A DNA stretch of 64,000 bases from an uncultured Bermanella sp. (GTDB taxonomy: Bacteria; Pseudomonadota; Gammaproteobacteria; Pseudomonadales; Oceanobacteraceae), in NCBI GenBank assembly GCA_913058575.1, contig CAJXRF010000009.1:1-64000 (forward strand), written 5' to 3'. Position numbers and translations under genes: made by a program. Positions 1 to 64,000 of the stretch are shown piece by piece (position 1 is the stretch's first letter; the number at the start of each line of letters is the position of its first letter). Below the pieces are notes generated by a model. The model saw only the letters and a list, made by a program, of their open reading frames with translations, had not been told where the DNA came from and made no database searches.

Positions 1-268
1 TAACGATTTGGCTAGCGTTATGAGTGACGGAAAATACTTCCGTCACCAGTTATCTGCGCCTAAAATTTAAGAACCTGTTTTTGTTCTAACGATTTGACTA
101 GCGTTATGAGTGACGGAAAATACTTCCGTCACCAGTTGTCTACGCCTAAAATTTAAGAGCCTGTTTTTGTTCTAACGATTTGGCTAGCGTTATGAGTGAC
201 GGAAAATACTTCCGTCACCAGTTATCTACGCCTAAAATTTAAGAACCTGTTTTTGTTCTAACGATTTG
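1..268. repeat. Three 86-bp tandem repeats containing the narI 3' end
   Basis: Three head-to-tail units of 86 bp (1-86, 87-172, 173-258) are nearly identical; I count only a handful of single-base differences. The first 10 bases of a fourth unit (259-268) lie inside narI. Each unit carries a 9-bp inverted repeat (GTGACGGAA, 5-base loop, TTCCGTCAC). Each also carries the last codons and stop of narI, which lies on the minus strand and ends at 239 inside the third unit. The array starts at base 1, so more copies may lie to the left. There is no T-run after the hairpins, so they are not classic terminators. Confidence 0.9.
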
Positions 269-928
269 ATAGTTACGACGGAAGTACTTAACCGGTACGC
301 TCCATACGTGAACCAAACGGCTGAATGGGAACAATACGAACAAGCTCATGCCTAGGAACACATGTAACTTAAAGATAATGTGTACATGGCTAATAGCCGC
401 TGCCGCTTCTGCCCCTTGGAAAGTCACAACATTTTGAGCCCAGCTCATTAGCATTAACATTTCCGATCCATCTAAGTGACCAAAAGACACAAAAATACTA
501 ATTAGCCCTAAGATTAACTGAAGGTAAATTAGCACCAATATCAGATTGTCCATGGTAGAACTAGAAGCCTTAACACGATCGTTAGTGAAACGACGAATGA
601 TTAAAATGGTTAAACCGTAAAAACAGATCACACCAAAGAAACCACCCATGGCCATAGCAAAAACTTGCTTCATAGGCGCGGTAATGTGTAAGAAGTCCCA
701 CACTTGGTGTGGTGTTAATAGACCCACAAAGTGGCCTGCTAATACGGCAATAATACCCACGTGAAAAGGCATGCTGCCTTTACGTAGCATTTTGCTTTCT
801 AGCATTTGGCTTGAACCGGTTTTCCAGCTGTACTGGTCGCGGTCGTAACGTATTAGGCTGCCGACAACAAACACCACAAGGGCAATGTAAGGGTAAATCC
901 CGAACAGTAAGTTATTTAAGTATTCCAT
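239..928 (-). CDS. narI: Respiratory nitrate reductase, cytochrome b gamma subunit NarI
   Basis: NarI anchors the NarGH dimer to the inner membrane and passes electrons from quinol to NarH through two b hemes. The product is 229 residues, close to the usual 225, with about five hydrophobic segments. His56 and His66 match the E. coli heme-ligand positions, and the paired histidines in SHVHIIFKLH near the C-terminus supply the others. The ATG at 928 has AGGAGAG just upstream and follows narJ by 15 bp. It is the last gene of narGHJI. Its final codons and stop lie inside an 86-bp tandem repeat, so the C-terminal tail may have been altered by the duplication. Confidence 0.95.
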   Translation of the reverse strand: MEYLNNLLFGIYPYIALVVFVVGSLIRYDRDQYSWKTGSSQMLESKMLRKGSMPFHVGIIAVLAGHFVGLLTPHQVWDFLHITAPMKQVFAMAMGGFFGVICFYGLTILIIRRFTNDRVKASSSTMDNLILVLIYLQLILGLISIFVSFGHLDGSEMLMLMSWAQNVVTFQGAEAAAAISHVHIIFKLHVFLGMSLFVLFPFSRLVHVWSVPVKYFRRNYQIVRTKTGS

Positions 929-943
929 AATTCTCTCCTGCTC

Positions 944-1696
944 TTAAGGTTGAGTATGTGTAGGGACAAAGGCGCTAGGTGACATAATGTTCACGGCCAT
1001 TTCGTCGTTACGGGATTGTTTAGCTGTCGGTTTACCATCGCTTGAACTACTAGGGCAACCGCCGCCGTCGGTGGAATTACCACCAAATGTTACCGCTTCG
1101 TCTTCCCACACTTTGTCGATAGCTTCATTGGTGTAATCGGCTTCTTCACCGGCCACCATTTCACGAATTTCTGTCATGTTCACTTCTGCTTGGCTGTATT
1201 CCAGCAAAGCGTTAAACAAAGACGCGTATCCACTGTCTCTTTCTTCTAAGCGAGTGGCTAACACAGCCAGAATATGGCTGATGTCCATTAACCAAGCTTT
1301 GGCCCCGGCTTGATCTTGTGTGGATAAAAATTCTAAAAATAGTGGGATGTAATCTGGCAGCTCATTTTTATCAAGGGCCAGACCTGCTTGCTTGTATTGA
1401 TCAATTAAATCCACCATGGCTTGGCCACGATCACGGCTTTCACCATGTACGTGTTCAAACAATAAAAGCGATAGGTTACGGCCTCGTTCAAATAAGGCAT
1501 CGTAATCACTTTGCCAATCGAGAATATGCAAGGCACATTGGCTTTGCAAAAAATCGGTCATGGCGCTTTTGCAATCTTCACTCAAGGTAGGCTCAGCTAG
1601 GATGATCTTTTTCAATTCATCTTGGTGCTGGGCCACCCCCTCCTGGGGGTAGTCCATGAGTGCAGAAATTACTTTGAAAATCTGCATATTACTCAT
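944..1696 (-). CDS. narJ: Nitrate reductase assembly chaperone NarJ
   Basis: NarJ is a cytoplasmic chaperone that binds the NarG N-terminus and allows molybdenum cofactor insertion before membrane attachment; it is not part of the final enzyme. The 250-residue product has the family pattern: an N-terminal ALMDYPQ segment, then an acidic helical domain with LFEHVHGESRDRGQAM. The C-terminal tail, rich in Gly, Ser and Cys (GGGCPSSSS), is low complexity. The start at 1696 is one base after the narH stop, which suggests translational coupling. It is slightly longer than E. coli NarJ, with the extra length in the tail. Confidence 0.95.
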   Translation of the reverse strand: MSNMQIFKVISALMDYPQEGVAQHQDELKKIILAEPTLSEDCKSAMTDFLQSQCALHILDWQSDYDALFERGRNLSLLLFEHVHGESRDRGQAMVDLIDQYKQAGLALDKNELPDYIPLFLEFLSTQDQAGAKAWLMDISHILAVLATRLEERDSGYASLFNALLEYSQAEVNMTEIREMVAGEEADYTNEAIDKVWEDEAVTFGGNSTDGGGCPSSSSDGKPTAKQSRNDEMAVNIMSPSAFVPTHTQP

Positions 1697-1697
1697 T

Positions 1698-3251
1698 TTA
1701 TTCCTGCTCCAATGATGGGAAGTTAGCGGCCTTCACTACTTTCACTGTTTGTTTTTTAGCACCAAACAAGTTCAAATCATCGGTACCTGTTGAGCAACCA
1801 TTACCAAACGAGAAACCACAACCGTTACGGGCATCATGGGCAGCGCCAAATGTTTCTTCAGCGTAAGCTTTGTGACTAGATGGCACGACAAAACGATCTT
1901 CGTAGTTGGCCAATGCCATGTAACGATACATTTCTTCAACTTGCTTTTGAGTAATGCCCGCTTGCTTAAGCACTTCTAAATCTTCTACCTGGTCTACGTT
2001 CTCTGCACGCTTGTAAGCTCGCATGGCGATCATACGTTCTAGGGCGCGAATCACTGGCGCTTCATCACCTGCGGTTAATAGGTTAGCCAAATACTTAAGC
2101 GGAATACGCAAAGACTTAAGATCTGGAATTTCACCGTTCATGCCAACGGAGCCTTGCTCAACTGCATTTTGAATTGGGCTCAATGGTGGAATGTACCAAA
2201 CCATCGGTAAGGTGCGGTATTCTGGGTGAAGTGGCAGTGCCACTTTCCAGTCCATGGCCATTTTGTAAACAGGTGAAGCTTGCGCTGCGTCTAACCAGTT
2301 TTGTGGAATGCCTTCTTTACGGGCAGCAGCGATCACTTCTGGATCGTTAGGATCAAGGAACATGTCGCACTGTGCTTGGTACAAGTCTTTTTCGTTAGGT
2401 GTGGCGGCTACTTCAGCAATTTTATCTGCGTCATATAGCAATACGCCTAAGTAACGAATACGCCCTACACAAGTTTCAGAACAAATCGTTGGCTGACCTG
2501 CTTCAATACGTGGGTAGCAGAAAATACATTTTTCTGACTTACCGGTTTTCCAGTTGTAGTAGATTTTTTTGTACGGGCAAGCCGATACACACATTCTCCA
2601 ACCACGACACTTGTCTTGGTCAATCAATACAATGCCGTCTTCTTCACGCTTGTAGATCGCGCCACTTGGGCAAGATGCTGCACAAGTAGGATTCAAACAG
2701 TGTTCGCACAAACGTGGCAAATACATCATGAAGGTATTTTCGAATTTACCCAGCATGTCGGTTTGCATGTTGTCGAAGTTTTTATCTTTCTTACGTTTTT
2801 TAAATTCCGTTCCTAGGATTTCTTCCCAGTTAGGACCCCACTCAATTTTCTCCATGCGCTTGCCAGAGATTAATGAACGTGGGCGAGCCACTGGCTGGTG
2901 CTTACTTTCCCCAGCCGTGTGCAAGTGTTGGTAATCAAAATCAAATGGCTCGTAGTAGTCATCAATTTCTGGTAAATCTGGGTTAGCAAAAATGTTGGCT
3001 AAAATACGGTGCTTGCCACCAATTTTTGGTTGCAGCTTGCCTTTTTTAACTTCCCAGCCACCTTTCCATTTCTCTTGATTTTCCCATTCTTTCGGGAAAC
3101 CAATACCAGGCTTAGTTTCTACGTTATTAAACCAAGCGTATTCAACCCCCTCGCGAGAGGTCCATACGTTTTTACAAGTGATGGAGCAGGTGTGGCAACC
3201 GATGCATTTATCAAGGTTGAGGACCATGCCAATTTGAGCACGAATTTTCAT
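1698..3251 (-). CDS. narH: Respiratory nitrate reductase, iron-sulfur beta subunit NarH
   Basis: NarH carries four Fe-S clusters and moves electrons from NarI hemes to NarG. Four cysteine groups are visible: CIGCHTC near the N-terminus, CEHCLNPTCAASC, CRGWRMCVSAC and CIFCYP with later cysteines. The Trp in CRGWRMC is the family mark of the 3Fe-4S cluster. I place the start at 3251 (MKIRAQIGMV), giving 517 residues. An ATG at 3284 would add 11 residues with no counterpart in the family and would overlap narG. The chosen ATG lies one base after the narG stop, with AAGGAGGAG inside the end of narG. Confidence 0.96.
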   Translation of the reverse strand: MKIRAQIGMVLNLDKCIGCHTCSITCKNVWTSREGVEYAWFNNVETKPGIGFPKEWENQEKWKGGWEVKKGKLQPKIGGKHRILANIFANPDLPEIDDYYEPFDFDYQHLHTAGESKHQPVARPRSLISGKRMEKIEWGPNWEEILGTEFKKRKKDKNFDNMQTDMLGKFENTFMMYLPRLCEHCLNPTCAASCPSGAIYKREEDGIVLIDQDKCRGWRMCVSACPYKKIYYNWKTGKSEKCIFCYPRIEAGQPTICSETCVGRIRYLGVLLYDADKIAEVAATPNEKDLYQAQCDMFLDPNDPEVIAAARKEGIPQNWLDAAQASPVYKMAMDWKVALPLHPEYRTLPMVWYIPPLSPIQNAVEQGSVGMNGEIPDLKSLRIPLKYLANLLTAGDEAPVIRALERMIAMRAYKRAENVDQVEDLEVLKQAGITQKQVEEMYRYMALANYEDRFVVPSSHKAYAEETFGAAHDARNGCGFSFGNGCSTGTDDLNLFGAKKQTVKVVKAANFPSLEQE

Positions 3252-3252
3252 A

Positions 3253-6200
3253 TTATTTCTCCTCCTTTGATTTGTCTTCGCCATCTAACCAATCGATCTT
3301 GCTCATCTTACGTACCACAACAAATTCATCGCGGTTACAACCTACGGTGCCGTAGTAGTTAAAGCCGTAAGACTGTTGAGCGTAACCACCAATCATGTGA
3401 GTGGGTTTCATCACGGCTCGTGTTACCGAGTTGTGAATACCACCACGGGTTTGTGTGGTTTCAGCACCCGGTACGTTTACGATACGTTCCTGTGCGTGGT
3501 ACATCATGCTCATGCCTTCAGGAACACGTTGCGATACAACCGCTCGTGCTGCTACTGCACCGTTTACGTTAAACGCTTCGATCCAATCGTTATCTTCAAC
3601 GCCGGCTTTTTCAGCGTCAATTTCACTCATCCAAATAATTGGGCCACCACGAGAAAGGGTTAGCATCAATAGGTTGTCAGAGTAAGTTGAGTGAATGCCC
3701 CATTTTTGGTGAGGGGTAATCCAGTTCAGTACGATCTCTTTATTGCCATTAGATTTCTTATTCATAATGGGCTGAACAGTTTTTAGGTTAATGGGTGGCT
3801 TGTAAGACACATGGTTTTCACCAAAGTCACGCATCCACTCATGGTCCATGTAGAACTGTTGGCGACCGGTTAGAGTCCTCCAAGGAATGTCCTCATGCAC
3901 GTTGGTATAACCTGCGTTGTAAGACACATGTTCATCTTCCAAACCAGACCAAGTAGGCGAAGAAATAATCTTACGCGGTTGCGCTTGAATATCGCGGAAG
4001 CGAATTTTCTCTTCTTGTTTAGGCTTGGCCAAATGGGTGTGATCAATACCAGTGAACTCACCTAATGCTTCCCAAGCTTTAACCGCTACTGCACCGTTGG
4101 TTTCTGGGGCTAGGGCTAGAATCACTTCAGCTGCATCAATGGCGCTGTCAATGTTAGGACGGCCTTTTGCTGGGCCTTCCAATTTTTTGTAATTTAACTG
4201 ACCTAATAAAACGATCTCGTCGTCGGTATTCCAGTTAATGCCTTTGCCGCCGTTACCGCCGGTATCAAGCAATGGGCCTAACGAGGTGAAGCGCTCATAG
4301 GTATCTGGGAAATTACGTTCCACTTCAATTAGGTGTGGAGCAGTTTGGCCAGGAATTAAATCACATTCGCCTTTCCACCATGCTTTTACTTCGCCGTATG
4401 GCATGGCCAATTCAGCGGGAGTGTCGTGCAATGTAGGCAGTGTGACTAAGTCTTTTTCAACCCCTAGGTGACCTTTACAGGCGGTAGAGAATTGCTTAGC
4501 AATACCTTTAAAGATATCCCAGTCAGAACGAGCTTCCCAAGCAGGGTCGGCCGCTTTAGAAAGAGGGTGAATGAATGGGTGCATGTCTGACGTATTCATG
4601 TCGTCTTTTTCGTACCAAGTGGCGGTAGGTAAAACGATGTCAGAATACAAACAAGTAGTGGACATACGGAAATCAAGGGTGACCAACAAATCTACTTTAC
4701 CTTCAGCGGGCGTGTCGTTCCACTTCACGTCTTCAGGTTTATTATCGTTAGACTCACCTAGATCTTTACCCATTAGGCCGTGCTTGGTGCCCAATAAGTG
4801 ACGCAACATGTATTCGTGACCTTTACCTGAAGAACCCAATAAATTGGAGCGCCAGATAAACATGTTACGAGGGAAGTTTTGTGGATCATCAGGATCTTCA
4901 CAAGCAAACTTCAAGTCACCCGATTTAAGCTGTTGTACAGCGTAGTCTTTAGGTGTCATGCCAGCTTTGTCAGCGTCTTTGCACAAGTTAAGCGGGTTCA
5001 TGCCAAATTGTGGAGCAGACGGTAACCAACCCATGCGCTCGGCGCGGGTGTTAAAATCAATAATAGAGCCGGTCCATTTTTCTTTATTGGCCATGGGAGA
5101 AATCACTTCCTGCATGGACAATTTTTCATAACGCCATTGGTTGGCATGGTTATAAAAGAAAGAGGTACCGTTCATGTGACGTGGTGGCTTCTGCCAATCC
5201 AAACCAAAGGCAAGAGGCTGCCAACCGGTTTGTGGACGCAGTTTTTCTTGTCCCACATAGTGAGCCCAACCGCCACCAGACTGACCCACACAACCGCACA
5301 ACATAAGCATGTTGATTAGGCCACGATAGTTCATGTCCATGTGATACCAATGGTTTAATGCAGCGCCCACAATCACCATGGAACGACCGCGTGTTTTTTC
5401 AGCGGTAGATGCAAACTCACGGGCTACTTTAACCACAAGCTTAGGATCAACACCGGTAACACGTTGTTGCCAAGCTGGAGTGTAAGGCACATCGTCTTCA
5501 TAAGACTTAGCAACATTCTCACCGCCATAGCCGTTATCTACACCGTAGTTGGCCACGGTTAAATCAAATACGGTGGTAACTAGGGCATCTTCACCGTTGG
5601 CAAGCTTGATGCGTTTAACAGGAATGTTACGTTGCAGTATTTCGTCGTGTTCGGTGTGATCGTAATACTTATGTTCGTGTTCATTTTGCGCTGTGGCAAA
5701 ATAAGGGAAGCCAACCGATACGATTTCGTCATGACCTTCTTTCAAACTAATTTTAAGTTTGATGTCTTTGCCAGTCTTACCGTCTAGTTGTAGGGTATTC
5801 CACTTGCCTTTTTCACCCCAGCGATAGCCGATAGATCCGTTTGGTGAAACCAGTTCGTTGTTTTCTTCGTTAACGCCAATGGTTTTCCATTCAGGGTTGT
5901 TGTCTTCGCCAAGATTATCGGCCAAGTCAGCAGCACGTAAGAAACGGCCCTGGATATAGTTGTCGCCGTCTTTATCTAATATAACCAAATTAGGCATATC
6001 GGATTTTTCACGAAGGTATTCAGTAAAGTATTCGGTTTGCTTGTCGACGTGGAATTCTTTAATGATGACGTGACCAAAGGCCATGGCCAAAGCCGCATCG
6101 GTACCTTGTTTTGGTGCTAGCCAATCATCGGCAAATTTAGACGCTTCTGAGTAATCAGAAGTAATCACGCAGGCTTTCGTGCCTTTATAACGCGCTTCCG

Positions 6201-7005
6201 TTAAGAAGTGGGCATCGGGTGTACGAGTTTGCGGCACGTTTGAGCCCCAAACAATAATGTAGTTAGAGTTATACCAATCGGCTGATTCAGGTACGTCGGT
6301 TTGCTCGCCCCAAACTTGAGGAGATGCAGGTGGTAAATCGCAATACCAATCGTAGAAGCTTAAGCAATGGCCGCCAATTAAAGATAAGTAGCGTGCGCCT
6401 GCCGCGTAAGACACCATCGACATGGCCGGAATAGGTGAGAAACCTACGATACGGTCAGGGCCAAATTCTTTGGCTGTATAAACGTTAGCGGCGGCAATAA
6501 TTTCGTTAACTTCAGTCCAGTCAGCACGAACAAAACCACCCATGCCACGGCTTTCTTTGTAAGATTTTGATTTTACAGGATCGGTTACAATTGAAGCCCA
6601 AGCGTCTACAGGGTCTGGGTGCTGTAATTTAGCGGCGCGGTAAAGCTTAATAAGAGACTTACGAACTTTTGGATACTTTAAGCGGTTGGCGCTGTAAACA
6701 TACCAAGAATAACTGGCACCACGAGGGCAGCCACGAGGTTCGTGGTTAGGTAAGTCAGGACGAGTACGGGGGTAATCGGTTTGTTGGGTTTCCCAAGTGA
6801 TAAGGCCATCTTTAACATAGACCTTCCAGCTACAAGAACCGGTGCAGTTTACACCGTGAGTAGAGCGAACAATTTTGTCGTGCTGCCAGCGCTTACGATA
6901 ACCGTCTTCCCATTCGCGGTTTTCGTTGGTGGTAGTGCCATGGCCATCTGCAAATTCTCCTTGCTTGCGTTTGAAAAACTGAAGCCGGTCTAGAAATTGA
7001 CTCAT
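3253..7005 (-). CDS. narG: Respiratory nitrate reductase, molybdenum alpha subunit NarG
   Basis: NarG is the catalytic subunit (nitrate to nitrite, cytoplasmic face of the membrane) and holds bis-MGD and the FS0 cluster. The 1250-residue length is normal. His50, Cys54 and Cys58 in THGVNCTGSC, plus the Cys of RGCPRGASYSW, are the FS0 ligands. The Asp in YCDLPPASP is the molybdenum ligand. No twin-arginine signal peptide is present; instead there is the short NarG leader MSQFLDRLQFFK. It is first in narGHJI and divergent from narX. FNR and NarL sites lie 90-180 bp upstream, so anaerobic and nitrate-dependent induction is expected. Confidence 0.98.
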   Translation of the reverse strand: MSQFLDRLQFFKRKQGEFADGHGTTTNENREWEDGYRKRWQHDKIVRSTHGVNCTGSCSWKVYVKDGLITWETQQTDYPRTRPDLPNHEPRGCPRGASYSWYVYSANRLKYPKVRKSLIKLYRAAKLQHPDPVDAWASIVTDPVKSKSYKESRGMGGFVRADWTEVNEIIAAANVYTAKEFGPDRIVGFSPIPAMSMVSYAAGARYLSLIGGHCLSFYDWYCDLPPASPQVWGEQTDVPESADWYNSNYIIVWGSNVPQTRTPDAHFLTEARYKGTKACVITSDYSEASKFADDWLAPKQGTDAALAMAFGHVIIKEFHVDKQTEYFTEYLREKSDMPNLVILDKDGDNYIQGRFLRAADLADNLGEDNNPEWKTIGVNEENNELVSPNGSIGYRWGEKGKWNTLQLDGKTGKDIKLKISLKEGHDEIVSVGFPYFATAQNEHEHKYYDHTEHDEILQRNIPVKRIKLANGEDALVTTVFDLTVANYGVDNGYGGENVAKSYEDDVPYTPAWQQRVTGVDPKLVVKVAREFASTAEKTRGRSMVIVGAALNHWYHMDMNYRGLINMLMLCGCVGQSGGGWAHYVGQEKLRPQTGWQPLAFGLDWQKPPRHMNGTSFFYNHANQWRYEKLSMQEVISPMANKEKWTGSIIDFNTRAERMGWLPSAPQFGMNPLNLCKDADKAGMTPKDYAVQQLKSGDLKFACEDPDDPQNFPRNMFIWRSNLLGSSGKGHEYMLRHLLGTKHGLMGKDLGESNDNKPEDVKWNDTPAEGKVDLLVTLDFRMSTTCLYSDIVLPTATWYEKDDMNTSDMHPFIHPLSKAADPAWEARSDWDIFKGIAKQFSTACKGHLGVEKDLVTLPTLHDTPAELAMPYGEVKAWWKGECDLIPGQTAPHLIEVERNFPDTYERFTSLGPLLDTGGNGGKGINWNTDDEIVLLGQLNYKKLEGPAKGRPNIDSAIDAAEVILALAPETNGAVAVKAWEALGEFTGIDHTHLAKPKQEEKIRFRDIQAQPRKIISSPTWSGLEDEHVSYNAGYTNVHEDIPWRTLTGRQQFYMDHEWMRDFGENHVSYKPPINLKTVQPIMNKKSNGNKEIVLNWITPHQKWGIHSTYSDNLLMLTLSRGGPIIWMSEIDAEKAGVEDNDWIEAFNVNGAVAARAVVSQRVPEGMSMMYHAQERIVNVPGAETTQTRGGIHNSVTRAVMKPTHMIGGYAQQSYGFNYYGTVGCNRDEFVVVRKMSKIDWLDGEDKSKEEK

Positions 7006-7070
7006 ATATACCTCTCTTCAAGCATTGGCTTTACACAGCCCAATTAATTAATTTGTCTTCCTGACGCGAC

Positions 7071-7111
7071 TATAAAGCCTTAATAGCTATGATTAACTTG
7101 ATGTATATCAA
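7071..7111 (-). promoter_or_regulatory. FNR-activated narG promoter
   Basis: TTGATGTATATCAA at 7098-7111 is a perfect match to the FNR consensus TTGAT-N4-ATCAA. Reading toward narG, TTTATA (7076-7071) would be a -10 element. That puts the transcript start near 7064 and centres the FNR box about 41 bases upstream, the class II FNR arrangement. This implies activation under low oxygen. The geometry is inferred; no start site has been mapped. Confidence 0.85.
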
Positions 7112-7148
7112 GGTTAGTGTTTTACCACTGCGTTATAGGGAGGGGGTG

Positions 7149-7181
7149 TACCTACTAAGTGGTATGGTGGGTATTACCCAT
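7149..7181. promoter_or_regulatory. NarL heptamer sites upstream of narG
   Basis: TACCTAC-TA-AGTGGTA at 7149-7164 is an inverted 7-2-7 pair, the preferred NarL arrangement, with one deviation from TACYYMT. TACCCAT at 7175-7181 is a perfect heptamer, with GTGGGTA at 7167-7173 just before it. The sites lie about 90-115 bases upstream of the predicted narG start, the distance used by nitrate-activated nar promoters. They could also serve narX on the other side. Confidence 0.75.
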
Positions 7182-7240
7182 GAATTAGCTGTTTATGCCC
7201 TAAAAGGTAAGGCGGTCGGTATAATAGGATTTTTGAAATA

Positions 7241-9127
7241 ATGATGCGTTTTATTATGTTTAGTAAGGTTAAGAACTCCATCGTCTTTCGCATTGGCGCT
7301 TTAATGACTGCTATGACTATTATGGCGTTGCTAAGCATGTTTAGTTCTTTTGTTATATCTGAAATGGCCAGTTCAGATGCCGCGGCAATTAACCAGTCTG
7401 GGTCGTTACGTAAAACCAGCTACGAGCTATTGAGTTACGCCTTTTTAGTGAAAGAAAGTGAAGAGTTATTCGGCCAGCGCATAAACAGTTTCGAAAATAC
7501 ATTATCCAGTTCGGTGGTGCTGAATAATGTGAATAAGTTAGAGCGTGGTGATGAAATATTTGATTTATACCAATCTATAAAAGATGACTGGTTTTATAAA
7601 ATTAAGCCGCTTTTAATTAAAACGAATTTGCAAAAAGATAACTTAAAAAATAATGATGTAGCTAAAGATCCGCTTCTTAATGAAATGAATATTTTTGTAA
7701 AAAGCATTGACGAATTAGTAGTGCTATATCAAACCGATGCCGAAAACAAAATTGAAATGCTGCGAATTATTCAAATCATTTCTTTATTTGGTACCTTAAT
7801 TTTAGTCTTCGTGGCCATGAACAGTGTTTCGATGCACATTGAAAAACCCCTTGTGCAATTAACCGAAATGGCCAAGCGTGTCTCCAATGGTCAATTAAAT
7901 GAACAGGTAGAAATTGATAATAAAGATGAATTAGGTGTATTGGCCGACAGTTTTAACAGCATGAGTGAAGCGCTGGTAGACATGTATGAAAAACTTGAAG
8001 ATAAGGTAGAAAATAAAACTCGTCAATTGAAATCATCCAACGATATATTGCAATTCTTAATTGAAACCGCAAGACGCATCAATGAAGGGTTAGGCGGAGA
8101 TACCGATTTTCAACCTATCTTAGATAGGGTGGCATCGTTAAGCGGCATAAAAGATATGGATTTGTGCTTAAGCACTGATAAGTCAGTCAACCCTTATATT
8201 CATATGGTGGTGGAAGAAGATAAAACTTTAAGAGCTGAATGCGACAGTCACCACTGTAATGATTGCGTGGGTGAAGGGTGCTTTGTTTCCTCAGAGAAAG
8301 GCAGCTACAGTGTTAAATTCCCCCTTGTGCAGGATGAATTAAATTACGGTGTATTAGTGGCCCGTGTGCAATACAACCAGGGTTTGCAGCAATGGCAGCA
8401 TGATTTAATTCAATCCGTGGCCGATCAAATTTCCATGGCGCTCAGTTTGGATAGGCGCAGCAGTCAAGATAGGCGCATGTCTTTACTAAATGAGCGAACC
8501 ATTATTGCTCGTGAACTTCATGACTCGTTGGCGCAATCGTTATCTTACTTAAAAATACAGGTGATGCGTTTACAAAAAGGCCATGAAAAGGGCATTGATG
8601 AAAAAATGTTCCAAGAGTTAATTGGTGAACTACGAGAGGGGCTAGGTGGGGCTTATCGTCAGTTAAGAGAATTGCTGTCTACCTTCCGCTTGCAAATTGA
8701 TGGTAGCGGGTTAAAAGGGGCCATGATTAGCGCGTTTGATCAACTGAATACGCGCAGCGATATGCAGGTGAATTTAAACTATCAAATTGATTCTGTATTG
8801 CTCAGCCCTAATGAAGAAATTCATTTGCTGCAAATCAGTAAAGAGGCGGTTCAAAATGCCATCTATCACTCAAAAGGTACTCGGGTGGATATAGATGTTT
8901 TGGTGCAGAATGGGGATGTATTGTTAACCATTAAGGATGATGGTATGGGTATTAAAGATGATCCAGGCAAACTAAATCATTATGGATTGGCCATTATGAA
9001 TGAGCGGGGTAGAAACCTGGCGGGGGATATAACCATTTTCCGTCGTGAAGAAGGGGGAACACAAGTAGAGGTTCAATTTACACCGGATAGTCGCAGCGCT
9101 AATAAAGCTGTTTTTCACGAGGCTTAG
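7241..9127 (+). CDS. narX: Nitrate/nitrite sensor histidine kinase NarX
   Basis: This inner-membrane kinase detects periplasmic nitrate or nitrite and phosphorylates NarL. In order it has TM1 (about residues 18-40), a periplasmic domain starting with a P-box-like stretch (AAAINQSGSLRKTSYELL), TM2 (about 176-198), HAMP, a central module with a Cys cluster (C334, C339, C342, C347), a HisKA_3 box with His427 in ELHDSLAQ, and an HATPase domain (DDGMGIKDD). Its 628 residues are slightly more than E. coli NarX. It is divergent from narG. AGGA lies 11 bases before the chosen ATG; ATGs at 7244 and 7256 are also possible. Its partner narL is 12 kb away. NarQ is an alternative name, but the P-box and gene position favour NarX. 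Confidence 0.9.
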   Translation: MMRFIMFSKVKNSIVFRIGALMTAMTIMALLSMFSSFVISEMASSDAAAINQSGSLRKTSYELLSYAFLVKESEELFGQRINSFENTLSSSVVLNNVNKLERGDEIFDLYQSIKDDWFYKIKPLLIKTNLQKDNLKNNDVAKDPLLNEMNIFVKSIDELVVLYQTDAENKIEMLRIIQIISLFGTLILVFVAMNSVSMHIEKPLVQLTEMAKRVSNGQLNEQVEIDNKDELGVLADSFNSMSEALVDMYEKLEDKVENKTRQLKSSNDILQFLIETARRINEGLGGDTDFQPILDRVASLSGIKDMDLCLSTDKSVNPYIHMVVEEDKTLRAECDSHHCNDCVGEGCFVSSEKGSYSVKFPLVQDELNYGVLVARVQYNQGLQQWQHDLIQSVADQISMALSLDRRSSQDRRMSLLNERTIIARELHDSLAQSLSYLKIQVMRLQKGHEKGIDEKMFQELIGELREGLGGAYRQLRELLSTFRLQIDGSGLKGAMISAFDQLNTRSDMQVNLNYQIDSVLLSPNEEIHLLQISKEAVQNAIYHSKGTRVDIDVLVQNGDVLLTIKDDGMGIKDDPGKLNHYGLAIMNERGRNLAGDITIFRREEGGTQVEVQFTPDSRSANKAVFHEA

Positions 9128-9137
9128 CCTAAACCCC

Positions 9138-9170
9138 TTGGCTGTACCATTATGGTGCGGCCAATTTTTT
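9138..9170 (+). terminator. Terminator of narX
   Basis: A 12-bp stem with two G-U pairs starts at TTGGCTGTACCA and closes with TGGTGCGGCCAA, directly followed by six T. It lies 11 bp after the narX stop. Confidence 0.85.
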
Positions 9171-9326
9171 CTGTAAAAATCCTTCATAAAACTCCCCAAA
9201 AAGTTAATTTTCCGAGCCAAGATAGTGCGCTTAAGGCTGCCTTTTAGTGCATAAATAGGCAGGGAATAAGGCGTTAAATTCAGGCACTTACAAAGGCCTT
9301 TTTTCATGCTTAAATCCTAATTAAAC

Positions 9327-9367
9327 TTGATGTTGATCATGTTTGTGGCGGTACTTAACCGTATTAT
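9327..9367 (+). promoter_or_regulatory. FNR-type promoter of the first CBS protein
   Basis: TTGATGTTGATCAT at 9327-9340 matches the FNR consensus at all but the last base. TATTAT at 9362-9367 is a good -10. The predicted start near 9374 puts the FNR box centre about 41 bases upstream, as in class II FNR promoters. This ties the CBS gene to the same low-oxygen signal as narG. Confidence 0.75.
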
Positions 9368-9395
9368 GGAACCATAAGAGTACGGAGGGAAAAAC

Positions 9396-9881
9396 ATGAC
9401 AATATCCATTAAAGATTTAACCGCTGCGGATGTAATGACATCTGATGTATTAATGGCTTACGAAGGTTGGTCTATTAAACGCCTATCTTCTTTTTTTATT
9501 AAAAATGGCATTTCAGGCGCCCCTGTTATAGCCAGTGACCATACTCTTGTGGGCGTCGTCACCGTGACGGATATTATTAATTTTGAAAGCAAGACAGATA
9601 AAGAAAAGTCAGATTTAGTAGAAGAAGTGTATGCCGAATTTGTAGGGTTTAACTTTGAAAGTGACATGATCAACCAAATGGCGGTTAAAGCAGATGAAAA
9701 ATGCACCGTTAATAAGGTGATGACTGAGCAAGTGATTCAAATTGATGAAACTGCCCCATTAAGCCAAGTAAGTAAGGTGATGCTGGATGCTGGCATTCGC
9801 CGAATATTTGTGAGCAATAATGGAGTGGTGTGTGGGGTAATATCTACCACCAATATTTTAAAGGCCATTAGCTTATTGTAA
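9396..9881 (+). CDS. Two-CBS-domain protein, FNR-linked (copy 1)
   Basis: This small soluble protein of 161 residues consists of a CBS pair: the first around 12-60 (AADVMTSDVLMAYEGWS to GVVTVTDI), the second around 105-160 (VNKVMTEQVIQ to VCGVISTTNILKAI). Such Bateman modules usually bind adenosine nucleotides; nothing else is fused, so its target is unknown. A strong GGAGGG precedes the ATG. An FNR-type promoter lies upstream and a terminator downstream, so it is a single-gene unit. A close paralogue lies at 23413-23886, beside moeA. Their position at the end of each nitrate-respiration block suggests a role in anaerobic metabolism, which is inference. Confidence 0.88.
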   Translation: MTISIKDLTAADVMTSDVLMAYEGWSIKRLSSFFIKNGISGAPVIASDHTLVGVVTVTDIINFESKTDKEKSDLVEEVYAEFVGFNFESDMINQMAVKADEKCTVNKVMTEQVIQIDETAPLSQVSKVMLDAGIRRIFVSNNGVVCGVISTTNILKAISLL

Positions 9882-9907
9882 GTTAAATCTTGGTTAGTAA
9901 ATAACAT

Positions 9908-9948
9908 AAGCCGCTGCACTGTATTTTAAAATAGGAAGCGGCTTTTTT
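9908..9948 (+). terminator. Terminator of the first CBS gene
   Basis: AAGCCGCT at 9908 pairs with AGCGGCTT at 9937, followed by a T-run to 9948. It is placed 27 bp after the stop codon. Confidence 0.85.
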
Positions 9949-10151
9949 GTGTCTGTAATTCATACAAAGCCATGAAAATTACTTAGGGTTAGGTGGCTAA
10001 AATTCATTACTGGTCACGTTGTTGATGCAAGTGACTTTATTGAACTTTTTACTCAATAGGGGTGAAATATGGCGCTAATTACCCTAGGTATCTCCTGTCC
10101 AAACGTTGTTTAAATAAACTAAATACCTCAGTATTTAAATGAAATTAAATC

Positions 10152-11330
10152 ATGCGGAATAAAACAATAAAAATGACGCCAACTGATAGGTTAAAAGAAC
10201 AAAAAGGCAAACTTATTAATGAGTTTGCTAAACGCAATAATTTAACAGCACTTTGGCAAACCCTTAATACAATTGTGCCGTATTTTTTGTTGTTTTATTT
10301 GGCCATTGAAAGTTTAAGTGTTTCTTATTGGTTAACGGCTCTCATTTGCAGTGTGCTTATTTTAATCGTTATGCGTGTTTTCATGATGATGCACGATTGC
10401 GGGCATGGTTGCCTATATGAAAAACCCATGCCGAATCAAGTGGTGGGCTTCATCATGGGGGTTCTATGCGGCGTACCTCAATATGTGTGGTCAAAGCATC
10501 ACGCTTATCACCACGCGACTAATGGTAACTGGAGTAAATATCGCGGGCCATTAAGTGTGTTGTCGGTAGATGAATTTAAAAAACTTGATCAGAAAAAACA
10601 AAAATCCTATGAAAGTAACCGTAATATTTTATTGGCCCCATTAGGGGGCTTCATGTACTTCATATGTACCCCAAGGTTTACTTGGCTTAAAGGCAGCTTA
10701 CAGTTTTGTGTTTTTTTATTAAAAGAGAAATTAAAGGATAAATCAAAATCGTTTAAAAATTTAAGCCAGGAGTTTGAAACCGGTTACTGGAATACGTGGC
10801 AAGAGTACGCCCATATGGCAGCCAATAATCTGGTACTAATAAGTGCTTGGGTACTGGCTTGTTATTATTTTGGTGTGCTTAATTTCTTTTTGGTTTATAC
10901 AGTGGTGTTATCGTTAGCTGGCGCCTTGGGCATTATTTTGTTTACCATTCAGCATAACTTTGAAGACTCTTATGCTCGTGATGATGAGAGTTGGGATTAT
11001 TTTAATGCTGCTTTAGAGGGAACCAGCTATTTAGATTTGCCAAAATTACTTCATTGGTTCACAGCCAATATTGGCTACCATCATATTCATCACTTATCTG
11101 CTCGTATTCCAAATTACAAATTACAAGCGTGTCATGAAAAATACGCACCACTTTTTGAAGGGGTAAAACGAATTCGCTTAAAAGACATAGCAAAATCTTT
11201 TAAGTACATTCTATGGGACAATCATGCTGGGCGCATGATCACTATGGAGCAATATCACGCCTTGTACGAAGAAACGAACAGCTTAGGCAAAGGAAAAGCT
11301 GCATTGGCGGGTCGTTCATCTACGGGCTAA
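10152..11330 (+). CDS. Membrane fatty acid desaturase
   Basis: This is an integral-membrane di-iron desaturase that inserts double bonds into lipid acyl chains, of 392 residues. The three histidine boxes are clear: HDCGH (in MMMHDCGHGCLYE), HHAYHH and HHIHH (in IGYHHIHHLSARIPNYKL). Hydrophobic segments flank them in the usual DesA/FadS order. No good ribosome binding site precedes the ATG at 10152; the next ATG at 10173 is an alternative. It stands alone between terminator-bounded units. The regiochemistry cannot be read from sequence. Confidence 0.9.
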   Translation: MRNKTIKMTPTDRLKEQKGKLINEFAKRNNLTALWQTLNTIVPYFLLFYLAIESLSVSYWLTALICSVLILIVMRVFMMMHDCGHGCLYEKPMPNQVVGFIMGVLCGVPQYVWSKHHAYHHATNGNWSKYRGPLSVLSVDEFKKLDQKKQKSYESNRNILLAPLGGFMYFICTPRFTWLKGSLQFCVFLLKEKLKDKSKSFKNLSQEFETGYWNTWQEYAHMAANNLVLISAWVLACYYFGVLNFFLVYTVVLSLAGALGIILFTIQHNFEDSYARDDESWDYFNAALEGTSYLDLPKLLHWFTANIGYHHIHHLSARIPNYKLQACHEKYAPLFEGVKRIRLKDIAKSFKYILWDNHAGRMITMEQYHALYEETNSLGKGKAALAGRSSTG

Positions 11331-11438
11331 CCCCTACAGTATACGTAAGTGCCCTTATCCGGCTCCTCATTCCTGAATGCAGTGTTTACCCTGTATTTTA
11401 TATGGTTTTAAGCCTTATCAAATACAGGCTCATAAAGT

Positions 11439-11460
11439 GTTATATGCTTAAGCATATAAC
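11439..11460. repeat. 22-bp perfect palindrome upstream of the HDOD gene
   Basis: GTTATATGCTT is followed at once by its exact reverse complement. It lies between the desaturase and HDOD genes. No T-run follows, so an operator or cruciform is as likely as a weak terminator. Confidence 0.6.
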
Positions 11461-11551
11461 TGCCTTTAAATATAAAAAATAAAGAAATAATCCCCTCAAT
11501 TCTCCCATTTTTGCCTACACTTTTTTCATGTCTTCTAGTTAAGGGGTGGCC

Positions 11552-12430
11552 ATGGTAGAGCTTTCAACCGACCAGCTTGAGGGAATACTCAAAGGCATTA
11601 AAGTACCGCCACAGCCGCAAATCATGGTGGATTTACAAATGGAGCAGGCCATGCCTGAGCCTGATATGGACCACATTGCAGACTTAATTAGTCGCGATGT
11701 AGGATTGTCTGGCAGTATTCTTAAGACCGTTAACAGTCCTTTTTATGGATTAGTTAATAAAATAACCAGTGTTCATCAAACAGTTAAAATTTTAGGCATG
11801 AACAGTGTTGTGAATATTGTGAATGGCTTATCCATTAAAAATGCCCTATCAGACGAGAGCATTAAAGCGCTAACGCGCTTTTGGGATTCAGCCATGGACA
11901 TTGCCATGATTGCCACTGCTGTGGCTAAAAAAGTGAATTACCGCTGTCCTGACAATGCCTACGCTCTAGGTTTATTTCATAATGTGGGGGTTCCTATATT
12001 AATGAACAAATTTGAAGACTACATGGGCTATATGCTGGGTGGGTATTCATCTCATATCGAGCGGGTTATCGATTTTGAAAACCAGCAATTAAACTGTAAT
12101 CATGCTGTGGTGGGGTATTACACAGCAAAATCTTGGCATTTGCCTAAGATGTTATGCGATATCATCGCCGAGCATCATAATGTTCAAGGGGTATTTTTAG
12201 GGGAGAAAGCAGAAAAAAATGAGAAAAACACGCTATTGGCTATCTTGAAGTTGTCGGAGCATATTGCGGGTTTATACATAATTTTAGGCCAGCAAAAGGT
12301 CGATTATGAATGGGAAATGATTGAGAGCGAGGTATTGGAATATTTAGAGCTAAGTGATTGTGACTTAGACGACTTACAAACCACTTTTGCAGATATGGGT
12401 ATGTGCCCTACCAATTACGGCCAGATGTAA
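11552..12430 (+). CDS. HDOD-domain protein
   Basis: HDOD proteins are catalytically dead relatives of HD phosphohydrolases, often linked to signalling. The product of 292 residues has one HDOD domain over about residues 10-210, with VPPQPQIMVDL, ISRDVGLSGSILKTVNSPFYG and KILGMNSVVNIV. The final 80 residues are acidic and unassigned. I chose the ATG at 11552 because AAGGGG lies 6 bases before it; an in-frame GTG at 11546 overlaps that site. There is no obvious partner; it is a single-gene unit. Confidence 0.85.
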   Translation: MVELSTDQLEGILKGIKVPPQPQIMVDLQMEQAMPEPDMDHIADLISRDVGLSGSILKTVNSPFYGLVNKITSVHQTVKILGMNSVVNIVNGLSIKNALSDESIKALTRFWDSAMDIAMIATAVAKKVNYRCPDNAYALGLFHNVGVPILMNKFEDYMGYMLGGYSSHIERVIDFENQQLNCNHAVVGYYTAKSWHLPKMLCDIIAEHHNVQGVFLGEKAEKNEKNTLLAILKLSEHIAGLYIILGQQKVDYEWEMIESEVLEYLELSDCDLDDLQTTFADMGMCPTNYGQM

Positions 12431-12585
12431 TGGTAAAAGTGATCAATTTCCAGTCAATACTTTAAGTGGTTGTATTTTAGGCTATTAGCCAATAGCTAGC
12501 AGTGGATAACCCTTTCATATAGGAGGCAATTACCTATAATGCTGGCTGAATTTATTGGCCAGTACAGCAAAGACAAAGACCTTTC

Positions 12586-13053
12586 ATGAAAAAATTTATT
12601 CACCCCAGTACCTTGTTTCGTTGGATGTTTAGCCTTTACCCGCCGTTTTTCTTTACTGGCATTAAGTTGCGCAGTATCGATAAAGACTTTCGCCAGCTCA
12701 CGGTAAACATGCGCTTGCGTTGGTATAACCGAAATTATGTGGGGACCCATTTTGGTGGCAGCTTATTTTCCATGACGGACCCGTGGTACATGCTTATGTT
12801 AATGCAAGTACTGGGTAAGGATTACGTTGTGTGGGATAAATCTGGTTTCATTGAATTTATAAAGCCCGGTACCGGTACCGTGTCCTGCCAATATCTCATT
12901 ACTGATGAAATGCTGGCTGACATTAGAGAAAAAACCAAAAATGGTGAAAAGTATTTACCCGAATTTCCTGTGGAAGTAATTGATGAGCAAGGAGACGTTG
13001 TGGTACGGGTGAATAAGGGGTTATACATAAGAAGGAAACCTAATCGAAACTAG
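12586..13053 (+). CDS. DUF4442 hotdog-fold protein
   Basis: The product of 155 residues resembles the DUF4442 group of thioesterase-like hotdog proteins, with NYVGTHFGGSLFSMTDPWYM in the middle and VWDKSGFIEFIKPGTG after it. Members are often annotated as putative acyl-CoA thioesterases, but the reaction is not established. No signal peptide is present. A terminator follows 20 bp after the stop. Confidence 0.8.
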   Translation: MKKFIHPSTLFRWMFSLYPPFFFTGIKLRSIDKDFRQLTVNMRLRWYNRNYVGTHFGGSLFSMTDPWYMLMLMQVLGKDYVVWDKSGFIEFIKPGTGTVSCQYLITDEMLADIREKTKNGEKYLPEFPVEVIDEQGDVVVRVNKGLYIRRKPNRN

Positions 13054-13073
13054 TTGCCTACCGATATTTTTTT

Positions 13074-13109
13074 AAAGTACCCGGTGTAAAATTTTCATGG
13101 GTACTTTTA
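13074..13109 (+). terminator. Terminator of the DUF4442 gene
   Basis: AAAGTACCC at 13074 pairs with GGGTACTTT at 13099, with a 16-base loop and a short T-rich tail. Confidence 0.7.
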
Positions 13110-13142
13110 TCAAAAGCCTCTAATGTAGGCACTGCAATCTTC

Positions 13143-13182
13143 CTGTCACACAAGTGTCACAATTCTTTAACAAAACTTTCAT
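13143..13182 (+). promoter_or_regulatory. Four-repeat Pho box
   Basis: Four 7-base units spaced by exactly 4 bases lie here: CTGTCAC, GTGTCAC, CTTTAAC and CTTTCAT (starts 13143, 13154, 13165, 13176). The PhoB consensus is CTGTCAT repeated every 11 bp. The array ends 52 bp before the start codon at 13235 and points toward it. Phosphate-starvation control of the next gene is expected. Confidence 0.78.
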
Positions 13183-13234
13183 GAACTATTTCTAAGCTGG
13201 CCTCAAATTATGTTGTATTTAATTGAGGCTTTTC

Positions 13235-15079
13235 ATGAATGTAATGTTCAAACCCCTTCCTATTATTTTATCAGGCTGCGTTATGCTAAGCGCCTGTGGC
13301 AGTGACAGTAATAGTAGCGAACCTGAAGTCACCCAGAGATCGGCTTTAGAAAAATTAGCCATTGAGTGTCAAAGTGTTTCAAGAGCTGGGGTACAAAATT
13401 CATCAGGAACCCTAAAGCTATCGTTAGTTGATCGATACGTGAGTGATTCTGAATTTGCATCCTCAGCCGCAGAAATTGTGAGTTACGACACCTGCAGCGA
13501 TCAATTGTATGTTGTGAATGCTAATCGGGCACGTATTGATATATTCAGTTTAGACAGTCAAACCAGTGCCCCTCATTTCTCTGGTAGCATTAATTTACAA
13601 GAAGCGGCAGTGGCTGCGGATATTGAAATTGGGGCAGCCAATAGTGTTTCGGCAAAAAACGGGTTGTTAGCGGTGGCCATTGAAGCGGCCGATAAACAAC
13701 AGCACGGTATCATTGCTTTGTATCGTTTGGACACGCTTTCTTTACTTAATACCTTTGAAAGTGGCTCGCTACCAGACATGGTTTTAATGTCTAGTGATAG
13801 CCAAACACTGTTATCTGCCAATGAAGGGGAGCCCAATAGCACCTATGAAAATGACCCAGAAGGTTCAGTGACACTTGTTAATTTATCCCAGGGTTTTGAT
13901 GATGACAGTGCGCAGGTAACGCAAATTACATTTACCGATTTTAATGTGGGCGCAAGTCGACATAATGAATTGTCAGCGCAAGTGCGCATCTCTGGGCCAC
14001 AAGGCACTACTGTGGCTCAGGATTTAGAGCCAGAATACATTACCCTTGATGAGAATACCCAAACAGCTTATGTGGCTTTGCAAGAAAATAATGCCTTAGG
14101 GATTATTGATGTGAATAGCGCACAAGTTACGGCCATTAAAGGCTTGGGGTTGAAAAGCTGGAATATGGCCAGTGGTAATGAACTGGATGCCTCAGATAAA
14201 GACGATGTGGTGGGTAATTTTTCAAGCTTTGAACAACTATCCGGTATGTATATGCCAGACACCATTACTAGTTACCAAGTAAACGGAAATACCTTTATTG
14301 TGACCGCCAACGAAGGAGATAGTCGTGAATACATTTATGAGTCCTCTCAGCAAATTTGCCACGAAGCCGGTCATGCTTGGGACGGCGATGATTTTTCAGG
14401 AAGTGAACAATACAATACTGAACTGGATGACTGTATTTCTTTTACCGATGAAGGCCGTGGCAAAGATTTAGAGGTAGATAATAATCACCCTTTGTATAAT
14501 GACTTAGCCAATAAAGAAGTATTAGGGCGACTTAAAGTGATTATGGATCAACCAGCCTTAAGTGATACAGATACAGTATTGGCATTTGGTGGACGTTCTT
14601 TTTCTATTTGGAATGACCAAGCCGAGTTAGTGTTTGATAGCGGTGATGATATCGCGAAAAGAGTATACAGCTATGATGCTGAATCGTTAAATGCCACCAG
14701 TGACAACAATGACTTGACCGAGACAGCCGATAACCGCAGTGATGACAAAGGAGTGGAACCCGAAGCGGTAGAAGTGGCTTTAATCAATGGTGAAGCTTAT
14801 GTTTTTGTAGGTTTAGAGCGTCAAGGGGGAGTCATGGTGTATAACATTACTAACCCACAAGTACCTGTATTTCAGAGCTACTTAAATAATCGTGATTTCA
14901 ATCATGGTGTGTGTAGTGAACTTGATGATGGAGATTGTGACAATGGTATTTATAATCGTGACGCAGGAGATCTTGCACCTGAGTCAATTGAATACTTTAC
15001 TCGCAATAACCAGCACTTTGTGGCCGTGGGCAATGAAGTGAGTGGCACAACCACTGTGTATAAAATTGGATTTGAATAA
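13235..15079 (+). CDS. Choice-of-anchor I family lipoprotein, Pho-box controlled
   Basis: This 614-residue secreted lipoprotein begins with a signal peptide and lipobox (MLSAC, Cys about residue 21). The rest is a long beta-rich domain of the choice-of-anchor I type, with TANEGDSREY, DEGRGKDLEVDNNHP and GVEPEAVEVALING. Family members are sometimes annotated as alkaline phosphatase-like or esterase-like, but no catalytic site can be assigned here. The ATG at 13235 was chosen over an in-frame TTG at 13223 because GAGG lies 7 bases before it and it starts the signal peptide. The Pho box upstream supports a role in phosphate acquisition. Confidence 0.85.
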   Translation: MNVMFKPLPIILSGCVMLSACGSDSNSSEPEVTQRSALEKLAIECQSVSRAGVQNSSGTLKLSLVDRYVSDSEFASSAAEIVSYDTCSDQLYVVNANRARIDIFSLDSQTSAPHFSGSINLQEAAVAADIEIGAANSVSAKNGLLAVAIEAADKQQHGIIALYRLDTLSLLNTFESGSLPDMVLMSSDSQTLLSANEGEPNSTYENDPEGSVTLVNLSQGFDDDSAQVTQITFTDFNVGASRHNELSAQVRISGPQGTTVAQDLEPEYITLDENTQTAYVALQENNALGIIDVNSAQVTAIKGLGLKSWNMASGNELDASDKDDVVGNFSSFEQLSGMYMPDTITSYQVNGNTFIVTANEGDSREYIYESSQQICHEAGHAWDGDDFSGSEQYNTELDDCISFTDEGRGKDLEVDNNHPLYNDLANKEVLGRLKVIMDQPALSDTDTVLAFGGRSFSIWNDQAELVFDSGDDIAKRVYSYDAESLNATSDNNDLTETADNRSDDKGVEPEAVEVALINGEAYVFVGLERQGGVMVYNITNPQVPVFQSYLNNRDFNHGVCSELDDGDCDNGIYNRDAGDLAPESIEYFTRNNQHFVAVGNEVSGTTTVYKIGFE

Positions 15080-15119
15080 ATAGTGTTTAACTATTGTTAA
15101 TTTTTTTACACAAGAATAG

Positions 15120-15154
15120 AAGCCACGTTTAATTAAATTACTCGTGGCTTTTTT
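15120..15154 (+). terminator. Terminator of the Pho-box gene
   Basis: AAGCCACG at 15120 pairs with CGTGGCTT, followed by a T-run ending at 15154. Confidence 0.85.
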
Positions 15155-15201
15155 AAGTGAGATGAATTCGGCCGGTTTTAAAATGTATGTTATTAAACAG
15201 A

Positions 15202-15327
15202 TTAAAAGCGATAGGCTAGTTTCCCATAAAATCCAATACCAGCATGGCTAGGAATGCTGTTCACTTGTAATCGACTGATCTCAGGGTAATAAACTTTCTC
15301 ATCTAAGAGGTTGTCAGCGTACAAGGA
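15202..15327 (-). pseudogene. In-frame C-terminal tail of the TonB receptor after a premature TAA
   Basis: The 41 codons directly after the receptor stop, in the same frame, contain no stop until 15202 and read as a normal TonB-receptor end: SLYADNLLDEKVYYPEI near the start and GIGFYGKLAYRF at the end. A terminal Phe is the usual outer-membrane beta-barrel signal. The TAA at 15328-15330 is therefore a nonsense change, readthrough site or sequencing error, not the original end. Confidence 0.85.
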
Positions 15328-17166
15328 TTATTCTAAATTTTTAAATTCAGCCTGATTAATAATTTCACCTAATTCAAATACAAAGTTGGCGCTTAATAAA
15401 TAATACTCTGTACTGTCAGGGTTTACTTCTAGCACATCAGGGTTAAGTTCGACTGCCTGAGTAGGCGCTCCAAAGTAACTTAAAAATGTACCCACTTTGA
15501 TGCCATGATTATTATAAGACAGGCCATTTTTAATCATCCAGTTTGGGTGGAATGTGGCATCTTCTTGGTTAAGGTCATTCTCGTTAGTTTGATAAGACAT
15601 GTTGCCATCTATTTGCCAGTGTGAATTAAGCTTAAAACTGTATTCTATTTCTGATCCGTAATAATCCACATAGCCTTGGTTGGTAAGCGTCACCAAATCA
15701 TCATCCCCTATGGTGCGAACAATTAAATCTTTGTGGTGGCTTTTGTAGAGGGTTAGTGCAAAATAATGCTGTAATTTCTTATAGCTGATTTGTGTGGTGT
15801 AGGTATTAATGGTTTCAGGTATAAGGTCTGGGTTTCCCTGTAAAAAGGACGCGTTTAAAAATAAATCTAACCCATAGGGGGATCGAAACGCTTCATCATA
15901 AGACATTTTTAATATGGTGTTGGGGGTTACTTTAATAATGCTGGCAATTCTGGGTGAAAGTTTGGCACTTTGATTCTTTGCTTTGTTGGATTGTATTCCA
16001 AAACTGAATTTGTGTTTATTGCTAAATCGGTAATCAAATTGGGAATACAAGCTAGAGTTCCATGAATCAATATCGGTATTGAGCACCCCATCGGAGACAT
16101 TATCCCCTGTTATGGTTTCGTAATTGCTGCCAAAAATGATGTTACTTTTTGGCGACAGCTTTCCATGCAAAGCTATTTCACTTAAATAGCTTTTAGAGGA
16201 GGTGGTGAAAAATCGTCCGGTACCGCCAATAATTCCGGCAGTATTCTCCATGCCGTTAAAGGTAATGTTGGTATTTAGCTGCCAGTGAGTATTTAGTTCT
16301 TTTTCATGACCAATATCGATGAAACTTCTTTGTATTTGCCAATCCTCGGAAGGGAAGGTTAATACGTTATTGGCGCTTTTTTGTTTCACTTTATTTCGTA
16401 AAGCTTGAATATTGAAATCATGCCCCTGCAATTGAAACATGCCTTGCCAGGCATTACGGCCTGTTTCATAAGTGCCATTTGGGCCAAACTCTCCTGTTGT
16501 ATTACTGAAGCGATCACCTTCACTGTCATGAACCGAAAGCGCGCCTAAGAAGCTTATTTGTTTAACGTAACCTGCCCCCTGTAATGCTACTTGTTTACTA
16601 TCAAAACTGCCGTATTGCGCATTGAGTTCAGCGCTAAACGTTGAGTCTGGGTGAAGCGTTATAATATTAATCACCCCTGCAAAAGCATTGCTGCCATAAA
16701 GAACGGAGCCTGGGCCGCGAATGACCTCAATTTGTTGAATAATTTCTAAAGGAAACGTGGAATATATGTCGCCGTTTACGCCCCCTTGGCCGGCTTCCCG
16801 AATAGGGCGCCCATTGAGCAGTATTAACACTTTGTCATCCAAGTGAGTTTGGGTGACGCCCCTTAGAGAAGTTCGGTTGTGCGGATACGCGGTGGAGCCG
16901 ATTATTTGTGCATTAACCAGCCTGTCTAATACATCTCTTAAATGGCGGGCCCCAAAGCGTCGAATATCTTCTTGGCTAATCACGCTGATGACACTGGGGG
17001 CATCTTCAACTTTTTCTAATCGTTTAGAGGCGACAGTGACATGGATAAGTTCATCAAGAGACATGTCAAAGAATTGGTTTTTGTCATCACTTTGGCCAAA
17101 CACGGGAAGGTGCATTAATAAATAAGACAGAATAAACAGAGGTAAATTAATAAGACGTAGGGACAT
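15328..17166 (-). CDS. TonB-dependent outer-membrane receptor, prematurely stopped
   Basis: TonB-dependent receptors import scarce nutrients across the outer membrane. This one has a signal peptide (to about residue 24), a plug domain (about 35-155, with LDELIHVTVASKRLEKVEDA and GSVLYGSNAFAGVINIIT) and a beta-barrel. It stops after 612 residues at EFKNLE. The sequence continues in frame for 41 codons to a Phe-terminated end at 15202; the intact gene would span 15202-17166 (654 residues including the stop position). Loss of the last strands and terminal Phe should block barrel insertion unless the stop is read through. The substrate is unknown. The neighbour upstream on the plus strand is Pho-box controlled. 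Confidence 0.9.
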   Translation of the reverse strand: MSLRLINLPLFILSYLLMHLPVFGQSDDKNQFFDMSLDELIHVTVASKRLEKVEDAPSVISVISQEDIRRFGARHLRDVLDRLVNAQIIGSTAYPHNRTSLRGVTQTHLDDKVLILLNGRPIREAGQGGVNGDIYSTFPLEIIQQIEVIRGPGSVLYGSNAFAGVINIITLHPDSTFSAELNAQYGSFDSKQVALQGAGYVKQISFLGALSVHDSEGDRFSNTTGEFGPNGTYETGRNAWQGMFQLQGHDFNIQALRNKVKQKSANNVLTFPSEDWQIQRSFIDIGHEKELNTHWQLNTNITFNGMENTAGIIGGTGRFFTTSSKSYLSEIALHGKLSPKSNIIFGSNYETITGDNVSDGVLNTDIDSWNSSLYSQFDYRFSNKHKFSFGIQSNKAKNQSAKLSPRIASIIKVTPNTILKMSYDEAFRSPYGLDLFLNASFLQGNPDLIPETINTYTTQISYKKLQHYFALTLYKSHHKDLIVRTIGDDDLVTLTNQGYVDYYGSEIEYSFKLNSHWQIDGNMSYQTNENDLNQEDATFHPNWMIKNGLSYNNHGIKVGTFLSYFGAPTQAVELNPDVLEVNPDSTEYYLLSANFVFELGEIINQAEFKNLE

Positions 17167-17320
17167 ATCAGGGAGCCCTAACGGTGATTTAATAAATATT
17201 GATGGCTAGTTATAAGACTAGTTGGTGGGCATTTTCTGTCAAATGCCTCGGTTTAAATTGAAACGGCAAAGCTTGTGTTTTTAAGTGATAACGACGCCTG
17301 TTAATAAGCTTTATGAAGGT

Positions 17321-17716
17321 TTAGCACTGGGGGCCCTGCTGTTGTTTAGAAGCGCTAATTTGCATGACGCCTAATATACTCACCATCAGTGCTACTAGGC
17401 TGGTGCATAGCATTCCAAGGGCTGAATTGACCCATAGCCCCATTAACATAATAGCCAGTGAGGCAAGTGCCCATGCAAAATCACCCACGGAAAAATATAC
17501 GATAAGCCCTTTGCTTATGTGTGTTTGAAAAGATGCCCAAAAGAGGTGAATGCTTTGGGAAATGAGCCCTAATCCCAGTATGAATACCACTAAGCTTGGT
17601 GCGGGGGAGGTGCTGCTTAAAAAGTACGCCACGCTGTCGGGTACTGCACTGAATAATGCGCCAAAGCCCAAACAAGTGCTGGCATTCATGCGTAAAACGT
17701 TTGGGAGGGTGACCAT
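17321..17716 (-). CDS. Small four-helix inner-membrane protein divergent from MarR
   Basis: The protein has 131 residues and about four hydrophobic segments (roughly 14-33, 40-60, 72-92, 96-118). I recognise no family. GAGG lies nine bases before the ATG at 17716. It is divergent from the MarR gene at 17774 and shares a 57-bp intergenic region holding a palindromic operator, so it is the likely target of that regulator. Its task cannot be stated from sequence. Confidence 0.72.
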   Translation of the reverse strand: MVTLPNVLRMNASTCLGFGALFSAVPDSVAYFLSSTSPAPSLVVFILGLGLISQSIHLFWASFQTHISKGLIVYFSVGDFAWALASLAIMLMGLWVNSALGMLCTSLVALMVSILGVMQISASKQQQGPQC

Positions 17717-17729
17717 GGTATGTGCCTCA

Positions 17730-17791
17730 TGTAAACTTAGTTGACATAAATAATTTAATCCAAGGAGACTATTATGTCAACAAGGTTGACA
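17730..17791. promoter_or_regulatory. Paired palindromic operators for the MarR-type regulator
   Basis: TGTAAAC-TTA-GTTGACA at 17730-17746 and TGTCAAC-AAG-GTTGACA at 17775-17791 share the same 7-3-7 inverted layout and are centred 45 bp apart. The second is perfect and covers the MarR start codon (17774) region. This placement fits autorepression and control of the divergent membrane-protein gene. Confidence 0.65.
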
Positions 17792-18244
17792 CGAATGGGC
17801 ACGCCCATGGTGGAGAGCCACGCTCTAAAACTGGTGATGGCAGCGTCATCAGTGACGGAACAGATCTCTCATTATTTATCTGAAAACCTGCAGAGTATGG
17901 GTTACACAGGGGCTTCCACATCGGTTTTACAGTTCTTAAGTGCCCTAGACTGCGGCATAAATTACGCATCTGAAATAGCGCGCACCTTGAAAGTGTCTCG
18001 GCAAATGGTGGCAAAAACGGTCAAGCAGCTCTCGGCGCTAGGGTATTTACAGCAAATTGAAGGGCAGGGAAAACAAAAGCAAATAGTCTTTACCCAGCAA
18101 GGCGAGCTGTTAATGGCCGACTCACGAAAACTGTTGGCTCAACTAGATGGCAAAATGGTTAACAGCGGGAACGAAAGTATTTGGCCATTGGTGATCGAGC
18201 AGTTAAATCAGTTATCCAATATCTTAGCTGAGGTATCAGAGTAA
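17774..18244 (+). CDS. MarR-family transcription regulator
   Basis: The 156-residue product has a winged helix around residues 50-110: LDCGINYASEIARTLKVSRQ (recognition region), then KTVKQLSALGYLQQIEGQGKQK and IVFTQQGELLM. MarR proteins bind DNA as dimers and release it on binding small ligands. AAGGAG lies 7 bases before the ATG. Operator-like palindromes overlap the start and the shared promoter. The ligand is unknown. Confidence 0.85.
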   Translation: MSTRLTRMGTPMVESHALKLVMAASSVTEQISHYLSENLQSMGYTGASTSVLQFLSALDCGINYASEIARTLKVSRQMVAKTVKQLSALGYLQQIEGQGKQKQIVFTQQGELLMADSRKLLAQLDGKMVNSGNESIWPLVIEQLNQLSNILAEVSE

Positions 18245-18331
18245 GCTTAGGGGTTAGGTGAGAGGGGTTTAATTTATAGGTGATTAAGGGTGATAAGAAA
18301 AATAAAAGCCGCGAGATATAAACTGGCAATC

Positions 18332-18365
18332 ACCAAAACAGGCCTTTAAAGGCAGCTGTTTTGGT
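18332..18365. terminator. Convergent hairpin between MarR and RRM genes
   Basis: ACCAAAACAG at 18332 pairs with CTGTTTTGGT at 18356. It lies 15 bp after the RRM gene stop (minus strand) and 88 bp after MarR. The T-run is short, so it is a moderate terminator for both strands. Confidence 0.55.
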
Positions 18366-18379
18366 AAGTGTAGAGCTAA

Positions 18380-18628
18380 TTAATCTTCTTTTTCTTCAGC
18401 GCGTTTCACGCGAATTTTTAAACCGTCTAGTTCCATGCCATTAAGGTTTTTCATGGCCTTTACGCCTTCACTGTTAGTGGGCATTTCTACAAAGCCAAAA
18501 CCTTTTGATTTACCTGTGGTGGCATCCATTACAAGGTTACAAGACTGCACTTTACCGTAAGATGCAAATAAGCTGCGGATTTCAGTTTCAGTTGTGGAAC
18601 GTGAAAGGTTACGAATTAATAATTTCAT
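18380..18628 (-). CDS. Small RNA-recognition-motif protein
   Basis: This 82-residue protein is a single RRM, the RNA-binding fold of glycine-rich RNA-binding proteins. RNP2 is KLLIRNLSR at residues 2-10 and RNP1 is KGFGFVEM around 43-50, both with the expected aromatic and basic residues. The C-terminus RVKRAEEKED is charged. Bacterial members are often cold-induced and bind single-stranded RNA. It forms a single-gene unit between two hairpins. Confidence 0.92.
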   Translation of the reverse strand: MKLLIRNLSRSTTETEIRSLFASYGKVQSCNLVMDATTGKSKGFGFVEMPTNSEGVKAMKNLNGMELDGLKIRVKRAEEKED

Positions 18629-18726
18629 GGGATACCAAGGAATAACAGAAAACTGGGAAAATAAGCGTTGATTGGCGCTAATTCTAGCAGATAAATATCG
18701 GGCTGTATTGGCATATGGCTAAGCCC

Positions 18727-18768
18727 TAAAACCCAAATACCCAGCCTAGGCTGGGTATTTGGGTTTTA
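18727..18768. terminator. 42-bp perfect palindrome, probable narK terminator
   Basis: The 21 bases from 18727 to 18747 are exactly repeated as reverse complement at 18748-18768, with no central spacer (centre CCT|AGG). The RNA would fold into a long hairpin 42 bases after the narK stop, with TTTT at its base on either strand. It most likely ends narK transcription and shields the RRM gene. Confidence 0.8.
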
Positions 18769-18809
18769 ATTAAAAGACTTAAAGCCTTTTAATGGATGGG
18801 ACAGTGAGC

Positions 18810-20474
18810 CTATGGGTTGTAGAACTCACCATTTTTACGAAGGTAGAAGAACCAGTTAACCAGTAGGCAAACGCCGTAGAAAACCGCAAACCCCACTAAG
18901 GCATTTTCTGGTGTGGTGAGTTTAATTTGCTCACCTAGTACTTTAGGAATGTAGAAGGCACCGTATGCCGCGACTGCTGAAGTCCAGCCCAGTACAGGGC
19001 CCGCTTGTTCTTTGTTAAACACCATGGAAATAGTGCGGAAAGTAGAGCCATTGCCGATGCCAGTAGCCGCGAATAACAGTAAGAACAATACAAAGAAAGG
19101 CACAAAATACTCTTCTGGTGTAGCTGACTGATAGGCCAGTTGCATGAAGTACGCAACGCCTAGCGCCGCACCTACCATTACCGCTGCACAAATTTGTGTT
19201 ACCAGTGCACCACCAATTTTATCCGCTACCCAGCCACCTACAGGGCGAATAAGCGCGCCAATGAAAGGCCCCATCCAAGCATACATAAGGGCACTTGGGC
19301 CATTAGCATTCGCCATGTCGTGATTCATAACACCGTCTACCATCACATGCTGATAACCAAATATCACCTTAATAGATAGTGGGAAAGAAGCAGCAAAGCC
19401 AATGAATGAACCAAAAGTCATGGTGTAAATAACGCTCATTACCCAAGTGTGCTTGTTACCAAAAATTTTGTATTGACGGCTTAACGATTCACCAATAGAG
19501 CCTGGAATCATTTTAAGAGCCAGCACCGTTAAGGTAATAACAATCAGCAGTACTATTTCTTTAGGAACGCCAAAGCCCGAGCCGTTTACCTTTTCAGGCA
19601 GTAGCAACCAAAGACCGAAAATCGCCGTGGCAAAGCCCACCAATAACATGCCTGACATACCCGCAATGGCGCCTACTGGGTTTGGAATTTTAGGAGAAAC
19701 GTGGTCAGCACGTAGGTTGTTCATACCAAACCAACCGGCAAAGGCCAATGGTATTAACAGTAACAACCAAACAAAACCGGCGTTATGAATGAAAGATTCT
19801 GTTCCGGCTGGAATTTTACCAATCAAGGTACCTGAAGTGTTTTGCAATATCATGGGTTCGCCGCCAAAAATGGCGAAGGTCATGAATAAAGGCACCACGA
19901 TTTGCATGGTGGTCACGCCAAAATTACCCAAGCCTGCGTTTAAGCCTAGTGCTAAACCTTGCTGCTTTTTAGGGTAGAAAAAGTTGATGTTAGACATAGA
20001 AGACGCGAAGTTACCGCCCCCTAAACCTGATAATAATGCCAAGCACTGAAACACCCAAAGTGGGGTATTTTGATCTTGCAAAGCGAAGCCCGTGCCGACG
20101 GCAGGAATCATTAATAATGCAGTGGTAAAGAAAATAACGTTACGCCCGCCAAATGGGCGAATAAAGAAACTACTGGGAATTCGTAATGTGGCACCGGTTA
20201 AACCGGCAATGGCCATAAGCGAGAACAGTTCAGATTTTGCGTATGGAAAACCAAGGTTAAGCATTTGTACTGTGATGATGCCCCAGTACAACCAAACCGC
20301 AAACCCTGCTAACAAGCTAGGAATTGAGATCCATAGGTTTCGACTGGCCACCGCCTTCCCGGTGCTTTGCCAAAAGGTGGCGTCTTCAGGATCCCAATCG
20401 TGGATATCCTTGCCCCCTTTGTAGTCCTTCGAAGGTGTTTTACCTTCTCCAGTCTGTTGATATTGTGTGGACAT
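18810..20474 (-). CDS. narK: Nitrate/nitrite MFS transporter NarK
   Basis: NarK brings nitrate into the cytoplasm to NarG and/or exports nitrite. The 554-residue product has about twelve membrane segments after a hydrophilic N-terminus of about 45 residues. Nitrate-signature-like glycine motifs are visible: GLGGGNFASSMSNINFFYP and GLNAGLGNFGVTTMQ in the first half, ATGIGNGSTFRTISMVF in the second. I start at the ATG at 20474 (MSTQYQQ) with GGAGG just upstream; an in-frame TTG at 20486 overlaps that site. It is divergent from narL rather than joined to narG. NarL heptamers and an FNR-like box lie in the shared region. Confidence 0.93.
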   Translation of the reverse strand: MSTQYQQTGEGKTPSKDYKGGKDIHDWDPEDATFWQSTGKAVASRNLWISIPSLLAGFAVWLYWGIITVQMLNLGFPYAKSELFSLMAIAGLTGATLRIPSSFFIRPFGGRNVIFFTTALLMIPAVGTGFALQDQNTPLWVFQCLALLSGLGGGNFASSMSNINFFYPKKQQGLALGLNAGLGNFGVTTMQIVVPLFMTFAIFGGEPMILQNTSGTLIGKIPAGTESFIHNAGFVWLLLLIPLAFAGWFGMNNLRADHVSPKIPNPVGAIAGMSGMLLVGFATAIFGLWLLLPEKVNGSGFGVPKEIVLLIVITLTVLALKMIPGSIGESLSRQYKIFGNKHTWVMSVIYTMTFGSFIGFAASFPLSIKVIFGYQHVMVDGVMNHDMANANGPSALMYAWMGPFIGALIRPVGGWVADKIGGALVTQICAAVMVGAALGVAYFMQLAYQSATPEEYFVPFFVLFLLLFAATGIGNGSTFRTISMVFNKEQAGPVLGWTSAVAAYGAFYIPKVLGEQIKLTTPENALVGFAVFYGVCLLVNWFFYLRKNGEFYNP

Positions 20475-20678
20475 AACGACCTCCAAGTGAATATTTTTGT
20501 GCTTCCAAGTTCACTATGCAATGGGGCCTTAAAGCCCACAATAATCAGAAGGGGGTAGCTAAATAGCTGTAAATAAAGACGATTTTCAAGTTTTACGCAA
20601 AAATACGCTAAACACTTAAAATTTTTAAGGATAAAGCGTAAAAGCTAAGTGTTTTGGGGGAGGCTAAATAGGGTAAAC

Positions 20679-20699
20679 TACCTACTGCGGAGTACCTAT
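20679..20699. promoter_or_regulatory. NarL heptamers between narK and narL
   Basis: TACCTAC-TG-CGGAGTA at 20679-20694 is a 7-2-7 inverted pair with the same left half as the site before narG. TACCTAT at 20693-20699 is a perfect heptamer overlapping its end. Relative to a narL start near 20804 they lie about 105-125 bases upstream. The rest of the 417-bp region up to narK shows no other clear signal. Confidence 0.65.
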
Positions 20700-20755
20700 A
20701 TCGGATGCCTGTATGGGGTGTTGGGATAGTGGTAAATTAAAAGCTCTCGTTAATA

Positions 20756-20769
20756 TTGATACATGTCAA
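20756..20769. promoter_or_regulatory. FNR-like box upstream of narL
   Basis: TTGATACATGTCAA differs from the FNR consensus at one base. A class II layout would place the narL start near 20804, with TAATGA/GATAAC at 20790-20799 as a weak -10. Use by narK is possible, but then the NarL heptamers would fall downstream of its start. Confidence 0.6.
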
Positions 20770-20891
20770 AGCCTGTTTTACTTTTTAGGTAATGATAACA
20801 ACCATGACAGAGTACATTGCCGCCAATTAGACCTATCTGTTTTGGGTTAGTATGCAGTGTAAGTGTGGAATGCGTAACCAAAGAGGTTTTT

Positions 20892-21566
20892 ATGACAGAT
20901 GCTGCAACCTTAATGATTGTTGATGATCATCCCTTACTGCGTAAAGGGCTGCGTCAGCTTATTGAATTTGAAGATGATTTAGAAATTATCGCTGAAGCCA
21001 GTGGCGGAGCAGAAGCCTTAGAGTTAATGAGTAATCTTAAGCAAGATTTAGATCAAGAACCTGACCTGATTATTTTAGATCTTAATATGCAAGGCATGGA
21101 TGGCATTGAAACATTAAAAGCCATGCGCGCTAAAGGTGTAACCTCACGCATCGTGATGTACACCGTAAGTGATCATGATGAAGATGTAGTGGCGGCTATT
21201 ACAGGTGGTGCCGACGGCTTTTTATTAAAAGACATGGAGCCAGAAGAAGTACTTGAAAAAATCAAGCAAGCCGCGCTTGGAAAAATGGTCATTAGTGAGC
21301 GTTTAACAGAAGTATTGGCCAGCGCGCTGCGCCGTCCTCAGAAAAAAGTTAATAATATTATCGACAGTCTAACCGGCCGTGAACTGGAAATTTTAAAGCT
21401 TATTTCTAAGGGCTTAAGTAATAAATTAATTGCCCGTGAATTAGATATTAGCGATGGCACCGTTAAAGTGCACGTTAAACACTTGTTGAAAAAAATGGAT
21501 TTAAAAAGCCGTGTAGAAGCGGCCGTTTGGATGGTGGGTGAACAAAAGGTCACCACAGAAATATAA
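20892..21566 (+). CDS. narL: Nitrate response regulator NarL
   Basis: NarL receives phosphate from NarX and activates nar genes through TACYYMT heptamers. The 224-residue product has a receiver domain (MIVDDHPLLRKG, phospho-Asp in IILDLNMQGMDG, LLKDMEPEEVL) and a LuxR-type HTH (LTGRELEILKLISKGLSNKL, GTVKVHVKHLLKKM, LKSRVEAAVW), very close to E. coli NarL. I start at the ATG at 20892 with AGAGG upstream; an in-frame TTG at 20817 would add 25 residues unlike the family. moeA follows 130 bp later and may be co-transcribed. Confidence 0.93.
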   Translation: MTDAATLMIVDDHPLLRKGLRQLIEFEDDLEIIAEASGGAEALELMSNLKQDLDQEPDLIILDLNMQGMDGIETLKAMRAKGVTSRIVMYTVSDHDEDVVAAITGGADGFLLKDMEPEEVLEKIKQAALGKMVISERLTEVLASALRRPQKKVNNIIDSLTGRELEILKLISKGLSNKLIARELDISDGTVKVHVKHLLKKMDLKSRVEAAVWMVGEQKVTTEI

Positions 21567-21696
21567 ATTAAAGGGGTAGCTTTTAGAATTCACTTTTCAC
21601 TAAAGAGTGCCCCATGTTGTTTTTTTAATGTGTGTCAGTGTCAGACTGCCTGAGTTAACATATTAAATACTTCCTTTAGTTAAAGAGAAACGTTAA

Positions 21697-22932
21697 ATGG
21701 TTGATTGCTGTAGCGCTCCGGGTCTTGTGACAATTGAAGATGCCATGGAGCAATTACTGGCCATGGTTAATAATAACCAAGCAGTAGAAACGGTTGATTT
21801 AGAAGATGCCCTTGGCCGAATATTGGCCAGTGATCAATCCAGTAGCCTGAACATCCCCCCTGAAGACAACAGCGCCATGGACGGGTACGCGGTGCGCTAT
21901 CAAGATGCCGTTGCAGGCGCGCAATTAAACATGGTGGCAAAAGTATTTGCCGGGCACCCCTTAACCCAAACCATTCAAAAAGGCGATTGTGTGCGCATCA
22001 TGACCGGTGGGCAAGTGCCAGAGGGTTGCGATGCCGTTATCATGCAAGAAAACACCACAGCCAATGGTGATGTAATTACCATTAATCAAGCTGTTTTAGA
22101 TGGGGAGCACATTCGCCGACAAGGTGAAGACATTAAAGTGGGCCAAACCGTACTGGTGAAAGGGCGTCGCTTAACTTCTGCAGACATAGGCTCGTTGGCT
22201 GGTTTGGGCAGTCAAAAAATCAGTGTCTATAAAAAATTATCCATAGCGTTAATTAGCACCGGGGATGAACTTAAAAAACCAGGTTCAACATTAGCCCCTG
22301 GGCAGTTTTATGAAAGTAATGGCTATACGGTAAATGCGTTATTAACACGCTTAGATGTGAACATAATAAATTTTGGCATTATCGAAGACAGCATTGAAAA
22401 GCTTACTGAAGTGTTTACTCAAGCCGATGAACAAGCTGATATTGTTATTACCAGTGGTGGCGTATCTGTGGGGGAAGCAGATTACACCAAAACCGTATTG
22501 GAAAAATTAGGAAAAATTGCTTTTTGGAAACTGGCCATTAAACCCGGCAAGCCCTTTGCATTTGGCTTACTGCCCAGTAGTTATTTCATTGGCTTGCCCG
22601 GTAACCCAGTTAGCGCCATGGTGACCTTGCATCAATTGGCCGTACCTTTAATTCGTAAAGCCTCAGGGGAAAGCCCTAAAACACCTTTGCGTTTAACCGC
22701 CACCACCAGCGCAAAAATAGGTAAGCGCCCTGGGCGTACCGATTTTCAGCGTGGTAATTATGAAGTGAATGACAGCGGGCAGTTAATGGTGAGTCCTAAT
22801 GGTGCGCAAGGATCGGGTATCTTAAGCTCCATGAGCCGAGCGAACTGTTACATTATTCTAGAAAAAGATCGTGGCAGCGTAACTGCAGGAGAACAAGTAA
22901 TCATTGAGCCTTTTGATGAATTACTAAGTTAA
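21697..22932 (+). CDS. moeA: Molybdopterin molybdenumtransferase MoeA
   Basis: MoeA inserts molybdenum into adenylated molybdopterin, the late step of the cofactor needed by NarG. The 411 residues show the family order: PPEDNSAMDGYAVRY near 52-66, IMTGGQVPEGCDAVIMQE, a MoCF-like domain with ISTGDEL and ITSGGVSVGEADYTK, KPGKPFAFG, GLPGNPVSA, and a small C-terminal beta domain. It follows narL by 130 bp, fitting nitrate respiration. The last 85 bp of the gene reappear, damaged, at 22991-23074. Confidence 0.95.
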   Translation: MVDCCSAPGLVTIEDAMEQLLAMVNNNQAVETVDLEDALGRILASDQSSSLNIPPEDNSAMDGYAVRYQDAVAGAQLNMVAKVFAGHPLTQTIQKGDCVRIMTGGQVPEGCDAVIMQENTTANGDVITINQAVLDGEHIRRQGEDIKVGQTVLVKGRRLTSADIGSLAGLGSQKISVYKKLSIALISTGDELKKPGSTLAPGQFYESNGYTVNALLTRLDVNIINFGIIEDSIEKLTEVFTQADEQADIVITSGGVSVGEADYTKTVLEKLGKIAFWKLAIKPGKPFAFGLLPSSYFIGLPGNPVSAMVTLHQLAVPLIRKASGESPKTPLRLTATTSAKIGKRPGRTDFQRGNYEVNDSGQLMVSPNGAQGSGILSSMSRANCYIILEKDRGSVTAGEQVIIEPFDELLS

Positions 22933-22990
22933 TAATTCACATTGAAATTTCAAGAATCAAGCTTAATGAGCCATCTATGATCAAGGCCGC

Positions 22991-23074
22991 TTACATTACT
23001 TTAGAAAAAATCGTGGCAGTGTAACTGCGAGAGAACAAGTAATCATTGAGCCTTTTGATGAATTATTGAGTTAA
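22991..23074 (+). pseudogene. Decayed copy of the moeA 3' end
   Basis: These 84 bp match the last 85 bp of moeA (22848-22932) except for a one-base deletion and several substitutions, and both end in the same stop context (GTTAA). The 58 bp between the copies is unrelated. The deletion breaks the frame, so it is a relic. It may come from a partial duplication or from loss of a second moeA. Confidence 0.88.
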
Positions 23075-23096
23075 ATTTCTTGTTGAACCGTTTATT

Positions 23097-23126
23097 AATT
23101 CCGCCTCTCTAGGCGGAATTTTCATT
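23097..23126 (+). terminator. Terminator after moeA and its relic
   Basis: AATTCCGCCT pairs with AGGCGGAATT around the loop CTCT, followed by TTCATTTC. It lies past the relic, so transcripts of moeA probably include it. The remaining region up to 23412 holds no gene. Confidence 0.8.
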
Positions 23127-23188
23127 TCTCCTCCATCACTTCCTTTTAATAGTAAACCAGAAAACGCTAATTATATTTTCAATGAGTC

Positions 23189-23202
23189 TTGATATTCAGC
23201 AA
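23189..23202. promoter_or_regulatory. Weak FNR-like box upstream of the second CBS gene
   Basis: TTGATATTCAGCAA differs from consensus at one base, but in the important TCAA half. It lies 211 bp before the start codon, further than usual. The repeated CTCTCAATG runs at 23270-23290 look like simple sequence only. Confidence 0.3.
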
Positions 23203-23412
23203 TGGCGAGTCGGCTTAGGGGAAGATGATGGGTGTTAAAGTTTCCTTTATTTAATTTTATTCAATTCTCTCAATGCTCTCAATGCTCTTAATTAAAAAAT
23301 TAATAACCCTTAAGTCTAAAAAATTAGGTGAGCTTATGAGTCACATCGTCTATATTAATTAACAAGACAATAATGATTGAACTGTTAATTTAAGCACTAA
23401 AAAGGGGCTTAT

Positions 23413-23886
23413 ATGAAAACTGAAATATGTGCACAAGACATTATGACACCTCAGGTGCTCATGGCCTATGAAGGATGGTCTATTAAGCGCTTATCTGAGT
23501 TCTTTATGAAAAATAAAATCAGTGGAGCCCCTGTTATTGCCAGCGACCATAGTCTTGTGGGGGTGGTGACGTTTTCCGATATTGTGTTATTTGAAAGCAA
23601 AAGCGTTCAGGAGAAAAGTAAGTTACTGGAAGAGGTTTACGCCGAATTTGTAGGGCAGCAATATGACGAAGACATTATGCGGCAAATGGCCAGCAAGGCC
23701 GATGAAAGTTGTACGGTAAATCAGGTCATGACCCCAGAGGTGGTGCAGGTAGATGCTAAGGCCAATTTGCAAGAAGTGGCTTATATTATGTTGCAGCATG
23801 GCATTCGGCGCATATTTGTCAGTAAACTGGGTCTTATTGCAGGGGTGATTAGCACCAGTAACATCTTAAAAGCCATTGCCAAGTAA
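23413..23886 (+). CDS. Two-CBS-domain protein (copy 2)
   Basis: The 157-residue paralogue of the protein at 9396-9881 shares long identical stretches, including MAYEGWSIKRLS, ISGAPVIASDH and GIRRIFVS. It has two CBS motifs (QDIMTPQVLMAYEGWS and NQVMTPEVVQVDA) and no other domain. AAGGGG precedes the ATG. It ends the narL-moeA side of the second nitrate block, as its twin ends the first. An adenosine-nucleotide ligand is expected for the family. The clear FNR box of copy 1 is not repeated here. Confidence 0.87.
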   Translation: MKTEICAQDIMTPQVLMAYEGWSIKRLSEFFMKNKISGAPVIASDHSLVGVVTFSDIVLFESKSVQEKSKLLEEVYAEFVGQQYDEDIMRQMASKADESCTVNQVMTPEVVQVDAKANLQEVAYIMLQHGIRRIFVSKLGLIAGVISTSNILKAIAK

Positions 23887-24192
23887 AACCCCATATGTGA
23901 GCACTTTCTCTAGGGTGCTCGACTGAAGTTAACCTTTGAAGTGTGTGCTCACTGTTTGTAAGTGTATTGTTTTTATGGGCCATCTCTAAACTTTCCCACT
24001 CATGAATGCCCTTTAACGAATAGGTTGGTTCTTGCCTAACCCATATCACTAGATTCTAAAATGTAGAGAAATCAGATTTATTCGGCCATGGTGAAAATCT
24101 TAAAAATATGACACCTTAATATGGCATTAGTGGAACCCTTTCGTTGAATATTCATTGATAGATTTAGCCGCCTAAGTAAATAAGCCGTTTTT
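23887..24192. other. Non-coding stretch, nothing recognised
   Basis: Downstream of the second CBS gene I see only a weak hairpin (GAGCAC at 23899 with GTGCTC at 23915) lacking a T-run. No coding frame with a credible start is present. Confidence 0.5.
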
Positions 24193-24220
24193 TTGCATGG
24201 CACCATTTAAATTTCATAAT
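24193..24220 (+). promoter_or_regulatory. Possible sigma-70 promoter for the MBL-fold gene
   Basis: TTGCAT, a 16-base spacer and CATAAT lie 66 bp before the ATG at 24287. Both hexamers deviate from consensus. Confidence 0.35.
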
Positions 24221-24286
24221 GCAAAATTTGTAACATTAGCCCTTAACAATCGCAGTATTAGCCCGTAAAAGGTGGTCAGAATTTTA

Positions 24287-25240
24287 ATGAATAACATTAA
24301 CATGCTTGATTTAGGTTGGGGCATTACCCAGTTAGACACTCACTTTCAGCGCCCTAATATGGCCGCTTGCTATATTGTTCAAGATGCTGGCGAAGTAGCC
24401 ATCATAGAAACGGGTACCAAAGACACGGTCCCGCTTATATTAGAGTGTTTAAAACAGCTAGGTTTATCTGAAAGCCAAGTGAAATACATCATACCCACTC
24501 ATGTGCATTTAGATCATGCGGGTGGTGTGGGGTTATTGATGCAGTCCTTACCAGGGGCCACTTTGGTGGTGCATGAAAAAGGCGCGCGCCATATGATAGA
24601 CCCTAGTAAGCTGCAAGCAGGTGCCACGGCCGTGTATGGTGCCGCTGAATTTAACAAAACCTACGGTAATTTATTGCCCGTAGATGAAAAACGTGTGATC
24701 AGTCCTGCTCACAAAGATACTCTTAAATTGGGCGAACGAGTGTTAACGTTTCTGGATACACCTGGGCATGCTCGTCATCATTTCTGTGTATTTGACCGCG
24801 CCAGTGAAGGCTTTTTCACTGGCGACACTTTTGGTTTGGCTTACCAAGAATTAACCAACGAAAATGGCCCCTTTTTATTTCCCACCACCACACCCGTTCA
24901 GTTTGACCCTGAAGCGCTTAAGAACTCCATACGCTTATTGTTAGATTACACACCTAAACGCATGTTTTTGACCCATTATGGGGTGCTGGAGAACCCAAGC
25001 CCTCATGGTGAGCGATTAATCACTCAAGTGGATGAACTGGTCTCTTTGGCTAAAACAGCTGCTCAAGAGTGCGAACCGGGCAGTGAAGAATATGTCACCT
25101 TGTTAAATCAAATATTAATGACGCACTTTTTAGGCAATTTAGAAAAACATAACTGTTTATTGAGTGTGCAAGAGCAACAAGCTGTAATAAAAACAGATGT
25201 TTTGTTAAACGCCCAAGGCCTTGGGGTATGGCTAAGTTAA
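24287..25240 (+). CDS. Metallo-beta-lactamase-fold hydrolase
   Basis: The 317-residue cytoplasmic protein has the MBL zinc motif THVHLDHAGG (about residues 74-83), then later DTPGHARHHFCVFD and FTGDTFG and MFLTHYG, giving the full set of metal ligands. A helical tail of about 100 residues follows. The family includes hydrolases of thioesters and lactones; the substrate cannot be read. I start at the ATG at 24287 (MNNINMLDLGWG) with AAAGGTGG upstream, not at the in-frame GTG at 24272. Confidence 0.85.
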   Translation: MNNINMLDLGWGITQLDTHFQRPNMAACYIVQDAGEVAIIETGTKDTVPLILECLKQLGLSESQVKYIIPTHVHLDHAGGVGLLMQSLPGATLVVHEKGARHMIDPSKLQAGATAVYGAAEFNKTYGNLLPVDEKRVISPAHKDTLKLGERVLTFLDTPGHARHHFCVFDRASEGFFTGDTFGLAYQELTNENGPFLFPTTTPVQFDPEALKNSIRLLLDYTPKRMFLTHYGVLENPSPHGERLITQVDELVSLAKTAAQECEPGSEEYVTLLNQILMTHFLGNLEKHNCLLSVQEQQAVIKTDVLLNAQGLGVWLS

Positions 25241-25407
25241 GGCCCATTTGAAGAAATACAGTGCTACATTGGGTCAACTAAAAGAGGCTTTGGGTTAAGT
25301 CAGTCTCTTAATCGGTTTCTATAGTGGCGGCAAATTAAACAGTCTCAATACGGTGTTAGCCAAGTGACACCGTCTGAGCGCAATTTTATAAACAAGAAAT
25401 TAAATTA

Positions 25408-25935
25408 ATGACAAACACTTCACAAAGCACTCCTGTAAAAACTGTAGCAGATGTTGCCGTGCACACTTTACTGGGTGAATTGGCCGAGCAAGGCATTAAA
25501 ATTCAATTACCAGAAGACGAGCTGGCACTGGTTAAAAACATCCGTCATCTAGACGTAGATGGTGGTGAAGCCGAAAAAGGCGAGATCACCATAGAAATGC
25601 CAGTGGATGAAGACTCTTGGTTTTTTAAATGCCACTTCCCAGGGGACCCTATTATGCCTGGTTGTTTAGGCATTGAAGGCATGTGGCAGTCTATGGGCGT
25701 ATTGCTAGCAGCAAAAGGCTACCACGGAAAATTACGCGCACTGGGCATAGGCGACGTAAAATTTTTAGGGGAAGTGCGCCCGCATCATAAAGTCGTAAGC
25801 TTTAAATTAACCATCGATAAATGCAAAGCCAATCGCAAGATGGTCATGGCTGTGGCCCGTGGCACCGTAGAAGTAGACGGTGAAGAAATTTATGTAGCCG
25901 ATAAACTTAAGGTGGGGGTTATTTTTGAGGAGTGA
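25408..25935 (+). CDS. FabA-like 3-hydroxyacyl-ACP dehydratase with a Glu dyad
   Basis: FabA dehydrates 3-hydroxydecanoyl-ACP and isomerises the product for unsaturated fatty acid synthesis. The 175 residues, the CHFPGDPIMPGCLG motif and the tail ADKLKVGV are FabA-like. His76 is in place, but the partner at the FabA Asp position (His+14) is Glu90 (LGIEGMWQ), the residue used by FabZ. It may therefore differ from FabA in isomerase activity. No fabB is adjacent. It is a single-gene unit ending in a strong terminator. A second fabA may exist elsewhere, so I do not assign the symbol. Confidence 0.85.
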   Translation: MTNTSQSTPVKTVADVAVHTLLGELAEQGIKIQLPEDELALVKNIRHLDVDGGEAEKGEITIEMPVDEDSWFFKCHFPGDPIMPGCLGIEGMWQSMGVLLAAKGYHGKLRALGIGDVKFLGEVRPHHKVVSFKLTIDKCKANRKMVMAVARGTVEVDGEEIYVADKLKVGVIFEE

Positions 25936-25965
25936 CTTATCTCTATTGGAATATTGTATTAATTG

Positions 25966-25988
25966 AAAGGGCCTTTTGGCCCTTTTTT
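25966..25988 (+). terminator. Terminator of the FabA-like gene
   Basis: AAAGGGCC and GGCCCTTT around a TTTT loop, followed by further T, 30 bp after the stop. Confidence 0.9.
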
Positions 25989-26105
25989 ATTGGCTCTTTA
26001 TAGCGTTTTATTTTGTTTGTACGTGTGCAGTTCACATATTGAGTAATTAGTGCTACTTGGGTACCATGGCCGCCTCTCGTAATAGTGTTTCACAAAGGAT
26101 GTTAA

Positions 26106-29100
26106 ATGAAACGGAATTTCAAAGTCTCTTCGATAATAAGAAGGGCTACTCTCCATGCTTTGTTATTTTCTAGTACCATTATTCTAGCTGGTTGTGGAGC
26201 TGATTCTGATGACGAGCTGCCTCTTGTGGATTTAAGGTTGTTACAAGCTTCTGAGGTTTGTGAATTTGGCGGAAGTGAAATACGCACGGGCATTGATAGC
26301 AATTCAAATGGAGCGCTTGAAGATTCAGAGGTTATTTCTGCCACCGTAACCTGTGACCCGGAGCCGGATAGCGTAATTTCATCCGTAGCATTGAGCTTTA
26401 ATGGAAATGAAGATGAACCCTTATCAGGGCAGTTATCAGCTTCTGGTCAGGCTGACAGTATCACCTATCATATATCTCTAAATCCTTTTAAAGGGGTTGT
26501 GCAGGTAAGCGAAGACGGCAGTTTTATTTACACGCCCCATGAAAATGTGACAGGAAGTGATGTTTTCACCTATTTCTTGATGATAGATGGCCAGCCTTCA
26601 AATACCAGTGTGGTTGAGATTAATTTATCTGAAATCAATGATGCTCCTGTTGCGCAAGAAACTAATTTATATGCTTACAATACATCAGCGGTCAATATTC
26701 AATTATTAGCTGATGATGCAGACTCGCAAGATTTAGTATTTACATTAATAGACCCTCCTATATCAGGTAGTGCACTGATAAATGAGGGCGGCTTATTGAA
26801 TTACACAGCCAATGAAGGGTATTTAGGAACCGACCAACTTACTTTTTCTGTATCTGATGGTGAATTGCAGTCCACTGCTTTGGTAAATATAAGCGTTACA
26901 AATACTGTATTACAAGTCACTTCAGAATCCCCAGCTCAATATTCAATCGAGAGGGGTGTTTTGGAGCAACAGCGCACTACTCTGAGCAACTTAGGGGATG
27001 AGTTTGTTTTGGTATGGACTGTAAATTCTCCTGAGTGGTACTCAAGAGTATCTGATGTTATTGCAATTGCAGGTCGAAGCTCTATTGAAGTAGCATTTGA
27101 TCTAGATGCCCGCCAGTTGGATGAAGGAAGTTATCAGGGGGATGTTGTTTACACCAGTGCTGAGCCAGGCATGCCAACTATTTCTCAAAGCATATTGTTA
27201 GACGTGACCGAAGATTTAAGCCCGCCGGCTGTTGTTTCTGATCTGTCGTTAGATGGCATTGCTGAATTTGATCAAGTAAATTTACGCTGGACCGCTGTGG
27301 CAGATAGTGGACGAAGAGGACTACCAGTTAGTAGCTATGAAATTCGTTATTCAACTTTAGCAATTACTGAAGGGAATTGGTCTTCAGCTACAACAGTTGA
27401 TTTGACACAAGTCCCTGCTCTGCCGGAAAGCACTGAAGAAGTATTAGTGACATCCTTGTTAATGGATACGACCTATTTCTTTGCAATTAAATCTACGGAC
27501 CGATTTAATCAGGTTTCAGGGCTGTCGAATATATTAAGCTTCACTACGGCCACTCCACCCGTTCCTGAATTAGCTAATAGTGCGATATCTTTAAGAGAAG
27601 CTGAGCAAGCAATAATCGATGTCGTATTAAATAATACGGGACAATCTACATTAAAGTACTCCGCTTCATTAGCTGTGAATGGTTTAAGCGAGTCGGCCCA
27701 ATTACAGGCTGCTACCGTTAATAAAAGTTTAGCATCTACTAAGTTTAGAGAGTTAAGCTCCTTATCTGTAGCCAATAATAATGGCGACATCATTATTAAG
27801 CTTAATAGTGCCCAGCAAAATACCCGTTCATTTAGCGATGTGTTAAATCAATATAGCTTACAAGAAACAAAATCTTTTGATGCATTGGGAATTAAAGTTG
27901 TTAGACCAGAAAATCAAAATGATGTGGTTAATATTATCAATGAACTGAACAGACTGGAAAGTGTGGTTTATGCCGAACCAGATTATTCTGTTCAAGCATT
28001 GTATTTACCCAATGACACATTTGTGTCTGAACAATGGGCTGTGAATAATGAAGGTCAAACAGGTGGCAGTTTTGACGCAGATATTGATGCTGTGGAATCT
28101 TGGGATCGATATAAAGATGGAGCTAATGTTGTAGTAGCAGTTATTGATACCGGTGTTAAATATGATCATGAAGATTTAGTCGATAATATTTGGGTTAATC
28201 CGAATGAAATTGCGGGTAATGGTATCGATGATGATAATAATGGTTATATCGATGATATTCATGGTTATGATTTTGTGAATTCAGACGGTGACCCAATGGA
28301 TGATAATGATCATGGCACTCACTGCTCAGGAATTCTTGGTGCTAAAGGCGATAATAATCTAGGCATAGTAGGCGCTGCCCATACTGCTAATATAATGGGA
28401 GTAAAATTCTTAAGTGCTGGTGGTTCAGGTAATACTTCAGATGCTATAGACGCAGTACTTTATGCGGTAGATAACGGCGCGAAAATATTAAGCAATTCTT
28501 GGGGTGGTGGTGCATTTTCTCAAGCGCTGTTTGATGCTATCTCTTATGCAAATGATCATGACGTATTATTTATAGCAGCTGCAGGAAACGATAGTTCTAA
28601 CAATGATAACAGTCCAAGTTATCCTGCTAATTATGATCTGCCTAATGTGATCTCAGTGGCTTCTAGTGACCAGAATGATTTACGCTCAGGATTTTCAAAT
28701 TATGGATTAAGTGTTGATTTAGCTGCCCCAGGCAGCGATATACTGAGTTCAACTTCAGATGGTGGCTATAAAGAATATTCAGGAACTTCGATGGCAACAC
28801 CTTATGTATCTGGTGCGGCAATTCTTATTCGTTCTAATTTCCCTGAGTTAAGTGCGTTAGAGACTAAAGATATACTGTTAAGCACCGTCGATGCATTGGA
28901 TCAATGGGAAGGCCTTGTTGCAACTGGTGGGCGATTGAATGTTTCTCGTGCTTTGGAAGAAGCTTCAAAGGGTGCATATATAGCTATTACTGAAAATGCT
29001 GAGGGGGAAGTTGCCCCTGGAGAGTCAGTGGTTATTCGTTTGGAGATAGATGCCACAGATAAAATAGCGGGGTTATATGAGCACCAGTTAGTGCTGACAA

Positions 29101-30491
29101 CAAATGCCCCTGGCTTTGAAACGCTGACTTCTGAAGTGAGTGTGACTGTTGAGTTTGATGCTCAAGCACCCAGTGCCATCGATGATTTAATGGTGTTTGA
29201 GGTAGCCCCTGATTCTATTAACTTGCGGTGGAACAATGTGGGAGATGATGGTGGCACTGGGCAGGCCAGTGCACTTACTTTTGCATATTCCACAACTGAG
29301 ATTACCTCAGATAATTGGAGGGATGCTACCCTAGTTGATGGTCCAACGCCGACAGCAAGTGGAGAAGTACAAAGTTTTACAGTATCTAATTTATTGCCGG
29401 ATACAGAGTATTATGTGGCGATGAAGTCAATAGATAATTCTGGGCAGTCTTCATTCATATCCAATGTCGAGTTTATCAAGACACCTCTAGGCTCAGTAGT
29501 AAGTGTGACACCAGAAAGCATTGCTGAGGTCAGTTTAAATCAAGGGGAAAGTAGCGTTGTTTCTTTCTCAATTGGTAATGATGGGGATGAAACCCTTGAT
29601 TACACAATTAAGTTGGTGGATACATTGGAGGATGCGCAGCCAACCCAGCAATATGAAAGTGTTACTCATGTAAAAGGTGAGGAAGATACCCGTACAGGTT
29701 CAATCTCGCCACAGGGCTCGGGTGGTCCTGATGACTATGGCTATCAATGGCGTGATAGTGATGAGGGAAATGTTCATTATAATTGGACGGATATAAGCAG
29801 TATAGGAACAGGCATAAGCTTTAGTGATGATTCAGTTAGTGCTTCGATTGATTTAGGATTTACCTTTAATTTTTATGGCGTAGATTACACACGAGTATAT
29901 GTTACTTCAAATGGATTCTTATCATTTTCTAGCACTAGTCATGGTTGTTGTTCGGGTCAACCTTTGCCATCAGTAGATCCTTATAAAAACTTAATTGCTT
30001 GGGCTTGGAAGGACTTGCATCCTCGTGGGGGGACTGCACATTATCTAACAAATGGTAATGATTTTATTGTGCAATTTACCGATTATGGGGAGTTTTCTGG
30101 CTCAGGGTATGTCACAGCTCAAGTTATTATTTCTAGTAACGGTAAAATTAAAATTCAATACAATAACTTTACCAGTGCATTTACTAAAACTAATGTTAGC
30201 GTAGGAATTGAAAATTCAGATTCCACCGATGGTCTACAAGTTGTATTTAATTCATCTTATTTAAAAGATGAATTGGCAGTAGAGTTTACGACGGACGTTG
30301 GCTGGGCGTCTCTCAGTCAATCGCTTGGATCTGTATTGAGTGGTGCGAGTGCAGATGATATTGATCTAACAATTGATGCCAGTGATTTAGATGTCGGAAA
30401 TTATGAAAAGTATGTTGTTGTGGAATCTAATGATGCTACGAGCCCTCAGGTGAGTTTACCTATTAGCCTTGAGGTTTTAGCTGCTCCTTAA
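26106..30491 (+). CDS. Large multidomain subtilisin-like lipoprotein protease (S8)
   Basis: This 1461-residue protein starts with a signal peptide and lipobox (ILAGC). Next come cadherin/Ig-like repeats (about 95-280), a fibronectin III domain (about 375-485), an I9-type propeptide (about 560-640) and an S8 catalytic domain with Asp681 (VIDTG), His736 (HGTHCSG) and Ser895 (SGTSMATP). A second fibronectin III domain lies at about 1025-1120, and a beta-rich domain with FNFYGVDYTRVYVTSNGFLSF fills the C-terminal part. The propeptide and protease sit in the middle of the chain. It is probably surface-attached and degrades protein. AAAGGAT precedes the ATG. It stands alone. Confidence 0.92.
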   Translation: MKRNFKVSSIIRRATLHALLFSSTIILAGCGADSDDELPLVDLRLLQASEVCEFGGSEIRTGIDSNSNGALEDSEVISATVTCDPEPDSVISSVALSFNGNEDEPLSGQLSASGQADSITYHISLNPFKGVVQVSEDGSFIYTPHENVTGSDVFTYFLMIDGQPSNTSVVEINLSEINDAPVAQETNLYAYNTSAVNIQLLADDADSQDLVFTLIDPPISGSALINEGGLLNYTANEGYLGTDQLTFSVSDGELQSTALVNISVTNTVLQVTSESPAQYSIERGVLEQQRTTLSNLGDEFVLVWTVNSPEWYSRVSDVIAIAGRSSIEVAFDLDARQLDEGSYQGDVVYTSAEPGMPTISQSILLDVTEDLSPPAVVSDLSLDGIAEFDQVNLRWTAVADSGRRGLPVSSYEIRYSTLAITEGNWSSATTVDLTQVPALPESTEEVLVTSLLMDTTYFFAIKSTDRFNQVSGLSNILSFTTATPPVPELANSAISLREAEQAIIDVVLNNTGQSTLKYSASLAVNGLSESAQLQAATVNKSLASTKFRELSSLSVANNNGDIIIKLNSAQQNTRSFSDVLNQYSLQETKSFDALGIKVVRPENQNDVVNIINELNRLESVVYAEPDYSVQALYLPNDTFVSEQWAVNNEGQTGGSFDADIDAVESWDRYKDGANVVVAVIDTGVKYDHEDLVDNIWVNPNEIAGNGIDDDNNGYIDDIHGYDFVNSDGDPMDDNDHGTHCSGILGAKGDNNLGIVGAAHTANIMGVKFLSAGGSGNTSDAIDAVLYAVDNGAKILSNSWGGGAFSQALFDAISYANDHDVLFIAAAGNDSSNNDNSPSYPANYDLPNVISVASSDQNDLRSGFSNYGLSVDLAAPGSDILSSTSDGGYKEYSGTSMATPYVSGAAILIRSNFPELSALETKDILLSTVDALDQWEGLVATGGRLNVSRALEEASKGAYIAITENAEGEVAPGESVVIRLEIDATDKIAGLYEHQLVLTTNAPGFETLTSEVSVTVEFDAQAPSAIDDLMVFEVAPDSINLRWNNVGDDGGTGQASALTFAYSTTEITSDNWRDATLVDGPTPTASGEVQSFTVSNLLPDTEYYVAMKSIDNSGQSSFISNVEFIKTPLGSVVSVTPESIAEVSLNQGESSVVSFSIGNDGDETLDYTIKLVDTLEDAQPTQQYESVTHVKGEEDTRTGSISPQGSGGPDDYGYQWRDSDEGNVHYNWTDISSIGTGISFSDDSVSASIDLGFTFNFYGVDYTRVYVTSNGFLSFSSTSHGCCSGQPLPSVDPYKNLIAWAWKDLHPRGGTAHYLTNGNDFIVQFTDYGEFSGSGYVTAQVIISSNGKIKIQYNNFTSAFTKTNVSVGIENSDSTDGLQVVFNSSYLKDELAVEFTTDVGWASLSQSLGSVLSGASADDIDLTIDASDLDVGNYEKYVVVESNDATSPQVSLPISLEVLAAP

Positions 30492-30698
30492 TTAAGTTCT
30501 TAAATTAGTCCTGTTCTTTAAAGGCAGGGCTACTTCCTACCTATTTTTATTGTTATGCCATTTTCTTTTAACTAGCTTTTACTCATGCCAAAACATTACA
30601 ACAACAAGTAACTAATGGGTTCATAATACAGCCAAGATATGGTTTACCGTGTCTTTGTGTTTAGTGGATTTCTGATCGTTAGGTGGAGTCTTGTTAGT

Positions 30699-31517
30699 AT
30701 GATTCAGTTTAACCTCAATCAAGACCTAGCCAATGACCTTGTCAACCTTCCTATTGTCTCCTGTGATGAAATAACCAAAGAGCCCCCAGAGTTAGGCGCG
30801 CACTCTGTGCCCCAGCATGGTGTGCTAGGGGCCATGGTATGGTTTGCCCATGAAGTGACTCTGAATAATCAAAAATGCGTCATTGCTATGGAATGGCGCA
30901 GTGGTTATGTGATGGTGTTTTGTGGATTAACTCGGCTCGATTTTAATAATTTCGAAATGCTTTTTACTCAAAGACTCTGGCGCGAAGCTTGTGTGATTAC
31001 CCAGCTAGAGGCACCGCTGCCCGAAGAAGACATTGCGATTATTACTGGCTTGGCATTGGAGTTAAGTCAGCAGCAGTACTTTTATGTGCAAGCCAATTGC
31101 AGTGTTCAAAACCAAATTAATCAGGTGAATGAATTGCTGCATCAATGGGTGGAAGAAGAAGGCAATGCTTTGCCAGTAGAGGATGAGGCGGCCTTACACT
31201 TTGGTTTAGCCGCTAACGAAATGCTGCGCTCAAGAAAAGACAACTCTCGTTCAGATGTGCCCATTGAGGTGTATCGAAAATTTTGGTTGGGGTTTGTACT
31301 GCATGTGCAAGACAAGTACATGCAAGATAGGCCTGTACAGCCTACCGATGATCCGTTTTGCATTAAAGAATTTCAATTCTCGGCGGGCTCAGAAGGGAAG
31401 GTGGATACTAGCCTAGATAAAACTGAACTGCCGAGAAATCCCATAACCCAATTCTCCATAAGAGCGCCTTCCAGTAATGTGATACAGGTTGATTTTATTA
31501 CTAAGCGTAAGCTTTAG
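30699..31517 (+). CDS. Hypothetical protein, 272 residues
   Basis: I do not recognise this protein with confidence. It is soluble with no signal peptide. The N-terminal half is beta-rich (VIAMEWRSGYVMVFCGL, then FEMLFTQRLWREACV), faintly like the DUF6933 group. The middle is an acidic helical stretch (HQWVEEEGNALPVEDE) and the last 60 residues look disordered. I chose the ATG at 30699 because AGGTGGAG lies just upstream; an in-frame ATG at 30639 lacks a site. It lies alone between the protease gene and the tRNAs. Confidence 0.7.
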   Translation: MIQFNLNQDLANDLVNLPIVSCDEITKEPPELGAHSVPQHGVLGAMVWFAHEVTLNNQKCVIAMEWRSGYVMVFCGLTRLDFNNFEMLFTQRLWREACVITQLEAPLPEEDIAIITGLALELSQQQYFYVQANCSVQNQINQVNELLHQWVEEEGNALPVEDEAALHFGLAANEMLRSRKDNSRSDVPIEVYRKFWLGFVLHVQDKYMQDRPVQPTDDPFCIKEFQFSAGSEGKVDTSLDKTELPRNPITQFSIRAPSSNVIQVDFITKRKL

Positions 31518-31763
31518 GAGAGCTTGTTTCTGTTTTATCACTGCATGAAAGGTGATGGAATTTATTTTTCTATTTTTAAATTCGTTGAGTATATATTCCC
31601 AGTCTTTATTTATATTGTTTAAGCTTGCTATTGCAGGGCTCACTGTCCAGATGAAATGAACGCCTTTCACCGCCTATTACAATTCCACACACTCTGTAAC
31701 GGCGCCCAGACATTTCTCGGTCTAACCTTATTTTAACGCTGGTTATCCTCTGAGAGGCGATCC

Positions 31764-32060
31764 ATGAAAAATTTCATTCCTATTTTTACGTTGCTAAGTG
31801 TTGCTATGTTTTCTTGCCTGTCAGCACAGGGCGATGCTTTGTCAGTTAAAGCCGATAGTGCTTCACATTGCAATAATTCAGAATATAGGCAATTGGAAGA
31901 GCAGTTTTTAGATTTGGCCCCTGTAAAAAAACAACGTTTTTTTACACTAGATAAACTTTGTATGTTGGAGCTGGGCTTAGATAAAGACGACATTGTGGAG
32001 CGGCGTACTATTTTTTTAATGGGGTCCATGAATTATGAGCAATATGGTGAGTTTGATTAG
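31764..32060 (+). CDS. Small secreted hypothetical protein
   Basis: The 98-residue protein has a signal peptide (cleavage likely after LSAQG, about residue 23). The mature part has two Cys (CNNSEYRQLEEQF, KLCMLELG) that could form a disulfide. GAGAGGCG lies just before the ATG. No family is recognised. It is between an unknown gene and the tRNA pair. Confidence 0.6.
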   Translation: MKNFIPIFTLLSVAMFSCLSAQGDALSVKADSASHCNNSEYRQLEEQFLDLAPVKKQRFFTLDKLCMLELGLDKDDIVERRTIFLMGSMNYEQYGEFD

Positions 32061-32229
32061 AGCGGCTGTCTTACTGTCTCTCAAAAACTCCCCAACCCCT
32101 AATATAGTGCTTTTGTGCTTTGATGCGGGATTATGCAATTAAGGCCATGGAGAATTGAATAAACTTGGGGAATGACGCTAATTACTACGCATTTCAATAA
32201 CTTACCCTTAATAAGGGCTGTAAAAGGGC

Positions 32230-32258
32230 TTGACGCAAGGCTACTACATCCGTAATAT
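32230..32258 (+). promoter_or_regulatory. Strong sigma-70 promoter of the tRNA operon
   Basis: TTGACG, a 17-base spacer and TAATAT are near consensus. A GC-rich stretch (GCGCCCC) follows the -10, the discriminator type found in stringently controlled tRNA promoters. The start would be near 32265, 43 bp before tRNA-His. Confidence 0.78.
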
Positions 32259-32307
32259 GCGCCCCACTCGATGAGGCAACTCATTTGGTGCAGTTTTTTA
32301 TGTAGTG

Positions 32308-32383
32308 GTGGCCGTAGCTCAGTCGGTAGAGCGCAGGATTGTGATTCCTGTGGTCGAGGGTTCGATCCCCTTCGGCCACCCCA
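32308..32383 (+). tRNA. tRNA-His (anticodon GTG)
   Basis: This is a complete 76-nt cloverleaf including encoded CCA. The acceptor GTGGCCG pairs with CGGCCAC, the anticodon loop holds GTG, and the T-arm is GAGGGTTCGATCCCC. G at 32307 can pair with the discriminator C, the extra G-1:C73 pair specific to tRNA-His. Confidence 0.97.
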
Positions 32384-32428
32384 TTAAAAAACCTAGTCTG
32401 TTTTAGTGCTAGCTAAACAGAGAAAAAC

Positions 32429-32513
32429 GCGGATGTGGTGAAATTGGTATACACGCTAGATTTAGGTTCTAGTGTCGCAAGACGTGAGAGTTCGAGTCTC
32501 TCCATCCGCACCA
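32429..32513 (+). tRNA. tRNA-Leu (anticodon TAG)
   Basis: An 85-nt tRNA with a long variable arm (class II), as expected for Leu. The acceptor GCGGATG pairs with CATCCGC, the loop TTTAGGT gives anticodon TAG, and CCA is encoded. It is 45 bp after tRNA-His and likely co-transcribed. Confidence 0.96.
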
Positions 32514-32541
32514 TTTCTTATTAGCTTTACGCTAAAAGAAA
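32514..32541 (+). terminator. Possible terminator of the tRNA operon
   Basis: A hairpin of TTTCTTATTAGC with GCTAAAAGAAA directly after tRNA-Leu. It has one mismatch or bulge and no T-run, so the call is weak. Confidence 0.4.
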
Positions 32542-32714
32542 TCAGTAAATGAGTCCTTCAGTTACTGTTAACTTCCCTTTATTTTTAATGCTTACTCATT
32601 TAATACTGTCTATTTATTCTTTTTAAGAATTGATACACCATTGAATTTTCCCCTGCCTCATTATAAAACAAGCCTTAACTTTCCATTTGATGCCACTGAG
32701 TGTGTGAAATAGCC

Positions 32715-33632
32715 ATGTTACCCATTGTTTATCATCATAATTACTCTTGCCCTTTTCCTGAGGGTCACCGCTTTGTGATGCGTAAATTTGTGGATTTATT
32801 TAACAGGGTTATGTCTTTGGGGCTTATTGATAAAGAGCAAAGCAATTTATTTATCCCCACCACGGCCACGGTGCAAGATTTGGCCAGTGTTCATGATGTG
32901 TCTTATTTGAACAGTTTAGTGGGCAATAAGGTGGATCAAAAAGCGTGGCGCAGGGTAGGGCTACCATGGAGCCAAGGTTTGGTAGATAGAACCCTTACCG
33001 CTCCCAATGGAACCTTGCTAGCGGCCCGCTTAGCCTTACAAAAAGGCTTGGCTTGCCACTTGGCCGGCGGCACTCATCATGCCCATTACGATTTTGGTTC
33101 GGGGTTTTGCATGATTAATGATCTGGCTTATACCGCTACTACCTTGTTGCAAAGTGGTGAAGCCAAGCGCGTGCTGATTTTTGATCTTGATGTTCACCAA
33201 GGAGATGGCACAGCAGCCATCATGCAGAACCAGCCTAACGGTTTTACCTGCTCTATTCATTGTGAAAAAAATTTCCCGTTTAGAAAGCAAGCCAGTGACC
33301 TAGACATAGGCTTAGAAAAAGCCCTAGAAGATCAAGACTATTTGCAGGTGGTATCCAGTACTTTAAATGAATTATTAGAAACCTTTCAGCCTGACTTGGT
33401 GTTGTACGACGCTGGCGTGGATATTTGGCAAGGGGATGATTTAGGGCACTTGAATATTACTAGCCAAGGAATGCACGATAGAGATGAGCTTGTGATCAGC
33501 ACTTGCCTTAAGCGCCATGTGCCGGTGGCTACGGTGATTGGTGGTGGGTATGACAAAGATGTACTGCGTTTAGCTCGTCGTCATAGTGTCGTGGTGGAAG
33601 TGGCCGCCCACTTGTACCGACAGTATTTATAA
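32715..33632 (+). CDS. Histone deacetylase-like amidohydrolase
   Basis: The 305-residue protein belongs to the class II HDAC/AcuC/acetylpolyamine amidohydrolase superfamily, zinc enzymes that remove acyl groups from lysines or polyamines. Visible motifs are the tandem His in GGTHHAHYDFGSGFCMIND, the metal-binding DLDVHQGDG, YDAGVD and the final Gly-rich GGGYD. I start at the ATG at 32715 (MLPIVYHHNY) rather than the in-frame GTG at 32700. The substrate is unknown. It is followed on the same strand by an unrelated hypothetical gene 109 bp later. Confidence 0.9.
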   Translation: MLPIVYHHNYSCPFPEGHRFVMRKFVDLFNRVMSLGLIDKEQSNLFIPTTATVQDLASVHDVSYLNSLVGNKVDQKAWRRVGLPWSQGLVDRTLTAPNGTLLAARLALQKGLACHLAGGTHHAHYDFGSGFCMINDLAYTATTLLQSGEAKRVLIFDLDVHQGDGTAAIMQNQPNGFTCSIHCEKNFPFRKQASDLDIGLEKALEDQDYLQVVSSTLNELLETFQPDLVLYDAGVDIWQGDDLGHLNITSQGMHDRDELVISTCLKRHVPVATVIGGGYDKDVLRLARRHSVVVEVAAHLYRQYL

Positions 33633-33741
33633 TTTGGCCAAAAATGTGCCATGGATGGTAAGGCAAATGGCTGTTCTGGCCAGTTAAACTGACCATGGGT
33701 ATGATGAGGCGCACAGAGGCTGGGCCAGGAGGGGATAGAAA

Positions 33742-34677
33742 ATGACCGATCAAAACAGTAAAGATCAAAAGACTAAAAAGCTGTCTACCACAGCCCTTGC
33801 CAAACTGTTGAATATGGACTTAAAAGCCTTATTTGAGCTATTGGTAAATCGAAAGTGGATTACGCGCACAGCCAATCTTGAAACAGGAAAAATTGCCACT
33901 GAACTGACTAAAAAAGGAGAGTTTGAAGGGGGAGAGTATTTGCACTCCAAGAAATTTGGCACCTACATCGTCTGGCCAAACCATTTACAGAACCATCGAA
34001 TTTTCGCTGCTATTGCCCATAAAACATTAAGCAGCGCTTCATTAAGTAAAGCCCTTTTTAATTCACCCCCTAACCAGCTAGCCATTGCTCCTTGGCGTAT
34101 GAACCTAATACTTGTTGAACTAGGGTGGCTAAGTAAAACCGTGAAAGGTTGGCAGCTAACAACTTTAGGTAAAGCGTTGGGAGGCACTGAGCAACAGCAA
34201 GAGAATACTGGCCAGCATTATGCGTTATGGCCTGAGCAGCTGGTTAAGCACACGCAGTTGCAAAAGTTAATGGCTCAATTGCATAGCCCTGCCAATTCCC
34301 AGGGTTTGTATGTGGGCCTAGATGGACACCAATTGAAAGGTAATGGTTTAAGGCAAATAGATAATTGGTTGTATACAGCAGGGCTGGTGCATGCCTATGA
34401 GCGCTCACTTCCTGAAGGGGAGTTGATAAGCGATTTCTATTTGCCCACACACCAGCTTTATATTGACTACTGGGGGTACGAGCGCATTGGTGAGCAAAAG
34501 TCTCAGCTAAGTGAGTCGGCGTGGTTAAAAGGTAAAATGGCCAATAAAAAGGTGTATGAAAAGCTAGGCTTGCGCGTATTGGCTATCGAGCCCAATCATT
34601 TATTAAAAGACGGCTTGCCACTGAGCCTTGATGAAGTATTGCCCAAGCGTCTATTGGCATTTGATATTCAGGTGTAG
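33742..34677 (+). CDS. Winged-helix protein with candidate PD-(D/E)XK nuclease end
   Basis: I do not recognise the full 311-residue protein. The N-terminal half has two helix-turn-helix or winged-helix-like parts (LSTTALAKLLNMDLKALFEL and LILVELGWLSKTVKGWQLT). The C-terminal part (about 225-305) resembles a PD-(D/E)XK core: Glu and Asp in EGELISDFYLP, Asp in YIDYWGYE, Lys in MANKKVYEKLGLRVLAIEP. Similar SDFYLP-YIEYWG patterns occur in nuclease ends of helicases. AGGAGGGG precedes the ATG. A DNA-repair or defence role is possible but only inferred. It is a single gene. Confidence 0.7.
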   Translation: MTDQNSKDQKTKKLSTTALAKLLNMDLKALFELLVNRKWITRTANLETGKIATELTKKGEFEGGEYLHSKKFGTYIVWPNHLQNHRIFAAIAHKTLSSASLSKALFNSPPNQLAIAPWRMNLILVELGWLSKTVKGWQLTTLGKALGGTEQQQENTGQHYALWPEQLVKHTQLQKLMAQLHSPANSQGLYVGLDGHQLKGNGLRQIDNWLYTAGLVHAYERSLPEGELISDFYLPTHQLYIDYWGYERIGEQKSQLSESAWLKGKMANKKVYEKLGLRVLAIEPNHLLKDGLPLSLDEVLPKRLLAFDIQV

Positions 34678-34876
34678 CCTGGTTGTATGGTGCTATTAGA
34701 AGCGCTGAGTGTTAATTTCATTAAAATAGCGGTCTTTACTTATAAATGGCGTAGATTGTCGCCATTAGTTGAAGTTTGCTAGAATATCCGCTGCGCCCTG
34801 ACCTAAGCCATTGGCTTTTCATCTTTGTACCGTCTTGGCCTAATTTGTACACCATTGGGGTTTAACGGTTAATATC

Positions 34877-36490
34877 ATGGCTAAAAGCAGTTCCACAGCA
34901 AAACACAATAGCTCACCCTTGGTGCAATGGTTAAAGAACAAAGAAAATCTTTCCCAAACTGAAATATTGCACTTCTTACAAGAAAACAAAGGACGCTTAG
35001 AGAAGTCTTTAGCCTCTATTCATAAGCGTGACTTAATCTATCGCTTTACTAACCGCTTTTTAGCGTTCACCTCTTTTGTGGCAGAATTAATCGACAAGCT
35101 TAAAGACATTCTTTCTAGTTGGTTGCTAAAAATACCCGCCCCTTCAATTTTAAAAAATACTTTCAGCACAATAGTGGGGTTGGTCAATTTTAAAGGTGTG
35201 GTGGAATTTGTTCGGGCTAAGTTTTACGCCTTTAAAAAAGCCCCCCATAATACCCGTGTGGTGCAATTAATGGACGATGTAATGAGTCATGCCAACCAGC
35301 AAGGCTTAGATTTTAAACAACACTTCCCCGACATTGTGGATAAATTTGTATTTAGAAAAAACCAAATTCTTCAGCATTCTTTCTTTAAGGAATTTACCAA
35401 AAGTTTTTTAGAGCGCTTACTGGCCATTCCATTTTTATTTAATCGCTCGTTATCGCCAGTGCTGGCAGACAGTGCTTTGTGGCATAAATTCTTTGTGTTT
35501 TTAGAGTCTCGTTATATTCGTGACATTGTGCTGGTGGATCAAGATGAATCACAAACCTCATTTAAACAGGCTAGCAAACGCGCGGTAGAATCTTCCCAAG
35601 CGGTGCGCACCTTATACGAAGCATCGGTTATTAAGGCGGGTGGCCAGCGTATTTTTATTATTGGTCACCACGAAGGGTACATTGGTCCTTACTTTGTACG
35701 CAGTGCCATACGTCAATTAGGCTTTGATAACTTAACCGCCAATTGTAATACCGTGGTGGGTCCAAGAATGTTTTCTAATGTAGTGCTTAAAAGTGGTGCC
35801 AGTAATGTGGGGAATTTATTCTTAACCTTGCCTTCGCAAAAAACCACTCAGGTAAATGAGCATGGCTTAGCAGAAGCGTTGCAAAAAAATGCAAGGCGTA
35901 CCCAATTTTTAATTAAAATGCCCAATGCGGGTTTAAAGCTAATTGAACACATTAATTACCAAGATTTTATGGACGGAATAATTAATTTTGATGACGAGCG
36001 CTTTACGTTTTTAGCCGAAGCCTTAGATCAAAATGAAAAGCAAACCCTTATAAACTATCTTCAAGAAAATGATGCCAAAACCATTATGGCATCGTTTGAT
36101 AAAGCCGATTACGATTTATTTAAGTCCGTCATGTATGAGCCCTTTTTATTATTCCCTGAGGGCTCGCGCTCGTATAATAATAAAGATGGTGGTATCACCA
36201 TGAAGTACTTTAACCCCAAATTCTTACAGGCTTATTTTCGCCCAGGGGATGTCATATTGCCCATTAGTTTGGTGGGAGGATCAGACATTACTAACGGCTG
36301 GCGGCTTAAAACAGGCACATTAGGATTATCGGTGGGGAGCCCCATTAGTGTCACTGAAGACATGATTGAAAATTATGAAACCCATGGCGTAGAAATAATG
36401 AAAACCATTGCAGGCCTTAGTAATGCTAAGCAGGTGCGTTTTTGTGAAAAAGTACAAAGTGGCGATACATCTGAATTAGATGTGGTTTAA
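34877..36490 (+). CDS. PlsB/PlsC-like acyltransferase with a degenerate HX4D motif
   Basis: The 537-residue protein resembles glycerol-3-phosphate or lysophosphatidate acyltransferases. FPEGSRS (about residue 428) is the classic third motif. At the site of the NHX4D motif I read IIGHHEGYIGPYF, which has His but no Asp at the +5 position. The N-terminal 250 residues are mostly helical and unassigned. Phospholipid synthesis is a plausible role, but the missing Asp makes activity uncertain. No good ribosome binding site is seen at 34877. It is convergent with the MOSC gene. Confidence 0.72.
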   Translation: MAKSSSTAKHNSSPLVQWLKNKENLSQTEILHFLQENKGRLEKSLASIHKRDLIYRFTNRFLAFTSFVAELIDKLKDILSSWLLKIPAPSILKNTFSTIVGLVNFKGVVEFVRAKFYAFKKAPHNTRVVQLMDDVMSHANQQGLDFKQHFPDIVDKFVFRKNQILQHSFFKEFTKSFLERLLAIPFLFNRSLSPVLADSALWHKFFVFLESRYIRDIVLVDQDESQTSFKQASKRAVESSQAVRTLYEASVIKAGGQRIFIIGHHEGYIGPYFVRSAIRQLGFDNLTANCNTVVGPRMFSNVVLKSGASNVGNLFLTLPSQKTTQVNEHGLAEALQKNARRTQFLIKMPNAGLKLIEHINYQDFMDGIINFDDERFTFLAEALDQNEKQTLINYLQENDAKTIMASFDKADYDLFKSVMYEPFLLFPEGSRSYNNKDGGITMKYFNPKFLQAYFRPGDVILPISLVGGSDITNGWRLKTGTLGLSVGSPISVTEDMIENYETHGVEIMKTIAGLSNAKQVRFCEKVQSGDTSELDVV

Positions 36491-36496
36491 GGCATT

Positions 36497-36517
36497 AAAC
36501 CAAATTCTTATTGGTTT
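36497..36517. terminator. Weak hairpin between convergent genes
   Basis: AAACCAA and TTGGTTT around a 7-base loop lie just after the acyltransferase stop and overlap the MOSC stop. The stem is short and AT-rich. Confidence 0.35.
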
Positions 36518-37019
36518 ATTTGTCTTGCACAATTAACGATACGCGGTCGCCGATTTTTATGGTGCCGCTTTTTAATATCTTTGCACATATTCCGCCGTGG
36601 CCTAGCATGGCGGACACCGCACCTTTACCCAAAGCCGTCTCCATGCGAGTGCACGGGTGGCAAAGGGCGGTGGCTTCAAATATGGCTTCTCCAATACTGA
36701 ACCTTTGATGCCGTAGAGCACTTAAATTAATACCTGCCACCACAAGATTGCGACGTAATAAATTTGGGTTAATCTCCTCAATCCCTAAAAAGTGAGCGGT
36801 TTGCTGAATGTATTCTTGTGAAATAATGGTCACTTGCCGAGCGGACCCTGGAGTTTTAGTGCATCTATGGTCCCCTTCTAAGCCTAAGCCTTCCCGTGCC
36901 AGTACTTCTTTCACCTCAATTAAGTCCTCTTTTCGCGCGGGTCGTAAGCCAATCCAATTTAAGGTGCCGGGGCGTAAATCTTTGGTATAGCGACTTAATA
37001 GGCGCTGCTGAGAGCTCAT
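36516..37019 (-). CDS. MOSC-domain protein
   Basis: The 167-residue protein is a stand-alone MOSC domain, the C-terminal fold of molybdenum cofactor sulfurases, also found in proteins that use molybdenum cofactor to reduce N-hydroxylated compounds. The likely functional Cys lies in ALCHPCTRME; LEGDHRCTKTPGSARQVTII and NLLRRNLVVAGINL are family-like. It may depend on the same cofactor as the nitrate reductase, though it lies 15 kb from moeA. The reaction is unknown. Confidence 0.85.
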   Translation of the reverse strand: MSSQQRLLSRYTKDLRPGTLNWIGLRPARKEDLIEVKEVLAREGLGLEGDHRCTKTPGSARQVTIISQEYIQQTAHFLGIEEINPNLLRRNLVVAGINLSALRHQRFSIGEAIFEATALCHPCTRMETALGKGAVSAMLGHGGICAKILKSGTIKIGDRVSLIVQDK

Positions 37020-37168
37020 AAGATGTCTCTATTGATGGTGGAGTGTTCTTAGAAGTGTAACGGGGCTTTGAGTTCCTTGCCCAGTACTTTAATCTTCAGC
37101 TTTTAGATTTAAATTAAGCACACTAAGCCCTTGGGGCTATCTACAAAGACGAATTTACAAGGAAAGTT

Positions 37169-38164
37169 ATGAAAAACATTAAAATTCTGTCTAGCGGTTA
37201 CGTCAGGCGGGTGCTTTGGTTTGTGGTGATCATGTTGGCTTGCATTAAAAGCTATGGGTACAGTTTACAAAATCACCAACAAATAACGCGCGATGCAGTT
37301 AAGCTTATTAATTTGTGTATTCAGAAAAAGCACATTAAAACCCTTAACCCTAGTGAGCAACTAGATGTGTTAATTGAATATAACTTACAGCAAGATCAAT
37401 TGTGGCGAAAAGCCCGTCTGTGGCATTTCCCCGATAACAAGCAATTTCCGTTAGAAAAATCAGCTACCAGTTGGATGGGTAACAGCTTAGTGATCTCCAC
37501 CAGTTTTAATGTATGGAGTGATTATTTAGCTTCTCAAGCCAGAAACAGTATTGATCATCAAGAAGTTTACCCAGCCATGGGGGCTTTGTTGCATTATGTT
37601 CAAGATGTAGCGGTGCCAGCCCATGCGGTACCGATATTTCATCCGGTTCGTTACCTCCCGCCTAAAGCGGATGGATTTGATAGTTGGAATTCGTTTAATT
37701 CATACTCTTGGCTTGAGGATGACACGGCCTTGAAAACCATTTGCAAGCAGCTTTCCAGTTATGACAAAAGCGTGGCAGATATCATTAGCCACACCCTTAA
37801 CAGTACCCTTAATAATATTTTACAAGGTTGGGTGCAAGATAATGAACAGAAAAATATTTGGCAAAATTTGTATCCGGTGAATGGGCCCAAAAAATATGGC
37901 TTTGCTCAATACGGTTGTGGCAGTGAAGGGGAATTTGGAAAGCCAGTAGTCAATTGTGAGAATCAAGTGTTTAACGTGACAAAGCAAGAATATGTCAATT
38001 TTGCCAGTGGCCAGCGAAATATAGCACTACAGGCCAGTGCCCAAGTAATTTACTCTTTACAGCGCCACCTTACACCTTGTTATGGGCAAGCTTGTGTAGC
38101 AAAGCAAGGGAATGATCGTTGGCTACCCAATGCTGATATTTTAAAGAAGTTAATAAAAGAGTAA
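37169..38164 (+). CDS. Secreted zinc phospholipase C / P1 nuclease-like protein
   Basis: The 331-residue exported protein has an N-terminal signal (VVIMLACIKSYG). It has the zinc-site pattern of the phospholipase C/P1 nuclease superfamily: NHQQITRDAV near the mature N-terminus and GALLHYVQDVAVPAHA in the middle, where the His and Asp are typical ligands. Four Cys lie in the C-terminal third. The actual substrate, phospholipid or nucleic acid, cannot be decided. AAGGAAA lies 5 bases before the ATG. Confidence 0.72.
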   Translation: MKNIKILSSGYVRRVLWFVVIMLACIKSYGYSLQNHQQITRDAVKLINLCIQKKHIKTLNPSEQLDVLIEYNLQQDQLWRKARLWHFPDNKQFPLEKSATSWMGNSLVISTSFNVWSDYLASQARNSIDHQEVYPAMGALLHYVQDVAVPAHAVPIFHPVRYLPPKADGFDSWNSFNSYSWLEDDTALKTICKQLSSYDKSVADIISHTLNSTLNNILQGWVQDNEQKNIWQNLYPVNGPKKYGFAQYGCGSEGEFGKPVVNCENQVFNVTKQEYVNFASGQRNIALQASAQVIYSLQRHLTPCYGQACVAKQGNDRWLPNADILKKLIKE

Positions 38165-38244
38165 GCATTCACTAATAGACATAGTTATTGGATTATTCAT
38201 GGGCGAGCAGGTTAAAATGCCTGCTCAAATTTTAGGAGAACGCC

Positions 38245-38715
38245 ATGCCACCTCTATTTATATTTGCCATATTGCTTGTGGTGATTTTTTTCAGCTGGCG
38301 TTCCATTAAACGCCGTAAAGCCAGTTTTGGTAATATTGAACTTGGGAATGGCTTTTTAACGGAAAATAAAAGCAAGCCTGGGGTAAACACCACGCCGTCA
38401 GGGCTGCAGTATTTAGTATTAAATGAAGGCACAGGTGACACTCATCCAAAGGCTACCGATAAAGTAACCGTTCACTACCATGGCACACTGTTGGATGGCA
38501 GTGTGTTTGATAGCTCAGTTGAGCGTGGTGAAAGCATTGCGTTTGGCTTAAATCAGGTGATACCAGGCTGGACTGAAGGCGTGCAGTTAATGGTGGTGGG
38601 TGAGAAAACTCGCTTCTTTATTCCAAGTCATTTAGCCTATGGTAACAGTGGCGCTGGTGCCATTAAGCCAGGTTCTACACTTATTTTTGAAGTAGAACTA
38701 TTGGCCATTAACTAG
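38245..38715 (+). CDS. Membrane-anchored FKBP-type peptidyl-prolyl isomerase
   Basis: The 156-residue protein has an N-terminal membrane segment (residues 3-18), a short linker and an FKBP domain (about 50-156): VTVHYHGTLLDGSVFDSS, GLNQVIPGWTEGVQLM and IPSHLAYGNSGAGAIKPGSTLIFEVELL. The aromatic and Asp residues of the active site are kept. It assists folding by isomerising proline bonds. AGGAG precedes the ATG. zapE follows 56 bp later on the same strand. Confidence 0.92.
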   Translation: MPPLFIFAILLVVIFFSWRSIKRRKASFGNIELGNGFLTENKSKPGVNTTPSGLQYLVLNEGTGDTHPKATDKVTVHYHGTLLDGSVFDSSVERGESIAFGLNQVIPGWTEGVQLMVVGEKTRFFIPSHLAYGNSGAGAIKPGSTLIFEVELLAIN

Positions 38716-38734
38716 CGTTAATGATAAATGTGAT

Positions 38735-38757
38735 GGCCCATTACAGGGCCCTTTGTT
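38735..38757 (+). terminator. Possible hairpin after the FKBP gene
   Basis: GGCCC and GGGCC around ATTACA, followed by CTTTGTT. The stem is short; partial readthrough into zapE is likely. Confidence 0.35.
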
Positions 38758-38771
38758 AAATATTTACGCCC

Positions 38772-39980
38772 ATGAACGATATAGCTGTAATTTCTAATGA
38801 GACTTGCTCTTTTAATCACCTTGAGGTCAGCCCGCAAGCACTGTATCAACAAGCTGTTGTGGCAGGTCAGGTAAACGAAGACTTGTCTCAGCAAGCTGCG
38901 CTGAATGCTTTGCAAGCGCTTTTCTTGCGCCTTCAATATGCCCATCTCCATGCTGATGTAAATCCTCCAACCGATCTAGGTTTATACCTATGGGGAAAAG
39001 TGGGTCGTGGTAAAACATTTTTAATGGATGTTTTTGTTTCATCCATAGGCATTGATAGATGCTTGCGTCAGCATTTCCATCACTTTATGCAAGATGTTCA
39101 CGGGCGCTTAACGCAATTAGAGGGTGTTAAAGACCCCTTGAAGCAAATCGCTAAGGAGTTAGCGCAGCAATATGAGGTGTTATGTTTCGATGAGTTTTTT
39201 GTAAACGACATTGGCGATGCCATGCTGCTAGGGCGCTTAATGATGTTTATATTTGATGAAAATATGCCAGTGGTAGCCACCAGTAATACCGAGCCAAATG
39301 CACTTTATAAAGATGGATTGCAAAGAGATAGCTTCATTCCCGCCATTAAAGCCATTGAGAAAAACTTAACCATTATCAACATGGCTGGGGAATATGATCA
39401 CCGAGAGCGTCCCCTTGATGTGGTACAAAATTACTTTTTAACCACACAATCAAGCGGCCTAGTTTTAAATCAAGTTGCGCAGCATTACTTATTAAATCTA
39501 CAAGATGTTAATCGCTACGGAATTTTAGACGTTCTTGGCCGTGAAATAATGTATTTAGATAAGCACGAAAAGCACATAGCGTTTGATTTTCAAGAGCTTT
39601 GCATGGGCCCAAGAAGCCATTTTGATTACATTGAAATAGCCAAACAATTTCATACGATATTTGTAAACAATGTGCCTATTCTAGGAGGCGATACTTTTGA
39701 GCGTATAAAAGCGCGAGGAACAGAAGATGGTAGCGTGGGTTCAGGCAGTACCGGGCAGCGTCATGTGCTTTTGGCCCCCATGGATGATGCTGCAAGGCGT
39801 TTTATTGCCTTGGTGGATGAACTTTATGACCAAAAAGTGTGCTTGTATTTAGCTTGTGAAGTACCGCTGTCGAAATTATACACACAAGGATCGTTAAGCT
39901 TTCAATTTGAGCGCACCCGTAGTCGACTGATAGAAATGGCCTCAAAACAATACATGGCCTTAACTCATAGTGGAGAATAA
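38772..39980 (+). CDS. zapE: Cell division protein ZapE (AFG1-like ATPase)
   Basis: ZapE is an ATPase acting on the FtsZ ring, needed in stress and low oxygen in E. coli. The 402-residue product has Walker A GKVGRGKT (75-82), Walker B VLCFDEFFVND, and sensor-like VVATSNTEPNALY, all typical of AFG1/ZapE. It is slightly longer than E. coli ZapE (375). The ribosome binding site is weak. It follows the FKBP gene, possibly in one transcript. Confidence 0.92.
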   Translation: MNDIAVISNETCSFNHLEVSPQALYQQAVVAGQVNEDLSQQAALNALQALFLRLQYAHLHADVNPPTDLGLYLWGKVGRGKTFLMDVFVSSIGIDRCLRQHFHHFMQDVHGRLTQLEGVKDPLKQIAKELAQQYEVLCFDEFFVNDIGDAMLLGRLMMFIFDENMPVVATSNTEPNALYKDGLQRDSFIPAIKAIEKNLTIINMAGEYDHRERPLDVVQNYFLTTQSSGLVLNQVAQHYLLNLQDVNRYGILDVLGREIMYLDKHEKHIAFDFQELCMGPRSHFDYIEIAKQFHTIFVNNVPILGGDTFERIKARGTEDGSVGSGSTGQRHVLLAPMDDAARRFIALVDELYDQKVCLYLACEVPLSKLYTQGSLSFQFERTRSRLIEMASKQYMALTHSGE

Positions 39981-40226
39981 CCCTGCTTTAGACGTTTGTT
40001 AGTGGAACCTTCGTGCCGTCATTAGCTTGGTAATTATGTTGCTAAGTAGAGGGCTTGGATATTTTTTAACAGGGATATATGGCACACTGTGGCACAAATA
40101 TATGTCTTGTTTTCCCTAGGCATTAATTACAGTACAGAATAATAAAAATAAAATAGCCTTAACAGAATATGCCCTCAGATGCTTATTAGGCTTTAACCTT
40201 AAACAAGTTCAGCAAAGGAGCGCTGC

Positions 40227-40571
40227 ATGAAAAATAGCCTGTTGTTAGTGCCCTCGCTCACTTGCTGGTCCATAGCGTTAATCATGGCCGTGGGGTTGTT
40301 TAATGGCCAAGTAATGGCCAATGAAAATACAAGTTTACGGGTTATTTATTATAGTCATCAAGATGTAACCCAAGCGTCACTGATGCAAACGCTTAAGAGC
40401 CAATTGACTGTGCCAGATAAAATCGAATATTTACGAAAGATGCGCTCAAACGGACATGTACTACGCCTGATCAGTACAGATGAACAATCCCTTAAAAATA
40501 TGATGCAAACGATCAAGCAATTGCCCCTCACCCGGTTGCTTGAAACCGACTCAATTATAAAAATACAATAA
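40227..40571 (+). CDS. Secreted small protein resembling an I9 protease propeptide
   Basis: The 114-residue protein has a signal peptide (to about residue 32, GQVMAN). The remaining 80 residues have the length and pattern of a peptidase-inhibitor I9 domain. The part SNGHVLRLISTDEQSLKNMM and the following LETDSIIK line up with the propeptide of the adjacent subtilase (GFGHVIKLGEMASLEEMN, VKADTRM). AAGGAG precedes the ATG, and the protease starts 8 bp after its stop, so the two are translated from one message. It may chaperone or inhibit that protease. This is inference from pattern, not a search. Confidence 0.7.
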   Translation: MKNSLLLVPSLTCWSIALIMAVGLFNGQVMANENTSLRVIYYSHQDVTQASLMQTLKSQLTVPDKIEYLRKMRSNGHVLRLISTDEQSLKNMMQTIKQLPLTRLLETDSIIKIQ

Positions 40572-40579
40572 TAAATATT

Positions 40580-42982
40580 ATGAAAATCGCTACCTATTTA
40601 AGCTCAGCTTTATTTTTGTTGTCTGGTAACTACTTGCAGGCACATGCCCCTCTAATGGACGGGAAAAGTAATTCGCATTCTAAAACCCATCAAGCTCAAA
40701 AGTTTAGTCAATACACTGACCAAATTATTGTAAAGCTGAAAACAGCTAAAGCGTATGATCAGGTTAAATTTATTAAATTAGCTGAAGAAGCTACAGGTAA
40801 AATATTTACGCATGTTCGATCTTTTAGCGATGGTTTCGGTCATGTAATAAAATTAGGGGAAATGGCTAGCTTAGAGGAAATGAATGACATTGCTTTAAGC
40901 TTAAAAGAAATAAATAGCTCAATTCAATACGTCAAAGCCGATACGCGAATGTTTCCCATGGCGACGACCCCCAATGATGAATTTTTTGCTAATAGACAAT
41001 GGAATTTACAAAGTTCGGCTACACAGGGATTGAATCTACCCGCCGCATGGGATTTCACAACGGGTTCTAGTGATGTGGTGGTAGCCGTATTAGATACTGG
41101 TGTTTTAAAGGACCATGTTGGCTTTGATAGTACCCGATTGCTTGATGGTTTTGATATGGTATCCGCTAATAATGTTGACGGTGCTTTTACAAAATCTGGT
41201 GATGGGGATGGACAAGATAGTGACCCTAATGACGAAGGGAACTGGGTAACTAATCTAGAAAGCACTGATGGAGCAGGAGAGTTTTTTGGTTGCACAGAAA
41301 CTTCAAGCACTTGGCACGGTACCCATGTGGCGGGAATCATTGGGGCGGCTTCTAATGATGGTAATGGAGACGGGTCGGGTGGTGGTATTAGCGGTATCGA
41401 TTGGAATACTAAAATATTGCCGGTGAGGGTATTGGGTAAATGTGGCGGTTATACATCGGACATCATTGATGGTATACGCTGGGCAGCTGGCTTAGAGGTA
41501 ACAGGAATCACAACTAATTCTAATCCAGCAGATGTGATTAATATGAGTTTCGGCACGGTGAACGCTTGTGACATAACCCTTCAAAGTGCTATCGATGATG
41601 CCCGCACTGCTGGCAGTGTAGTAGTGGTAGCAGCCGGTAATGATTCGGCTTTGGCAATTGATTCAACCCCTGCAAATTGTGAAAATGTAATTGTAGTCGC
41701 TGCACATGATCAAAATGGTGAGCTTTCAACGAGCAGTAATTCAGGCGTTAATGTGGATGTAATAGCACCAGGTGGAAATACAGCTACGACCTGTAATGAT
41801 GATTCTCAAGAAGCCATTTATTCTCTAGGAGATGGTGGAACGCAAATGGCAAATTTAGATAATAGTTATATCTGCCATGAAGGTAGCAGCATGGCGGCGG
41901 CCCATGTTTCCGGTGTAGCTTCTTTAATGCTAGCGGGTAACCCAAGTCTCACGCCAGGTGAAATAGAAACTGCTATTAAACAAACAGCTCGTAGTTTTGT
42001 TGGTGGCACTACATGTGAAACCAATAACGATACTTGTGGCATAGGTATCGTTGATGCTGCGAGCGCGATAGCTTCTGCAATAGCCCCAAGTAATTTAACA
42101 ATGGAAAATGTTGATTATGACATTCAATTTACTTGGCAAGATAACTCACAAATTGAAACAGGTTTCAAAATAGAGCGTTCTGTTGATAGCGGTGACTTTG
42201 AAGACGTGGCTACAATTGCCTCTAATATCACAACCTATCTTGATGAAAATGTTCAGGACTTAGCCACAACTCTATATCGTGTTTCTGCTATAAAGGGTGA
42301 AGCTGTCAGTGAGTCGGTTGAAATTACCGTTACCGACCAAGCATTAGCACCAGCAAGTAACCTTATTGCGCAGGAAGTAACAAATAATCAAGTAAAACTA
42401 ACTTGGCTAGATGCCTCGAACAGTGAATTAGGTTACCAAATCGATCGCTCTGACAATGACAAAACGAACTTTAAGAGACTTCATATTACTTCAGCGAATA
42501 TAAGTGCTTATACAGATGCAAGTCTTATAGATGGCACTCATTATTTCTATAAAATTCAAACCATAACCGAATCGGGTTTAAATGATGCTATTGAAGAAAT
42601 CGAAATTTTTACAAATATAAGTGAACCCACTTTTTTAACTGGCCGTGCGAGCTCTAGCCAAATAAGTTTGTCCTGGGTGGATAATGCCGCGACTGAAACG
42701 GGTTTTAAAGTTGAGCGCTCAATCGATGGGGTTAATTATAGCCAAATCGCTTCCGTAACGTCAGATATAACAGCCTATACAGATAACACTGTTTCGGGTT
42801 CATCCTTTTACTATTATCGTGTTAAGGCTTATAAAGATTCCAATGATAGTGAAAGTGTTTACTCTGAAATCACTTCACTAAGCACACCTAGCAGTACAAA
42901 AGGTGCAGGCAGTGTTCACTGGTACTTGTTATTTGTATTACTGTTTTTACTTAAACGCTCTTATCTTGTAAAACTAAAATAA
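40580..42982 (+). CDS. Secreted subtilisin-like protease (S8) with GlyGly-CTERM-like tail
   Basis: The 800-residue preproprotein has a signal peptide (to about 22), an I9 propeptide (about 48-130) and an S8 domain with Asp172 (VLDTG), His246 (HGTHVAG) and Ser437 (GSSMAAAHVSG). Three fibronectin III-like repeats of about 90 residues follow (about 505-775), each with a GF/YKIxRS-like core. The C-terminus is GAGSV, a hydrophobic segment, then basic residues, like GlyGly-CTERM signals cut by rhombosortase. No clear ribosome binding site is seen, so coupling to the small gene 8 bp upstream is likely. It is a probable extracellular nutrient protease. Confidence 0.93.
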   Translation: MKIATYLSSALFLLSGNYLQAHAPLMDGKSNSHSKTHQAQKFSQYTDQIIVKLKTAKAYDQVKFIKLAEEATGKIFTHVRSFSDGFGHVIKLGEMASLEEMNDIALSLKEINSSIQYVKADTRMFPMATTPNDEFFANRQWNLQSSATQGLNLPAAWDFTTGSSDVVVAVLDTGVLKDHVGFDSTRLLDGFDMVSANNVDGAFTKSGDGDGQDSDPNDEGNWVTNLESTDGAGEFFGCTETSSTWHGTHVAGIIGAASNDGNGDGSGGGISGIDWNTKILPVRVLGKCGGYTSDIIDGIRWAAGLEVTGITTNSNPADVINMSFGTVNACDITLQSAIDDARTAGSVVVVAAGNDSALAIDSTPANCENVIVVAAHDQNGELSTSSNSGVNVDVIAPGGNTATTCNDDSQEAIYSLGDGGTQMANLDNSYICHEGSSMAAAHVSGVASLMLAGNPSLTPGEIETAIKQTARSFVGGTTCETNNDTCGIGIVDAASAIASAIAPSNLTMENVDYDIQFTWQDNSQIETGFKIERSVDSGDFEDVATIASNITTYLDENVQDLATTLYRVSAIKGEAVSESVEITVTDQALAPASNLIAQEVTNNQVKLTWLDASNSELGYQIDRSDNDKTNFKRLHITSANISAYTDASLIDGTHYFYKIQTITESGLNDAIEEIEIFTNISEPTFLTGRASSSQISLSWVDNAATETGFKVERSIDGVNYSQIASVTSDITAYTDNTVSGSSFYYYRVKAYKDSNDSESVYSEITSLSTPSSTKGAGSVHWYLLFVLLFLLKRSYLVKLK

Positions 42983-43001
42983 AGCATTTCCATATTTCAT
43001 T

Positions 43002-43037
43002 AAAAAAGGCGTCACATGTAAATGTGACGCCTTTTTT
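43002..43037. terminator. Bidirectional terminator between subtilase and thiolase
   Basis: AAAAAAGGCGTCACAT at 43002 pairs with its complement ending at 43037 around a short loop. A-run and T-run on both sides serve both convergent genes. Confidence 0.95.
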
Positions 43038-43057
43038 AATGTATTTTTGTTACTAGC

Positions 43058-44239
43058 TTAGCAAACCTCAAACAAGGCCGCAGCCCCCATGCCGCCACCA
43101 ACACACATGGTAACCACTACGTATTTAACACCGCGACGCTTGCCTTCCATAAGTGCGTGCATGGTCATACGAGCGCCACTCATGCCGTAAGGATGGCCAA
43201 TTGAAATAGCGCCACCGTTTACGTTTAAACGATCGGCTGGAATATTTAATTTATCACGACAATAAATGACTTGTACCGCAAAGGCTTCGTTTAATTCCCA
43301 AAGACCAATGTCTTCCATTTTTAGGCCGGTACGTTTTAGCAGTTTAGGGATAGCGAATACTGGGCCTATGCCCATTTCATTTGGTTCACAACCTGCTACT
43401 GCCATACCACGGTAAATACCTAAAGGTTCAAGGTTACGCTGTTCGGCTAGTTTGCGATCCATCATGATCACCGCGGCTGCACCATCTGATAACTGCGATG
43501 CGTTACCGCCTGTGACACAGCCCCCTTCACGAACCACTTTCAGGCTATTCAATCCTTCAAGGGTAGTATTGGCTCGGTTGCCTTCATCTTTGGTTAGGGT
43601 GACTTCCTGATCGGAAACTTCACCTGTCTCGCGGTCTTGAACTTTTTTAATGGCGGTAACCGGTACAATTTCATTGGCGAATAAGTTGGCTTCTTGCGCG
43701 GCAGCGGTGCGCATTTGAGATTCTAATGCGTATTCATCTTGGCGTTCACGTGAAATGTCATATTTTTTAGCCACAAGCTCAGCAGTGTCGAGCATGGGCA
43801 TGTAAAAATCAGGTGAATTGGCTAGCACCATTGGATCTTTGGCTCGAAAAAAATTCATTTTTTCATTTTGTGCAAGACTGATAGATTCGCAACCACCGGC
43901 TAAAACAATCGGTGCGCCGTCTACAATAATTTGCTTAGCAGCAGTGGCAATGGTCATGACACCAGAAGAGCATTGGCGATCTAAAGACATACCCGAAACA
44001 CTGGCTGGTAAGCCTGAAGCAATGGCAATTTGACGGGCAAAGTTACTGCCTTGGGTGCCTTGTTGAATAGAGGCGCCAAATAAAACATCATCAATTTCAG
44101 CAGGATCAACACCTGCTCGTTGTACGGCGGCTTTTACGGCAAATGATGCAAGAGAAGGGGCTTCTAAATTGTTGAATGCACCACGGTAAGCTTTACCAAT
44201 AGGGGTACGCGCAGCAGATACAATGACAGCTTCTTTCAT
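43058..44239 (-). CDS. Acetyl-CoA acyltransferase (thiolase)
   Basis: This thiolase splits 3-ketoacyl-CoA to acetyl-CoA in beta-oxidation, or runs in reverse in synthesis. The 393-residue length is normal. The nucleophile is Cys90 (LDRQCSSG), with His in [14 protein letters not shown] and the second Cys in [16 protein letters not shown] precedes the ATG. It lies downstream of SDR, MaoC and acyl-CoA dehydrogenase genes, all on the minus strand, fitting the last step of a beta-oxidation cycle. A 160-bp gap with a strong hairpin separates it from SDR, so it may also have its own promoter. Confidence 0.93.
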
Positions 44240-44360
44240 GTTATTTCCTATATAAACGATTAACCAGTATTCAATGGCAGTACTGGGTAATGGAATTCTT
44301 TTATGATTTTAAAAAGAAATGAATGCAAGGCCCTGAGTGACAAAATAGGGCATTTGAATT

Positions 44361-44394
44361 CCCCCTAAGTCTAAATCTCTTTAGCCTTAGGGGG
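44361..44394 (-). terminator. Strong hairpin after the SDR gene
   Basis: CCCCCTAAG and CTTAGGGGG stand around a 16-base loop, directly after the SDR stop at 44400. No T-run follows, so it may attenuate or stabilise mRNA rather than end transcription. Confidence 0.55.
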
Positions 44395-44399
44395 ATATA

Positions 44400-45329
44400 T
44401 TAGGCTTCTGCTGTCGCTTGAGACTTTAAGAAGGCCATGGCCTTACCTAAGAATTTTTCACCCTGACCAGACCCTGCTTGATACTCACACTGCTTAGAGG
44501 TGTCAGAAATTTCATCAAAGTTGGCTAATACACCCTCTGGGGTTTGATCTTCTGGGGCAAGGTAAGTGCCTTCAGTTTCAAACAAACGAGTACTGGCATA
44601 ACCACCGGCACCGGCGCAAAGAATAAAGCGATTTGGTGAATCTTTATGGCAAAGTGTTAAAGCGCCAGCGGTAACAGCTTCAAGAGTTAGCATGTCTAAA
44701 ACAGGTTGCGGCATTAGATCTTCTGTCATGCGCGTGGCGGCAGTAGGAGCCAAAGCATTCACTTTGATATTATTTTTGGCGCCTTCAATGACCAACGTAT
44801 TCATGAAACCCAGTACTGCCATTTTAGCGGCACCATAGTTGGCTTGACCAAAGTTACCATACATACCACTTGAAGAGGTGGTCATAACAATGCGTCCGTA
44901 GTCTTGGTCACGCATGATTTGCCAAACTGCTTTAGTGCAGTTTACGGTGCCCATAACGTGTACATCCATTACTAATTGGAAGTCAGCAATTTCCATTTTG
45001 GCAAAGGTTTTATCACGCAGAATACCCGCGTTGTTAATTAAAATATCAACACGACCCCACTTATCCATGGTTTGTTGAACCATGTCTTGTACTTCATCAA
45101 ACTTGGCCACGTTCGCGCCGTGGGCAAATGCTTCGCCACCATTTTTTTGAATTAACGCCACCACTTCGTCAGCAGCGGCCGATGAACCACCGCTACCATC
45201 ACGTGCACCACCTAAATCATTAATGACGACCTTAGCGCCGCGCTTAGCTAATTCTAATGCGTGTGAACGACCTAATCCGTTACCGGCACCGGTTACAATG
45301 GCCACTTGACCTTCATAGCTGATAGACAT
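44400..45329 (-). CDS. SDR dehydrogenase, (R)-3-hydroxyacyl-CoA dehydrogenase type
   Basis: The 309-residue short-chain dehydrogenase has the NAD motif TGAGNGLGRSHA (13-24), INNAG and the YxxxK active site in ANYGAAKMA. The acidic N-terminal insert DLGGARDGSGGSS is typical of the dehydrogenase unit of peroxisomal multifunctional enzyme 2, which oxidises (R)-3-hydroxyacyl-CoA. MaoC-like hydratase, thiolase and acyl-CoA dehydrogenase neighbours support this role. AAGGAAG precedes the ATG. Confidence 0.88.
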   Translation of the reverse strand: MSISYEGQVAIVTGAGNGLGRSHALELAKRGAKVVINDLGGARDGSGGSSAAADEVVALIQKNGGEAFAHGANVAKFDEVQDMVQQTMDKWGRVDILINNAGILRDKTFAKMEIADFQLVMDVHVMGTVNCTKAVWQIMRDQDYGRIVMTTSSSGMYGNFGQANYGAAKMAVLGFMNTLVIEGAKNNIKVNALAPTAATRMTEDLMPQPVLDMLTLEAVTAGALTLCHKDSPNRFILCAGAGGYASTRLFETEGTYLAPEDQTPEGVLANFDEISDTSKQCEYQAGSGQGEKFLGKAMAFLKSQATAEA

Positions 45330-45444
45330 AATTTCTTCCTTTTTCTAAATACTTAACTAGGGCAATTAACTAAGAGTGCTTCGTTTAAAATTGTTGAAGC
45401 ATTCAATATATATTTACTTCCATAAAAATGGAGGTATTGAAATT

Positions 45445-45903
45445 TTATTTAACCATTTGCATGGTAATCCACTCGGCTTTTAAAGCGGGTTTTTCAGAAC
45501 CTTCGATTTCCACAGCCACTTCAGTTTTTAACATAAACTGGCCGGGTTTCTTTTCTACTGCTTCGACTAATTTTGCAGTACCGCGAATTTTACTGTCAAC
45601 CTTCACTGGATTAATGAAGCGCACTTTATCAAACCCGTAATTAACGCCCATGTATGTGCCGTCTATTAGGGTGCCAAAACTTTCTGCAAAATGTGAAAGC
45701 ATCGATAAGCTTAAAAAACCGTGGGCAATGGTGGAGCCAAATGCAGTTTCTTTTGCTTGCTCTGGGTTGATATGAATAAATTGGTGATCCAAAGTACAAT
45801 CGGCAAATTGATCAATTTGCTCTTGTTTAACCGTAAACCAAGCACTTGGCTCTGACACTTGACCCACATGGTTTTGAATATCGTCACGACTAACTTGTTT
45901 CAT
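45445..45903 (-). CDS. MaoC-like (R)-specific enoyl-CoA hydratase
   Basis: The 152-residue hotdog protein has the hydratase 2 motif around DHQFIHINPEQAKETAFGS with the Asp and His pair, then IAHGFLSLSML. Such enzymes hydrate trans-2-enoyl-CoA to (R)-3-hydroxyacyl-CoA. The SDR gene next to it would oxidise that product. AGGGA precedes the ATG. Spacing to the SDR is 115 bp. Confidence 0.9.
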   Translation of the reverse strand: MKQVSRDDIQNHVGQVSEPSAWFTVKQEQIDQFADCTLDHQFIHINPEQAKETAFGSTIAHGFLSLSMLSHFAESFGTLIDGTYMGVNYGFDKVRFINPVKVDSKIRGTAKLVEAVEKKPGQFMLKTEVAVEIEGSEKPALKAEWITMQMVK

Positions 45904-45959
45904 ATCTGTCCCTACTTATTCAGTGAATTAATTATGTTTAGATGCAATATTAAAATTTG

Positions 45960-47765
45960 TTAAAACCAATCAGCGTGCATATCAAAACTGGTGCTGTCGA
46001 TGCTGCTTACCAAATTACTCCAGTGGTAAACTTGCGGTAATTCTGAGCGGTAAAAATACTGCATGGCTTGCATTTTACCTTTATAAAAATCTTCATCTTC
46101 TTTATGTGGCGCTTCTTTAAGAGCAGCGTTGGCCACCATGCCTTGTTTAAGCCATAACCATGCGATTACTATGTGACCAAACATATCTAAGTAGCTCACC
46201 GAGTTTGAAAATACTAAGTCAATATTTTGTGATTTAGTGGCGCCTAATACGGTGGCGGTCGTGGCTTGCAGTTGCTTAACGGCATCGGCCAGTTCTTTTG
46301 CCACGCCTTGCAGCTCTTCAAACTGGCTGGCCACTTCAATGGTGCCAGCCATTTCAGCCAAGATGGCTTTGTAACCGGCGAAGTTTTTCATGGGTACTTT
46401 ACGGCCAAGCAAATCAAGGGATTGAATGCCAGTTGTGCCTTCATGAATTGGGTTTAAGCGGTTGTCTCGGTAGAACATTTCCACTGGGTGTTCGTTAATA
46501 TAACCGTGCCCCCCCAGAACCTGAATGGCCAAATAGTTAGCTTTAGGGCCGTACTCTGAAGGCCAGCTTTTTATCATGGGCGTTAAGAAGTCCAGTAAGG
46601 TGCTGGCAGCAACGCGTTCTTTTTCTGTGGGAGCGGTTTTTTCATCATCGGCCAGTTGGCTGCCTAATAGGCATAGGGCGTAAGCACCTTCAGCGTAGGC
46701 TTTTTGAGTGAGCAGCATGCGGCGCACATCGGGGTGTTCAATGATGTTAACAGGCGCCGCCATTGGGTCTTTGCTGGCCATTAATCTGCCTTGTGGGCGC
46801 TCTTTTGAGTAATCTAGAGAATACTGGAAACCCGTAAGGGCAGTGGCGGCTGCACTCGTGCCCACCATGATGCGGGCCTCATTCATCATATGGAACATGT
46901 AGGCAAGGCCTTTGTTTTCTTCACCTACTAAGTAGCCAATGGCGCCATCTTGTTCGCCAAAGCTTAATGCACATGAGGTTTGACCACGGCCACCCATTTT
47001 GTGAAATAAGCCAGCCAGCTCTACTTCATTTTTATCCCCCAGTGACCCGTCATCGTTCACCATGAGCTTAGGCACTATGAACAAGGAAATGCCTTTTACG
47101 CCTTTAGGCGCGCCTTTCACACGGGCCAATACCAGGTGAATAATGTTGTCGTTTAAATCATGATCACCGCCACTGATGAAGATTTTATTGCCTTTAATGC
47201 GGTAGTTGCCGTTTTCATCTTGCGTGGCTGTGGTGGTTAAGTCGGCCAAGCCAGATCCCGCTGAGGGTTCGGTCATGGCCATAGTACCGGCGAAACGGCC
47301 TTCACGCATGGGGTGCACAAAGCGTTCAATTTGATCTTGTGTGCCGTAGGCTTCAATTAGGTTGCAGTTAGCATTGGTCAGAGAAATATAACCTAAAGTG
47401 GTGCTACCGGCCGCGGATAGGTAACAAGCAGCGGCACTGGCCACAGTAAGAGGCAATTGCATGCCTCCCATGTCGTAGTCACTGGAGGGTGCGGCAAGGC
47501 CTGCATCAATAACCGCATCTAATGCTGTCTTAATTTCTGGCAACATGCTGACTTTTTTGCCATCGAAGGTAGGTTGCTGAGTATCTACTTTTTGTCGAAT
47601 GGGTAAGAAATATTTTTCAGCTACCGTTTTAGCGGTGTTAATAGCAGCTGTGAATGTTTCGCGGCTGTGATCGGTATAACGTTCACGACTGGTAAGAGAT
47701 TCGGCATCAAACATTTCATAAAGCATGAACTCAAGTTCGCGTTCACTAAGAATGGGTGCAGCCAT
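45960..47765 (-). CDS. Long-form acyl-CoA dehydrogenase
   Basis: This FAD enzyme makes trans-2-enoyl-CoA. At 601 residues it is the long form with a C-terminal extension, the group including DmdC (3-methylmercaptopropionyl-CoA dehydrogenase). MTEPSAGSGLADL and FISGGDHD mark the flavin and substrate region, and HEGTTGIQSLDLLGRK carries the catalytic Glu. The first gene of the MaoC-SDR-thiolase cluster, it supplies the substrate for MaoC. The preferred acyl chain cannot be read. Confidence 0.92.
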   Translation of the reverse strand: MAAPILSERELEFMLYEMFDAESLTSRERYTDHSRETFTAAINTAKTVAEKYFLPIRQKVDTQQPTFDGKKVSMLPEIKTALDAVIDAGLAAPSSDYDMGGMQLPLTVASAAACYLSAAGSTTLGYISLTNANCNLIEAYGTQDQIERFVHPMREGRFAGTMAMTEPSAGSGLADLTTTATQDENGNYRIKGNKIFISGGDHDLNDNIIHLVLARVKGAPKGVKGISLFIVPKLMVNDDGSLGDKNEVELAGLFHKMGGRGQTSCALSFGEQDGAIGYLVGEENKGLAYMFHMMNEARIMVGTSAAATALTGFQYSLDYSKERPQGRLMASKDPMAAPVNIIEHPDVRRMLLTQKAYAEGAYALCLLGSQLADDEKTAPTEKERVAASTLLDFLTPMIKSWPSEYGPKANYLAIQVLGGHGYINEHPVEMFYRDNRLNPIHEGTTGIQSLDLLGRKVPMKNFAGYKAILAEMAGTIEVASQFEELQGVAKELADAVKQLQATTATVLGATKSQNIDLVFSNSVSYLDMFGHIVIAWLWLKQGMVANAALKEAPHKEDEDFYKGKMQAMQYFYRSELPQVYHWSNLVSSIDSTSFDMHADWF

Positions 47766-47900
47766 AGTATTAACCTGTTTATATGTGTCTAATTATGGCT
47801 TTCATTCTGCGCAACCTACCAAGGTGGAGCCATGACTTAATGGGTCAAGTTGGGCCTTTGGAGAGTTTAAAATGTGATGAAAGGAATGCAGAAAAGACCT

Positions 47901-47924
47901 AAAAGCCTGATTATCAAGGCTTTT
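47901..47924 (-). terminator. Hairpin after the XRE regulator gene
   Basis: AAAAGCCT and AGGCTTTT stand around an 8-base loop, 96 bp after the XRE stop and upstream of the dehydrogenase start. The tail in the minus direction is TTTTAGG, moderate. Confidence 0.55.
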
Positions 47925-48020
47925 GGGTGGTTTGATGTGAAGATGTTTTAGATTTAAATAGCATTGACGGACAAAGATAAATAACAGAAAAACCTGTGTT
48001 TTGAGGCCTTAATATATTTA

Positions 48021-48863
48021 TTAATAAGGCAACAGAGGGTGACTAAACTCTTTATCTAAATATTTGGATAAATCTAATTCAGGATCCACAGGATACAGGG
48101 TATTAATGCTTAACCTTGGTTCAGAAATAAACGAAGTGGGTCCTAATGCCCCCACCATTTGGCTAACATTAAAGAAATGATGCAAGGTGCCTTCTATTTC
48201 AAACTGCACCCGAAAACTGGCTTGTGGTTCTAAATTAGCCGCTCGTTGCTTCCAGTCTTTGGGGACGTCTTTATGCTTAATTAAATTCGTAAGAATTTTT
48301 TCAAAATACGCATCACCGCTTAACAAAACTTCTTGCTGCATGGCCATCAGGATAAGCGACAGGGTATTTTTTCTAAGGTCATTGGCTTCGCTTGATGGCT
48401 GATGACTGAACAATAATTCAAAGTGATTAGCCATGTTGGCTAAGCGTTCTGGCCCTAAGGCTTGCTGATTAAACGCCACCCAAGCTTTGTTTACCATTAA
48501 TAAACCACCATAACGGTCCATTAATGCCGCAGGGTAAGGGTCCATGGCTTTTAAGGTAAGCATCATGGCTTTACGTAGCCATTTATATTCAGGAGCATGA
48601 AAATCTACGGTATTGGCGGTGGGTAAGTAGCCTGCTGCCAATAATAAGTAGCAGGAGTCGCGGTCACCCAGCTTCATGACTTCTGCTAATTTTAAAATCA
48701 TTGAACGGCTAGGATGCGACTTACCATTTTCTAAACAGCTAATGTGGCGGGTAGAAGATTCTGCACACAAGGCTAAAGTTTCTTGAGATAAGCCATGCAC
48801 GCCACGCCAGAATTTAAGCAAGGGCCCAAAGCCAGAGGCAATGTTTGTATCCTTGTCTGTCAT
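48021..48863 (-). CDS. XRE-family regulator with MmyB-like ligand domain
   Basis: The 280-residue protein has an N-terminal helix-turn-helix (about 14-70, with HGLSQETLALCAESSTRHISC and LENGKSHPS) and a C-terminal PAS-like MmyB ligand domain (about 100-265, with DPYPAALMDRYGGLLMVNKAW). Some MmyB-type regulators bind fatty acyl groups. It lies just upstream of the acyl-CoA dehydrogenase cluster on the same strand and is a candidate for its control. GAGGA precedes the ATG. Confidence 0.88.
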   Translation of the reverse strand: MTDKDTNIASGFGPLLKFWRGVHGLSQETLALCAESSTRHISCLENGKSHPSRSMILKLAEVMKLGDRDSCYLLLAAGYLPTANTVDFHAPEYKWLRKAMMLTLKAMDPYPAALMDRYGGLLMVNKAWVAFNQQALGPERLANMANHFELLFSHQPSSEANDLRKNTLSLILMAMQQEVLLSGDAYFEKILTNLIKHKDVPKDWKQRAANLEPQASFRVQFEIEGTLHHFFNVSQMVGALGPTSFISEPRLSINTLYPVDPELDLSKYLDKEFSHPLLPY

Positions 48864-49005
48864 GTCTGTCCTCAGGAATAAATAAGGTTAACTTACCAAA
48901 TTAATGGGATGGAGGTAAGCCAAAGATATGAGTGATTGGCTGATTCTACCTATCTGTTATAGAATTTCCACAGGGAATGCTTTTGTATTTAAGGGCTTAT
49001 TGGTG

Positions 49006-49389
49006 TCATGCCTTGAAATGGCTATATAATTTTTTGAATAAGTTAAAAGTACTCACTAACACAATACTGGCTAAAACCCCTAGCCCATTGGCCAGCAAAT
49101 CTAACCATTCACCATATCGATTCACAAGCGGCTGAATTAATTCAATTGCTGCGCTCCAGCTAATAAAAAACAATGCAATAAGTGGCCAGTGTTTAGGTTT
49201 TGCCAGTGCTGCAGGAAGCATTAGGCTTGCGTAGGCTATAAAATGGTGAGTTTTATCTGTGCCAGGCATGAGTGGCAAATTACTTAAGGGCCAAAGAGAT
49301 AAAAGCGTGATACTAAAAAGAGTCAGTGCACTAAGTGCCAGCCAGTATCGGCTGGCGAAAACGAAAGGGTTAAACATGGTACTTTCCAT
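49006..49389 (-). CDS. VanZ-like membrane protein
   Basis: The 127-residue protein has four hydrophobic segments and the VanZ-family pattern: GTDKTHHFIAYASLMLPAAL, then ELIQPLVNRYGEWLDLLANGLGV. Such proteins sit in the inner membrane with an unclear role, despite the link of VanZ to teicoplanin resistance. The start could also be the ATG at 49377. It follows the GH25 gene by 30 bp. Confidence 0.82.
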   Translation of the reverse strand: MESTMFNPFVFASRYWLALSALTLFSITLLSLWPLSNLPLMPGTDKTHHFIAYASLMLPAALAKPKHWPLIALFFISWSAAIELIQPLVNRYGEWLDLLANGLGVLASIVLVSTFNLFKKLYSHFKA

Positions 49390-49419
49390 ATAGCTGACTA
49401 AATAACGCGCTTTAAGGCG

Positions 49420-50127
49420 TTACAGGGATTTTATCAGCATTTTCTTAAAACTGTTCTCCTGACCATTAAATCGATTAATGTCTACATCACCATTTATGCC
49501 ATCTATTTTTCCGGTTTGTGAATATTGCCAAAATGTCCACTTATTCCAGCCTTGTGGCAATGTGGGGTATAAGCTTTGATATTCAGCAAGCCATAAAGGG
49601 TAATCACTGAAGGTGGTAATGTATTTGTTGGCAAAGTTTTTACCACTGTAAATAATAGGCTTGGTTTTATAGTGTTGCTCTAGTCCATCTAAATAGGTTT
49701 GAATGTTCTCGGTTAAATCTACTTGATCGTTATCGTGAAGTTTCTCAATGTCTACCACAGGGGGTAAGTCACCCGCTTGTAATGTTACTAAGCTGGTAAA
49801 GTTATTTAATTGACTTACTGGGTCATCGTCGGTTTCGTAAAAATGGTAAGCGCCAATGACCAAACCTGCTTCACGGGCTTCATCGAGGTTTTGTTTAAAA
49901 AATGCATCTTGATAAGTAATGCCTTCAGTGGCCCGTACAAAAACATAACGAATGCCGGCCGCTTTTACTTTGTCAAAATCAATTTTCCCTTGGTATTTGG
50001 AAACATCAATGCCCGTGAGGTTTTGCTCACTTTTGAGTGGCGTCTTACCTTCGCTTGATGTGAATGACATACAGGCGCTTATGAAAATGGCGAGGGCGGT
50101 TATCAATGAGAACTTTAGAAGCTGCAT
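49420..50127 (-). CDS. GH25-type lysozyme lipoprotein
   Basis: The 235-residue protein has a lipobox (FISAC) and a GH25 muramidase domain: GIDVSKYQGKIDF, FVRATEG, GAYHFYETDDDP, VVDIEK (catalytic Asp-Glu) and WTFWQYS near the end. It would cut peptidoglycan in the periplasm. The VanZ-like gene follows closely on the same strand. Confidence 0.92.
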   Translation of the reverse strand: MQLLKFSLITALAIFISACMSFTSSEGKTPLKSEQNLTGIDVSKYQGKIDFDKVKAAGIRYVFVRATEGITYQDAFFKQNLDEAREAGLVIGAYHFYETDDDPVSQLNNFTSLVTLQAGDLPPVVDIEKLHDNDQVDLTENIQTYLDGLEQHYKTKPIIYSGKNFANKYITTFSDYPLWLAEYQSLYPTLPQGWNKWTFWQYSQTGKIDGINGDVDINRFNGQENSFKKMLIKSL

Positions 50128-50184
50128 GTAAATACATTCCCTGTATTTATAATGGAATATTAAATAGTTTTATGAATACTTTCT

Positions 50185-50220
50185 GAAACTAACACATAAT
50201 TCAATGTTAGTTTCATTTTT
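50185..50220. terminator. Hairpin between MATE and GH25 genes
   Basis: GAAACTAACA and TGTTAGTTTC stand around a 10-base loop. The ATTTTT tail lies on the plus side, but the genes are on the minus strand, where the tail is poor. It may end MATE transcription partly. Confidence 0.5.
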
Positions 50221-50227
50221 GACGAAA

Positions 50228-51547
50228 CTAAATTTCTTTTTTCTGCCAATGGCCTGCACGGAAATACAATGCTAAAAATATTGCTTTAATGCCAAAATCT
50301 AATGCGGTTAAGCAAAACATCCAATGAACAGCCATGTTTAACTCTAAAAAAACAAAGGGCAAAATAAAGCGCACTAAGAATAAACTAAAAAAGCTAATCT
50401 TTAAGGGGTATTTCGTTTCACCGGCGCCACGAATGGCCCCGCCGATGGCGAAGTCAGTGGCAATTAACGGCATGGCGACGGCGACGATCATTAAAAATAA
50501 CTCAACATAATATTGCACTTGGCTATCGTCGGTAATCGCGCGGGCCATGTGTGCGCCAAATACTACAAAAATGATTGCTGAAACCACCATAAAGGCCAAA
50601 CACATGCGCCAACCTCGCCAACCATATTCCATGGCTAATTCAGGTTGTTTGCGTCCCATATATTGCCCCACAATAACGGCACTGGAGGCTGAGAACCCTA
50701 ATGATACAAAAATAATTAAGGTTAAAATATTCAAACCCAAGCCATAGGCCGCCAGTACTTGATTACCGTATTGAGCGATGGCCATCATATAAACTAAAAA
50801 CCCCACCTGCATGAGACTTTGTTCAATGGCACTGGGAATGCCAATGCGCAGTAACTTATTGGTTTTAACTTTAAGCTGACTAATGTTGGGGTAAGGCAGT
50901 TTCAATTTGCCTAATCGCCAATAGCTGCCATATATCACTAAAGCTAATAGCGAACCAATAATGCCGCCAATAGCCAACCCTTCAGGTCCTAAATTGGGCA
51001 ATCCGAAGCTGCCATGGCTTAATGCATAACAGCCTAAACCATTGCCCACGCCACTAATGAACGCCAGCATCAGTGGGTTTAAGCCATCTCCTGTGGCGCG
51101 CATGGTGGTGGTTAATACGATGTTTAATGAATAAATAGGGTTAAATATACACACCCAGCGAATTAAGATAATCGCCAGTTCTTGAGCGTTCCCTTCTAAA
51201 TCAAACCAGCTGGTTATGGTGGGCGCCAGTAAATAGCACAGCCCTCCCATTAATACCGATATCATAAATCCTAATAGCATGGCGCTTTGTGTAGCTTGCC
51301 CTGCTTTTAAATGGTCATTTGCCCCTATGTTGCGCGCTACTAGAGCGCTGGCGCCGGTGGCCAATCCAAATAGGGTGGCTTGCAATACAAAAAATACGCG
51401 CTGGCTTACCGCCATGGCAGACGCTACATCGTTACCAAAGCCTGCCGCTAATACTATTTGCACCAAACCAATAGAGGCCAGTAATAAATTAGATAGGGTA
51501 GTAGGCCAGGCCAATGACCAAATGCTAGGGGGCTTTTGAGGGGGCAT
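50228..51547 (-). CDS. MATE-family efflux transporter
   Basis: The 439-residue protein has about twelve membrane segments and the two-halves MATE layout, with ATGASALVARNIGA in the first half and GFSASSAVIVGQYMGRK in the second. MATE pumps export cationic drugs or metabolites using Na+ or H+. It is divergent from the alpha/beta hydrolase gene across a region holding a 15-bp perfect inverted repeat. Confidence 0.93.
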   Translation of the reverse strand: MPPQKPPSIWSLAWPTTLSNLLLASIGLVQIVLAAGFGNDVASAMAVSQRVFFVLQATLFGLATGASALVARNIGANDHLKAGQATQSAMLLGFMISVLMGGLCYLLAPTITSWFDLEGNAQELAIILIRWVCIFNPIYSLNIVLTTTMRATGDGLNPLMLAFISGVGNGLGCYALSHGSFGLPNLGPEGLAIGGIIGSLLALVIYGSYWRLGKLKLPYPNISQLKVKTNKLLRIGIPSAIEQSLMQVGFLVYMMAIAQYGNQVLAAYGLGLNILTLIIFVSLGFSASSAVIVGQYMGRKQPELAMEYGWRGWRMCLAFMVVSAIIFVVFGAHMARAITDDSQVQYYVELFLMIVAVAMPLIATDFAIGGAIRGAGETKYPLKISFFSLFLVRFILPFVFLELNMAVHWMFCLTALDFGIKAIFLALYFRAGHWQKKEI

Positions 51548-51597
51548 AAAAAGGAGAGCTCTAAAACTTAAGCTCGCAGTTTACTGTATATTTAGAT

Positions 51598-51630
51598 AAT
51601 TACTTGGCTGTTCGTAACAGCCAAGTAATT
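51598..51630. promoter_or_regulatory. 15-bp perfect inverted repeat in the divergent MATE/hydrolase region
   Basis: AATTACTTGGCTGTT, a CGT spacer, then the exact reverse complement. It lies 51 bp from the MATE start and 75 bp from the hydrolase start. No T-run follows on either side, so an operator fits better than a terminator. Confidence 0.6.
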
Positions 51631-51704
51631 AATCATGAAGTGCTGGGTTTGCACTAAAATGAAATGATCATCACCCGAAGCACAAAGGCACACAAATAGT
51701 TCAT

Positions 51705-52742
51705 ATGTCACAAATTTTAATAACGCGCTTATCTGGCTTTAAGTCTTTGAGTGTCTTCATCGTTAATGGCTGCCTCATAGGTTTATTAATGACGGGTTGT
51801 GCACCCAGAGTCATGCTGCCAAGTGATCAATTAATACCTGCAACCCTTAGTGATAATGTATTTAGATCTTTTGATGGATTGCCTTTAACCTATAAAAAGT
51901 GGCTGCCTCCAGAAGGTGGCATTAAAAATATTGTGATAGCGCTGCATGGTTTTAACGATTACTCGCAGTTTTTTAACGATACTGGTATTTGGTTAAGCCA
52001 ATTTGGGGTGGCATCCTTTGCGTACGATCAACGTGGCTTTGGCCAGTCTTCTAATGCGGGATTATGGGCCGGCAGTAATGCCATGCAAAATGATTTAAAG
52101 AATTTCATTACTGTTATTAAGAGAAAGTATTCCGATATTCCTATCTATGTATTGGGGGAAAGCATGGGCGGTGCGGTAGTGATGACGAGTATGGCCCAAA
52201 AAAATGCGCCTCAGGTAAATGGTTTAATTTTAGTGGCACCTGCCGTGTGGGGAAAGCAAACCATGCCTTGGTATCAGCGCTGGGCATTAAATGTGGCCAG
52301 TTATACTGTGCCATGGATGACCCTAACTGGACGGGGTCTTAAAATAAAACCATCTGATAATATTCCGATGTTAAGAAAGCTTGGTAAAGATCCATTTATC
52401 ATTAAAGAAACAAGGGTAGATGCAATTTATGGATTAACTGCCTTAATGGGCGAGGCCTTGAGCAGTGCCGGTAAACTGCAACAAAATTTACTGGTTTTAT
52501 ATGGAGAGCGCGATGAAATCATCCCTAAACAACCCACTAAAATAATGTTGGATAAATTACCGGATTCACAAAAACACCCTAAAAAAATAGCGCTTTATGA
52601 AAGTGGCTACCATATGTTGTTACGCGACCTAAAGGCGAGTATTCCTCAGCAGGACATATTAAGTTGGATAAAAAAACCTAAAATGCCTTTACCTTCAAAA
52701 GCCGACATGAGGCCTATTCGAGCACTTTTAGAAAAAGACTAA
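51705..52742 (+). CDS. Alpha/beta-hydrolase lipoprotein, lysophospholipase-like
   Basis: The 345-residue protein has a lipobox (LLMTGC) and a monoglyceride lipase/lysophospholipase fold: HGFNDYSQFF (oxyanion part), YDQRGFGQS, the nucleophile Ser in GESMGGAV, Asp in YGERDEI and His in SGYHMLLRD. It likely hydrolyses lysophospholipids or monoacylglycerol in the periplasm or outer membrane. Its divergent neighbour is MATE. Confidence 0.87.
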   Translation: MSQILITRLSGFKSLSVFIVNGCLIGLLMTGCAPRVMLPSDQLIPATLSDNVFRSFDGLPLTYKKWLPPEGGIKNIVIALHGFNDYSQFFNDTGIWLSQFGVASFAYDQRGFGQSSNAGLWAGSNAMQNDLKNFITVIKRKYSDIPIYVLGESMGGAVVMTSMAQKNAPQVNGLILVAPAVWGKQTMPWYQRWALNVASYTVPWMTLTGRGLKIKPSDNIPMLRKLGKDPFIIKETRVDAIYGLTALMGEALSSAGKLQQNLLVLYGERDEIIPKQPTKIMLDKLPDSQKHPKKIALYESGYHMLLRDLKASIPQQDILSWIKKPKMPLPSKADMRPIRALLEKD

Positions 52743-52755
52743 AAACAAAATTAAT

Positions 52756-53025
52756 TTACGGCTCCATATTGCTCTTAACGCTTGCTAGCCATTGAATTAA
52801 ATCTTGAATATCACGGCTAGATAAGTCATTTGAAAGTACTGTAGCGCTTGCACCGGTTAATAGCTCGCTAGAGTTTATTTGGACTTCAATATTAGCCATT
52901 TTAGATTGCGGGTTAAAATTAAATGCCCAGCGGCCTTCTTCTGATAAAGGTGCAGAAGAAGAGGTTAGTTGTCCACCAATGGATACTTGAACGTCGCTGG
53001 CAGAAGTTTTACGGTTGTCAGGCAT
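52756..53025 (-). CDS. Hypothetical protein, 89 residues
   Basis: A small soluble protein with no signal peptide and no recognised family. It is Ser-rich at the N-terminus (SASDVQVSIGGQLTSSS), with a helical end (DIQDLIQWLASVKSN). GAGGAAA lies before the ATG at 53025. It is convergent with the hydrolase gene 13 bp away. A terminator for upstream minus-strand transcription lies just above it. Confidence 0.6.
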   Translation of the reverse strand: MPDNRKTSASDVQVSIGGQLTSSSAPLSEEGRWAFNFNPQSKMANIEVQINSSELLTGASATVLSNDLSSRDIQDLIQWLASVKSNMEP

Positions 53026-53093
53026 GGTAGTTTCCTCAAAAATCCAGTTTACTGTTTACCAACTTAAACGATATATTATTAATATAGCAGGCA

Positions 53094-53120
53094 TAAAAAA
53101 AGGGCACACGTATGTGTCCC
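53094..53120 (-). terminator. Terminator on the minus strand
   Basis: In the minus direction, GGGACAC and GTGTGCCC (one bulged base) stand around a short loop, followed by seven T. It would end transcripts from the small gene at 53402-53611. Confidence 0.75.
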
Positions 53121-53401
53121 CTAGGTTATGAATATTGAGGGTATTATTATCGTTGTCATTCTTTTAAACAGATCATCCTCAGTAAGGGAGTGGATCAGTT
53201 GCTTGCGCATGCTTAATTAAATATACAACCTACTACCAAACGCTACGTGTGAAATAGCCTATTCATTTATTCTCTTGCTGGAATTTATGTAATGCATGCT
53301 AATGCTAAAATATGACAGAGTGATGACAATAACCGTCTTGTAAGACGATTCTATATAGACGTTTACGGAGCAATCGTGTTTTTACTAAGGTATCTACTTT
53401 A
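53121..53401. other. Non-coding stretch, nothing firm
   Basis: The only structure I see is CGTCTT-GT-AAGACG at 53334-53347, too small a loop for a good hairpin. No coding frame with a start site is credible. Confidence 0.4.
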
Positions 53402-53611
53402 TCAAACCATGGTGCGGTATTGCAGCAGTAAGCTAATGATTTCATGGTCACTTATGCTTGCTTCTAATGATTCGTTGATAGAGCGTCTTTGTGGTAAATG
53501 GATATTAAATTGATTGCGTAAAAATTCACTAACTTGCGTATCGATAGCAGGGTCAATATCTTTTCCAGCATATGCGCAAATTCGTTGGTGAATAAATTCT
53601 TTGCTAGCCAT
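53402..53611 (-). CDS. Small conserved-looking hypothetical protein
   Basis: The 69-residue soluble protein has no membrane segment and a balanced composition, with QVSEFLRNQFNIHLPQRRS then INESLEASISDHEIISLLL. AAGAGA lies about 9 bases before the ATG. It looks like a folded helical protein, but I recognise no family. Confidence 0.6.
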   Translation of the reverse strand: MASKEFIHQRICAYAGKDIDPAIDTQVSEFLRNQFNIHLPQRRSINESLEASISDHEIISLLLQYRTMV

Positions 53612-54054
53612 TGAGCATCTATCTCTTAGTTAGTATTTAAAAATATAGTGGATATTCAAAATAATGGGTGCTGCATAACCATACCATGGGGTTGGCAAGA
53701 ACAAATTCCAGACATTGGCTTTACCAGTAATGGCGTGTGCTAATGAAGCCGAAGGGTTGCTGTGAGGGTATATCACTGAAAGATGTACCTTGATTAGACG
53801 TAAAATATACCGCATATGCAAGGACTTAAAAGATAAGGTCTTCATTGAGCTGAATATTATTAGGGTATATTACGTTAATGTCATGGTTATAGGCTGCCAT
53901 AGAGCCTGAACAATAGCGTTCATGGAAGGCTTAGTTGTACCTTAATGCAGCTAAATTTAGTAACCCTGTAGGTTAAGCCTCACTAGAAACTGCGTAAATA
54001 CAATTCATAATTGATTGACGCTACAATAGCGCCACCTATCTAGAAGCCATTAGT
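53612..54054. other. Non-coding stretch upstream of recQ
   Basis: A 71-codon frame on the minus strand (53630-53845) exists but has no ribosome binding site and looks non-protein-like. I see no hairpin, repeat or operator. The recQ promoter must lie near the right end, but no clear hexamer pair stands out. Confidence 0.4.
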
Positions 54055-55869
54055 ATGATGCAAGCTGCCTTTAATGTTTTAAACACCGTATTTGGCTACG
54101 AAAATTTTCGTGCCCCACAAGACCAGGTTATTGAGGCTGCACTCTCAGGGGAAGATGTATTTGTATTAATGCCCACAGGAGGCGGTAAGTCCCTGTGTTA
54201 TCAAATTCCAGCATTAGTGCGTAATGGTGTGGGTATCGTTATTTCACCGCTTATTGCTCTCATGCACGATCAGGTGAATGCCCTTAATCAAGCGGGTATT
54301 AGGGCTGCTTGCATGAACTCATCCATGAGCAGCAATGAAAATTACCAAACCGAACAACAAGCCTTGCGGGGTGAAATTGATGTCATATATCTCGCACCAG
54401 AGCGCCTTACTTTGCCTAAAACCATTGAATGGCTTCATCAAGTACAGGTTTCTTTGTTTGCCATTGATGAAGCCCATTGTGTATCTCAGTGGGGGCATGA
54501 TTTTCGCAGTGATTACTTACAGTTAAGTTTATTACAACAGTATTTCCCTAATGTGCCTCGCATGGCATTGACCGCCACTGCCGATGAAAAAACCCGCCAA
54601 GAAATCATTGAGCGCCTTGGGCTTGGGCAAGCTAAAGTGTTTGTCTCAGGGTTTGATCGCCCTAATATTCAGTATCGAATTACCCCTAAAAATAACCCAA
54701 AGGCTCAGTTGCTAACCTTTTTACAAAATGAGCATCAAGGTCATGCTGGGGTGGTGTATTGCTTGTCCCGTAAAAAGGTCGAAGCCACCGCACTTTGGTT
54801 AAGCGAGCAAGGTATTCATGCGCTGCCCTACCATGCGGGGCTTGATAAAAGTATCCGCCAAGTTAATCAGCAGCGTTTCTTAAATGAAGACAGCATTGTC
54901 ATGGTGGCCACAGTCGCGTTTGGGATGGGCATCGATAAACCCGATGTGCGCTTTGTGGCCCATTTAGATATGCCTAAGAGCATTGAAGCCTATTATCAAG
55001 AAACGGGTCGAGCGGGACGTGATGGTCAAGCATCCACTGCTTGGATGGCTTATGGCCTAGAAGATGTCATTAAGCTTAAGCAAATGATGGCTGGCAGTGA
55101 CGCCAATGAGCAGTTTAAACGTATCGAGCAAACCAAACTCAATGGCATGTTAGGTTTGGCCGAACTCACCTCTTGCCGACGTCAAATGCTCATGAATTAC
55201 TTTGGTGATGAACTGAATACGCCCTGTGGTAATTGTGATAACTGTTTAACGCCGGTGCAAACTTGGGATGGAACGCAAGCGGCCCGAAAAGCATTAAGTT
55301 GCGTATACCGTACCGATCAAAAATTTGGCGTGGTGCACTTAATTAATGTATTGCGCGGTAAGGTCACAGAAAAAGTTAGCCAGTTTAATCATCAACAGGT
55401 TTCTACTTTTGGTATAGGGCAAGACCTGAATGATGGTCAGTGGCGTTCAGTGTTTCGCCAGTTAGTGGCAAGAGGCTATTTAAACGTAAACTTTGACTAT
55501 GGCCAGCTGTATTTAAGTGATACTAGCCGCGCCATTTTGCGGGGTGAAGAATCGCTAATGCTGCGAGTGGACGTAATTCAAGCCAGTGCAAATAATCGCA
55601 ATGGAAATATCAGTAAAGGTAAAAAGAATAAAGAGGATATCCCAGCAGATCAGCAAGAAATGTGGCAAGCCCTTAGAACTTGTCGTAAAAACTTGGCCAC
55701 TGAGCAAGGCATTCCACCGTTTATGATCTTTCACGATACGACCCTTCAGGAAATGTTACACAGTAAGCCTGCCACCATTGAGGCCTTTGCTAATATTTCT
55801 GGAGTGGGTAAGAAAAAGCTTGAAAAATATGGCTTAGAATTTATTGCCGTGATTGAACAATATCAGTAA
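54055..55869 (+). CDS. recQ: ATP-dependent DNA helicase RecQ
   Basis: RecQ unwinds DNA 3'-to-5' in recombinational repair and fork restart. The 604 residues carry motif I (MPTGGGKS, Lys45), the DEAH-box with aromatic loop ([16 protein letters not shown]), motif VI ([10 protein letters not shown]), the zinc Cys set ([18 protein letters not shown]), the RQC winged helix, and an HRDC domain at the end ([19 protein letters not shown]). The start is ATG at 54055 or 54058; the ribosome binding site is weak. Confidence 0.97.
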
Positions 55870-55882
55870 TGAAAGAAAAAAC

Positions 55883-55907
55883 GGGCTAAGAATTAGCCCA
55901 TTTTTTT
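55883..55907. terminator. Bidirectional terminator between recQ and the aldehyde dehydrogenase
   Basis: GGGCTAA and TTAGCCC stand around GAA, with a T-run on the plus side and an A-run (T-run on the minus strand) on the other. It serves both convergent genes. Confidence 0.92.
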
Positions 55908-55914
55908 GTTTCGC

Positions 55915-57360
55915 CTATTTCACCAAAAATTTATTAATAATTTTGTGAAAGAAACGATTGTAAGGGGGGTACAGCATTTTCATGCCGTTATATTTTGGGC
56001 GAGACAAAATGCTTTTACTATGAGATAGCTCTCTAAAGCCTTCTAAACCGTGATAGTTACCCATACCCGACGGGCCAATGCCACCAAAAGGCATGTCATC
56101 TATGCCAATGTGATTAAGAGTGTCGTTTAAACACATGCCTCCAGAAATACTATTATTTACCACTAACTTCTGTTCTTTTTTATTATAGCCAAAATAATAT
56201 AAAGCCAATGGACGAGGGCGTTCGCGTACAAAGTCCAACGCATCCTCTACCGAATCAACTGCCACAATAGGCAAAATGGGGCCAAAGATTTCCTCTTGCA
56301 TGCACACCATGTCATCACTAGGGTTTAACACTAAATACAATGGCATCTTTCGTTGGGCTGGTGCCAAATTCTCATGAGAAGGATTTATCTCGACGATCAT
56401 GGCCCCTTTTTGTTTGGCATCACTAAGGTGGTTTTGTAAGCGCTGATACTGGCGGTCATTAATGATGGTGGTGTAATCGTTGTTGTCTTTTATATTGGGG
56501 TAAAATTGTGCAGTGACTTCTTTGCAATTGGCCACCAGTTCATCAATACGATCTTTCGGGCATAAAACGTAGTCAGGAGAACAGCATATTTGCCCAGCGT
56601 TAGTGGTTTTTCCGTACAGCAAACGCTCAACCGCATCTTTCATGGGCACATCTTTAGAAATGATGGCTGGGCTCTTACCCCCTAACTCTAATGTTACCGG
56701 TGTTAGATTTTCAGCCGCGGCACGCATCACATGTTTGCCCACTTCAGTAGACCCTGTAAAAATAATATGGTCAAAGGCCAGCTTCGTAAAACCTACCGCC
56801 ACTTCCATTTCACCAGGCACCACTGCCACCAGATCTTCTGGGAAAATTTCAGCGAGCATTTTTTGCATGGCTAGCGCGGTGCGTGGGGTAAACTCCGATG
56901 GTTTAATCATCACGCGATTACCGGCAGATAACGCCGTTATTAAAGGGGAAATAGCCAAATTAACCGGGAAATTCCACGGAGCAATAATGCCAATAACCCC
57001 TTTAGGCTGATAATGAACGCTGGCGCTGACCGGTTGTAATTTAATATCCACATGGGGTTTGCTGGCTTTCATCCATTTTTTTATGCGCTTAGATTGATAC
57101 TTAATACTCTCTAAACAAATCATAATGTCATTAAGGGTCGAGGCATCATGGGGGCGATTACCAAAATCATCAGACATGGCTTGGGTTAAAGCGTCTTTAT
57201 GCTTCACCATGGCCTTATGCAATTTTGCTAGATTTTCAATGCGCTCTTTGGCTGTGGCCATGGGTGAATTTTTAAAGGCATCTTTTTGTCGACTAAAAAT
57301 AGTGTGCATGTTGTTTAGCGCTGCACTTTCGTTGCTGGCTGAGGCCAAGTTAGTCACCAT
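55915..57360 (-). CDS. Aldehyde dehydrogenase, coniferyl/fatty aldehyde type
   Basis: This NAD(P)-dependent enzyme oxidises aldehydes to acids. The 481-residue product has the catalytic Glu in VTLELGGKSP and Cys in NAGQICCSPDY, plus PWNFPVNLAISPL and MPFGGIGPSGMG. Similarity is to the class 3 branch, which includes coniferyl aldehyde and fatty aldehyde dehydrogenases. The hydrophobic, basic C-terminus (FFHKIINKFLVK) could bind a membrane, as in fatty aldehyde enzymes. It follows the alkyl sulfatase gene, so long-chain aldehydes are a reasonable substrate. GGAG precedes the ATG. Confidence 0.9.
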   Translation of the reverse strand: MVTNLASASNESAALNNMHTIFSRQKDAFKNSPMATAKERIENLAKLHKAMVKHKDALTQAMSDDFGNRPHDASTLNDIMICLESIKYQSKRIKKWMKASKPHVDIKLQPVSASVHYQPKGVIGIIAPWNFPVNLAISPLITALSAGNRVMIKPSEFTPRTALAMQKMLAEIFPEDLVAVVPGEMEVAVGFTKLAFDHIIFTGSTEVGKHVMRAAAENLTPVTLELGGKSPAIISKDVPMKDAVERLLYGKTTNAGQICCSPDYVLCPKDRIDELVANCKEVTAQFYPNIKDNNDYTTIINDRQYQRLQNHLSDAKQKGAMIVEINPSHENLAPAQRKMPLYLVLNPSDDMVCMQEEIFGPILPIVAVDSVEDALDFVRERPRPLALYYFGYNKKEQKLVVNNSISGGMCLNDTLNHIGIDDMPFGGIGPSGMGNYHGLEGFRELSHSKSILSRPKYNGMKMLYPPYNRFFHKIINKFLVK

Positions 57361-57442
57361 GGTAATTGCTCCGAGTTGATTTTATTTTTATTGTCAGTAA
57401 ATGATAGAAATATGAAGCGCACTGTAAAAGTATTTCCACAAA

Positions 57443-57480
57443 TAAAAATAGCCTGAGCCTTAATTTTTAAGGCACAGGCT
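57443..57480 (-). terminator. Terminator of the alkyl sulfatase gene
   Basis: In the minus direction, AGCCTG-TGCCTTAA pairs with TTAAGGCTCAGGCT with one internal mismatch, followed by ATTTTTATTT. It starts 23 bp after the sulfatase stop. Confidence 0.85.
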
Positions 57481-57502
57481 AACAATATATTTAGAATATG
57501 TT

Positions 57503-59488
57503 TTACGGCATAACAATATCAAAGGTAAAATCAGGCTCACTGGTCATGCTTTTAAATTTACGCATGGCCAACAAGTTATCCACCTCTAGTTTACCATCTA
57601 ACATGGCATCCACTGGCGTCATGAGTTCAACGGCAATGTCCACAAAGGTTTCATGATCTTGAGTGATGGTGGCATCCGCATCCGCCACAGGCTCACCTAT
57701 GTGATGGTGCATCACTGAATTTTCAATGGTGACCACATGAGTAACGTCTAAGTCAGGAAAGGTGAAATTTAAAATCATTTCTTCTCCTTCAGCGGCGGCA
57801 CCATCTAAGCGCACTGCCAGAGTATCAAAGTATTTTTCAAGTGGTGCATGCATTAGTAAATCTTTGGCCATGGCTGGGTTGAAGCCTTTTTCTGGACGGT
57901 TATGGCGTAATTCATAAGCGCCAGTTAAATACACATCTCGCCAAGGACCCGATTCAGCCTGATACCCTAATTGATCATAAGTGCGCGCGAGTAGCTGGCG
58001 AGCTGAAGTATTGCTTGGATCTGAAAATACCAAGTGACTCAGTACTTCGGCTACAAAACGGTAGTTGCCTTTATCGAACAAAGCTTGTGCGTTTTTTAAT
58101 AATGCTTCGCTGCCGCCCATAAGTTCAACATATTGCTTACCGGCTTCCACAGGAGGAAGAGGGTTTAAGTTAGCTGGATTACCATCAAACCAACCGTAGT
58201 ACCCTTGGTAAACGGCTTTGGCATTATGGGAAACGGTGCCGTAGTAGCCGCGGTTTGAAAAATTAGTGCGCAGCGCTTCAGGCATTTTTAATTTTTCAGC
58301 GATTTCTTTAGGAGTTACGCCTGAATGAGCCATGTGCAAAGTTTGATCGTGAATGAACTTGTAGGTATCACGTTGCTTTTTCAAAAAGTCTTGAATTTTA
58401 TCGTTACCCCAAATTGGCCAGTGATGGCTTGCGAAATAAATATCGGCATCGTGAAATTCAGTACGAGTTTTTTCAATGGCGTTACTCCAAGCTAATGCAT
58501 CACGCACTTTTGCACCGCGTAATGTGTACAGGTTGTGCATGTTGCGTGACGTCACTTCCGATCCGCAAAAGGCTTTTAACTTAGGTAAATAAAACATCAG
58601 TTCGGCAGGGGCTTCGGTGGAAGGGGCGTTATGGAATACAAAATCAACACCGTCTACTATCATGGGTTGCGGTGTTTGGGAAATGATATGAGTCGGCGCC
58701 AAGATACCCGTGGTGCCAAAGGCCGGTTCTTTACCTAATCCGGTATCCACGTGGCCACGTTCTGAGCGCGCTAAATTCAAGCCGTACATATAAGCCAAAC
58801 GGCGAATCATGGTCGGGCCAGCCAGCATATTCTCACTGGTGGACTCTTCCATAAACCCTTCAGGGGCAATGACCTGTACTGTGCTTCTTTCTTCTTCAGG
58901 TACGACGCCCAGCACTCCGCCAAAATGATCGCCGTGGCTGTGGGTAAAAATAATGGCACTGACCGGCTTGTACCCTAAGTGTTTTCGAACAAAAGCTAAG
59001 CCTTTGCTGGCGGTTTCTTGTGATGTGAGAGGGTCAACCAAAATATAACCTTTATCGCCTTCAATAATGGTCATGTTAGAAAGATCATAACCGCGTAATT
59101 GATATACCCCTTCGGTGACTTTAAATAAGCCGTGAATGCTGTTGAGTTTGGCTTGACGCCAAAGGCTTGGGTTAACGGAATCAGGAGCCTCCCCTTGAAT
59201 AAATTTATAAGCGTCTTGATCCCACACGTATTCATTGGGTGCGCCTTTTGGGGCTTTAATGCGCAAGCTATCTTCACGGGCAATTAGGCCACGGTTAGCT
59301 TGTTCAAAGTCTTCCATGTTGTTAAACGGTAATTCTTTTAGCACCTGTTTGTTGGCTTCGATGGTGGCTTGGGTAGGGGCGGTATGCCCTTGGGCATCAG
59401 CATCGCTGGTGTTTTCTAATGTGTCATAACCACAACCGGTTATGGCAAGGCCTAGGCCCAATATTATGGGGAGCATTCTTTGTTTCAT
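57503..59488 (-). CDS. Alkyl sulfatase (SdsA1-like), lipoprotein
   Basis: SdsA1-type enzymes hydrolyse primary alkyl sulfates such as dodecyl sulfate to alcohol and sulfate. The 661-residue product has the zinc motif THSHGDHFGG, the conserved FCGSEVTSRNMHNLY and FASHHWPIWGN, a helical dimer domain and a C-terminal SCP2-like domain. I start at the ATG at 59488 (MKQRMLPII) with GGAGA upstream. It begins a lipoprotein signal (AITGCGYD). An ATG at 59554 would add 22 residues and hide the signal. Lipid anchoring is unusual, as SdsA1 is soluble and secreted. The aldehyde dehydrogenase lies downstream on the same strand. Confidence 0.9.
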   Translation of the reverse strand: MKQRMLPIILGLGLAITGCGYDTLENTSDADAQGHTAPTQATIEANKQVLKELPFNNMEDFEQANRGLIAREDSLRIKAPKGAPNEYVWDQDAYKFIQGEAPDSVNPSLWRQAKLNSIHGLFKVTEGVYQLRGYDLSNMTIIEGDKGYILVDPLTSQETASKGLAFVRKHLGYKPVSAIIFTHSHGDHFGGVLGVVPEEERSTVQVIAPEGFMEESTSENMLAGPTMIRRLAYMYGLNLARSERGHVDTGLGKEPAFGTTGILAPTHIISQTPQPMIVDGVDFVFHNAPSTEAPAELMFYLPKLKAFCGSEVTSRNMHNLYTLRGAKVRDALAWSNAIEKTRTEFHDADIYFASHHWPIWGNDKIQDFLKKQRDTYKFIHDQTLHMAHSGVTPKEIAEKLKMPEALRTNFSNRGYYGTVSHNAKAVYQGYYGWFDGNPANLNPLPPVEAGKQYVELMGGSEALLKNAQALFDKGNYRFVAEVLSHLVFSDPSNTSARQLLARTYDQLGYQAESGPWRDVYLTGAYELRHNRPEKGFNPAMAKDLLMHAPLEKYFDTLAVRLDGAAAEGEEMILNFTFPDLDVTHVVTIENSVMHHHIGEPVADADATITQDHETFVDIAVELMTPVDAMLDGKLEVDNLLAMRKFKSMTSEPDFTFDIVMP

Positions 59489-59734
59489 GGTGTCTCCGTT
59501 ATTATCTAAGGGACGGTGCATTTTTATGGATTTATCAAAGCCATAAGAGAGCAATTACGGCTTACTTTTTTATCTTTATTGAGCTCTATATTAAGGGGGA
59601 ATAACGAAAGGTGCTTGCCAATGGAGACCAGATGCTTGTCTATTTAGGACAGGGAAGGGCGTAATTGGACTATTTACTGAAAATTAGGCATTTGGCCCAT
59701 AATAAATGTTTAAAATGGATAAACTCTTTTTTAA
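59489..59734. other. Upstream region of the alkyl sulfatase gene
   Basis: Together with the terminator next to it this 300-bp gap holds no gene. I see no palindrome or direct repeat that would mark a regulator site. The promoter must lie here. Confidence 0.4.
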
Positions 59735-59758
59735 AAGTGACCCAAAAGCGGGTCACTT
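59735..59758 (-). terminator. Terminator of the tandem acyl-CoA dehydrogenase operon
   Basis: AAGTGACCC and GGGTCACTT stand around a 6-base loop, 36 bp after the dehydrogenase stop. The tail is TTAAAAAAG in the minus direction. Confidence 0.75.
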
Positions 59759-59793
59759 ATTTTCCTTTAACTACCAATTAAACTACCTAGTCA

Positions 59794-61593
59794 TTAAAAA
59801 GAAAAATGCTGTGCATCCAAGTCCATTAAGTTGGCAGCACCAGTGTTCATTGTGGCAAGGTACCCTTGGCTTTTAGGCAACATACGTTGAAAAAAGAAAC
59901 GCGCTGTGATGACTTTAGACTTATAAAAATCTTCTTCAGTGGTTTCGTTTTCTAAGGCTTGCAATGCAACCGCTGCCGCTTGTGCCCAAAAGTAACTAAG
60001 AATTACATAACCAGAATACATTAGGAAATCGACTGAAGCGGCGCCTAATTCATCTGGGTTTTTCATGGCAGAGGCACCAATTTTCATCACCACCTGTCCC
60101 CACTCCTTATTGTAATGATTCAGCTCTTTCACAAATTCAGCCATATCTGGATTACCTTCGTGGGTTTGGCAAAACTTATGAATTTTCTTGGTGAACGAGC
60201 GCAGGTTTTCACCTTTGTTCATTAATATTTTCCGCCCTAATAAATCCAATGCTTGAATGCCCGTGGTGCCTTCCCAAATACACGAAATTCTAGCGTCCCG
60301 TACATTTTGTTCTACTTCGTATTCCTGTGTATAACCATGACCACCAAAACATTGCAGGCCAAGGTTGGCTGATTCAAATCCTGTTTCAGTTAAGAAGGCT
60401 TTTGCAATAGGGGTGAGCAAGCCCACTTCATTTCCCGTTTTCTTAACCAATTCTGGATCTTTGCTGTGTTGCATAATATCCATTTGCTGAGCGAGGTAGT
60501 AGTTAAGCATACGACCCCCTTCACTTAACGACTTTTGGGTCAGTAACATGCGACGCACGTCAGGATGAACAATAATCGGGTCGGCGGCTAACTCAGGATT
60601 TTTAGGACCGGTTAAAGCGCGCATTTGCAATCGATCTTTTGCATATTCTAAAGAATGTTGAAAGCCCACTTCGCTGTGAATCATGCCCATGCTAGCCACG
60701 CCTAAGCGGGCAAAATTCATAAAGGTGAACATACAGCTCAAGCCTTTATTTTCAGGTCCTAAAAGATAACCCTTTGCACCGTCAAAATTCATTACACAGG
60801 TGGGGCTGCCATGTAGCCCCATTTTATGTTCAATGGATCCACAGCTAACATTATTTCGCTCACCCAAGCTGCCATCTTCATTAATGTGAAATTTAGGCAC
60901 GACAAATAAAGAGATGCCTTTCACCCCTTCAGGGGCACCGGCGATTCGGGCAATAACAATGTGCACAATGTTGTCGGTAATGTCTTGTTCACCCCAGGTG
61001 ATAAAAATCTTAGTGCCAGTTAGATTATAAGATCCATCACTATTGGGTTCGGCTTTGGTTCTTAATAAACCTAAATCGGTTCCACAATGAGACTCGGTCA
61101 AACACATAGTACCGCCCCAATCACCATTCACTAATTTGGGCATGTATTGCTCTTTTTGCTCTTCGCTACCCCATGCGCTAATGGTTTCTGCTGCACCGTT
61201 ACTTCCGCCATTTAACATGGCCCACGCAAGACCTGAACCAGTTGTCATTTCACCAAACATGATGCCAACTGAATAAGGAAGGCCTTGCCCGCCGAATTTT
61301 TCTTCTTGAATTAGGCTCGGCCAGCCGGCTTCACAATACTGCTTAAACGCTTCTTTATAGCCTGTGGGTGTTTTCACCCCAGACTCTGACCAAGTACACC
61401 CTTCTTGGTCGGCCACTTTGTTTAACGGTGCCAATACTTTTGTGCAAAATTTAGCGCCTTCCTCACGAATGGCACTAACAATTTCAGGACTAGCATTTTC
61501 ACAGCCAGGCAATTGTGCGTAATGACTTTGCATGTCCAGCAATTCATCCATTACAAATTTCATGTCACGTTGTGGTGCTTGATATATAGCCAT
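59794..61593 (-). CDS. Long-form acyl-CoA dehydrogenase (copy 1 of a tandem pair)
   Basis: The 599-residue FAD enzyme has MCLTESHCGTDLGLL (flavin/substrate contact), FITWGEQDITDN, and the catalytic Glu in IWEGTTGIQALDLLGRK. A C-terminal extension of about 130 residues marks the DmdC-like long form. It is 36 bp downstream of a close paralogue. AGGAAA precedes the ATG. Fatty acyl-CoA oxidation is expected; chain length is unknown. Confidence 0.92.
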   Translation of the reverse strand: MAIYQAPQRDMKFVMDELLDMQSHYAQLPGCENASPEIVSAIREEGAKFCTKVLAPLNKVADQEGCTWSESGVKTPTGYKEAFKQYCEAGWPSLIQEEKFGGQGLPYSVGIMFGEMTTGSGLAWAMLNGGSNGAAETISAWGSEEQKEQYMPKLVNGDWGGTMCLTESHCGTDLGLLRTKAEPNSDGSYNLTGTKIFITWGEQDITDNIVHIVIARIAGAPEGVKGISLFVVPKFHINEDGSLGERNNVSCGSIEHKMGLHGSPTCVMNFDGAKGYLLGPENKGLSCMFTFMNFARLGVASMGMIHSEVGFQHSLEYAKDRLQMRALTGPKNPELAADPIIVHPDVRRMLLTQKSLSEGGRMLNYYLAQQMDIMQHSKDPELVKKTGNEVGLLTPIAKAFLTETGFESANLGLQCFGGHGYTQEYEVEQNVRDARISCIWEGTTGIQALDLLGRKILMNKGENLRSFTKKIHKFCQTHEGNPDMAEFVKELNHYNKEWGQVVMKIGASAMKNPDELGAASVDFLMYSGYVILSYFWAQAAAVALQALENETTEEDFYKSKVITARFFFQRMLPKSQGYLATMNTGAANLMDLDAQHFSF

Positions 61594-61629
61594 AATTTTT
61601 TCCTATTGTTTGATGTGTGTTGGATTAAT

Positions 61630-63405
61630 TTAAAATGAAAAGTCACCGTCATTCATTGCCATAAGCGGTGCAGAACCTGAGATAATGGTGGCTTGTAGGG
61701 TTTTGGTTCTGGGTAGTATTTTTGAAAAATAAAAATTGGCAGTGGCAATTTTGGCTTGATAGAAATTCTTATCTTCTGCATTGGCGTTAATTTTCTCTTC
61801 GCTAATGAGGGCTGCTTTAGCCAAAAAGTAGGCAAATACTGTGTAGCCTGCGAACATTAAGTAATCCACACCCACACCATTAATCTCATCGGGATCATTG
61901 GCTTTAGAAGCCACTACATCGGTTAACTCTAATAGTGTATTTAATGCCATGAGCGTTTGTTTGGAGAATGAGTGATCTTTATTTTCATTGCAAAAAGCAG
62001 TGACTTGATCCACAAACGGCAACATCACTTCACCTTTACTGGCCAGTATCTTACGCCCCAATAAATCTAACCCTTGAATGCCCGTGGTACCCTCATAAAT
62101 TGTCGTAATGCGAGTGTCGCGATATTCTTGTTCAAGGCCAGACTCTCGAATAAAACCGTGTCCTCCCAAAATTTGAATGCCCAAGCCAGTGGCTTCCTGA
62201 CTTACTTCACTAATAAAGCCTTTAGCAATAGGGGTTAAGAAAGCCAATAAGCTTTGTGCTTTTAATTTTTCTGCTGAGTGACTCTCACCATGGGCAATAT
62301 CCACTTGTTGAGCGCAATAATAATTCAGTAAGCGTGCGCCTTCAGTGAAGGCCTTTTGAGTAAGCAACATTCGGCGCACATCGGCATGCACGATAATGGG
62401 GTCGGCTGCTTGTTCTGGAAATTTTCTTTTAGGGGCTCTCATTTGCATTCGATCTTGTGCATACGCCAATGCTTTTTGAAAAGACGCTTCAATATGCCCA
62501 TGAGCTTGTTGAGCCACGGCTAAGCGAGATTCATTAATAAAGGTAAACATACAACTCATGCCTTTATTTATTTCACCAATTAAATAGCCTTGGGCACCTT
62601 CAAAATTCATGGTGCAAGTGGCGTTACCATGAATGCCCAGTTTAGTTTCAATGGCACCACAGCTAACCCCATTTTTATTACCTAGTGAGCCATCATCACT
62701 GACTTTAATTTTGGGCACTAAGAATAACGAAATACCTTTGATGCCTTGAGGTGCATCTGGCAAGCGGGCAAGTACAATGTGGATAATGTTTTCAGCGATA
62801 TCCGTATCACCTGATGAAATAAATATTTTGCTGCCGGTAATACTGTATGAGCCGTCTTGATTGGGAATGGCTTTAGTGCGTAATAATCCTAGGTCAGATC
62901 CACAATGAGATTCGGTTAAGCACATTGTGCCGCTCCACTTTCCTGTGACCATGTTGGGTAAGTAAGATTGCAGTGACTTATCACCATGGGCTTGAATGGT
63001 TTTAATGGCACCACTGGCTAAGTCTGGATACATGGTCCAGGCATGGTTGGCGGTAACCTGGGTTTCAAAAGTAATGCGCCCAAGGGAGGTGGGTAAACCT
63101 TGTCCACCGATGGATTCATCCATGGGTAATCCAATCCAACCATTATTAACGTATTGATAATAAGCCTCTTTGAAACCATCAGGAGTAATCACTTGCCCAT
63201 CAACCAATTGACAGCCTTGCTCATCACCGATTTTATTTAAAGGCGATAGCACGTTTTCAGCAAATTTTGCCGCCTCTTGAATGATGGCGCTGACCATTTC
63301 TGGGGTGGCGTTTTCCCCTTGCGGAATGCTTTGGTAGTGACCGGGAAAGTCGAGCACTTCGTCCATAACAAACTGAATGTCACGAATAGGGGCTTTATAG
63401 CTCAT
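61630..63405 (-). CDS. Long-form acyl-CoA dehydrogenase (copy 2 of a tandem pair)
   Basis: The 591-residue paralogue has the same motifs as the gene after it: MCLTESHCGSDLGLL, FISSGDTDIAEN and YEGTTGIQGLDLLGRK. The differences spread over the whole chain, so the pair is an old duplication that may cover different chain lengths. AGGAAA lies before the ATG. It is 49 bp downstream of the enoyl-CoA hydratase/isomerase gene, in one likely operon. Confidence 0.92.
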   Translation of the reverse strand: MSYKAPIRDIQFVMDEVLDFPGHYQSIPQGENATPEMVSAIIQEAAKFAENVLSPLNKIGDEQGCQLVDGQVITPDGFKEAYYQYVNNGWIGLPMDESIGGQGLPTSLGRITFETQVTANHAWTMYPDLASGAIKTIQAHGDKSLQSYLPNMVTGKWSGTMCLTESHCGSDLGLLRTKAIPNQDGSYSITGSKIFISSGDTDIAENIIHIVLARLPDAPQGIKGISLFLVPKIKVSDDGSLGNKNGVSCGAIETKLGIHGNATCTMNFEGAQGYLIGEINKGMSCMFTFINESRLAVAQQAHGHIEASFQKALAYAQDRMQMRAPKRKFPEQAADPIIVHADVRRMLLTQKAFTEGARLLNYYCAQQVDIAHGESHSAEKLKAQSLLAFLTPIAKGFISEVSQEATGLGIQILGGHGFIRESGLEQEYRDTRITTIYEGTTGIQGLDLLGRKILASKGEVMLPFVDQVTAFCNENKDHSFSKQTLMALNTLLELTDVVASKANDPDEINGVGVDYLMFAGYTVFAYFLAKAALISEEKINANAEDKNFYQAKIATANFYFSKILPRTKTLQATIISGSAPLMAMNDGDFSF

Positions 63406-63454
63406 GATGGTTTCCTGTTATTAGAATTTAAAAACATTCAAAGTGATTAAGAAC

Positions 63455-64000
63455 TTAAAGGCCTACGCCCATACCTTTGGCGCAGTCGCCATAAAGTGTC
63501 GTTTTAAAATTCTTATATATTTGGCGTTTTTTCAGAGCAATAGGGGCAATGATTTCTTTAGCGCTATCCAGTAAATTTTGCTCGTCACTGATGGCATCGC
63601 AAATCCCTAGGTGCAGGCTCTCCTCACCAGAAAAGCGCTTACCGGTTAATACCGCGTCGCGTAATACTGTTTTAGAGAGTTTAAGTTTTGCCACCGCCAT
63701 AATTTCTGGTACAACCGATACGCCCACATCAATTTCACTGATGCAAAACCAGCCCTTGTCGCTGCGCATGACTCGATAATCGCAACACAGCGCTAGAAAC
63801 GCGCCACCAGCGAAAGCATGCCCATTGAGAGCGGCGACAGTAGGCACTGGAAAATTAACCAAGCGACCGTAAAGACGTTGCATTTCATTACTGAAGGTAA
63901 GTACCTTTTCGCTATCGTAAGAGGTTATTTTTAATAGGCTTAAACCGCTGCTGAAAGATTTTCCTGTGGCTGTAAGAATTAATGCACAAGGTCCCTTGCT
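63455..64000 (-). CDS. Enoyl-CoA hydratase/isomerase, N-terminus beyond the window
   Basis: The gene is open to base 64000 and continues beyond the right edge; 181 codons plus the stop are visible. The crotonase fold shows SFSSGLSLLK (first oxyanion part) and LNGHAFAGGAFLALCCDYRV (second). ISEIDVGV lies where hydratases place a catalytic Glu, and the sequence resembles the delta3,delta2-enoyl-CoA isomerase branch as much as the hydratases. It would act before or after the dehydrogenases that follow it. Confidence 0.88.
   Translation of the reverse strand, partial: SKGPCALILTATGKSFSSGLSLLKITSYDSEKVLTFSNEMQRLYGRLVNFPVPTVAALNGHAFAGGAFLALCCDYRVMRSDKGWFCISEIDVGVSVVPEIMAVAKLKLSKTVLRDAVLTGKRFSGEESLHLGICDAISDEQNLLDSAKEIIAPIALKKRQIYKNFKTTLYGDCAKGMGVGL

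Follow-up and report, generated by a model that had tools for sequence, protein, structure and literature searches.

A short gene and a subtilase gene in tandem

The window, by which we mean the whole stretch of 64,000 nucleotides that was analysed, contains a small gene and, starting 8 bp downstream of it on the same strand, the gene of a secreted subtilase (Table 1). An earlier note on this DNA had described the pair in these terms, and the reading frames bear it out. The product of the small gene begins with a signal peptide of about 31 residues, read by eye, with a probable cut after VMA; a lipobox scan of this protein found none. The mature protein, of about 83 residues, has the size of an I9 domain, as had also been said. 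Lacking a catalytic domain, carrying its own signal peptide and encoded next to a subtilase, it has the features of a stand-alone I9 gene product of the SUB1-ProM kind. A Shine-Dalgarno-like sequence stands ahead of the small gene, whereas the 8-bp gap before the protease shows none, which suggests that translation of the protease is coupled to that of the small gene. Promoter-like sites near the two-gene unit number 5 where 9.7 are expected and none stands out, and we therefore claim no promoter. Terminator-like sites are about as frequent as in shuffled sequence (3 found, 2.7 expected), but the one downstream of the protease has by far the longest stem.

The 800-residue protease matches the Pfam S8 model with an E value of 3.7e-51, and FN3 is matched as well. 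It has a signal peptide of its own (by eye), and in an alignment with 11 relatives its catalytic motifs occupy the conserved positions. Among the solved matches listed, its catalytic domain is closest to 7w2a, to the Pseudoalteromonas enzyme 5yl7 and to the AprV2/AprB2/BprV group, a likeness to proteases of the Pro21717/AprV2 type. The propeptides of the related proteases commonly carry a YxExDxxM motif. In the Pro21717/AprV2-type enzymes the propeptide forms the N terminus of the enzyme's own precursor, whereas the putative mimic in the window comes from a separate gene. The window protease nonetheless keeps a propeptide, as the earlier note had recognized: this region scores 43.5 bits against a profile of the propeptides of other proteases and is modelled as β-α-β-β-α-β, in a whole-protease model with a mean pLDDT of 57.4 whose catalytic part is unreliable. 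A scan of the genome-contig collection with the protease as query returned no match.

Table 1. Features of the two-gene unit, in window coordinates
Feature	Position	Strand	Basis
Shine-Dalgarno-like AAAGGAG, 6 nt 5′ of the ATG of the small gene	40214..40220	+	direct reading
Candidate stand-alone I9-like (propeptide mimic) gene	40227..40571	+	114-aa ORF, propeptide-profile match, AF2 model
Predicted Sec signal peptide of the small protein	40227..40319	+	by-eye reading; lipobox scan
C-terminal tail of the small protein, DSIIKIQ-stop	40548..40571	+	tail table; lengths and alignments of 1scj_B and 1spb_P
8-bp gap between the two genes, TAAATATT	40572..40579	+	direct reading
Secreted S8 subtilase, 800 aa, S8 and FN3 domains	40580..42982	+	Pfam
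I9-like propeptide core of the protease, residues ~45-127, ...KADTRMFPM	40712..40960	+	profile and model
S8 catalytic domain; DTG, HGTH and GSSMA motifs intact	41069..41992	+	alignment
Terminator-like hairpin 3′ of the protease, 20-pair stem	42998..43041	+	terminator scan against shuffles

Resemblance to subtilase propeptides

The second half of the small protein had been said to line up with the propeptide of its neighbour, and the small gene to be an extra copy of that propeptide. Compared directly, the two sequences align no better than chance (local score 26, shuffle mean 25.9), and the neighbour's propeptide ranks only 34th of 42 propeptides in pairwise score against the small protein. 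We therefore reject a recent duplication of the neighbour's propeptide as the origin of the small gene.

For comparison with propeptides as a family, we fetched 60 loci, part of the matches from a search of the 390 genomes of the order, which contain 66 related subtilase ORFs. Our script picked 43 proteases and left more than 12 further ones unpicked; five of the 43 were dropped because the propeptide motif did not fit, which left a set of 38 propeptide cores. The test profile was built from 37 of these, with the window protease excluded. Among the 176 ORFs of the window, this profile ranks the protease first, the small protein second (19.7 bits, E 8.6e-6) and the window's other subtilase third; among 2767 ORFs the small protein has an E value of 1.4e-4. 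The mature small protein scores 21.0 bits; the best of 5000 shuffles reaches 18.3 and the reversed sequence 3.6, and 2367 short ORFs, reversed as decoys, score no higher than 7.5 bits. The alignment spans residues 50-113, largely the second half of the protein. The claimed line-up thus holds against the family profile, though not pairwise.

Comparisons that start from the stand-alone proteins as a group (assembled below) agree with this. When a profile of seven of them, A1, was aligned with one of 15 propeptides, hhalign gave a probability of 97.25% and, as a single comparison, an E value of 2.8e-11 over 85 columns, reaching almost the entire mature domain. A profile of six stand-alone proteins other than that of the window is too thin to do more than find the window protein weakly (E 0.037, 12.8 bits, best shuffle 11.7). 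Searched against the PDB, a profile of 13 stand-alone proteins has the prosegments of subtilisin E and BPN′ as its top three matches, with whole-sequence E values of 8.2e-4 to 1.1e-3 that rest mostly on the last 30 residues; proteinase K is fourth, and subtilase entries make up seven of the 11 matches listed up to E 10. With an earlier seven-row profile the best four matches had E values from 0.064 to 0.33, and 1scj was at the top. Profile, hhalign and PDB prosegments alike relate the small protein to S8 propeptides, as is expected of the I9 superfamily, and we conclude that the resemblance, judged by these sequence comparisons, is real at the level of the family and not in the pairwise comparison.

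Curated models hardly register these proteins. The small protein of the window has no match over the cut-off in Pfam or NCBIfam, and the best scores of its relatives are 20.5 bits for PF05922 (Inhibitor_I9, cut-off 21) and 17.1 bits for PF22148 (Fervidolysin_NPro-like, cut-off 21.2). None of the stand-alone proteins scanned (14 of 19 with Pfam, seven with NCBIfam) reaches a curated cut-off. A Pfam I9 scan of the family yields a single match over the cut-off, inside a 620-aa frame, so the curated Pfam model is almost blind to this group.

In the predicted fold the elements follow the order of an I9 domain. AlphaFold2, given a seven-row alignment, models the mature small protein with a mean pLDDT of 86.1 as β-α-β-β-α-β (strands 5-13, 35-42, 46-53 and 72-77; helices 19-29 and 56-67), the order and approximate length (about 70-80 residues) that define I9. 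The same order of elements is found in the model of the protease's own propeptide, and structure prediction, which had been proposed as a check for both I9 parts, thus comes out in favour of each. Foldseek and VIA searches with the small-protein model return generic ferredoxin-like folds, with no I9 entry among the 50 matches listed. The I9-like fold is too common for such lists to discriminate, and we dropped the fold search as proof of I9 membership.

These generic matches, the chance-level pairwise similarity and the missing Pfam or NCBIfam match over the cut-off could also be read to mean that the protein is a ferredoxin-like small secreted protein unrelated to propeptides, or a decaying remnant, whose likeness to propeptides is fortuitous. 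The profile statistics with their shuffles and decoys, the hhalign result, the PDB prosegments among the top matches and, as described below, the recurrent linkage to subtilases and the conserved tail end all speak against it, and we consider this explanation very improbable.

Relatives and their linkage to subtilases

The propeptide profile also picks small subtilase-adjoining ORFs in three other genomes, G190, G308 and G327, and does so weakly (E 0.1-2) in G050, G071 and G009, where the ORFs were accepted because of their motif, size, signal and position. Together with the window protein, these six are the seeds of A1. Run against the order's 390 genomes, A1 found ten further short frames (G360, G202, G243, G223, G168, G077, G141, G113, G192 and C60), counted up to an E value of 0.001; C60 is a second stand-alone gene of the host genome, on another contig. 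A 17-row profile matched 11 of 369 genomes of the class, its own included, and added G588 and G720, the remaining matches being judged by their long open frames. An improved profile matched one of the 31 genomes in the order of G588, G588 itself. The census thus stands at 19 stand-alone I9-like proteins, including that of the window. Two candidates were ruled out: the match in G595, where the protease is apparently split by a frameshift, and L040, a weak match of the G009 protein that consists of overlapping frames without relatives. A borderline frame in G075 (209 aa, E 0.00113) was kept outside the 19; the 6-kb stretch covered there contains no S8 ORF. The lipobox scan found a classic lipobox in G071 and a loose one in G588, and the mimic may be lipid-anchored in some lineages. 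In G720 a second possible lipobox site was noticed by eye.

As a single query the small protein finds next to nothing: no homologue in the genome-contig collection or the plasmids, further matches across the 9 genomes of its genus with E values of 0.13-0.53 that we take as chance, and, among the 44 genomes of the family, one match, which is the host itself. A close orthologue of the pair of small gene and protease was not found in those 44 genomes either.

Ten of the 19 stand-alone genes adjoin a subtilase gene, and all ten are co-directional with it. The stand-alone gene lies upstream in four pairs (window, G050, G071 and G588) and downstream in six (C60, G190, G308, G327, G009 and G720), with gaps of 8 bp in the window, 11 bp in G588 and 18 bp in G720, up to 387 bp in G050. 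The 9-11 kb loci of the other nine, which represent about four lineages, hold no subtilase ORF found by a profile of 12 related subtilases at E <=1e-10, a threshold that a distant subtilase could escape; because of contig ends the upstream stretch covered is only ~2 kb in G360 and 3.5 kb in G192. Linkage among the seven A1 seeds is not independent evidence, because six of them were found beside proteases. Among the 12 proteins that did not serve as seeds, C60, G588 and G720 are linked and nine are not. The earlier note had asked for conserved pairing in other genomes, and the answer is in its favour, within limits: stand-alone genes do recur beside subtilases, twice in the host genome itself, but nine are unlinked and no close orthologous pair was found in the family.

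We considered whether such a protein might instead be exported against subtilases in general, own or foreign, as a guard of the envelope that is only loosely linked to any one protease. The nine unlinked genes would fit this, and so would the gene order in two lineages. In G050 the subtilase sits between the stand-alone gene and one that comes straight after it in G202 and G223, the neighbours being 65-86% identical; in G190, G308 and G327 the subtilase separates the stand-alone gene from an upstream gene that is its direct neighbour in G360 and is 81-92% identical among them. In these two lineages the protease alone varies, and the stand-alone gene stays in place with or without it. The sequences point the same way: across nine pairs (G308 excluded, four propeptides trimmed by hand), the partner's own propeptide is the best match of the stand-alone protein in one, G720, and ranks 4-37 in the rest. 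The host genome argues to the contrary. Its five S8 matches fall into four genes, one of which accounts for two of them, and its two stand-alone I9 genes each adjoin one of the four; for C60, the chance of doing so is ~0.2%, given ~5000 genes as estimated from 5.72 Mb. The uniform co-direction of the ten linked genes and gaps down to 8, 11 and 18 bp likewise argue for a tie to the neighbour, and we hold a general guard to be improbable.

C-terminal tails and a proposed role

A conserved D lies in the last strand. In subtilisin E the prosegment chain 1scj_B has 71 residues with this D at 65, and in BPN′ the chain 1spb_P has 78 with the D at 72; both stop exactly six residues after it, and D+6 is the P1 residue in the solved complexes of both enzymes. 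In three of the 19 stand-alone proteins the chain ends exactly at D+6, with Gln: in the window (DSIIKIQ), G588 (DIRLKTQ) and G720 (DRIMRIQ). The chain of G071 ends at D+7 with Tyr. Pro occupies D+7 in eight of the 16 stand-alone proteins that extend that far and in none of 38 propeptides (Fisher p 1.2e-5, a value that overstates independence because the eight cases come from about three lineages: three belong to a single genus, four to a single group, and one is C60). The other residues at D+7 are Lys in four proteins and Met, Asp, Gln and the Tyr of G071 in one each. Cutting before proline is rare for subtilisins. The one member of its genus without Pro at D+7, G360, is also without a protease; that the two absences go together is suggestive only, being a single case.

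Where P1 lies in this group of subtilases can be estimated from mature N termini. Of the 11 solved protease-group sequences listed, eight share a start that aligns with residue 129 of the window protease, and the three AprV2/AprB2 ones start one residue further on. In most relatives the PND motif is one residue nearer than in the window protein; there these starts correspond to D+7 and D+8, so P1 would be D+6 or D+7. By these alignments P1 is thus variable in the group, which weighs against the reading of the tails given below. For Pro21717, a refolded form is described as comprising residues 145-483, and the natively secreted form is reported to have the N terminus GAQNSSWH (PMC5821440). That start does not fit the P1 position estimated here and may reflect further processing. 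Taken together, the tails suggest that the stand-alone protein is a propeptide mimic that cannot be cleaved.

Starting from what is observed directly or by computation, namely the genes, the homology, the predicted fold, the recurrent co-directional linkage and the tail pattern, we propose that the small protein is an exported, uncleavable propeptide mimic that acts as a longer-lived inhibitor or holding factor for the subtilase; we give this reading a probability of roughly 0.55. The small gene would be expressed just ahead of the protease, probably on a common message. Its product would be exported via Sec, fold in the periplasm and dock on a mature catalytic domain, that of its neighbour and perhaps others too, in the manner of a propeptide, the substrate cleft being filled by its C-terminal tail. 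Ending at P1, the chain resembles a propeptide that has already been cut and offers no bond to cut, and many of its relatives with longer tails carry a proline at P1′; its inhibition, we propose, would therefore outlast that by the enzyme's own propeptide. In this way it may keep the protease silent within the envelope or while it is being secreted.

The main rival to an inhibitor or holding factor is a folding chaperone that acts in trans. The small protein would then aid folding of the protease in the periplasm, as ORF2 does for the protease ASP of Aeromonas sobria, and any inhibition would be only part of the folding cycle. Operon-like linkage speaks for this, the small gene comes first in four of the ten pairs, and in ASP/ORF2 the C terminus of ORF2 likewise lies at the catalytic site (PMC5638518). 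In ASP/ORF2, as here, a bacterial subtilase has a partner encoded next to it. ASP, however, has no propeptide (PMC5638518), while the window protease has its own I9-like propeptide, so that a second chaperone is not obviously required. Furthermore, tails without a cleavable bond suit persistent binding better than short-lived binding. Sequence does not by itself decide between inhibitor and folding helper, but the tails favour a persistent, uncleavable binder, and we regard a chaperone as unlikely, if less so than a general guard.

An inhibitor or holding factor of this kind has precedents. In Plasmodium, a stand-alone propeptide-like inhibitor, SUB1-ProM, is encoded beside subtilases; its tail is variable and leaves the groove partly unfilled, yet it inhibits, which counts against the argument from the tails (PMC6993865). 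POIA1 of Pleurotus, IB2 of yeast, SPI-1 of Arabidopsis and the mimics TgMIC5 and SUB1-ProM share with the window protein a separate gene, a propeptide fold and sequences with very little similarity, and SUB1-ProM also shares the position beside subtilase genes. They are eukaryotic, as are all inhibitors of this stand-alone I9 type that the literature consulted names (PMC6993865), and they have been assayed, whereas the window protein is bacterial, exported, known from its sequence and ends exactly at the putative P1. Stand-alone I9 inhibitors and the ASP/ORF2 chaperone were already known. Among the open-licence titles listed, none deals with stand-alone I9 proteins that bacteria encode next to subtilases, which does not prove that no such paper exists. 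Bacterial subtilisin inhibitors of other folds exist, such as Streptomyces SSI. Myxococcus PopC is a subtilisin-like protease. It too is a secreted protease held by a separate partner, but this partner, PopD, prevents the release of PopC while cells are not starving and is broken down once they starve (PMC6434023).

More tentatively, and at less than even odds, we suggest that the window represents a system, spread among bacteria, whose subtilases have normal cleavable propeptides and are accompanied by a second, stand-alone mimic, made uncleavable by a chain end at P1 or a proline at P1′, that serves as a safety lock for the envelope. If so, many Gram-negative bacteria would carry unannotated, fast-diverging propeptide mimics that act in trans and guard the envelope from the cell's own secreted proteases. 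A simple sequence rule, a chain end at P1 or a proline at P1′, would separate inhibitor from cleavable propeptide, and the proteins would be candidate inhibitors or stabilisers for industrial subtilases. It would become testable how secreted proteases are kept inactive on their way out and why one that already has a propeptide needs a second.

Subtilases of the host genome

The protease paired with the small I9-like protein of the window ends in a Gly/Ser turn, followed by a hydrophobic stretch and then basic residues, an arrangement we take to resemble a GlyGly-CTERM-type sorting signal. An NCBIfam search gave no match. The window also encodes another subtilase, in which Ig/cadherin-like repeats come first and a fervidolysin-like prodomain and the S8 domain start only at about residue 560. 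The propeptide of this enzyme is internal, an unusual placement. On contig C60, the protease of a second such pair carries S8, PA, PPC, and P-domains, and a 107-aa I9-like protein lies 57 bp downstream of it.

Features and their coordinates
Locus	Position	Strand	Feature
Window	42900-42982	+	C-terminus of the paired protease
Window	26106-30491	+	Another subtilase, 1461 aa
C60 (L181), host genome	5276-7903	-	Second pair of protease and stand-alone I9
L183 (genome G075)	153-779	-	I9-like candidate, 209 aa, long C-terminal extension
L205 (genome G595)	3392-4189	-	Frames of 266 and 362 aa
L038 (genome G009)	42-842	+	ORF upstream of a subtilase, containing long tandem repeats of PESSL

The G075 candidate was left out of the count of stand-alone I9 proteins. 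The two frames in G595 are apparently one subtilase split by a frameshift.

Stand-alone I9 genes with and without a subtilase

In five genomes of one family (L176-L180), the stand-alone I9-like genes adjoin a presumed response-regulator-like gene, with a gene that we assume to be RtcB-like also alongside in four of them; a subtilase ORF was not found within any of the five loci. In three relatives of genome G360 (L095, L105, and L136), a subtilase sits between the stand-alone gene and an upstream gene common to all four (81-92% identical), and G360 (L172) lacks this subtilase. The seventh residue after the conserved D of the last strand (D+7) is Gln in G360, versus Pro in these relatives. Four other related genomes (L082, L173, L174, and L175) all share the upstream neighbors of the stand-alone I9 gene, and three keep the downstream neighbor, presumably SelD-like. 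Only in L082 (genome G050) does a subtilase intervene. In this group, the I9 gene is a resident, and the protease beside it has been gained or lost.
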